IMG/VR virus record: IMGVR_UViG_3300044691_000358
Coordinates: 1-27,715 of that record
Direction: 5' to 3' (one strand)
Length of the DNA stretch: 27,715 bases
Origin: a virus
Part shown: in pieces, positions 1 to 27,715 of the stretch
How the letters are laid out: the number at the start of each line of letters is the position of its first letter
Numbering within the stretch: the stretch's first letter is position 1
Translations under genes and position numbers: made by a program
Notes under the pieces: generated by a model
The model's database searches: none
Seen by the model: the letters and a program-made list of their open reading frames with translations, nothing else
What the model was told of the DNA's origin: nothing

Positions 1-28
1 TCCACTTTTTGAAAACTTCGATTCCCAT
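1..28 (-). CDS. Start of an unidentified gene, cut by the window edge
   Basis: Only the first nine codons are visible (MGIEVFKKW). The ATG at 28-26 overlaps the TAA at 30-28 that closes the extended frame of the Ala/Ser-repeat gene (TAATG junction). A good ribosome binding site, AGGGGGAG, lies two bases before the ATG region, inside the end of the upstream frame. Nothing can be said about function. The entry matters because the coupled junction shows where the upstream gene is meant to end. Confidence 0.6.
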
Positions 29-204
29 TACTCCCCCTGCGGTGCTGCGCGCAGCAATTCGAGAAGCGTTTTAGCTTCCCATTTGTAGTGATCCGACTCC
101 GCCGACTCCGCCGACGCCGCCGACGCCGCCGCCGACTTCGCCGACCACGACGCCGACGCCGACGACGCCGACGCCGCCGCCGACGCCGCCGACCACGCCG
201 CCGA
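28..204 (-). other. In-frame continuation of the Ala/Ser-repeat gene beyond its amber codon
   Basis: After the TAG at 207-205 the same frame stays open for 58 codons to a TAA at 30-28. It first continues the Ser-Ala repeat, using only TCG and GCG for Ser and Ala, with occasional Trp, Lys and Glu. It then leaves the repeat at about position 93 and encodes a non-repetitive tail, DHYKWEAKTLLELLRAAPQGE split as DHYKWEAKTL then LELLRAAPQGE. Its TAA overlaps the ATG of the next gene, with that gene's ribosome binding site inside the tail. This is what a genuine gene end looks like, so the TAG is best read as an internal nonsense codon in a 283-codon gene. Readthrough, a recent mutation or a sequence error are all possible. 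Confidence 0.7.
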
Positions 205-441
205 CTACGCCGACCACGCCGCCGACTTCGCCGACCACGACGCCGACGCCGACCACGCCGCCGACGCCGCCGACCACGCCGCCGACTCCGCCGACTCCGC
301 CGACGCCGCCGACGCCGCCGACGCCGCCGACTTCGCCGACCACGCCGCCGACCACGCCGCCGACTTCGCCGACCACGACGCCGACGCCGCCGACGCCGAC
401 GCCGCCGCCGACTTCGCCGACCACGACGCCGACGCCGCCGA
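94..441 (-). repeat. Degenerate TCG-GCG codon repeat, 116 codons
   Basis: This is a GC-rich low-complexity tract with three- and nine-base periodicity. Read on the minus strand, every Ser is TCG and every Ala is GCG, with TGG, AAG or GAG at the variable position. The uniform codon choice points to expansion at DNA level by slippage or unequal recombination. Because of the repeat, several other frames are open on both strands (Arg-rich on plus, Gly/Val-rich on minus); these are by-products. Confidence 0.85.
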
Positions 442-879
442 ATCCTCCGAACCGCTAAGCTTAAGTTCGCAACACGCAATCACCTGTTCAATAGCTGCAA
501 CGCACTGAACGGCGTACGGTTTTTTATTCGAAAGCAAGCGGTCTCGTGCTTGAGCGTGGCGTTTAACCGCGAGTTGCCAACGAACTTTCTCGACATTCGC
601 ACCGACAGGCACCGATTCCAGAAAGTCAACAGCAAACTGTTGTGCTTCAATAGCGGGCAAGCCCTCGAAGACTCGATCTTCAAGACGCGCAAGCCATTGC
701 GGAAGCCCAAGTTCATGTTCATAAGCGTTGTGATCATATTTCTCAAGCGTGCACCCGACAGCGCAACCATGCGAACCGTCATAGCCAGTACCTTGAATGA
801 TTTCATCCGCAGCATGATGCGCCTTGAGACGCGCCAAGTACTTTTCTTTTACTGCCAGGTCACCGTGAAACGCTTTCAT
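205..879 (-). CDS. Phage protein with Ala/Ser tandem-repeat C-terminal region, ended early by an amber codon
   Basis: The ATG at 879 follows the TAA of the upstream peptide directly (TAAATG) and has a ribosome binding site, CAGGAGAG, inside that peptide's end. Residues 1 to about 145 form an unnamed globular domain (MKAFHGDLAVKEKYLARL at the start; GCAVGCTLEKYDHNAYE and LARLEDRVFEGLP in the middle). I recognise this general type from other phages, where similar N-termini precede alanine-rich repeats, but no function is known to me. From residue 147 the protein is built of Ser-Ala-X units where X is Ala, Trp, Lys, Glu or Ser. The frame meets TAG at 207-205 after 224 residues and then continues in the same style to 28. 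Other genes here end in TAG, so the codon is not reassigned. Confidence 0.75.
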   Translation of the reverse strand: MKAFHGDLAVKEKYLARLKAHHAADEIIQGTGYDGSHGCAVGCTLEKYDHNAYEHELGLPQWLARLEDRVFEGLPAIEAQQFAVDFLESVPVGANVEKVRWQLAVKRHAQARDRLLSNKKPYAVQCVAAIEQVIACCELKLSGSEDSAASASWSAKSAAASASAASASWSAKSAAWSAAWSAKSAASAASAASAESAESAAWSAASAAWSASASWSAKSAAWSA

Positions 880-984
880 TTAGTACTCTCCTGAAATAAG
901 TTGTCCTGCGAATTCGCGAATGAGACCGTCCGAACATTCACCTAAGTAGATCGCGCACATCATGGCGCTTGCTAGTCGTGACAT
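880..984 (-). CDS. 34-residue peptide, first gene of the leftward early operon
   Basis: The ATG at 984 follows a good ribosome binding site (CAGGAGAACACC before ATG) and a promoter with -10 at 1013-1008. The frame runs 34 codons (MSRLASAMMCAIYLGE, then CSDGLIREFAGQLISGEY) to a TAA directly abutting the ATG of the next gene. No family is recognised. The peptide may act by itself or serve to couple translation of the Ala/Ser-repeat protein, whose ribosome binding site is inside this frame. The good initiation signals and precise junction support it as real despite its size. Confidence 0.6.
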   Translation of the reverse strand: MSRLASAMMCAIYLGECSDGLIREFAGQLISGEY

Positions 985-1007
985 GGTGTTCTCCTGTTGT
1001 TAAGAGA

Positions 1008-1036
1008 ACTATAGCAAACGCAAAACGAGATAGCAA
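1008..1036 (-). promoter_or_regulatory. Sigma70-type extended -10 promoter for the leftward early genes
   Basis: On the minus strand, -35 TTGCTA (1036-1031), 17-base spacer, and -10 TATAGT (1013-1008) preceded by TGC as an extended -10. The spacer and the bases after the -10 match the promoter at 5911-5939 closely: 27 of 29 bases are identical over 1027-999 versus 5920-5948. Confidence 0.7.
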
Positions 1037-1049
1037 GTGCAAAATTGTC

Positions 1050-1078
1050 TTGACACGCGCGCGCACCGTCACTTAAAT
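1050..1078 (+). promoter_or_regulatory. Sigma70-type promoter for the rightward replication operon
   Basis: Perfect -35 TTGACA at 1050-1055, then a 17-base spacer containing alternating CG, then a weak -10 TTAAAT at 1073-1078 (or TAAATT one base later). It lies 38 bases before the first gene's ATG at 1117 and diverges from the promoter at 1008-1036. The CG-rich spacer is unlike the other promoters here. Confidence 0.6.
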
Positions 1079-1116
1079 TTCTATCTGCGGTACACAACCC
1101 CACTTAGGAGAAAAGA

Positions 1117-1560
1117 ATGCTTGAAGAAAGTATTGCCGAACTGACAGCCGCTGTTAAGGCGCTTACGCAGATGTTGAACAATCATCCGGCGGTAGCAGGC
1201 ACGCCGCATGCTATAGCTACGTTGGGGCTTGGCGATTCGCCCATTGCGCCAGTTAGCAAGGACAACGAAGTCATCAAGAAGCGCGAAAAGAAGATCGTTG
1301 AAGAGGAGATTGCGGAAGCAAAAAAGCCGGAGACGTCATCCGAGAGCACTACCGACACTTCGCCGCCTTCCGAGAACGAATCCGCGCCGGTCACCTATGA
1401 CGACGTGAAGAAAGCAACGAACTCGCTGTCGGCTGCCAAGGGCCGTGACGCTACGATTGCCGCACTCGCGAAATTCGAAGTTACCCGCGCGACGCAACTT
1501 GTCGAAGCACAATGGCGGGAGTACATCGCTTACGCTGAAAAGGTGATCGCCGATGAGTGA
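1117..1560 (+). CDS. Phage hypothetical protein, first gene of the replication operon
   Basis: 147 residues, ATG preceded by AGGAG at 1106-1110. Residues 1-25 look like a short amphipathic helix. Residues 50-90 are charged, then Pro/Ser/Thr/Glu-rich and probably disordered. Residues 92-145 form a helical domain (TYDDVKKATNSLSAAKGRDA, then FEVTRATQLVEAQWREYIAYAEKV). That C-terminal pattern recurs in phage proteins next to DUF2800/DUF2815 genes, from memory of such modules, without a defined activity. Its stop overlaps the start of the DUF2800 gene by 8 bases, so the two are translationally coupled. A role accessory to recombination or replication is inferred from position only. Confidence 0.8.
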   Translation: MLEESIAELTAAVKALTQMLNNHPAVAGTPHAIATLGLGDSPIAPVSKDNEVIKKREKKIVEEEIAEAKKPETSSESTTDTSPPSENESAPVTYDDVKKATNSLSAAKGRDATIAALAKFEVTRATQLVEAQWREYIAYAEKVIADE

Positions 1561-2800
1561 CTACCACGCCATAGCTTCGCCGTCATCGGCTGAGAAGTGG
1601 CTCGCCTGCCCTAACTCACTGGCGGCCGAAGTCGGGCAACCCGATACAGCCGGCGCGGCTGCTGACTTGGGTACGGATAAGCACTCACTGCTTACCGACT
1701 GCCTATTCTTAGGCACGGACGCTTCGCTGTACATCGGCCGCATTATGGGGCGCGGGCATAAGGTTGACGAAGCGTTCGCCGCCGATGTGCAAAACGTGGT
1801 TGACAACGTGCGAGCCAGGATCAAGAACTATGAGAACCTGGGTTACCGCGTCGAGATGGATCTCGAACAAGAGGTTCCTATCGATCACATCACGGGCGAA
1901 CAAAACGCAACCGGGCGCGCGGACATTGTGCTCCGGGTCTACACGAAGCTCGGCAACTGGGCCGAAGTGATCGATGCGAAATTCGGCTATTCAGAAGTGC
2001 AACCGGAAACGCCGCAACTTAAGCTTTACGGGGCCGGTGTAGTCGAGAAGTTCGCATTGACTGACGACTTCGATTTCATCACCTGTGTCATCGAGCAGCC
2101 GGCGCGTAGCAAGGAGTCAATTGAAGCGCCGGCAATCAAGACTGCTGATCTGCTTCAATGGGTTGAGGAAATCGCGAAGCCCGCCGCACAAAAGGCGCTT
2201 CTGATTCGCTCAATGGTTGGCGAACGCGCTTTGAAGACAGAGGACTTCAAAGTAACCGAGAAGGGTTGCCAGTGGTGCAAAGCGGCTGCAGTATGCCCGG
2301 CTCGCGTTGCGCATGTCGAGGAAGTGATCGCTGCTTCGTTTGAGGATATCGGCGACATGACGAAGGACGGCATTGCACTGGTCGCCGATCTTATTGAGCC
2401 GGAATCTTTAGGTGCAAAGTTCGAGCACTTGGAAGTCATCGAAGACTGGATCAAAGCGGTTCGCGCACGCATTGAAATCGAGCTACTGGCGGGAAAGAAG
2501 ATCCCAGGCGTTAAGCTCGTCGCGGGCAAGAAGGGAAACCGCCAATGGGCTAGCGACGAAGAAGCGGAGGCGATGCTCAAGAAGTTCCGCGTGAAGATCG
2601 ACCAGATGTACAGCTTCAAACTGCTCGGCCCGAAACCTATCCTGGAAGTAATGAAAGATCGGCCGCGCCAGCTAAAGCACATCGAGGCGTTGATCGTGCA
2701 GCCCGCCGGAAAACCGCATGTTGCACTTGACTCGGACAAACGTCCGGCACTTGAAATTAAACCCGTCGAAGATGGCTTTGAAGCGGAGGATTTATGCTGA
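1553..2800 (+). CDS. DUF2800 family protein, predicted PD-(D/E)XK nuclease with Fe-S cysteines
   Basis: 415 residues. The first third carries a PD-(D/E)XK-like core: His44, Asp124 in GRADIV, and Asp141-Ala-Lys143 in VIDAKFG, followed by a Q/Y-containing helix (PQLKLYGAGV). Cys19 together with Cys239, Cys242 and Cys248 (GCQWCKAAAVCPA) reproduces the split four-cysteine arrangement of Fe-S nucleases such as Cas4 and AddB. The DUF2800 assignment and the nuclease fold rest on these patterns and on the neighbouring DUF2815 gene, a well-known pairing in phages. The likely role is DNA end processing for recombination or replication. The ATG overlaps the preceding stop, and the last bases (ATGCTGA) overlap the next gene. 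Confidence 0.88.
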   Translation: MSDYHAIASPSSAEKWLACPNSLAAEVGQPDTAGAAADLGTDKHSLLTDCLFLGTDASLYIGRIMGRGHKVDEAFAADVQNVVDNVRARIKNYENLGYRVEMDLEQEVPIDHITGEQNATGRADIVLRVYTKLGNWAEVIDAKFGYSEVQPETPQLKLYGAGVVEKFALTDDFDFITCVIEQPARSKESIEAPAIKTADLLQWVEEIAKPAAQKALLIRSMVGERALKTEDFKVTEKGCQWCKAAAVCPARVAHVEEVIAASFEDIGDMTKDGIALVADLIEPESLGAKFEHLEVIEDWIKAVRARIEIELLAGKKIPGVKLVAGKKGNRQWASDEEAEAMLKKFRVKIDQMYSFKLLGPKPILEVMKDRPRQLKHIEALIVQPAGKPHVALDSDKRPALEIKPVEDGFEAEDLC

Positions 2801-2979
2801 ATGATGCCGAGAGCGCGGCTTACAGAGATGGGTGTAACTGCTGCGTTTTTCCGCGCGATCATGTTGCCGCGATCGATGAGGCGCTTTCGATCATCAAGCA
2901 GCAGAAGCTACTGACCATTTCTGACTACCGCCTCATTGGCAAACTTGAATCGACGATTTATTACCTCGAAAATTATTAA
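2794..2979 (+). CDS. Small hypothetical protein with CNCC motif
   Basis: 61 residues starting at an ATG that overlaps the DUF2800 stop (ATGCTGA), with GGAGG-like bases (GCGGAGGAT) just upstream. Residues 14-17 read CNCC, and the rest is predicted helical (AAIDEALSIIKQQKLL, then DYRLIGKLESTIYYLENY). No family is recognised. The cysteine cluster could bind a metal, but there is no second pair. Ribosome binding site, overlap and position between two replication genes support it as real. Confidence 0.75.
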   Translation: MLNDAESAAYRDGCNCCVFPRDHVAAIDEALSIIKQQKLLTISDYRLIGKLESTIYYLENY

Positions 2980-2988
2980 GGAAATATC

Positions 2989-3579
2989 ATGGAACTGATG
3001 CTCAAGAACGTACGTATCGCATTTTGCCAATCCGCACTCGGTGACGCCGAAGACTACGAAGGCAACAAGAACTTCCGCCATTCGGCCACGTTCATTGTCG
3101 AACCGGGCAGCGCGAACGACAAACTGATCCAAGACGCCATCAAGACCGAAGCGGCAACGCTTTGGGACAAGAAGGCGGAAGGCATGCTCGAAGACATGCG
3201 CGGCAGCAAGACGCAATGGTGCTACCCGAAGAACAAGAAGGACAAGTCCGGCGAAGTGTACGAAGGCTTCGAAGGCGTGTTCGCGCTGGGTTCACACCGC
3301 AAGCAGAAGGACGGCAAGCCGACGTTGCTTGACAACATCAAAGATCCGGCCACGGGCAAGGCTGCAAAGTTGACGGGAAACGAAGGTCGCTTGTACGCCG
3401 GCTGCTACGTTAACGCCAAGGTCTCGATCTACTGCCAGGCGGGCACCAACAGCGGCGTTCGCTCTTCACTGCTCGGCATCCAGTTCTGCCGGCCGGGCGA
3501 TAGCTTCGGCGGTGCGGGTGTTGCGAAGGACGATGAGTTCGACGCGATTGACGCGCCGGAAGGTGACGACCTCGCCTGA
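2989..3579 (+). CDS. DUF2815 family protein, ssDNA-binding-like
   Basis: 196 residues, ATG preceded by AAGGAAAT. The body is beta-rich with the typical DUF2815 order: LKNVRIAFCQSAL at the start, HSATFIVEPGS, a loop region ending in DKSGEVYEGFEGVFAL, then GRLYAGCYVNAKVSIYC and a final IQFCRPGDSFGG. It ends in an acidic tail, DDEFDAIDAPEGDDLA, like those of single-strand binding proteins of the T7 gp2.5 and bacterial SSB type. In the family this protein is thought to bind ssDNA at the phage fork. It sits between the DUF2800 nuclease and the polymerase, as expected. Confidence 0.88.
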   Translation: MELMLKNVRIAFCQSALGDAEDYEGNKNFRHSATFIVEPGSANDKLIQDAIKTEAATLWDKKAEGMLEDMRGSKTQWCYPKNKKDKSGEVYEGFEGVFALGSHRKQKDGKPTLLDNIKDPATGKAAKLTGNEGRLYAGCYVNAKVSIYCQAGTNSGVRSSLLGIQFCRPGDSFGGAGVAKDDEFDAIDAPEGDDLA

Positions 3580-3581
3580 CC

Positions 3582-3854
3582 ATGGCGCGCTTCCACGTTC
3601 GCTGTAGCAAGTGCGAAGCGCGATTTGTTTTCAAGAAGCGTCCCGAAGAGTATGTGCGCCCGCCCAAGTGTTGGTCTTGCGGCGGGCGAAAGTACAGAAT
3701 CGACAAGTGGATGCACAAGCGCGATACGCACGCCATGGGCTGCGCGTGTATGGGCTATAACTGGGGCGGAATAATGCACAGAATAGGTTCCCTGCACTGC
3801 GGGTACAACACTGACGGATCGATGAGAGAAATAGAATATGAAACTCTGGCTTGA
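3582..3854 (+). CDS. Zinc-ribbon protein
   Basis: 90 residues. Two CxxC pairs, Cys8-x2-Cys11 (CSKC) and Cys30-x2-Cys33 (CWSC), make a typical zinc ribbon. A second cluster, CACM near residue 54 with HC near residue 72, may hold another metal. The linker is basic (FVFKKRPEEYVRPPK). Phage zinc ribbons of this kind are often found beside DNA polymerase genes, but the target is unknown. The gene starts two bases after the DUF2815 stop, and its end overlaps the polymerase start by 17 bases. The ribosome binding site is weak, so translation is probably coupled to the upstream gene. Confidence 0.8.
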   Translation: MARFHVRCSKCEARFVFKKRPEEYVRPPKCWSCGGRKYRIDKWMHKRDTHAMGCACMGYNWGGIMHRIGSLHCGYNTDGSMREIEYETLA

Positions 3855-5910
3855 CACAGAGACGTTCAGCGAAGTGCCAATAGCGAACGGCACGCACGCT
3901 TACGCCGAGCCCGCCGAAATAATGCTGATGACGTGGGCCGTTGACGACGGCGCTGTTCAGTGTTGGGATTTGACCGAACCTGTTCAAAGCCACGATGAAC
4001 TGCTTGATACCGTCTTAGCCGCCGATGAGTACTGGTGGCAGAACGGGGGGATGTTCGACCGGGTAGTGCTGAAACACGCGCAGCCCTATCTCTACAAACA
4101 CATGCCCGAACACAAATGGCGGGACACGATGGTTCAAGCGCTCGCCCACGGGTTGCCGGGTTCGCTTGGCGCGCTCTCCGAGATCTTCAAGCTCGGCGAC
4201 AACGCGAAGGACAAACGCGGCAAGCAGCTGATTCAAATGTTTTGCAAACCGCAAAGCAAAACCAGCAAGTTGCGGCGCAAGACTCGCCTCACGCATCCGG
4301 CCGAGTGGGAAGAGTTTAAGGAGTACGCAAAGTCGGACATTCGCGCGATGCGTGAACTCCACAAGAAGATGCCGAAGTGGAATTACCCCAACAACGCCGC
4401 AGAATTGAATCTGTGGTTTCTCGATCAACGCATGAATATGGCAGGTATCTATGTCGATACGGAACTTGCAGAAAAGGCGATTGAAGCGGTTGATATCGCG
4501 CAATCGTCTTTGGCACAGCGCACAAGTGAAGCGACCGGCGATAAAGTTACTTCGGCTACGCAGCGAGATAAGCTACTTGCGTACATTCTCAAGGAACATG
4601 GTGTTTCCTTGCCCGATATGCGGGGCGATACCTTGGAACGAAGACTATCTGATCCGGGGCTACCTGACGCAGTTCGTGATCTTATCGCAATCAGATTGCA
4701 AGCATCGACCAGTTCGGTAAGCAAATATAAACGCCTAATCAAAGGTGTAAGCAGTGACGGTTACTTGCGCGGGCTCACGCAGTTCAACGGCGCCGCACGC
4801 ACGGGCCGCGATGCGCACCGACTCTTCCAGCCCGGTAACATGATGCGGCCCACGATATCCCAATCGGATATCGAGATCGGCATTGACGCGATCAAAGCTG
4901 GGTGCGCGGATCTGATCACAGACAACGTGATGGAACTCACCTCCAACACGATGCGCAGTGTGATCATCCCGCCGCCGGGTTACAAGATCGTCGTTTCGGA
5001 CTTGGCGAACATCGAGGGGCGCGTTGCGGCGTGGGTTGCCGGCGAAACGTGGAAGCTACAAGCGTTTAGGGATTACGACGCCGGCACCGGTCCTGATCTG
5101 TATGTGAAGGCCTACAGCGAAGCGTTCCGCGTGGCGCTCGCAGAAGTCACCAAGAAGCTTCGCCAAATCGGTAAGGTAATGGAGTTGATGCTTGCTTACG
5201 GCGGCGGCGTAGGCGCGTTCCTGACGGGGGCCGCGACATATGGTATCGACCTGGATGAACTCGCGCGCACGGGGCGCGACGCGATTCCTGATAGCGTTTG
5301 GGCTGAAGCAGAGAATTTTTGGCAATGGTCGGTTGACACGAAGCGAAACACCTACGGCCTTTCACACGACACGTTTTGTGTTTGCGACTCGATCAAGCGC
5401 ATGTGGCGGGCATCGAACAGCGCTATCAGTTCGGTATGGGCGAAGCTCGAAGGCGCGGCGCGCAACGCGATCAACGAACCCGGCGAGAACTTCAAAGTAG
5501 GTCACGTTACGTTTCGCCGTGACGGCAACTGGCTTCGCTGTATTCTGCCAAGCGGTCGCGCTTTGTGCTACCCGTCGCCGCGCGTGAACGACGAAGGCCA
5601 GATCAGCTACATGGGCCAGAATCAGTACACGCGTCAATGGTCCAGGCTTACGTCATACGGCGGTAAGCTGCTTGAAAACATCTGTCAGGCCATGGCGCGT
5701 GACGTGATGTTCTACAACATGCCGCGCATCGAGGAAGAGAACTACAGCATACGCGTACGTATTCACGATGAACTGATCACGTACGCGCCAGACGGCTTGA
5801 TGTACGGCCCGAAGCACTTGTCTAAGCTACTCGCTATCGTGCCCACCTGGGCACCGGGATTGCCGCTTGCCGCTGCCGGGTTCGAGGGTTACCGCTACAG
5901 AAAAGACTAG
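3838..5910 (+). CDS. Family A DNA polymerase with 3'-5' exonuclease
   Basis: 690 residues. The N-terminal exonuclease shows motif I Asp6-x-Glu8 (LDTETFSE), motif II around Asn69 and Asp74 (WWQNGGMFDRVVL), and motif III Tyr163-x3-Asp167 (YAKSDIRAM). The polymerase domain shows motif A at 387-395 (SDLANIEGR, catalytic Asp388), motif B at 442-457 (RQIGKVMELMLAYGGG), and motif C at 642-645 (IHDE, catalytic Asp644). All key carboxylates are present, so both activities are expected. Motif A has Asn391 where many family members have Ser. There is no 5'-3' exonuclease domain, and no primase or DnaB-type helicase is seen nearby. The gene ends in TAG, directly followed by a promoter. Confidence 0.96.
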   Translation: MKLWLDTETFSEVPIANGTHAYAEPAEIMLMTWAVDDGAVQCWDLTEPVQSHDELLDTVLAADEYWWQNGGMFDRVVLKHAQPYLYKHMPEHKWRDTMVQALAHGLPGSLGALSEIFKLGDNAKDKRGKQLIQMFCKPQSKTSKLRRKTRLTHPAEWEEFKEYAKSDIRAMRELHKKMPKWNYPNNAAELNLWFLDQRMNMAGIYVDTELAEKAIEAVDIAQSSLAQRTSEATGDKVTSATQRDKLLAYILKEHGVSLPDMRGDTLERRLSDPGLPDAVRDLIAIRLQASTSSVSKYKRLIKGVSSDGYLRGLTQFNGAARTGRDAHRLFQPGNMMRPTISQSDIEIGIDAIKAGCADLITDNVMELTSNTMRSVIIPPPGYKIVVSDLANIEGRVAAWVAGETWKLQAFRDYDAGTGPDLYVKAYSEAFRVALAEVTKKLRQIGKVMELMLAYGGGVGAFLTGAATYGIDLDELARTGRDAIPDSVWAEAENFWQWSVDTKRNTYGLSHDTFCVCDSIKRMWRASNSAISSVWAKLEGAARNAINEPGENFKVGHVTFRRDGNWLRCILPSGRALCYPSPRVNDEGQISYMGQNQYTRQWSRLTSYGGKLLENICQAMARDVMFYNMPRIEEENYSIRVRIHDELITYAPDGLMYGPKHLSKLLAIVPTWAPGLPLAAAGFEGYRYRKD

Positions 5911-5939
5911 TTGCATTTGCGTTTTGCATTTGCTATAGT
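5911..5939 (+). promoter_or_regulatory. Sigma70-type extended -10 promoter inside the replication operon
   Basis: -35 TTGCAT (5911-5916), 17-base spacer, TGC then -10 TATAGT (5934-5939). It begins on the first base after the polymerase stop codon and ends 25 bases before the next ATG. Over 5920-5948 it matches the leftward promoter at 1027-999 at 27 of 29 positions, so the two share a recent origin or a common regulator. Confidence 0.75.
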
Positions 5940-5964
5940 TCTCTCAACGCAACGAGGAGATTAC

Positions 5965-6138
5965 ATGTTTTCAAGAGACGCAAAACACAATCGCCGAACC
6001 CCGCGCACGATTCAGGAAGCGTTCGGCGCGTACCATCGTTATGACATTACGGTGTGCCGCAAGCACGAACTGTTGTGCCTGATTGCCGCCGCTTTGGTAA
6101 TGGCGGGTATCGGTTTGCTGATTGGGTGGCGGGGATGA
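5965..6138 (+). CDS. Small single-pass membrane protein
   Basis: 57 residues from the ATG at 5965, chosen because it follows ACGAGGAGATTAC, a strong ribosome binding site, and the promoter at 5911-5939. Upstream in-frame TTG starts would fall inside that promoter. The N-terminal half is basic and soluble (MFSRDAKHNRRTPRTIQEAF). Residues 35-54 form one hydrophobic segment (HELLCLIAAALVMAGIGLLI), and the protein ends in GWRG. The topology is probably basic half inside. Function unknown; it overlaps the next gene by ATGA. Confidence 0.65.
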   Translation: MFSRDAKHNRRTPRTIQEAFGAYHRYDITVCRKHELLCLIAAALVMAGIGLLIGWRG

Positions 6139-6278
6139 AAGGTCTTGCTTGGGGTGTCCTATCTGCAGCGAACGGCGCGGTACTTGCTCTTCAAACAGAG
6201 CAAGGAAATACAGTACACGCGGTCATAGCTGCTTTCGCGCTGTTCACGTCTGTGATGCTCTGTTGGATTTCGGAATGA
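6135..6278 (+). CDS. Small two-segment membrane protein
   Basis: 47 residues from the ATG at 6135, which overlaps the previous TGA (ATGA), while its own stop overlaps the VRR-NUC start (ATGA again). A first weakly hydrophobic stretch (GLAWGVLSAANGAVLAL) and a stronger second one (VIAAFALFTSVMLCWI) suggest a hairpin in the membrane. A longer start at 6054 exists but would run across the upstream gene without a binding site. Function unknown. Size and topology are compatible with an accessory holin-like or exclusion protein, but nothing in the sequence decides this. Confidence 0.6.
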   Translation: MKGLAWGVLSAANGAVLALQTEQGNTVHAVIAAFALFTSVMLCWISE

Positions 6279-6550
6279 GAGAACGCGACGTTGAAACGTA
6301 CTTCGTGCGCCGCGTGAAGGAAGCCGGCGGCTTGCAACGCAAGTTCGTAAGCCCCGGCCACCGGGGCGTTCCTGATCGGATCGTTGTGTACTTCGGGGAT
6401 GTGTACTTCGTGGAGCTTAAAGCACCGGGCAAAGACTTACGCCCAGATCAGTCACGGGAACATGATAGGTTATTCGCGGCAGGTGCAGGGGTGTGGGTAG
6501 CGGCAAGCAAAGGCGAAGTTGACACTTTTATCGAGTTCATTACGCGATGA
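6275..6550 (+). CDS. VRR-NUC domain nuclease
   Basis: 91 residues from the ATG at 6275 (ATGA overlap with the preceding gene; longer upstream starts are rejected). The complete small VRR-NUC core is present: GHRGVPDRIVVYFG with Pro33-Asp34, then VYFVELKAPGKDL with Glu47-x-Lys49, then Gln59 in RPDQ. These are the PD-(D/E)XK catalytic positions. Stand-alone phage VRR-NUC proteins of about 90-100 residues typically sit beside an SNF2-type helicase, exactly as here, and are thought to cut branched DNA. The TGA overlaps the helicase ATG. Confidence 0.93.
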   Translation: MRERDVETYFVRRVKEAGGLQRKFVSPGHRGVPDRIVVYFGDVYFVELKAPGKDLRPDQSREHDRLFAAGAGVWVAASKGEVDTFIEFITR

Positions 6551-7917
6551 AACTCCGCCCCTACCAACAGCTAATCATTAACCATATCCTCGAAAAGGAG
6601 CGCTGCAATGCTTTCGTTCCGATGGGCCTCGGTAAGACCGTTTCAACGCTCAAAGCCGTCGAAACTCTCGCCCTCGCTTCGGATGGTCCTACGCTTGTCC
6701 TTGCCCCGTTGCGGGTTGCGCAAAGTACGTGGCCGGATGAAGTCAAGAAATGGAAAATGGACCTTCCGATTACGCCTATCGTCGGCACCGCAGCGCAACG
6801 TGCGCAAGCATTACGGGACGATGCGGCCATCTTCACCACTAATTACGAGAACCTACCGTGGCTCATAGACTGGTTCAAGTACAACCCGCGCCCGTGGCCC
6901 TTCAAGACGATAGTGGCCGACGAAGTGACGAAGTTGAAGGGGTTCCGCACGCGCCAAGGCACGAAGCGTGCAAAGGCACTCGCGGAAGTCGCGCACAAGA
7001 AAGTAGACCGCTGGATCGGTTTGACCGGGACGCCTGCGCCCAATGGGTTGAAGGACTTGTGGGGTCCGATGTGGTTCGTGGATGGCGGCCAGAGGCTAGG
7101 GAAAAGTTTTACAGCTTTCTCGGAAAGGTGGTTTCGAAAGAGCTATGACGGCTTCGGTATGGAACCGGTCGCGCATGCGCAAGCCGAGATCCAAGCCCTG
7201 ATTGGCGATGTTTGCTTGTCGCTTGATGCGAAGGACTACTTCGATTTGAAAGAGCCGATTCGTAATCGCATCGAAGTGCAGTTGCCGGCCAAGGCCATGC
7301 GCCAGTATCGCGACATGGAAAAGAAGATGTTCCTTGAACTGGAAGGGCATCTTGGGCCGACAGAAATCGAAGCGCTAAACGCAGCCAGCAAAACGCAAAA
7401 GTGTTTGCAGTTGGCGAACGGCGCCATCTACACTGATGAAGCCCGCCACTGGCAGGAGGTTCATGATGCGAAGATTCAAGCCCTTGAAGACATCATCGAA
7501 GAGTCGGGAGGTGCCCCTGTATTGGTTGCTTATCATTTCAAGCATGATCTGGCTCGTCTTACTGCCGCTTTTCCTCGCGGCCGCGTGCTTGATGCCAATC
7601 CAGAAACTATCAGGGATTGGAACAAAGGGAAGATTCCTATTCTTTTTGCTCATCCTGCTAGTGCTGGGCATGGTCTCAATCTTCAAGACGGGGGGAACAT
7701 CCTTGTCTTTTTCTCAGTGAACTGGAACCTGGAAGAGCATCAACAGATCATCGAACGTATCGGGCCGACTCGCCAGGCGCAAGCAGGGCACAACCGGCCC
7801 GTGTTTTTGCACTACATCATCGCGCACGATACGGTTGATATTGACGTGCTGGAAAGATTGGAAACTAAGGCGTCCGTTCAGGACATTCTGATGAAGGCAA
7901 TGAAGAGGAGAAAATAA
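6547..7917 (+). CDS. SNF2-type superfamily 2 DNA helicase/translocase
   Basis: 456 residues. Motif I is VPMGLGKT at 24-31 (Lys30). Motif Ia lies in LVLAPLRVAQSTW. Motif II is DEVT at 125-128, and motif III is LTGTPAPNG at 159-167. Motif V is in HPASAGHGLNLQDG and motif VI in QIIERIGPTRQAQAG near the C-terminus. In motif VI the usual GQ is replaced by QA and there is a Pro before Thr-Arg. Both RecA-like lobes are complete. The role is ATP-driven remodelling or unwinding of DNA, in partnership with the VRR-NUC nuclease whose gene overlaps it by ATGA. The stop overlaps the next ATG (TAATG). Confidence 0.93.
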   Translation: MKLRPYQQLIINHILEKERCNAFVPMGLGKTVSTLKAVETLALASDGPTLVLAPLRVAQSTWPDEVKKWKMDLPITPIVGTAAQRAQALRDDAAIFTTNYENLPWLIDWFKYNPRPWPFKTIVADEVTKLKGFRTRQGTKRAKALAEVAHKKVDRWIGLTGTPAPNGLKDLWGPMWFVDGGQRLGKSFTAFSERWFRKSYDGFGMEPVAHAQAEIQALIGDVCLSLDAKDYFDLKEPIRNRIEVQLPAKAMRQYRDMEKKMFLELEGHLGPTEIEALNAASKTQKCLQLANGAIYTDEARHWQEVHDAKIQALEDIIEESGGAPVLVAYHFKHDLARLTAAFPRGRVLDANPETIRDWNKGKIPILFAHPASAGHGLNLQDGGNILVFFSVNWNLEEHQQIIERIGPTRQAQAGHNRPVFLHYIIAHDTVDIDVLERLETKASVQDILMKAMKRRK

Positions 7918-8234
7918 TGCGCGATATTGCAGCACTTATACAAGGATGTAACGACGCATCCGCAGCCGCGAGATTTAACACGCTGGAAGAACGCATCCGA
8001 CAACTCGAAAAGCACATCCACTATCCGCACAACGAAACGGCGATGAAGGAAGCCGCGGCCCGCGCGCAAGCAACCGTCGATACCATACCGATGCGCAGCG
8101 ACGTTGAAGCGATCCTGACGATGACGGCGTTTATAAAGCGCTTGCTGAGCCCGGAGGACTTCGCCTACGCCGTCACACTGGAAGTACGCAACGAAGCGCG
8201 CCGTGCACTCGCCATTAAAGAGAGGGAAGTATGA
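7917..8234 (+). CDS. Phage hypothetical protein with short coiled coil
   Basis: 105 residues; the ATG shares one base with the helicase stop (TAATG) and follows GAAGAGGAG. Residues 18-35 (ARFNTLEERIRQLEKHI) look like a coiled coil, and the remainder is helical and charged. No family is recognised. Position suggests a helper of the helicase or replication module. It overlaps the next gene by ATGA. Confidence 0.75.
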   Translation: MRDIAALIQGCNDASAAARFNTLEERIRQLEKHIHYPHNETAMKEAAARAQATVDTIPMRSDVEAILTMTAFIKRLLSPEDFAYAVTLEVRNEARRALAIKEREV

Positions 8235-8455
8235 GCAGCGTCTACGACCACAAGAGTGCTATCAGCACCTATCGCGGAAAGTCAACAGAGAAGGAAATTC
8301 AGGACTTCTTCAAGAAGTCCACCCTGCAGCGTATCCAGGACGAGCGCGAGAGTCAGGCCGCCGTGGAAGACCTGCGGGCAGAGAACGCCCGCCGCCGGCT
8401 TCAGGATCAACGCGATCTTGACGCCGACTACCGCAACTACATCATTCCGGTCTAG
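8231..8455 (+). CDS. Small charged hypothetical protein, last gene of the early operon
   Basis: 74 residues, very rich in Arg, Asp, Glu and Gln and predicted almost entirely helical (EKEIQDFFKKSTLQRIQDER, then AVEDLRAENARRRLQDQRDL). The ATG overlaps the preceding stop (ATGA), with AGAGGGAAGT as ribosome binding site. The TAG at 8453-8455 overlaps the TAG of the holin gene on the other strand (8454-8452) within the palindrome CTAG. No family is recognised. Confidence 0.72.
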   Translation: MSSVYDHKSAISTYRGKSTEKEIQDFFKKSTLQRIQDERESQAAVEDLRAENARRRLQDQRDLDADYRNYIIPV

Positions 8456-8868
8456 TTGCTTGCTATCTTCTTGCTCTGCACGCTTTCCCACGCGTGCATA
8501 CCGCCAAGCCCAAGCAGCCCCATAAGCACGGGCATCATCTCGGACATATCGGCCGCCTGCATCACTATGGGGTGACCGATAACCGACATCGCGAACTTCG
8601 CAACCGGAAGCCCCACCCAGTTCCACGCGAATGCCATACCGCAAACCCAAATGATGAAGGGTCGGCCGCCCGACACGAACGTCGAACTGTTCGCCGCCTC
8701 AACCTTGTTGATGTCCATCTGACCGGTGATCGCGGTGAGTTCGCCGGTTTGTTGCAGCTGCAAGAGTTGAAGCTTCGCCGCCGCCGCCTGCGCGGGGTCC
8801 GGCCATACGCGGTCGATAACCTGACCGACAACATTCGTTACTGCGGTGATCGGGTCGAAAGCAGCCAT
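8452..8868 (-). CDS. Holin of the 3-TM (GTA_holin_3TM-like) superfamily
   Basis: 138 residues. The N-terminal half is soluble and amphipathic (ITAVTNVVGQVIDRVWPDP, AAAAKLQLLQLQQTGELTAI, MDINKVEAANSSTFVSGGRP). The second half has hydrophobic segments at about 70-93 (FIIWVCGMAFAWNWVGLPVA) and 108-124 (MMPVLMGLLGLGGMHAW). The WPDPAQAAAAKLQL and DINKVEAANSS-F-GGRPF patterns are typical of 3-TM holins. It would open the inner membrane for the lysozyme whose gene lies just upstream. Start at 8868 has AAAGGAG and overlaps the lysozyme stop (TAATG). Confidence 0.88.
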   Translation of the reverse strand: MAAFDPITAVTNVVGQVIDRVWPDPAQAAAAKLQLLQLQQTGELTAITGQMDINKVEAANSSTFVSGGRPFIIWVCGMAFAWNWVGLPVAKFAMSVIGHPIVMQAADMSEMMPVLMGLLGLGGMHAWESVQSKKIASN

Positions 8869-9350
8869 TACACGGCTCCTTTAAGCAAGTTGTTAGCAAT
8901 CCGGTTCGCCCAGCCGTGCCCGAAAGTAGCCCACGTAGACAGATTGCCGAGATAGGTAAGCCGGTACGATAGGAAACGCATGACGATCTGACGCGCGTCA
9001 ACGGCCTGCACAGCGGCTATCGTGACTGGGCCGATGATACCGTCTGCCTGCACGCCCGCAGCCTGCTGTAGCCATGCTGCGGGACGCCCGCCGTTGTAGG
9101 CGGCGTCGAACACCTGGAAGCCGATACGCGGGTCGAACTGATCGCAGTAATACTTGTCCCAGTATTGCGTTTTCGCGATTTGCTTGGCGGTAGCAAGTGA
9201 CAGGCCGATCATCGGGCCGTCATAACCATTGGTGCGGGCAACAGCTTCCGTTACCCCATAGGCGGTGGCGCCGCCCGGATCGGCAGGATTGTTCACATAA
9301 CCGCCTTCGTTGCCGATCAGCGCGACGAAGGCGTCGTCGAAGGCGCTCAT
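8868..9350 (-). CDS. Endolysin, GH108 N-acetylmuramidase with C-terminal peptidoglycan-binding domain
   Basis: 160 residues from the ATG at 9350, which overlaps the upstream TGA (ATGA). The frame is open further upstream but without initiation signals. The GH108 signature is EGGYVNNPADPGGATAYGVT at 15-34, with catalytic Glu15; the usual Asp-x-Gly-Gly-x-Thr is slightly altered (DPGGAT). The second half (YWDKYYCDQF, FDAAYNGG, then QQAAGVQADGIIGPVT) matches the PG_binding_3 domain that accompanies GH108. There is no signal peptide, so export depends on the holin. It hydrolyses the glycan backbone of peptidoglycan at the end of infection. Confidence 0.92.
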   Translation of the reverse strand: MSAFDDAFVALIGNEGGYVNNPADPGGATAYGVTEAVARTNGYDGPMIGLSLATAKQIAKTQYWDKYYCDQFDPRIGFQVFDAAYNGGRPAAWLQQAAGVQADGIIGPVTIAAVQAVDARQIVMRFLSYRLTYLGNLSTWATFGHGWANRIANNLLKGAV

Positions 9351-9535
9351 TTGAAACCGTGCGTTTTGGAATACGCGTAGGCGAGACCGGCTAGCGCAGT
9401 GGATATGATGCCTCCAACCGTCCACTTCCCGACCGCCGCCCACTGTTTATCCAACCACTCGTTAAGTGCTTCTTTCATAGCGGCTTTCGCCTCTTCTTTC
9501 GTAAGTTGGCCCATATAGGTCATGACTCCGTACAT
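9347..9535 (-). CDS. Small membrane protein of the lysis cassette
   Basis: 62 residues if started at the ATG at 9535. An ATG two codons earlier (9541) is only one base from the ribosome binding site AAAGGAG, whereas 9535 sits seven bases away and is the better start. The first half is an amphipathic charged helix (TKEEAKAAMKEALNEWLDKQ). Residues 40-56 form a membrane segment (TVGGIISTALAGLAYAY). Its stop overlaps the endolysin start (ATGA). It might be a second holin, a holin regulator or a membrane helper; it does not look like a spanin, since it has no lipobox or periplasmic domain. Confidence 0.7.
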   Translation of the reverse strand: MYGVMTYMGQLTKEEAKAAMKEALNEWLDKQWAAVGKWTVGGIISTALAGLAYAYSKTHGFK

Positions 9536-9547
9536 TTTCATGCTCCT

Positions 9548-9826
9548 TTATGCCGTCACTACGGCGTCGGTTGAATAGACTCTCCACGCTCCGCCGCTGA
9601 AATAAACCGGCACCCCCGTACCCAGGCCCACTCCCTCTCCGACTTTGCGGCCGTTGGTTGCGTATGCCTGCTGCGACACTATTGGATTGTTGGGTAGAGT
9701 TGCTACCGTGAAACTACCGAGGTTACCGGCCCCAAACAACTTGAATAAGGTGAAGAACCACGTTTGCCACGGCGGATCTTCAAACTTGGATTTTGGATCG
9801 GGCGGCGTGCTGAGTCTGTAGCCCAT
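9548..9826 (-). CDS. Small phage protein, unknown function
   Basis: 92 residues. The N-terminus is Pro-rich (MGYRLSTPPDPKSKFEDPPW), followed by a hydrophobic stretch (WFFTLFKLFGAG) and a C-terminal beta-like portion (GRKVGEGVGLGTGVPVYFSG). The C-terminal pattern occurs in small proteins in podophage late regions, from memory, without an assigned role. It starts one base after the ATP-grasp stop (TGA-T-ATG) with only a weak binding site, so coupling is likely. Possibly a minor virion component. Confidence 0.7.
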   Translation of the reverse strand: MGYRLSTPPDPKSKFEDPPWQTWFFTLFKLFGAGNLGSFTVATLPNNPIVSQQAYATNGRKVGEGVGLGTGVPVYFSGGAWRVYSTDAVVTA

Positions 9827-9827
9827 A

Positions 9828-11141
9828 TCAATAGTGCCACTCTAAAGCGTAGCCGAGGTCTTGAAGCACGGGAAGCTGCTTCTCTAAGCGCTCGCCGATA
9901 TCGTCCCGCCAGCCAGGGGAGTGCGATATCTCTATGGTTTTTAACGCGCGTTTGGCGCGCTTCTGAGCCCCGTGTATGTCGAAGTCTGTCCCTGTTGCGA
10001 TCAGCACGTAATCGCCGCACGTAACAGGGCCTTTCTTGTAGACAATTTTGTCGTCTTCCTCGTCAACCACGTCGCCGAGCATGACTTCGCAAAAGTGAAT
10101 GTCTTCCGTCACCAGGCGTTCAGTGTTGTAAATCGGATAGCCGGTACAGTTCCGCTTGGTATACTGCGTGAAGGGGTAATCAGGAATGGAAACAACGATA
10201 CCGATTGCGGTTTCGTCGAGCACTTCTAAAGTGTCTTCGCCACGAAGCATGTCGAGCATCCAATTTGCAGGATCGCCGGCGTGTAAGGCGCAAGAAATCG
10301 TAAAGCACGGCCAGCCGGGGCGGCTAGTAGCTTCAAGGGGCCACGGGACGCCTTTATCGTCAATAATGCAAGCCATATCGAAATAGCCGCGAAAGCTGAT
10401 CGAGTGGAGGTAGGACGTGAGCGGCGTCAGGAGCTTGTCGGCGAGTTTTGACTCTTTGACATACCGCATGGCGGTGCCTTGCTCGCCGGTAGACACACCG
10501 CTGTCGCCAGGCAAATGCTTCTTGAATTCAGCGTTTTCTAAGAACCACTTTGACCAACCATTCTTACCGAACCAACCGCCGACCGCCATCTCGATACCGC
10601 CGACGAACGGTTGCAAAATGAAACCTTGCGTCTGCGGCTGCTCTTTCTTCCAACGGTCAAGCATGCCGATCATGTCGCGAGCGCTTTTGCTGACATAAGA
10701 CAATGCCTTATCGACGTCACCATTCGGCTTGCTGACAAAGCGCTCCATCTTGTCTGCAACATAACGCTTGGCTTCGTCGTAGTCAGTGAACGCGGTCGAA
10801 GGCATCGTTTTGATGCCTACCTTTTTGAAAACGTCTTGCCCAAACTGACGGTCAAGTTCGAGTTTCGCGCCGGCTTTATTCGGGCCGAAAATCGGGTACC
10901 CCTTGGCGAAATAAGGTTCCAGTTCGTCCATCAGATTTGCGTTATCGCTGAGGACAATTAGCGATGCCCACCCCATGTGAGCGCGCCAGTCGGCGACTTT
11001 ATGGACGTAGCCGTCGCCGATAGGGTTTCGCTTCTCACCGTTTCGCGGCATCACCCACAAGCGCACATCGTGGCCCACGTCAATGCAGCGCATAGCGAAA
11101 TCGAGCATTCCCCCGACGCAATCCACCAACAGTATTTTCAT
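9828..11141 (-). CDS. PurD-like ATP-grasp enzyme
   Basis: 437 residues, about the length of phosphoribosylamine-glycine ligase. Residues 1-85 form a Rossmann-like N-domain (MKILLVDCVGGMLDFAM). FGPNKAGAKLELDRQFG at 85-101 and GIKTMPSTAFTDYDEA match the PurD A/B-domain entry. FVSKPNGDVDKALSYVSKS, ILQPFVGGIEMAVGGWFG (Glu184) and PWPLEATSRPGWP (Glu270) give the ATP-grasp nucleotide and metal positions. Where PurD has LEFN-x-R, this protein has LEAT-x-R, so the metal-binding Asn is Thr. The C-terminal third (GIVVSIPDYPF, GYPIYNTE) is PurD-like but divergent. It should ligate an acid to an amine using ATP; whether that is glycinamide ribotide synthesis is not established. It is the first gene after the promoter at 11170-11197. 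Confidence 0.82.
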   Translation of the reverse strand: MKILLVDCVGGMLDFAMRCIDVGHDVRLWVMPRNGEKRNPIGDGYVHKVADWRAHMGWASLIVLSDNANLMDELEPYFAKGYPIFGPNKAGAKLELDRQFGQDVFKKVGIKTMPSTAFTDYDEAKRYVADKMERFVSKPNGDVDKALSYVSKSARDMIGMLDRWKKEQPQTQGFILQPFVGGIEMAVGGWFGKNGWSKWFLENAEFKKHLPGDSGVSTGEQGTAMRYVKESKLADKLLTPLTSYLHSISFRGYFDMACIIDDKGVPWPLEATSRPGWPCFTISCALHAGDPANWMLDMLRGEDTLEVLDETAIGIVVSIPDYPFTQYTKRNCTGYPIYNTERLVTEDIHFCEVMLGDVVDEEDDKIVYKKGPVTCGDYVLIATGTDFDIHGAQKRAKRALKTIEISHSPGWRDDIGERLEKQLPVLQDLGYALEWHY

Positions 11142-11169
11142 GGTTGCTTAATCCTGATTGTTTGCGTAG

Positions 11170-11197
11170 AGTATAGCGCAAGGCTTGGCGGCCTCAA
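11170..11197 (-). promoter_or_regulatory. Candidate local promoter for the ATP-grasp and lysis genes
   Basis: On the minus strand -35 TTGAGG (11197-11192), 16-base spacer ending in TTGCGC, and -10 TATACT (11175-11170), 28 bases before the ATG at 11141. It resembles the early promoters around the -10 but lacks the TGn extension. It would restart leftward transcription downstream of the HNH insertion. Confidence 0.5.
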
Positions 11198-11204
11198 ACA
11201 ACGC

Positions 11205-11284
11205 AAGGCTTCACATGCCGGCTGACGGGTGCGTTCCCGTTCCGCCAACGTTCGAAAGAGCGAGCCGGCAGGTGAAGCCTTTTT
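11205..11284 (+). promoter_or_regulatory. Predicted three-way-junction RNA with terminator-like tail, leader of the HNH gene
   Basis: A 19-base stem pairs 11205-11223 with 11263-11281 (18 of 19 pairs, one A-G mismatch). Inside are two hairpins: 11225-11229 with 11236-11240 (ACGGG/CCCGT, hexaloop, extendable by a G-T pair) and 11249-11253 with 11258-11262 (CGTTC/GAGCG) closed by a GAAA tetraloop. The second hairpin abuts the long stem with no spare base. The GNRA loop indicates function on the plus strand, where the stem ends in TTTTT. It lies 18 bases before the HNH ATG, so it may attenuate that gene or be a stable RNA. No known family is recognised. Confidence 0.6.
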
Positions 11285-11302
11285 CACGGGTGAAGCACCG
11301 AC

Positions 11303-11854
11303 ATGCCTCGCAAAGACCCCGCAGCAAGAAGCGCATACGAAAAAGAATGGCGCGAGCGAAATAAAGAACACCGCGCAGCGGTGAAGAAAGCTTGGGTTCA
11401 AGCAAACTTCGAGAAACAAAGCCAAAAACAGAAAGACTGGCGCGCCAACAACAAAGAACGCGTTCGGGCCAATCTTCAAGCCTACTACGCCGTCCACAAA
11501 GAAGGCATGCTTGAGCGAGCGAAACAGTACTACCAAGAAACGAAGCCCGAACGGGCGGCGGCCATGCGCAAATGGCAAAGAGAGAACGCCGGTAAGGTCA
11601 ACGCCTATTGCGCCGAAAGGAATACCCGAAAACTGCAAGCGAGTCCGAAATGGGCGGACAAGGACGCCATCAAAGAGAAGTACGAGGAAGCCGCTTTCTT
11701 GACGGACATTCTCGGCGAACCTTACCACGTTGACCACATCGTGCCCCTGAAGTCACCTTTTGTTTGCGGCTTGCATGTCGAGTTCAATTTGCAGGTTATT
11801 CCAGGGTCGGAAAACTGCAGCAAACAAAATCGCCACTGGCCGGATATGCCTTGA
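11303..11854 (+). CDS. HNH endonuclease (free-standing, homing-type)
   Basis: 183 residues, oriented against the late operon. Residues 1-115 are highly basic and helical with repeated W-R/K-x-x-N-K-E units (EWRERNKEHRAAVKKAW, KDWRANNKERVRANL, KWQRENAGKVNAYC), likely DNA-contacting. The HNH core is YHVDHIVPLKS (Asp144-His145), VCGLHVEFNLQVIP (Asn162), then ENCSKQNRHWPDMP (Asn171, Lys174). No CxxC zinc finger is present, unlike the second HNH gene at 24233-24748, with which it shares the C-terminal half. The binding site before ATG is poor (GGGTGAAGC). The structured leader just upstream may control it. Such genes nick or cut cognate phage DNA and spread by repair. Confidence 0.9.
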   Translation: MPRKDPAARSAYEKEWRERNKEHRAAVKKAWVQANFEKQSQKQKDWRANNKERVRANLQAYYAVHKEGMLERAKQYYQETKPERAAAMRKWQRENAGKVNAYCAERNTRKLQASPKWADKDAIKEKYEEAAFLTDILGEPYHVDHIVPLKSPFVCGLHVEFNLQVIPGSENCSKQNRHWPDMP

Positions 11855-11878
11855 CATTCATTTTGCATTTGCTATACT
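11851..11878 (+). promoter_or_regulatory. Near-consensus promoter for the small membrane protein gene
   Basis: -35 TTGACA (11851-11856, overlapping the HNH stop codon), 16-base spacer, and TGC then -10 TATACT (11873-11878). The spacer part TTTTGCATTTGC is identical to that of the promoter at 5911-5939. It is the strongest-looking promoter in the window. Confidence 0.8.
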
Positions 11879-11904
11879 GAAATCACACAAACAGGAGAAA
11901 CAAA

Positions 11905-12192
11905 ATGCTCGAAATCGCCGGCGGTATCATTCTTGCCTTCATCGTCATTTGCAACTTTGAAGCCGTATTCAAGTTCGCGTATTACGCAATCGCTATCGGG
12001 GTTATCCTCTTTATCGCCGCTTGCGGTATCGACCTTTTCTTCCGCCAAACGCACGACGATCAGCTTGTTTTTCTAGGCTTCTGCGCCTTCGCGGGTCTTC
12101 TGCTCTATTTCTACGTGAAGAACGATAACAAGAAGACGGCTAAGGAACTCGCGAAGATGCATTCCGAAGCCGTCGAGTATCATCAACGCTGA
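11905..12192 (+). CDS. Small three-segment membrane protein, moron-like
   Basis: 95 residues with AACAGGAGAAACAAA before the ATG. Hydrophobic segments lie at about 4-17 (IAGGIILAFIVICNF), 24-45 (FAYYAIAIGVILFIAACGID) and 54-71 (LVFLGFCAFAGLLLYFYV), followed by a Lys-rich cytoplasmic-type tail (KNDNKKTAKELAKMHSEA). It has its own promoter and points against the late operon, overlapping the end of the ejection-protein gene by 10 bases. This arrangement is typical of accessory genes expressed independently of the lytic programme. Superinfection exclusion is a reasonable guess but is not shown by any motif. Confidence 0.75.
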   Translation: MLEIAGGIILAFIVICNFEAVFKFAYYAIAIGVILFIAACGIDLFFRQTHDDQLVFLGFCAFAGLLLYFYVKNDNKKTAKELAKMHSEAVEYHQR

Positions 12193-14132
12193 GAGTCGTC
12201 TCGCTGTGCGTTTAGATTCGACTGCTCGGTGGTCTTGGAGCTAGCAACGTTGCGAGCACGCGCGAAGTCCACGATTCGGTCAACCGCCTGTTTCGAGACG
12301 CCGGCATCTTTCAACCTCTGCACGCCGCCCGGTTTCGTTGCGATATCGATCATCGCAAGAGCTTGCTTCTCCGGGATCTTGAACTCATGCGCCAGGCGCA
12401 ATGCGGTCCCGAGCCCTGGAATAGCTTTGCTCGCCGCCACGTTCACCCCGTGGGAGGCCATACGTGCCTCGTTTTCGGTGTGGAATTCCGCTTGGTGACT
12501 GCCGCCCTTGCTAACGTCAGCACTAACCCGCTGACGTGCGGCTTCCTTCATAAACACCTTGCGGATATCGTTGGCGCTCTTATCGCCCAAGACTTCCACG
12601 AGCTGCGGATCACGCATGCGGTCTGCGATCTTTGTCAGCGAACCCTCCGACATGCGGCCGGCGTCGTTAATGTACTTCTCTAACCCGTCAACCATGCCGA
12701 GCTTGGCGTATTCCTTCTGCTCTGCGTTCATCCCGCGAAACGCTTCAATGTCAGCATTCTTGAGACCAAACGCGTAGCCATGCCCCCATTGCTGTGCGCC
12801 CAAAATACCCGTCTTCGACTCTTCGCCGCCGAGTCGCGCCGCCAGTTGCTGAGCGTTCACGATGTTGCCGGTCTGCTGACCCTTAAGCGCGCGCTGCGCT
12901 GCGCTCAACGTGCCATAACGGATAGAGCCCGTGCCTTCGTCTTCAGCCGCCTTGCCGACAGCTTTTTGCAGATCGTCAAGCGCCGCTGAAGGAATGGAAG
13001 TAAGTTGACCGTCTTTAACGCGTGGTTTGGGCGCGGCCTGCAGATCTGAGATACCCGCTTCACGCCCTGATTTGAAATCGCGCATCGCGTGTTCGAACAA
13101 CGGTTTGACTTCAGGGTGGTCGAGAATTCGTTGCAACTCAGGCGTAACCGCCACGCTTTCTGTTTTCGAAAGCGTGTACGTGTCCTTGCGCTGCGTCTGA
13201 AGTTTTTCGATGTTTTCAATCATCGATTCCTTCGTCCGCTGCAACGGCTGAGTATCGGCTACGCCGCCGGTGATTCGGCCGGCCTGCCCCGAAGCGTCCT
13301 GGCGCAGAGTGTCACCTAAGGCTTTCGCGGTGCCTTGAGTGCGACCGCCTTCTTTCCCTACGAGCGAAGCCACCTTCGGGCTGAAGTCGGCCAAGCGCCC
13401 GTCCGGGTTCGCGCGCATGTACTCCGCGAGTTCGGAAACGCTTTTGCCGTCTTTCTTCAGCGCGCCCTTCAACTGTTCGGCGGCTGCGCGACTCGCATCG
13501 AAGCCGATAGCGCCCATACGGTTCAGGAGCGGTGCCGCCAGCGTTCCGAGAGCGGAGAGCCCCAAGGATCCAAGTGCGCCAATCGCGGCACCTTCAACGC
13601 CTTTGCGGACGTGCTCGCCGGCGGATGCGTCTGTCGATACGCTGTTGGCCCCCATAGCGCCTCCCATAGCGCCTCCCACTGCCGCGCGGCGCGCGACAAG
13701 GCCCATGCCTGCCGCGCCTACTTTGGCGGCGTTGGCTTCACCTAAGCCTGGGATTAACCCGGTTGCGCCTGCTACGGCAAGATCGATCCCAAAGGCCGCT
13801 AAAGGATGGTCGGCCCTATAATTCTTCTCAGCATCGCGGATGCTGGCCTCCAGTTGTTTAGCGCCGACCCAGCCGGCTACGCTCGCAGCGCCACCTAACG
13901 TGGCGGACTGCAGTGCGGTTGCGCCGATGCCTTTCGCGTCGAGAGCACTCGTTTCCGGCTTTGCCGGCTGCGGTGCTGCTTTAGGCTTCACGCCGGGCGA
14001 AACTTTCGGCTGGTACTTTTGCTTAAGTGCCGCCACTTGCGCCGGTGACGCGCCGCCGTACTGCGCCACGCGCGAGTCGCCCGGGTCTTGGTACGTTACG
14101 CCGTCGCTGGTGCTGCCGAGATCGTCCGCCAT
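12183..14132 (-). CDS. Ejection-type internal virion protein
   Basis: 649 residues, ATG directly after the TAA of the SLT-domain gene (TAAATG). The N-terminus is Pro/Lys-rich (KQKYQPKVSPGVKPKAAP). Residues about 65-205 are Ala/Gly-rich and moderately hydrophobic (GATALQSATLGGAASVAGWV, AVAGATGLIPGLGEANAAKV, ARRAAVGGAMGGAMGANSV, IGALGSLGLSALGTLAAPLL), as expected for a protein that inserts into membrane. The remainder is charged and helical. With the two genes upstream it forms a set of three large proteins placed like P22 gp7/gp20/gp16, which leave the capsid with the DNA. No sequence motif proves this; the assignment rests on composition and position. Confidence 0.7.
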   Translation of the reverse strand: MADDLGSTSDGVTYQDPGDSRVAQYGGASPAQVAALKQKYQPKVSPGVKPKAAPQPAKPETSALDAKGIGATALQSATLGGAASVAGWVGAKQLEASIRDAEKNYRADHPLAAFGIDLAVAGATGLIPGLGEANAAKVGAAGMGLVARRAAVGGAMGGAMGANSVSTDASAGEHVRKGVEGAAIGALGSLGLSALGTLAAPLLNRMGAIGFDASRAAAEQLKGALKKDGKSVSELAEYMRANPDGRLADFSPKVASLVGKEGGRTQGTAKALGDTLRQDASGQAGRITGGVADTQPLQRTKESMIENIEKLQTQRKDTYTLSKTESVAVTPELQRILDHPEVKPLFEHAMRDFKSGREAGISDLQAAPKPRVKDGQLTSIPSAALDDLQKAVGKAAEDEGTGSIRYGTLSAAQRALKGQQTGNIVNAQQLAARLGGEESKTGILGAQQWGHGYAFGLKNADIEAFRGMNAEQKEYAKLGMVDGLEKYINDAGRMSEGSLTKIADRMRDPQLVEVLGDKSANDIRKVFMKEAARQRVSADVSKGGSHQAEFHTENEARMASHGVNVAASKAIPGLGTALRLAHEFKIPEKQALAMIDIATKPGGVQRLKDAGVSKQAVDRIVDFARARNVASSKTTEQSNLNAQRDDSQR

Positions 14133-16175
14133 TTAAAAATGCCCCTGCGAGAAAAACAAATGGAAATCCTTGTAGTCCGGGTTTGGTGAGCCGTCCTCGT
14201 ATGTCGGGATTCCCGCCATGTTCGGCACCATTGTTTTGGACGACGGGTCGTAGACTTGCGTCGGCCCTAAAGCCTGCTCGTATTGACGCCACGCCATTAC
14301 GCCGGACTGAACGGGCGCGTCAGGGTTCGATTGGCGATATTCATCGAGGAAGCCGTTTAACTGCGCTTGCGATGCCGCGCCCACGTAAAGACCGTGCGCC
14401 ACGGCTTTGTTAGCTGCCGGGTCGAGCGTAAGATTCGGCTTTGCGCGGGCGAAATTAGAATACATGGCCGCAGTACTAGCGGAGCGCGCGCCGCCGTTGG
14501 CCGAAGCCATCGTCTGCATGCTTTGAATCAGGCTGTTCGTCAACTTCACAAACTCCTGTTGGTGCGCGTCGAGCAGCGGGCCGCCGATGCCTTCACGAAT
14601 TCCCATGCCGATACCGCCGGTGCTAACAGATCCTTTGTCCACCATGACAAAAGCCTGCGCCGCCAAATCGCGGACGTTTTTAGCCCCCGCCACCGCCGGC
14701 GCATTCGCTTTGTCATAAGCGGCATTCGTGGCCGTGACTTGCTTTTGAGCCTGCTGAATCTGAGCCGGTGTCGTGCCAACTGGCGCCGTAGCAGCAATGG
14801 AAGGCGCAAACGGCACGCCCTTCTGTGTGAGATTATCGCGGCGCGCCTGGTCTTGGATAACCGACTGCTGTTGCGCGATTCGCGGTTGTGCTGCCTTCGC
14901 TTCGTCGCGCTGTTCCTTCTGCTGCTTAAGCTGAAGTTCCTGCTGCTTGATCGCGTTGGCCTGCTGGTCCTTCAGCGTTTCGGTGCGGCTCGCGAGAGTC
15001 GCAATTTTGTTCCGGTCCTGCTCGTAGTCGCCAGTCAGCCCAAGCCCAGCAACGGCCGCCCGCATGGCGGGGTTCTGCTGAATCTGCTGCTGGAAGCCGT
15101 TGTACGAGCTTTGATCGTTCACGCCTACCGCCAGTTCTGCGGTTTCTTTATTCGCGTCCTTCTGGACTTTGAACGTTTTTTCCTGCAGCGTTTGTTGCTG
15201 CTCCTGAAGCTTTTGCGCCTGCGCGTAGAAGTTTGCCGCCAGTTCGGGGTGCCCGTCGCGTTCCGCCGACTGCGCGGCCGATAGCATCGTTTGAATCTGC
15301 CGACCTTGCGCCTGCACCGCCTGCTGGAAAGCAGGAACGGGCGTAGGCGCGCCCGCGTTCACGCGCGCATCGATGTTCTCGGCCGGCGTCGGTTGCTGCT
15401 TCGCTTGATCCAACTGGTAGGCCTGCGAGAACTGCTGTGCGCCTTTCTGAACGCGCGGAATGAAAGCTTTCGTTTCCGGGTTGTCGGGATTTCCGCCGGG
15501 GCCAGCATTCCAGTACGCGAGCGCCTTCGGCATGTCGCCGCCGGCCTTCTGGTACATCTTCGCGAAGTACGACATGGCGCCGTCAGGATCTTTCGGGTCG
15601 AACGGCTTCAGGCCGTAACCCGGCGCCGCCGCCGTGGTCGGTTGAACCTGGAATAGCCCTTGCGCCTTCTGCCCGCCACGGGTCGGCCCTTCGGCGTTCG
15701 GATTACCGTTTGATTCGGCGTGCATCAGACCGTACGCAGTCCCGGCGGGCAAGTTGTATTTACTATCCAAACCGGCCAACTGCTGGACGGAAAGCGGACC
15801 TGACGGTTTGAAATTGCCGTAGGTGACGCTACCGCCTACCGCCGACTCACCCGGACCAAGCGAACCGGGGGGTGCCGAGGTCTGCCCCTGCCGTGCGGGC
15901 CCGGCTTGCTGTGCCGCCTGCTGACCTTGTTGAGCCGGCGCGCCGGAGTCATCCTGCAGTGCGTTCACCCAATACTTATGCGTCAGGTCAGCATTCTGAA
16001 GGGCCTGTTGCTGCGCGGTGTTCGCCATCTCTTGCTGTTGATTCGCGAGTTGGCCCTTCTGAAGATCCTGCGCGCGCACCTGGCGCGTGTAAGCCAGATC
16101 CTCTTGACCTTTCGCGTAATCGCCGAACCCCTGCGCGATACCGGTAAGCATCGGCCCCCACAATTTAACGGCCAT
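14133..16175 (-). CDS. Virion protein with lytic transglycosylase (SLT) domain and long coiled coils
   Basis: 680 residues. Residues 1-120 are Gln-rich (QLANQQQEMANTAQQQALQN). Residues 130-228 form an SLT lysozyme-like domain: YGLMHAESNGNPNAEG with catalytic Glu154, QGLFQVQPTTA at 172-182, and AYWNAGPG at 220-227. Residues 285-345 and 385-450 are Gln/Lys/Glu-rich coiled coils (KLQEQQQTLQEKTFKVQKDA, QQELQLKQQKEQRDEAKAAQ). The rest is helical. It would cut peptidoglycan locally so that the ejection proteins and DNA can cross the periplasm. Start and stop both abut neighbours (TAAATG junctions), with GGGGG as binding site. Confidence 0.85.
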   Translation of the reverse strand: MAVKLWGPMLTGIAQGFGDYAKGQEDLAYTRQVRAQDLQKGQLANQQQEMANTAQQQALQNADLTHKYWVNALQDDSGAPAQQGQQAAQQAGPARQGQTSAPPGSLGPGESAVGGSVTYGNFKPSGPLSVQQLAGLDSKYNLPAGTAYGLMHAESNGNPNAEGPTRGGQKAQGLFQVQPTTAAAPGYGLKPFDPKDPDGAMSYFAKMYQKAGGDMPKALAYWNAGPGGNPDNPETKAFIPRVQKGAQQFSQAYQLDQAKQQPTPAENIDARVNAGAPTPVPAFQQAVQAQGRQIQTMLSAAQSAERDGHPELAANFYAQAQKLQEQQQTLQEKTFKVQKDANKETAELAVGVNDQSSYNGFQQQIQQNPAMRAAVAGLGLTGDYEQDRNKIATLASRTETLKDQQANAIKQQELQLKQQKEQRDEAKAAQPRIAQQQSVIQDQARRDNLTQKGVPFAPSIAATAPVGTTPAQIQQAQKQVTATNAAYDKANAPAVAGAKNVRDLAAQAFVMVDKGSVSTGGIGMGIREGIGGPLLDAHQQEFVKLTNSLIQSMQTMASANGGARSASTAAMYSNFARAKPNLTLDPAANKAVAHGLYVGAASQAQLNGFLDEYRQSNPDAPVQSGVMAWRQYEQALGPTQVYDPSSKTMVPNMAGIPTYEDGSPNPDYKDFHLFFSQGHF

Positions 16176-17252
16176 TTAAAACCCCCAAGTGTTGCCGGTG
16201 CCGCCCATGGTGAAGCCGCTCGTATCCATGCCGGCGCTTGTGCCGAACAGCGCGCCGCTGCCGCCAACGTCGGTGAACCCCGACGTGCTGTTCCCGAGCC
16301 CGGAGTTAAACCCGGCCGAGTTCACGCCGCTTGTCGTGCTGCTGCCTGAGCCGAGCCCGTTCAAGATGTTGCCCGCGCCGCTCGCCCACTGGCCGATACC
16401 TTGGCCGACAGACCCGTAAGCCGAATTGACGTTGCCGTACACCTGCGCCTGCGCGGCGGCGGCGGCCGTGGGCGAACCCGAAGACAAGCCGGAAAGCTGC
16501 GCCAACTGGTTGAAGCCTAGTTGATTCTGCGACATGCCACTCTGATTCGCGCTTTGCAACTGGTTGAAGCCTTGTTGGTTCGCCGCCATACCGTATTCGG
16601 CTGCGCCCAACTGCTGACCGAAACCCTGCTGCTGCTGCGAGGCTGCTTGACCGGAAAGGCCGCTCAGTTGCGACAACTGCGTGTTGTAAGCATTCTGCCC
16701 GAACGTCTGCCCGAAGCTCTGAAGCGCGGCCATCTGATTCCCGGACGCGTTCAAGCCCTGCGCGGCCAGGGTTGAGTTGACCGCGTTTTGGCCTTGCCCG
16801 AACGCCGCTTGATACTGCGGCGTGTTGTAAATGCTACTCGGATTCGCAATCAGGTTCGATATTTGCGAATTGATCCCCCCAAGGTTCAGCCCGTTCAATC
16901 CGGCTTGCCCCTGGTTCGCAGCGGCGTTCACACCCGCTCCTGAATTAAGCAGATTAACCGACGACGTGTTGGCGTAGTTGCTCGTATCCGTCTGGTTGAC
17001 GTTGTAAGGGCTGCCGTAAGCGCCTGCGCCCGCCTGCCCTGCCAGTTGAGCCCCGAACTGCTGATTGTATTGGCCGAACGGGTTTGCAGTTTGCGCAAGC
17101 TGGTTGCCGAACTGCTGCGCCTCTTGCGCCGACAGCGCGCCGCCGGCGATATTCGCCGCTCCTTGCGCAACTTGACCGCCGCCGGAAGACCCGCCGCTAC
17201 CCCCCACGGCGCCGAGGACGGCCGCGCCTGCTCCAATCCATGCTGCCGGCAT
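16176..17252 (-). CDS. Gln/Asn/Gly/Ala-rich internal virion protein
   Basis: 358 residues. A hydrophobic Gly/Ala-rich start (MPAAWIGAGAAVLGAVGGSG) is followed by long stretches of Gln, Asn, Ser and Gly with related units (QQGFGQQLGAAEYGMAANQ, QQGFNQLQSANQSGMSQNQ, QLGFNQLAQLSGLSSG). The C-terminus is Gly/Ser-rich (GSGALFGTSAGMDTSGFT). Small ejection proteins of podophages often have this composition and precede the larger ones, as here. The homology to a named family is not certain. Start ATG abuts the cupin TAA, with AAGGGG upstream. Confidence 0.68.
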   Translation of the reverse strand: MPAAWIGAGAAVLGAVGGSGGSSGGGQVAQGAANIAGGALSAQEAQQFGNQLAQTANPFGQYNQQFGAQLAGQAGAGAYGSPYNVNQTDTSNYANTSSVNLLNSGAGVNAAANQGQAGLNGLNLGGINSQISNLIANPSSIYNTPQYQAAFGQGQNAVNSTLAAQGLNASGNQMAALQSFGQTFGQNAYNTQLSQLSGLSGQAASQQQQGFGQQLGAAEYGMAANQQGFNQLQSANQSGMSQNQLGFNQLAQLSGLSSGSPTAAAAAQAQVYGNVNSAYGSVGQGIGQWASGAGNILNGLGSGSSTTSGVNSAGFNSGLGNSTSGFTDVGGSGALFGTSAGMDTSGFTMGGTGNTWGF

Positions 17253-17576
17253 TTAAGGCCCCTTCTCGATCAACACTTCATCAATGTTTTCGGTTTCCGT
17301 CGTACCGTGCACGCAAAACCACACAATATCGCTCAAAGCTGTGATTTTATGCTCAACGCCAGCCGGAACGGTCATTACGTCGCCGGCCTGGTAGAACCAG
17401 GTGCGGTCTTCGGCTTCCGCCTTCGCGTAACCGCTGCACAGAATGCTGAAGTGCTCATACGCGTGCTTGTGGGAGCCGATAACAAAACCGGATGGTGCGC
17501 TCATTTTGCGCAGATAAACCGGATTGCCTTCAGTCGGAAAGTAGTGTACCACTCCAAGGGTTTCGTCCAAAGTCAT
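17253..17576 (-). CDS. Cupin-fold protein
   Basis: 107 residues from the ATG at 17576, which overlaps the hydroxylase stop (ATGA); the frame is open upstream, but that part lies within the hydroxylase gene. Cupin motif 1 is GSHKHAYEHFSILCSG with His36, His38 and Glu41 or His42. Motif 2 is AGDVMTVPAGVEHKI with His76. All metal ligands expected of a single-domain cupin are present. The substrate is unknown; cupins include dioxygenases, isomerases and sensors. Its direct coupling to a putative 2OG/Fe(II) hydroxylase suggests they act together on one target. Confidence 0.85.
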   Translation of the reverse strand: MTLDETLGVVHYFPTEGNPVYLRKMSAPSGFVIGSHKHAYEHFSILCSGYAKAEAEDRTWFYQAGDVMTVPAGVEHKITALSDIVWFCVHGTTETENIDEVLIEKGP

Positions 17577-18151
17577 CGCTTGTACCGCCTTTCGTAATCG
17601 TGTGTACGCAAACACACACACATAACGATATAGTCGCTGTCGCTTTTGTTGACCACTGAATGGTCAACCGTATTCAGGAACCGGTGAACATCACCCGGTC
17701 GATCCTCAATCGCCTCGTCTTTGTAGACGAACGCCGCGCCGGGCTGCCCCTGGATGCAGATGTTGAACTTGTCGTAATAATCGACGTGCCAGCCCCAATC
17801 CTTATGCGGGTGGATCTGTTTGCCGGGCTGCACGCACCAAATGAATACGCCGCCAATGCGTTCGGCCTCTACCCGCCGCGCCAGGTCGAATACCAGTTGG
17901 CGAACCGCCGGCAGCGCGTAGAACGCGGGATACCAAATCGGCTCGTGCTCATAGTTGAATTCCGCCCAGTCGCCCGACTTCAGGTATTCGGTTTTGTCGT
18001 TATACCGCACCCAAATATCATCGCTATCCCGATGGGGGCCGTTCGGCCCCAGGCGCTCGGTGTCCGCGTTCCACAGTTCGGGATGTTGGTGCAATTCAAG
18101 CGCGAGCGGCGTAACGTCAACGCCTTGGGCGATCTTCAGGAAGTTTTTCAT
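17573..18151 (-). CDS. Aspartyl/asparaginyl beta-hydroxylase-like 2OG-Fe(II) oxygenase
   Basis: 192 residues from the ATG at 18151 (ATGA overlap with the upstream gene). A double-stranded beta-helix core shows QPGKQIHPHKDWGWHVDYYD with His116-x-Asp118, FNICIQGQPGAAFVYKDE, and GDVHRFLNTVDHSVVNKSD with His164 and Asn168. His116, Asp118 and His164 would be the Fe(II) triad. This resembles the Asp_Arg_Hydrox family, which hydroxylates Asp, Asn or Pro side chains or free amino acids using 2-oxoglutarate and oxygen. What it modifies here is unknown; virion proteins or a host factor are possible. It lies inside the structural operon, coupled on both sides. Confidence 0.8.
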   Translation of the reverse strand: MKNFLKIAQGVDVTPLALELHQHPELWNADTERLGPNGPHRDSDDIWVRYNDKTEYLKSGDWAEFNYEHEPIWYPAFYALPAVRQLVFDLARRVEAERIGGVFIWCVQPGKQIHPHKDWGWHVDYYDKFNICIQGQPGAAFVYKDEAIEDRPGDVHRFLNTVDHSVVNKSDSDYIVMCVCLRTHDYERRYKR

Positions 18152-18627
18152 CGTGGCGCGTAAATGGAAGGAAAGCCCCAAGGCGTCTGTTGCTGCGTGT
18201 TGCGCATAGGGTCTTGAATCTTGGAATTGACGGCCTGCGCAGTGACGTTCGCGGCTAGTTGGGTCGCAGAAGGCGAAGCGACCGGCGGAAGCGCAACCGG
18301 CGGCGCTGTTACTTGCTGGTGTAGCGCCGCTAACTGGTTGCCGAACGACGAACCCATAGGCGCTTGCTGTTGTGGCTGCAGGCCTGCCTGCTGCTTGGCG
18401 AAGTTCTGACTTACGAGCGCTTGCATAGCGTCGCCGTTGCTTTTCGAACCACCCCCGCCGCCTGACGCTGCCGGCGCACCGCCGCCCGCCTTCTGCTGGG
18501 CTGCAGCGGCTTTTTGGGCTTTCGTCATGCCCATGCTCGTGCCAGTGAACCCTGTCGCATCTTTAACTGGGTCGATACCGGTTATGGCGCCAATCGGGTT
18601 CACAATGTCGTCAACGACGCCGCCCAT
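18148..18627 (-). CDS. Low-complexity virion-associated protein, unknown
   Basis: 159 residues from the ATG at 18627, which shares one base with the GNAT stop (TGATG) and lies five bases after AAGGGG. A GTG one codon earlier is closer to that site and less likely. The N-terminus is hydrophobic (GVVDDIVNPIGAITGIDPV), then Ala/Gln/Lys-rich, then a Gly-rich linker (GGGAPAASGGGGGSKSNG), then Gln/Pro/Ala-rich to the end. No family is recognised. Composition and place suggest a small head or ejection component. Confidence 0.68.
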   Translation of the reverse strand: MGGVVDDIVNPIGAITGIDPVKDATGFTGTSMGMTKAQKAAAAQQKAGGGAPAASGGGGGSKSNGDAMQALVSQNFAKQQAGLQPQQQAPMGSSFGNQLAALHQQVTAPPVALPPVASPSATQLAANVTAQAVNSKIQDPMRNTQQQTPWGFPSIYAPR

Positions 18628-19079
18628 CACAGCCCCTTGTAGTAAATTCGTTCAGTCTCAGTGAAGCCCAACCACTCCAGGATCTTCCCGAACGGCAAAC
18701 GCGAAGTGCTGCTCATGTACACGCCTTTGGCGCCTGCGCTACGCGTGGAGTCGGCCGCGAACCGCAAGAACCTGACTCCGGCGAATCCTTTGCGGCATCC
18801 GGGTTTCAGATAGGTCGCGTCGCTAAAGGCCATCACCGTGCTTTTGTAGTGCTGCGGCGCCCGGATAACGAAGATGTGGTAGCCGACTAGATACCCGTCT
18901 TGCCTCGCCACCGCCACGTGCAGCATTCCCGCGCTTTCAAGCTGCAAATACCGTTCGTAGTTTACATCAAGCGGCAAGCTGTCTGTATCGTGCGCCACTT
19001 CCGCCCAGTGCGCGGGGTAGAGCAGGCGCATTTCCTCTATCGCATCCGAGTAAGCCTCAACTGAGAATTCCAGGCTCAC
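18627..19079 (-). CDS. GNAT family N-acetyltransferase
   Basis: 150 residues from a GTG at 19079 that overlaps the stop of the gp10-like gene (GTGA) and follows AGGAGG at good spacing. Starts further upstream would lie inside that gene. The GNAT fold is visible as HVAVARQDGYLVGYHIFVI (beta strands 2-4), SDATYLKPGCRKGFAGVRFL (strand 4 and the acetyl-CoA loop RKGFAG at 96-101), KGVYMSSTS (strand 5) and FGKILEWLGFTETERIYYKG. Phage GNAT proteins are frequent beside tail genes of podophages. Substrates are unknown, possibly virion or host proteins. Confidence 0.87.
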   Translation of the reverse strand: MSLEFSVEAYSDAIEEMRLLYPAHWAEVAHDTDSLPLDVNYERYLQLESAGMLHVAVARQDGYLVGYHIFVIRAPQHYKSTVMAFSDATYLKPGCRKGFAGVRFLRFAADSTRSAGAKGVYMSSTSRLPFGKILEWLGFTETERIYYKGL

Positions 19080-20755
19080 AACGGCCCCTCCTGCATGTTC
19101 GGCAACTCGATCTGGTAGAAACGCACCTGGAAGCCGCCGATATACAGGAGCGAGAACGAGCGTCGGCGCGACGCCGCGCACCGCTTAAGCATCGACCGGG
19201 GCGCGCCGAGGTTGACCGGTCGGAATGATCCGAAACTCGCGAAGTCGTTATCTGAGTACCCGACGTACGCCGTATCCTGCACTTTGTCAGCGATTACCTC
19301 GATATGCGGGAAGAATTTCTCGTTATTCGACCCAAAATCACCCGCATTCGTGCGCAAAAGGCCGTAAATAAGCATCCCGTTATCACTAGAAACGCCTTGC
19401 TGCATCTGGTAAGTTATGCCGTTGGTAGCGTCCAAGAGGTAGTCGATATTGTTCGCGAACGCGTAGAAAACCGGGCTAAAGAAGTTCTGCAGATACGGCG
19501 TGATCGTCAACTGCCCGAGCCCGGTCGGCGTTCCGGTAGCGCCCGTCTCCGCGTCAATCGTGAACGTGTTTATCGTTTGGCTGTTGATACCTCCGCCCGC
19601 GCCACCCGTACCCTGCGCGTAGGTGATCGTATTCGTGTCAACGACATTAGCGACAAAGGTTCCGAGAAACATCGGCGCCGAATTGCCGCTTGTGACTTTA
19701 ACCACTAGTGGGTTATTCAGGCCGTGATTCGGTAAGTTCACAGTCACGACACCTTTCGCTACCGAAGCGCCGGCCGCGACTTGCGGCGTACCGAGCGCCG
19801 AACTGGACCAGCGCGACCACATATTGGCCTGCGCGTTGTAAACGAGCGTGCAATTGCTGGCGGTGAGCGTCAGAACGTAGAACGCACCGCCGTTGATCTC
19901 GATGTAGTACGCGAACACCGTGGAAGCGACAAGCGCGTCGGCATTCAGTATCTTTTCGATGAATTCATCGGAAATCGGCTGCGGTGAAAGGCCGTTCATC
20001 GTGTAGACTTTGCGGCCCTTCTGGTGCGTCTGCCCTACCCAAAACAGCGTATTCTCGCTCGAAACCATCGAAGTGCCGACAGCGCAACCGACGTTCACGA
20101 CGGCCGAAATGTTCGGCAACAAGGGGGAACCCGGCGGCGTATTGCCCGCGTCATAAAAGAACGTGGTCGAGAACGTGCCGAACGACGCCACGTAGTTGTA
20201 CAGGCGCGTAACGGCGGCGCCCGGGTCAGGCGACAGGCTGCCGTTGATCGTATTCAGCGCGGCCCACGTGGCGGGCGTATTCAGGTTGCTGTTGGTGAGA
20301 ATACCGCCGGGCGTGAGCACGAACACGTAGCCATCAAGCCAGGCGACGCCCGGAACTGTAGTTGCCGGGTAGTTCACATCGGTTACTTTCGTGAGAAGCG
20401 TTCCATTCCATATGTACGCCGCCGAGTTGTTCTTCAGGAAGACTGCCGTGCCGCCCTGGCCTGTCAACGTGAACTGATATTGGCTTGTTGCGTCCACTGC
20501 ACCCGAAGCCACGCCATCCGAATAGAACGTCGTGCCGATAACCGATAAGACGTGCGTGCCGAACGAGAACAGGCCAAGCGCTGCCGCTGCGGTATTCGTG
20601 AAAACAGGCTGAATACCGAACCGGCGTTCGGAAAACACGCGGCCGTCGCTGTTCTTCGTCGCGTAGTAGTTGTACATGACGGCGTCAGCCGCCATCGTGG
20701 AATCACGCGTCGAGATGGTTTGCGCCCAAGGGATGCGCGGTGTGTTATCAGCCAC
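19076..20755 (-). CDS. P22 gp10-like packaged DNA stabilisation / tail hub protein
   Basis: 559 residues from a GTG at 20755 (reads MADNTPRIPWAQ), overlapping the upstream gene by 8 bases. The protein is beta-rich throughout, with repeated blade-like segments (GTTFYSDGVASGAVDATSQY, AAYIWNGTLLTKVTD, WLDGYVFVLTPGGILTNSN, NTLFWVGQTHQKGRKVYTMN), and ends in a conserved-looking strand (FSLLYIGGFQVRFYQIELP). This fits the Phage_stabilise family (P22 gp10), which closes the portal after packaging and carries the tail. An insertion at about 340-400 (GVVTVNLPNHGLNNPLVVKV) looks like an extra immunoglobulin-type module. The adjacent gp4-like gene supports the call. Confidence 0.8.
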   Translation of the reverse strand: MADNTPRIPWAQTISTRDSTMAADAVMYNYYATKNSDGRVFSERRFGIQPVFTNTAAAALGLFSFGTHVLSVIGTTFYSDGVASGAVDATSQYQFTLTGQGGTAVFLKNNSAAYIWNGTLLTKVTDVNYPATTVPGVAWLDGYVFVLTPGGILTNSNLNTPATWAALNTINGSLSPDPGAAVTRLYNYVASFGTFSTTFFYDAGNTPPGSPLLPNISAVVNVGCAVGTSMVSSENTLFWVGQTHQKGRKVYTMNGLSPQPISDEFIEKILNADALVASTVFAYYIEINGGAFYVLTLTASNCTLVYNAQANMWSRWSSSALGTPQVAAGASVAKGVVTVNLPNHGLNNPLVVKVTSGNSAPMFLGTFVANVVDTNTITYAQGTGGAGGGINSQTINTFTIDAETGATGTPTGLGQLTITPYLQNFFSPVFYAFANNIDYLLDATNGITYQMQQGVSSDNGMLIYGLLRTNAGDFGSNNEKFFPHIEVIADKVQDTAYVGYSDNDFASFGSFRPVNLGAPRSMLKRCAASRRRSFSLLYIGGFQVRFYQIELPNMQEGPL

Positions 20756-21479
20756 GGTAGTTGGCGTATCCTCTGCGATCCGGCGTGAAGAAGGTTGGCG
20801 CCTCCTCTTGATCCCAGTTCAACATGTCTTCGAGGTAGCGATTCGCGTTGCGCTCCACGCGCGCGGCGACGCTCTCCGGCACGAAGTATTCAGGGAGAAG
20901 TTGCTCGGCCAGGCCCCATTTTATCGCGTTCGTCCACTCGATAGGGAAATCGAAAGCGTCCCCTGAATTAAGCACGTCGGCGATAGGCCGCTGGCAAGTG
21001 AGCGTGACGATGTTCGGGAATGAGTCCGGCGCGAGATACAGACTCAGCACGCCGTTATTCAACTGCGGATCGTAGTAATAGCTGTTCGGCGTGCCCTGCG
21101 CGCCCTTCTGCCCCAACTGGTCGTACTCTTGCCGGGAGAGCTGGATCAAAGGCACTTCGAGCGCGGGTTGACCGGCATTGACGTACTGAATCCGCGCCAT
21201 CGGGATGCGCAGCACGCGGTAAAGGTTCAAACCTGCTGTAGGTGACGCGGGGCCAATCAGGTACTGAATTTGCCCTTGCACAACCGTGAAAGGCAAGTCC
21301 GTCACGCACCACAGCGGATAGTTCTTGCTCATCCAGTACTTGATCATCATGTTTAAGGACTGGGAAGCGTTGTTCAGGTCCGTCTGCGGCGGGGGCGTGT
21401 CGTCGTTAAACTGCCCGATCAAGCGGAAAGCCGCTTGAATTAGCGTTTGCTGGTTGACGGTGAAAGTGTAAGTTGCCAT
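20748..21479 (-). CDS. P22 gp4-like tail accessory (head-completion) protein
   Basis: 243 residues. An N-terminal helical region (TLIQAAFRLIGQFND, ASQSLNMMIKYWMSKNYPLW) is followed by FTVVQGQIQYLIGPASPT, an exposed beta part (LSRQEYDQLGQKGAQGTPNS, YYYDPQLNNGVLSLYLAPD) and a C-terminal helical part (AIKWGLAEQLLPEYFVP). This is the characteristic order of gp4-like adaptors that bind below the portal ring. Start at 21479 overlaps the upstream TAA (TAATG). Position directly before the gp10-like gene agrees with P22-type tail assembly. Confidence 0.85.
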   Translation of the reverse strand: MATYTFTVNQQTLIQAAFRLIGQFNDDTPPPQTDLNNASQSLNMMIKYWMSKNYPLWCVTDLPFTVVQGQIQYLIGPASPTAGLNLYRVLRIPMARIQYVNAGQPALEVPLIQLSRQEYDQLGQKGAQGTPNSYYYDPQLNNGVLSLYLAPDSFPNIVTLTCQRPIADVLNSGDAFDFPIEWTNAIKWGLAEQLLPEYFVPESVAARVERNANRYLEDMLNWDQEEAPTFFTPDRRGYANYRG

Positions 21480-22267
21480 TAACGAACCCGCCTAGCTTTC
21501 ATGAAACCTTGCGAACTGTTCGAACCGCTAGCGAAAGCTATCTGTGCTACGAGGAAAACAGTAGCTGGCGCAGCTAGGCTAATTCTCGCAGTGGGCGTAG
21601 GACCCGCCCACCCGCCGTTCGAACCTAAGCCCCCCGTTGTCAAGCGTGAATAGTTACCTATTCCAGATAAGACACCCGACACGAGGCTAACACTTGCGAT
21701 CACATCGGTAATGCTAGCGCCTCCCGTTCCGGACGTCACGAAGGTGCCTTGCACTTCCCAATCCCCTGCGGTTAAATTAAGCGCGGTTGCGTTCACAGGG
21801 GAACCGCTGGTAAAAGCTGCGATTAACCCCGTGTTGCTCAGGTACTCGCCCACTGCTCCGGGGTTTGCGTTGTCAGTCGTTGCTGTGCCGACAATGCCTA
21901 GAGTAGTTGACGGCGTAATCGCCACATTTTGGGCCGAAAATTGCCCTTCGGCTGCGTTCTCCCAACCCTGCATCTCAAGGCGAATAGCGCGCTGCGAAAC
22001 GATATCGCCGGAATTCCATGAGAGGGCGGAAGTACCGTCTTGGCCCCGCACAATCGAAAACACGTTACCGGAAACCGCAGTCACCTTAACGATTTCGATA
22101 AGCGTTTGCGTCGCAGCGTCCGTCAACGTCACGTAGAACACTTGGGGCGGCACCGGGTTCGGGAACAGTGCGGCTTGGCCTGCGTTCAGTGTGAGCGTCG
22201 TCTGAACGTTGGTGATGCCTCCGTTCAGGGTGCCGGCGGCGTTGTTCGCGTAGAGGATGTTTGCCAT
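21479..22267 (-). CDS. Tail fibre-type protein sharing its C-terminal module with the upstream fibre
   Basis: 262 residues. The N-terminal 110 residues (TLNGGITNVQTTLTLNAGQA, then IEIVKVTAVSGNVFSIVRGQ and DGTSALSWNSGDIVSQR) form the small beta domain common in phage tail proteins. From GIVGTATTDNANPGAVGEYL to the end GFMKARRVR it parallels residues 370-511 of the protein encoded at 22267-23802 (NLTAGDWEVQG versus SLTAGDWDVTG; ARRVR versus ARRIR). It is probably a second receptor-binding or accessory fibre. TAATG couples it to the fibre gene, with TAGGAGA as binding site. Confidence 0.8.
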   Translation of the reverse strand: MANILYANNAAGTLNGGITNVQTTLTLNAGQAALFPNPVPPQVFYVTLTDAATQTLIEIVKVTAVSGNVFSIVRGQDGTSALSWNSGDIVSQRAIRLEMQGWENAAEGQFSAQNVAITPSTTLGIVGTATTDNANPGAVGEYLSNTGLIAAFTSGSPVNATALNLTAGDWEVQGTFVTSGTGGASITDVIASVSLVSGVLSGIGNYSRLTTGGLGSNGGWAGPTPTARISLAAPATVFLVAQIAFASGSNSSQGFMKARRVR

Positions 22268-23802
22268 TATCGGATTCTCCTAGCGCGAATGACTGCGGCG
22301 GCTGTTGCCGTGCTTACCGTGAATTGCGCATCGGCTACCGCAAAAACCGTTGTTGTCGTCACAAAGCTATACCGCAATGGGGGTAGCGCTTCGGTAATCG
22401 TCGCACTTGCACTTGTCGTAAAACCTGCCTGCCAAAATGATCCTAAAGGGCCCAGCGTTGCGCTCGTAGTCGAACTGCCGCCGAGCATGTTGGTGAAAGT
22501 AGTTCCGGCGGCCCCTACGACCTGTACAACGCCGGTCACGTCCCAATCGCCCGCCGTCAAGCTGATTGAGGTGACATTCGCGACCACCGTGGACGTGAGA
22601 GATACGCCTGAGGCTGTCGCCGTCACGAACTCGCCCACACTACCCGCGTTCGCATTGTTGTTCGTGGTCGTGCCGACAATGCCGTTTGTTTGACTTGGCG
22701 TAAAGTTGCCTGTACTGCTGAGTGTCGTGAACGCGCCCGTGCTCGGCGTAGTTGCTCCTACCGTTGTGTTGTTGATCGTGCCGCCGGTGATAACCGGATT
22801 GGTTGACGAGACCGCGCCAATGCCGAGCGGCGTCTCCGCGATCCAAACGTCGGTTGACCCGTCCGTCATCAGGGTGAGTGCCGTTGAGTTGTTCGTTCCT
22901 TGCGGCAGCACAACGCCCGCGCCGGTCGATCCACCCGCACCGTTACTGATCTTCACCGTTATGGTGAAAGCGCCCGTCGTGTTGTTGACGAATTCCGGCC
23001 GGCGCGATGCGTTGTTGAAAGTGCCGTTCGCCAGAATGTAGGTGATATTGCTCGTCAGAATACCTGTGAGCGTAATCGTGCGCTGCCCCGGCGGAACGTC
23101 GGATGCCTGCGACGAAGCGCCTGTGGTGTACCCAGTGCCGCCGTACATTACCGAGACGCCGCCGGACTGCACTACGCCGCCGATAACGTTCGTGATGCGC
23201 ACGCGCGCATCGAAGTTGCCGCCGGTGACAAGCATCATGTCGCCCACGGCGTAGCCCGTACCCCCGTTCACAACGGACAGCACACTGCTTATGACGCCGC
23301 CCGAAGAGAAGATAACGAACGTCAAACCAGTGCCTGTTACCGCCTGGTTGAATACGCCCCCGCCCGCTACGTTGAGAGGGACGTTCGCGGAGAATCGAAT
23401 AATTTGTTGGTTGACAAACTGGTCGGTGGCTACCTGCGTACTGTTCTCAATACCGTTGCCCGTTACCGCCGTGGCGGCCGCGCTCAAGATCGGATTGTTA
23501 GCGAAAGCCGGATCAACGCCCGCACCTTGCGATATGAGCATTTGCCCGAGCGTGCCGGGGCCGACTGAATTGACCGGGTTCGTGCCTTCGCCGATCAACA
23601 CACCGTTAGCGGTGAGCGTCGTGCGCCCCGTGCCGCCCTGCGAAGCCGGGACCGTGCCGCCGGGGAACACACCTGAGAACAACTGCGTCATGGTGTACTG
23701 CGCGAGCGTCGGGATGCTTCCGATTAGCTGGTAGCCAACCACGAAGTCACCCGATTGAAGCGGCAGGCGGGGAGTCGGGAATTGTCCGAAGTTGATCGAC
23801 AT
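22267..23802 (-). CDS. Tail fibre protein
   Basis: 511 residues. The N-terminus (PLQSGDFVVGYQLIGSIPTL) is of the type that attaches fibres to the tail. PASQGGTGRTTLTANGVLIG and VNGGTGYAVGDMMLVTGGNF are recurrent shaft motifs. TGGTINNTTVGATTPSTGAF is a classic fibre repeat. The last 140 residues (GIVGTTTNNNANAGSVGEF to VIRARRIR) form a terminal domain duplicated in the next gene. The protein is Thr/Ser/Gly-rich and beta-structured. It likely binds the host surface receptor. No chaperone or peptidase domain is visible. Confidence 0.87.
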   Translation of the reverse strand: MSINFGQFPTPRLPLQSGDFVVGYQLIGSIPTLAQYTMTQLFSGVFPGGTVPASQGGTGRTTLTANGVLIGEGTNPVNSVGPGTLGQMLISQGAGVDPAFANNPILSAAATAVTGNGIENSTQVATDQFVNQQIIRFSANVPLNVAGGGVFNQAVTGTGLTFVIFSSGGVISSVLSVVNGGTGYAVGDMMLVTGGNFDARVRITNVIGGVVQSGGVSVMYGGTGYTTGASSQASDVPPGQRTITLTGILTSNITYILANGTFNNASRRPEFVNNTTGAFTITVKISNGAGGSTGAGVVLPQGTNNSTALTLMTDGSTDVWIAETPLGIGAVSSTNPVITGGTINNTTVGATTPSTGAFTTLSSTGNFTPSQTNGIVGTTTNNNANAGSVGEFVTATASGVSLTSTVVANVTSISLTAGDWDVTGVVQVVGAAGTTFTNMLGGSSTTSATLGPLGSFWQAGFTTSASATITEALPPLRYSFVTTTTVFAVADAQFTVSTATAAAVIRARRIR

Positions 23803-23809
23803 TAGGATC

Positions 23810-24229
23810 TCATGGAATTAGCGGGCCGCCCTGAGTGTAGAACACCGTCTGTTGGTCCTGGATTTCCAGTCCCTGCCCGGGTAACCCCGGCTGCACCGAA
23901 GCGAAAACGCCGGGCGGCAGCACTGTCGTCGGAAACGCGACCATTATATCGTTGACAAACGATTCCATGTACTCACCGTAGAAATCGGTGATCGCGAACG
24001 TGACCGGGTTGGTTACGAATTGCGGTTGGACGTCAGGACGACTCCACGGCACGGCTTGCGGGTCCGGGATGCCGCGCACGAAGTCTTGTGGCTGCCGAAT
24101 GTTCCAGTCCTGCCGGCAACACATCAAGCCGTCCCAACGCTGTTTTAAGTCGCCTGAGTGGTATTTCATTCCGCAGACGTCGCACAAGACCAACCACTGC
24201 CCCTTCTTGTAGTAGTCTGCTCGTCCCAT
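23810..24229 (-). CDS. Small structural protein with treble-clef-like zinc site
   Basis: 139 residues. CDVCGMKYHSGDLKQRWDGL followed by MCCRQDW gives Cys16, Cys19, Cys37 and Cys38, a likely zinc site. RQPQDFVRGIPDPQAVPWSR is a conserved-looking segment I recall from podophage head or tail proteins that have a CxxCG...W-x-GL-x-C-x-x-CW pattern. The C-terminal half is Pro-rich. The start at 24229 has no good ribosome binding site (CATGCCTTAAATT precedes it), because the HNH gene ends three bases upstream. Translation probably depends on coupling with the HNH gene. Confidence 0.78.
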   Translation of the reverse strand: MGRADYYKKGQWLVLCDVCGMKYHSGDLKQRWDGLMCCRQDWNIRQPQDFVRGIPDPQAVPWSRPDVQPQFVTNPVTFAITDFYGEYMESFVNDIMVAFPTTVLPPGVFASVQPGLPGQGLEIQDQQTVFYTQGGPLIP

Positions 24230-24232
24230 AAT

Positions 24233-24748
24233 TTAAGGCATGTCCGGCCAGTGAAGGTTTCGTTTCTTCCAGTTGTCAACCGCTGGAAGGACTTGCAGAT
24301 TATCTTCGCAATGCAGACCGCACACTAACTTTGACCGCAAAGGTACGACGTGGTCTACGTGGTGCAGTACGCCGCTCATCTCTGTTGCTTCCCGCGCCAT
24401 TTCGTAAAACATAGCGATGTAGCGCTGATCTGCCCACGCTGGGGTCGCTTTTATCCGCCGGGCATTCCGCTCTCTTTGGCGTTGCGCGTCGTAAGGCTTG
24501 TTGTCGGCGCGCCACGCGCGTGTTCTTTCGAGCATCAGTTCGCGGTTCTCGTCGCGGTATTTAACTACGGATGCCTTAGCTTTTTCCGGATGGCGCTCGC
24601 GGTATTCGGCGCTCCAACGAGCCGCGCACCCCGGGTCTTTTGCGTTCCGTTCCCGGCGCCAAGCGTTGTAGCACATCTTGCAGTAAGACTGGCCCTTGGT
24701 GAACATTTCCAAGGGTTTATCCGTTTCGCATTTCGGGCAGGTTTTCAT
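24233..24748 (-). CDS. HNH endonuclease with N-terminal zinc finger (free-standing, homing-type)
   Basis: 171 residues. Cys4, Cys7, Cys23 and Cys26 (CPKCETDKPLEMF, SYCKMCYNAWRR) make a zinc ribbon. Residues 30-105 are basic and helical. The HNH core is LHHVDHVVPLRS (Asp132-His133), VCGLHCEDNLQVLP (Asn150), then DNWKKRNLHWPDMP (Asn159, Lys161). It is a diverged relative of the HNH protein at 11303-11854, with the same C-terminal ending. The gene sits between two virion genes in the same direction. A TATAAT with TGG extension ends seven bases before the ATG, and there is no Shine-Dalgarno sequence, so a leaderless transcript is possible. Confidence 0.9.
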   Translation of the reverse strand: MKTCPKCETDKPLEMFTKGQSYCKMCYNAWRRERNAKDPGCAARWSAEYRERHPEKAKASVVKYRDENRELMLERTRAWRADNKPYDAQRQRERNARRIKATPAWADQRYIAMFYEMAREATEMSGVLHHVDHVVPLRSKLVCGLHCEDNLQVLPAVDNWKKRNLHWPDMP

Positions 24749-24754
24749 TGGCTA

Positions 24755-24763
24755 ATTATACCA
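24755..24763 (-). promoter_or_regulatory. Extended -10 promoter, possibly giving a leaderless HNH transcript
   Basis: On the minus strand TGG-TATAAT, a perfect extended -10 with no recognisable -35. A transcript starting about seven bases downstream would begin at or next to the ATG at 24748. It lies in the 27-base gap between the preceding virion gene and the HNH gene. Confidence 0.5.
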
Positions 24764-24775
24764 CTCGCCAATATC

Positions 24776-25231
24776 TTACGCCGGGTTGAGACCGTTCTTC
24801 ACAAGCATGAGCGTGATCGTCCACGCGCCGTACGTGGCGGGGAAATTCGTGGTCGAAATACCGATACCGCCCGTCGTGCCTGCGATTCCGGTTTGCTGGT
24901 ACAGGCCGCCGAACTGCTTGAAATACTTGTTCGCGCGCCCGATGCAGCTGTAAAACTCAACAGGTACGGTTGCGTCCCAAAACAGATCCACGCGCGAGCT
25001 CGCCTCGGCCTGTACGTCCCACTCAATCAGATCCACGCGCAAGGATGCGGCGTGCTGCTGCGTTGACTGATTCACCAAGCCGAGGTTGGCCGGCAGAATG
25101 AGTTGGGTGTAAGCGAGGTCTGTGCCGCCGGTGCCGGGGTTTGCGCCTATCGCGCCGTTGTTTCCGTTGACGAGCAGAATTGCGTTGCGCGGGCCGTCTT
25201 CTAGAACCCGAACAGTAAATGTTGCGGCCAT
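24776..25231 (-). CDS. Small virion protein, unknown
   Basis: 151 residues, ATG with TTAAGGAAAAGAC upstream. The sequence is beta-rich and Gly/Thr-rich (FTVRVLEDGPRNAILLVNGN, TQQHAASLRVDLIEWDVQAE, ASSRVDLFWDATVPVEFYS, YGAWTITLMLVKNGLNPA). I do not recognise a named family. Similar small beta proteins follow the capsid gene in podophages, so a decoration or head-tail role is inferred from context. Confidence 0.72.
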   Translation of the reverse strand: MAATFTVRVLEDGPRNAILLVNGNNGAIGANPGTGGTDLAYTQLILPANLGLVNQSTQQHAASLRVDLIEWDVQAEASSRVDLFWDATVPVEFYSCIGRANKYFKQFGGLYQQTGIAGTTGGIGISTTNFPATYGAWTITLMLVKNGLNPA

Positions 25232-25240
25232 GTCTTTTCC

Positions 25241-25498
25241 TTAAACGCCTAGCGTTACCGAGATTCGAAGCTGCGCCAGATCCGCCGGCGCGGGGTCGAA
25301 TGTGCTCGTCAATGTCTGCCCGCTGATCGCACCAGTTACCGTGCTGCCGTCGTTCATCGTGATTGTGATGAGCCGTTTGGGAACCGTGGTTCCCGGCAGG
25401 CCGTTCGCGATGAACAAAGGGGCAAGATACGTGTCAAGCGTGGCGGTTTCCCCGTCGCCGATAATCGCGACAACTAAGGAGACGGGGAAAGTTATCAT
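25241..25498 (-). CDS. Small virion-region protein, unknown
   Basis: 85 residues. A hydrophobic start (MITFPVSLVVAIIGDGETA) is followed by a beta-like region (KRLITITMNDGSTVTGAISG). It begins two bases after the TAA of the upstream gene (TAA-GC-ATG) with only a weak binding site, so coupling is likely. No family is recognised. Confidence 0.65.
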   Translation of the reverse strand: MITFPVSLVVAIIGDGETATLDTYLAPLFIANGLPGTTVPKRLITITMNDGSTVTGAISGQTLTSTFDPAPADLAQLRISVTLGV

Positions 25499-25500
25499 GC

Positions 25501-26289
25501 TTAACGCTCGCGGAAGGCGCCCACGAAGTCGGTCGTCAAGCTGAGCACAGACGAGTTGCCGGTCTGGACCGCAACAATCGGAGCGAGGACCGTAGCTTGC
25601 AGCGTCGTCAGCAACGGCGCCGTGCTCACGATTGTCGGTGCCCGGTTCGTCGAACCCGCCGAGCCGTTTCCGCTCTGCGGAACGTAGCTCACCAGTGACG
25701 GCGCAACCGAACCGCGAACGGTCGGCGCAACGCCGCCGGCTGAGCCGCCGGTGACTTCGAAACCGACGTCAAGCGTCACGTTGGCGGCCAGGGTATACGC
25801 TGTCGTGGGAAAGTTCGTCGAAGTCACCACGCTGTTGTTCGCCACGTTCAACACAAGCTGAGTCGTGCCTGAAGCCTTCGAGATCCAGATTCCGTTAGCC
25901 GGCGTGCCGGTGAAAGGCGTTGCTGCGGCGTTGGGGAAAAGGCCCGCGATCACTACCGAATTCGTCACGTCGGACAGCGACAAACGCGCTACGAAATACA
26001 GCTTCTTGCCCGCTACGGGCTGAAATGACGACGCAACACGCTGGATCGAGACGAAACTCAAGGCGGAGGCCGCCGTCGTCATCACGAAGTTACCGCCGTC
26101 CAACGTGATGCTGAGTGCGGCCGTGCCGGTAGCGTTGGTCACCGTCCAGCCGTCAGTTGCAGCAGGCAGAACGTCGAAGTCATCGTAGAACTGGTGGTAG
26201 AAAAACGGGTTTTCTACGCCCATGCCGGCGAACATCTGCCACGGTGCAGCATTCGAAATACCGCCCGGAAAACGAACTGGTGTGACCAT
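25501..26289 (-). CDS. Virion structural protein with lectin-like beta sandwich pattern
   Basis: 262 residues. The start VRFPGGISNAAPWQMFAG and FYHQFYDDFDVLPAATDGWT, then ITLDGGNFVMTTAASALSFV and SFQPVAGKKLYFVARLSLSD follow a pattern I recall for phage structural proteins located after the capsid gene. The middle (IAGLFPNAAATPFTG, NGIWISKASGTTQLVL) fits a concanavalin-like sandwich. It may decorate the head. It overlaps the upstream stop (TAATG) with GGAG seven bases before the ATG. Confidence 0.75.
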   Translation of the reverse strand: MVTPVRFPGGISNAAPWQMFAGMGVENPFFYHQFYDDFDVLPAATDGWTVTNATGTAALSITLDGGNFVMTTAASALSFVSIQRVASSFQPVAGKKLYFVARLSLSDVTNSVVIAGLFPNAAATPFTGTPANGIWISKASGTTQLVLNVANNSVVTSTNFPTTAYTLAANVTLDVGFEVTGGSAGGVAPTVRGSVAPSLVSYVPQSGNGSAGSTNRAPTIVSTAPLLTTLQATVLAPIVAVQTGNSSVLSLTTDFVGAFRER

Positions 26290-26471
26290 TATTTAACTCC
26301 GTCGAATCGCTTCTTTCCAGCGCCTTTAATGAAGGCGTAACAGGCCGAATCGTGGCCGGGTACGCTGGGAGGATTCTTTACTACGCCCGAAGGCGTTTCA
26401 ATCGTCTTGCTTTCGGTGCCGACAATCCGGCGGCCGTCTTTCAACACATCAGGGCGGTTGTTCTTGTTCAT
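26289..26471 (-). CDS. Small hypothetical protein between virion genes
   Basis: 60 residues, basic and polar (NNRPDVLKDGRRIVG, SGVVKNPPSVPGHDSACYAF). The ATG at 26471 follows one base after the upstream TGA at 26475-26473 and lacks a strong binding site. The stop overlaps the next gene (TAATG). No family is recognised; position suggests a minor virion or assembly protein. Confidence 0.65.
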   Translation of the reverse strand: MNKNNRPDVLKDGRRIVGTESKTIETPSGVVKNPPSVPGHDSACYAFIKGAGKKRFDGVK

Positions 26472-26472
26472 G

Positions 26473-26652
26473 TCAATACACCGTCTTTTTGTGCTTGATG
26501 CGCGCGCTGCCGGTCTTCTTGGCGGCGCCTCGCCCAGCCTTGCCGGCCTGGAGCAATTTCTCCGGTCCCGTCATCGAAATGGAACCCTTCGGTTTCATCT
26601 TCTTTTTCGGGCTGTGATCGGCGATTACCGACCGGGATTTCTTTGTTGCCAT
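26473..26652 (-). CDS. Small very basic protein following the capsid gene
   Basis: 59 residues with a clear ribosome binding site (TAGGAGAGTAAA before ATG at 26652). The sequence is Lys/Arg-rich (MATKKSRSVIADHSPKKKMK, PEKLLQAGKAGRGAAKKTG, ending RIKHKKTVY). The charge suggests contact with nucleic acid or packaged DNA. It is the first gene after the terminator-like hairpin at 26670-26692. It is easily missed because of its length, but start signal, stop and spacing to the next ATG are all good. Confidence 0.65.
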   Translation of the reverse strand: MATKKSRSVIADHSPKKKMKPKGSISMTGPEKLLQAGKAGRGAAKKTGSARIKHKKTVY

Positions 26653-26669
26653 TTTACTCTCCTAATCGG

Positions 26670-26692
26670 AAAATCGGGGCCGAAGCCCCGAT
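26670..26692 (-). terminator. Intrinsic terminator after the capsid gene
   Basis: On the minus strand ATCGGGGC-TTCG-GCCCCGAT, a perfect 8-base-pair stem with a UUCG tetraloop, followed by TTT then CC. It starts 6 bases after the capsid stop codon. The short U-tract suggests partial termination, which would keep capsid mRNA above that of downstream genes. Confidence 0.75.
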
Positions 26693-26697
26693 CTCGC

Positions 26698-27615
26698 TTA
26701 CGGACCTACCGACGCAAAAACACCACGCCAATCAGCCATGCCCACCGAATAACGCTCGTAGGCCTTATACTTCATATTCCCAGTGTCGAAGTCCCCGTCA
26801 TCAGCATATTTTATCGGATTCCGCTGGAACAAAATAGGGCCTTGCTTTGCCATGATGTTCGTACGGATGAAGAACGTATGCGGCGCCGACAAATAACGGT
26901 TCATCTTGATGCCCTCGGGGAACATATTGAGGTACTTCAAGGCGTTGATATCGTTATTCGCGGTGCCGCTTTGGAAAGTCGACTTCAGAATCCGCTGCGC
27001 GTTAAACATTTCCTGCGCCGGCACGATCAGCGAACGGGGCATCAACGCAATGCGGTTTCCGCGATCGTCCGTGGTCAACCACATCTGGATCGTAAGATCC
27101 TCAAGCGATGCTTCCGACAAGTCGGCGGGAACCGTCAACGTATTGGAAGCCGTGCCGCCGCCTTGGAGCGGATGCGCCGTCGAGATGATCGGCACGCCGT
27201 CCGAACCGTTGGTCGTGGGCATGTTGTTGTAGAAGTTCGCAACAATCGTTTCCTTGGTCTGGCGGAACGAGAAGCCAAGAGCTTCAGCGCGCTCTGCGGC
27301 GACCTGGGGATACAGGTTGTCGTCAATTTCTTCAGTGGTTACGATGTAACCCAGACCGTAAGCGATGTGGATAAAGCGGGTGATGAAACCCTGCCATTCC
27401 GAATCGTACATGGTCGGCGTGCCTTCAGGCTTGGCCGGCGCCGGCGCGAAGCCGACGATTTGCACGATTTCTTCGTACGCCTTCTTGGACGAGAAGACGT
27501 CAACGAGGGGCTTCCACTCCTGAGCCGTTTCGTTGTAGCCGCGACCAAATGTTGCAAACAGTCCCGGCCACAGCAGTTTCGGTTCTGAGCCTGTGGTAAT
27601 TACTCCGCCTGCCAT
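26698..27615 (-). CDS. Major capsid protein
   Basis: 305 residues, ATG with AAAGGAGAAACACT upstream. Recognisable pieces are SEPKLLWPGLFATFGRGYNE at the start, TTEEIDDNLYPQVAAERAEA, KETIVANFYNNMPTT, IISTAHPLQGGGTASNTLTV, NRIALMPRSLIVPAQEMFNA and TFFIRTNIMAKQGPILFQR. These are the E-loop, spine-helix and P-domain type elements of HK97-fold capsid proteins in the Mu gpT-like branch. The gene is followed by a strong hairpin and by small virion genes, which fits. No scaffold or protease domain is fused to it. Confidence 0.87.
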   Translation of the reverse strand: MAGGVITTGSEPKLLWPGLFATFGRGYNETAQEWKPLVDVFSSKKAYEEIVQIVGFAPAPAKPEGTPTMYDSEWQGFITRFIHIAYGLGYIVTTEEIDDNLYPQVAAERAEALGFSFRQTKETIVANFYNNMPTTNGSDGVPIISTAHPLQGGGTASNTLTVPADLSEASLEDLTIQMWLTTDDRGNRIALMPRSLIVPAQEMFNAQRILKSTFQSGTANNDINALKYLNMFPEGIKMNRYLSAPHTFFIRTNIMAKQGPILFQRNPIKYADDGDFDTGNMKYKAYERYSVGMADWRGVFASVGP

Positions 27616-27640
27616 AGTGTTTCTCCTTTAATGGCTTAGA

Positions 27641-27715
27641 TTAAACACCGGCGACGGAAGCGCCGCAGAGTTCGTGGTTGTTGATCTTGACAATCCATTT
27701 GGCGAACGTGCCGAA
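27641..27715 (-). CDS. C-terminal end of the gene upstream of the capsid gene (partial)
   Basis: The last 24 codons are visible (FGTFAKWIVKINNHELC, then GASVAGV) before a TAA at 27643-27641, 25 bases before the capsid ATG. In phages of this layout the gene before the capsid gene usually encodes a scaffold, protease or decoration protein, but this fragment is too short to tell. Confidence 0.6.
   Translation of the reverse strand, partial: FGTFAKWIVKINNHELCGASVAGV

Follow-up and report, generated by a model that had tools for sequence, protein, structure and literature searches.

The stretch of DNA analysed here, referred to as the window, is a viral record of 27.7 kb. It comes from a tailed phage and has a replication cluster on the plus strand and a structural cluster on the minus strand. 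Inside the structural cluster, on the plus strand, lie a structured RNA and directly behind it the gene of an HNH homing-type nuclease (Table 1). Eight related contigs were fetched via the upstream ATP-grasp-like gene (9828–11141, minus strand). The block of RNA and HNH gene is missing at the same place in six near relatives (L003–L008) and is thus dispensable in close relatives. A search of the whole records of L003, L004, L005, L006 and L008 with the covariance model described below, R1, returned no RNA copy, although several of these records may be fragments. The homologue L009, found independently via synteny, carries the RNA at the same place (75% identity in the blastn piece) together with a divergent HNH gene. 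The window and L009 nucleases are just 40% identical, yet the RNA fold is kept. The RNA has kept its fold at a site away from replication genes, whether the RNA-HNH block moved there or persisted there. Elsewhere in the window, positions 71–424 hold a low-complexity repeat encoding repeats rich in Ala, Ser and Trp (AESAAWSA...), at the end of the frame 205–879 on the minus strand.

Table 1. Coordinates of the structured RNA, its parts and its neighbours in the window.
Feature	Position	Strand	Evidence or remark
Promoter-like TTGCTT-17-TAGAGT	11144–11172	+	Comparison with relatives; transcription start expected at about 11179
Inserted block: promoter, RNA and HNH gene	11145–11848 (limits approximate, about 700 bp)		Absent in L003–L008
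Whole structured RNA	11179–11284	+	Model R1 match 11179–11283, 95.4 bits
P0 hairpin, AGGC/GCCU, loop UUGGCG	11181–11194	+	Covariation in 5/5 pairs
Pseudoknot A, 5' half (P0 loop UUGGCG)	11185–11190	+	Partner CGCCAA, 11243–11248
Pseudoknot A, 3' half CGCCAA, between P3 and P4	11243–11248	+	Partner UUGGCG, 11185–11190
Pseudoknot B, 5' half AACGCA (P0-P2 linker)	11200–11205	+	Partner UGCGUU, 11230–11235
Pseudoknot B, 3' half UGCGUU, within P3 loop	11230–11235	+	Partner-swap test
P2, 5' strand	11205–11223	+	Partner 11263–11281; compensatory changes in 17/18 counted pairs
P2, 3' strand	11263–11281	+	Covariation
P3 hairpin ACGGG/CCCGU	11225–11240	+	4/4 counted pairs covary
P4 hairpin C-GUUC-GAAA-GAGC-G	11249–11262	+	4/5 pairs covary; GNRA tetraloop in most members
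U-tract TTTTT after P2, intrinsic-terminator arrangement	11280–11284	+	U4–U9 in relatives
HNH (endonuclease-VII-like) homing-type nuclease, 183 aa	11303–11854	+	PHROG 1035 endonuclease VII, E 5e-9; PHROG 26577, E 6.5e-25

The RNA is laid out as a three-way junction of the helices P2, P3 and P4, with a 5' hairpin, P0, and two pseudoknots, A and B. An earlier note, made from the sequence alone, had drawn a 19-base stem with two internal hairpins, a GAAA loop and a TTTTT end, and this fold is borne out by folding of the region 11195–11310 (plus strand). The computed energy of −50.6 kcal/mol compares with −36.1 ± 3.2 kcal/mol for dinucleotide shuffles (z −4.5), and none of 200 shuffles equalled it. 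The drawing had the three-way junction right and lacked P0 and both pseudoknots. P2 is a 19-position main stem with one mismatch, A11215.G11271, and a mismatch in the middle of P2 (A.C or A.G) is conserved across family members. The GAAA tetraloop of P4 occupies 11254–11257. Model R1, among whose 34 rows the window is itself one, matches the window at E 1.4e-23 (95.4 bits), and the window RNA possesses every feature of the model, namely P0, P2, P3, P4 with a GNRA-type loop, and pseudoknots A and B.

The window RNA is a member of a widespread, apparently undescribed family of structured RNAs, found in more than 100 viral contigs, mostly of freshwater phages, and in one cultured lytic phage. The search pattern, TTGGCG-G...CCGCCAAC....GAAA, was built from two motifs common to the window and L009. 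In a scan of viral contigs it matched 109 stretches; the U-tract is in place in 94, of which 56 are distinct. A widened pattern admitting a GNRA loop gave at least 119 matches. A similar pattern, run through 257 billion bases of prokaryote genomes, produced three matches, all model-negative; as it required GAAA and UUGGCG, this result shows only that the prokaryotes sequenced so far have this exact form rarely or not at all. With so small a yield from prokaryotes, and all of it model-negative, the viral matches are not explained by chance. Comparison of the whole window with Rfam 15 (4227 models) gave nothing at or above a gathering threshold, and at E ≤ 10 there were only chance matches of microRNA, snoRNA or sRNA type, far under threshold. 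Because its stems turn over fast, the RNA by itself retrieved little in a BLAST search of named phages; the copy in Iodobacter phage phiPLPE, which is described as lytic (PMC3391216), was found by a protein-guided search. This unannotated copy lies at 3154–3253 of EU876853, 16 nt before phiPLPE_09, whose product gp09 weakly resembles Phage_ProQ_C_like, at a level below threshold (E 0.014). The RNA is present as a single copy in each of the 22 whole-searched phage records that have it, as in the complete genomes of phiPLPE and MW202544. A tyrosine integrase match was obtained in 3 of these 22 records, many of which are fragments.

The earlier note had named covariation as a check on the structure and a lack of compensatory changes as one possible refutation; hundreds of such changes were found. 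In an alignment of 49 sequences, which includes divergent matches obtained without the search pattern, 97.7% of cells are paired (slid controls, 37–45%) and compensatory changes on both sides occur in 34 of 38 pairs. Similarly, 97.3% of cells pair among 34 diverse members (slid controls, 36–45%), with both-side changes at 30 of 41 pairs and 310 compensatory cells, compared with 83 in shuffles. Pseudoknot A was tested on loci fetched via replication proteins because the search pattern imposed it. All six positions pair in 49/49 sequences, with double changes at four positions, and the variants UUGACG/CGUCAA, UUGGCA/UGCCAA and UGGGGA/UCCCCA occur in matches not picked by the pattern. For pseudoknot B, a partner swap reduced the mean helix from 6.2 to 3.8 bp, and 0 of 2000 permutations did as well as the native pairing. 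P4 loops of GAAA, GCAA, GUAA and GAGA are seen among matches not picked by the GAAA pattern. Between the window and L009 RNAs, 31 of 104 aligned positions differ; of the model pairs, 20 are unchanged, 8 differ on both sides and 2 on one side only, and the 2 that are broken lie at the foot of P0. As judged from these sequence comparisons, the fold is placed beyond chance, and so intricate and strongly conserved a fold suggests more than a plain terminator.

Upstream of P0 there is usually a predicted sigma-70-like promoter. Hexamers resembling a −10 box (TAnnAT) occur 16–20 nt before UUGGCG in most of the 34 diverse relatives, with a best match of 4.26/6 against 3.07 in shuffles, and from a box at that distance the transcription start is placed at the foot of P0. 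Some family members, the window among them, match the −10 consensus poorly. In the window, a strict promoter scan left out TTGCTT/TAGAGT, a weak match whose assignment comes from comparison with relatives. On the minus strand, a promoter-like TTGAGG-16-TATACT at 11197–11170, within the RNA 5' region, points toward the ATP-grasp gene and is a possible divergent promoter.

At the other end, nearly all members of a set of 62 distinct loci continue directly from P2 into U4–U9 (mostly U6–U9); L073 is the one pattern match without a U-tract. The start codon of the next gene lies 7–20 nt past the U-tract in 55 of the 62 loci, the outliers including truncated or wrongly started frames. This spacing holds regardless of gene family, the genes concerned being initiators, HNH, GIY-YIG and YqaJ-like genes and small ORFs. 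The distance to the gene upstream varies much more, with a median of 21 and an upper quartile of 144. In the window, U5 is followed 18 nt later by the HNH ATG, and the earlier proposal of a real structured RNA that ends, shortly ahead of the HNH start, in a terminator-like U-tract is upheld. A strict terminator scan of the window did not list P2 and its U-tract, and the P2 stem, unlike textbook terminators, encloses a 40-nt branched loop. A further strong promoter-like sequence, TTGACATTCATTTTGCATTTGCTATACT, lies at 11852–11880 (plus strand), overlapping the HNH stop codon and preceding a 95-aa ORF (11905–12192); a near copy is found at 12815–12761 of L009, ahead of another gene.

The genes behind the RNA are mostly those of DNA replication. 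Of 97 mapped loci, 74 have a replication initiator no more than 1.5 kb downstream, of FQHFKDR or DUF1376 type with a Pfam PF07120 match. When phages were picked solely by an FQHFKDR initiator, the RNA stood in front in 53 of 80, and among those picked by a DUF1376-type initiator it did so in 16 of 80. In several phages, Cro-like genes lie on one side of it and the replication operon on the other. Often, a homing-type nuclease is inserted between RNA and initiator, which may be HNH, AP2-like or GIY-YIG-like (the latter two named by eye), and the slot is a possible homing hotspot. Nucleases of several families stand directly behind the RNA at L013, L029, L031, L035, L038, L041 and L048, and further such loci are L051, L052, L071, L099, L100 and L108. 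Most likely, the window HNH gene has borrowed a replication-gene leader and travels with it.

The same slot can be filled by another RNA. The int-alpA RNA (RF02996) lies before DUF1376-type initiators at L299 (42.7 bits) and L309 (38.7 bits), which suggests that RNA leaders before replication initiators are a general device. It or its relatives replace the new RNA upstream of initiators at L155, L167, L172, L190, L193, L299, L309 and other loci. Two of the int-alpA-like loci score above the Rfam threshold and one just below it; since most fall under the threshold, the Rfam family looks too narrow.

On balance, we consider it rather probable that the locus holds a phage leader that is autonomous and ends in a terminator. 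From its own promoter it would give a short stable RNA and, by limited read-through, the mRNA of the next gene. Transcription would begin at P0, and the nascent RNA would form a compact domain with both pseudoknots, which the long P2 helix closes. P2 and the U-tract would then halt most polymerases near nucleotide 105, and the RNA so released would be short and protected at its 5' and 3' ends. A minority of polymerases would pass and transcribe the next gene, which has its ribosome-binding site right after the U-tract and is a DNA-replication initiator in most phages and the HNH nuclease in the window. By carrying the leader along, the HNH gene may gain low or conditional expression. Owing to its own putative promoter, its predicted transcription stop and its position directly before these genes, the RNA probably controls the DNA-replication or mobile-nuclease genes behind it. 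The attenuator and the short stable RNA, both offered in the earlier note, remain the leading candidates as far as the arrangement of the sequence can tell. Leader-peptide attenuation was rejected, as by eye the RNA holds no conserved reading frame, given that the P2 sequence turns over completely.

Tentatively, the RNA could do more than set a fixed level of read-through. It is possible, if doubtful, that the double-pseudoknot domain around the terminator responds to a ligand, to a protein of phage or host, or to polymerase itself, and so actively decides whether polymerase or ribosomes enter the replication genes. Such RNAs would form a new class of phage regulator, one that mobile nucleases have repeatedly exploited by inserting behind it or carrying it. 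No conserved partner competing with P2, such as the expression platform of a riboswitch would provide, was found in relatives, and therefore no on/off switch is obvious.

It is unlikely, yet deserving of weight, that the RNA is a stand-alone phage sRNA acting in trans, in replication or immunity control or as a host-factor decoy, which merely adjoins early genes expressed from elsewhere. Its apparent promoter and terminator, its occurrence once per genome and its very stable closed fold would all suit such a role, and the similarly arranged Gifsy-1 IsrK and P4 CI RNA do act in trans (PMC4825925). However, tight spacing to a start codon whatever the gene, and the joint move of RNA and HNH gene, are not expected of an unlinked sRNA; nor is there a conserved free loop for a target, nearly all conserved nucleotides being paired.

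Its location in several phages, flanked by Cro-like genes and the replication operon, is close to that of HK022 putR and lambda nutR, and HK022 putRNA is proof that a phage RNA alone can antiterminate (PMC9378689). The new RNA might likewise bind polymerase, at the beta' zinc-binding domain in the case of put, and permit expression of the replication operon by carrying polymerase past its own terminator and those further on. This is improbable, as putRNA has no terminator at its own end, whereas here a predicted terminator closes the structure, and the window copy precedes just one or two genes.

Slightly less probable still is a translational leader, in which an intact P2 frees the ribosome-binding site and, once the foot of P2 opens, the P2 3' end and U-tract block it. 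The mean helix between the P2 3' end with U-tract and the ribosome-binding region is 5.9 for a locus's own tail, compared with 4.9 for shuffled tails (maximum 5.3) and 5.0 for swapped ones (maximum 5.4), examples being GGCUUUUUUU/GGAAAAAGCU and UAAGUCUUU/GGAGACUUA. This modest signal is helped by poly-U/poly-A composition and comes from related loci that are not independent; the pairing is of 3–5 pairs at many loci, and no such hairpin comes near P2 in stability. The alternative hairpin GTGAA/TTCAC of the earlier note gains a little support, in general form, from this looser complementarity, while the exact hairpin is weak (−2.8 kcal/mol alone, about 8 kcal/mol to force) and is not conserved.

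That the RNA is a recognition structure, guide or target site of the HNH nuclease, as the earlier note had considered for the first of these, is very improbable. Nucleases of unrelated families often lie behind it, and homing may favour the RNA gene or its border as a site. Yet most copies precede replication genes, most have no nuclease behind them, some precede nucleases of unrelated families, and HNH relatives occur without the RNA. These structure-free HNH loci, which the earlier note had named as refuting evidence, are L002 and the window's second HNH gene of the same family (24233–24748, minus strand; 40% identical, same WPDMP ending). The RNA is not specific to HNH genes.

The new RNA family is of a known general kind. 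It is well supported, escaped all of Rfam's models and stands at a control point of phage DNA replication. The recurrence of unrelated homing-type nucleases behind it suggests how such genes gain regulated expression. HEARO and omega RNA likewise lie beside an HNH gene, but their Rfam models have no match in the window, their size differs and their obligate nuclease linkage is not shared; the earlier note had set them apart and assigned the RNA to no known family, in agreement with the Rfam result. Rfam ribozyme models have no match in the window, few conserved bases are unpaired, and HDV- or pistol-like topology was considered by eye. Like the new RNA, HK022 putRNA is a structured RNA in a lambdoid early operon; unlike it, putRNA is about 70 nt long, with two stem-loops and no terminator of its own (PMC9378689).

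Closer parallels are found in RNAs of prophage Gifsy-1 and of P4. In Gifsy-1 IsrK, a promoter, a short phage RNA, a Rho-independent terminator and a read-through mRNA of the next phage gene have been shown experimentally (PMC4825925), an arrangement that in the new family is read from sequence. Behind IsrK come orf45 and anrP, and behind the phiPLPE RNA, similarly, a single ORF followed by an antirepressor gene. IsrK works through pairing with the orf45 RNA (PMC4825925); no Rfam match links the two RNAs, and the IsrK paper mentions no pseudoknot. The P4 CI RNA, or SeqA RNA, is likewise a small phage RNA in a replication-gene leader, linked to the premature termination that keeps the P4 replication genes off (PMC4825925). 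It is processed from a longer leader and works as an antisense RNA, whereas the new RNA appears to have its own promoter and terminator, and the likeness is one of description. Finally, the int-alpA RNA shares the slot before DUF1376-type initiators in sister phages, with a different fold and sequence (its covariance model finds no match in the window), and this shared slot gives the int-alpA RNA a testable role.
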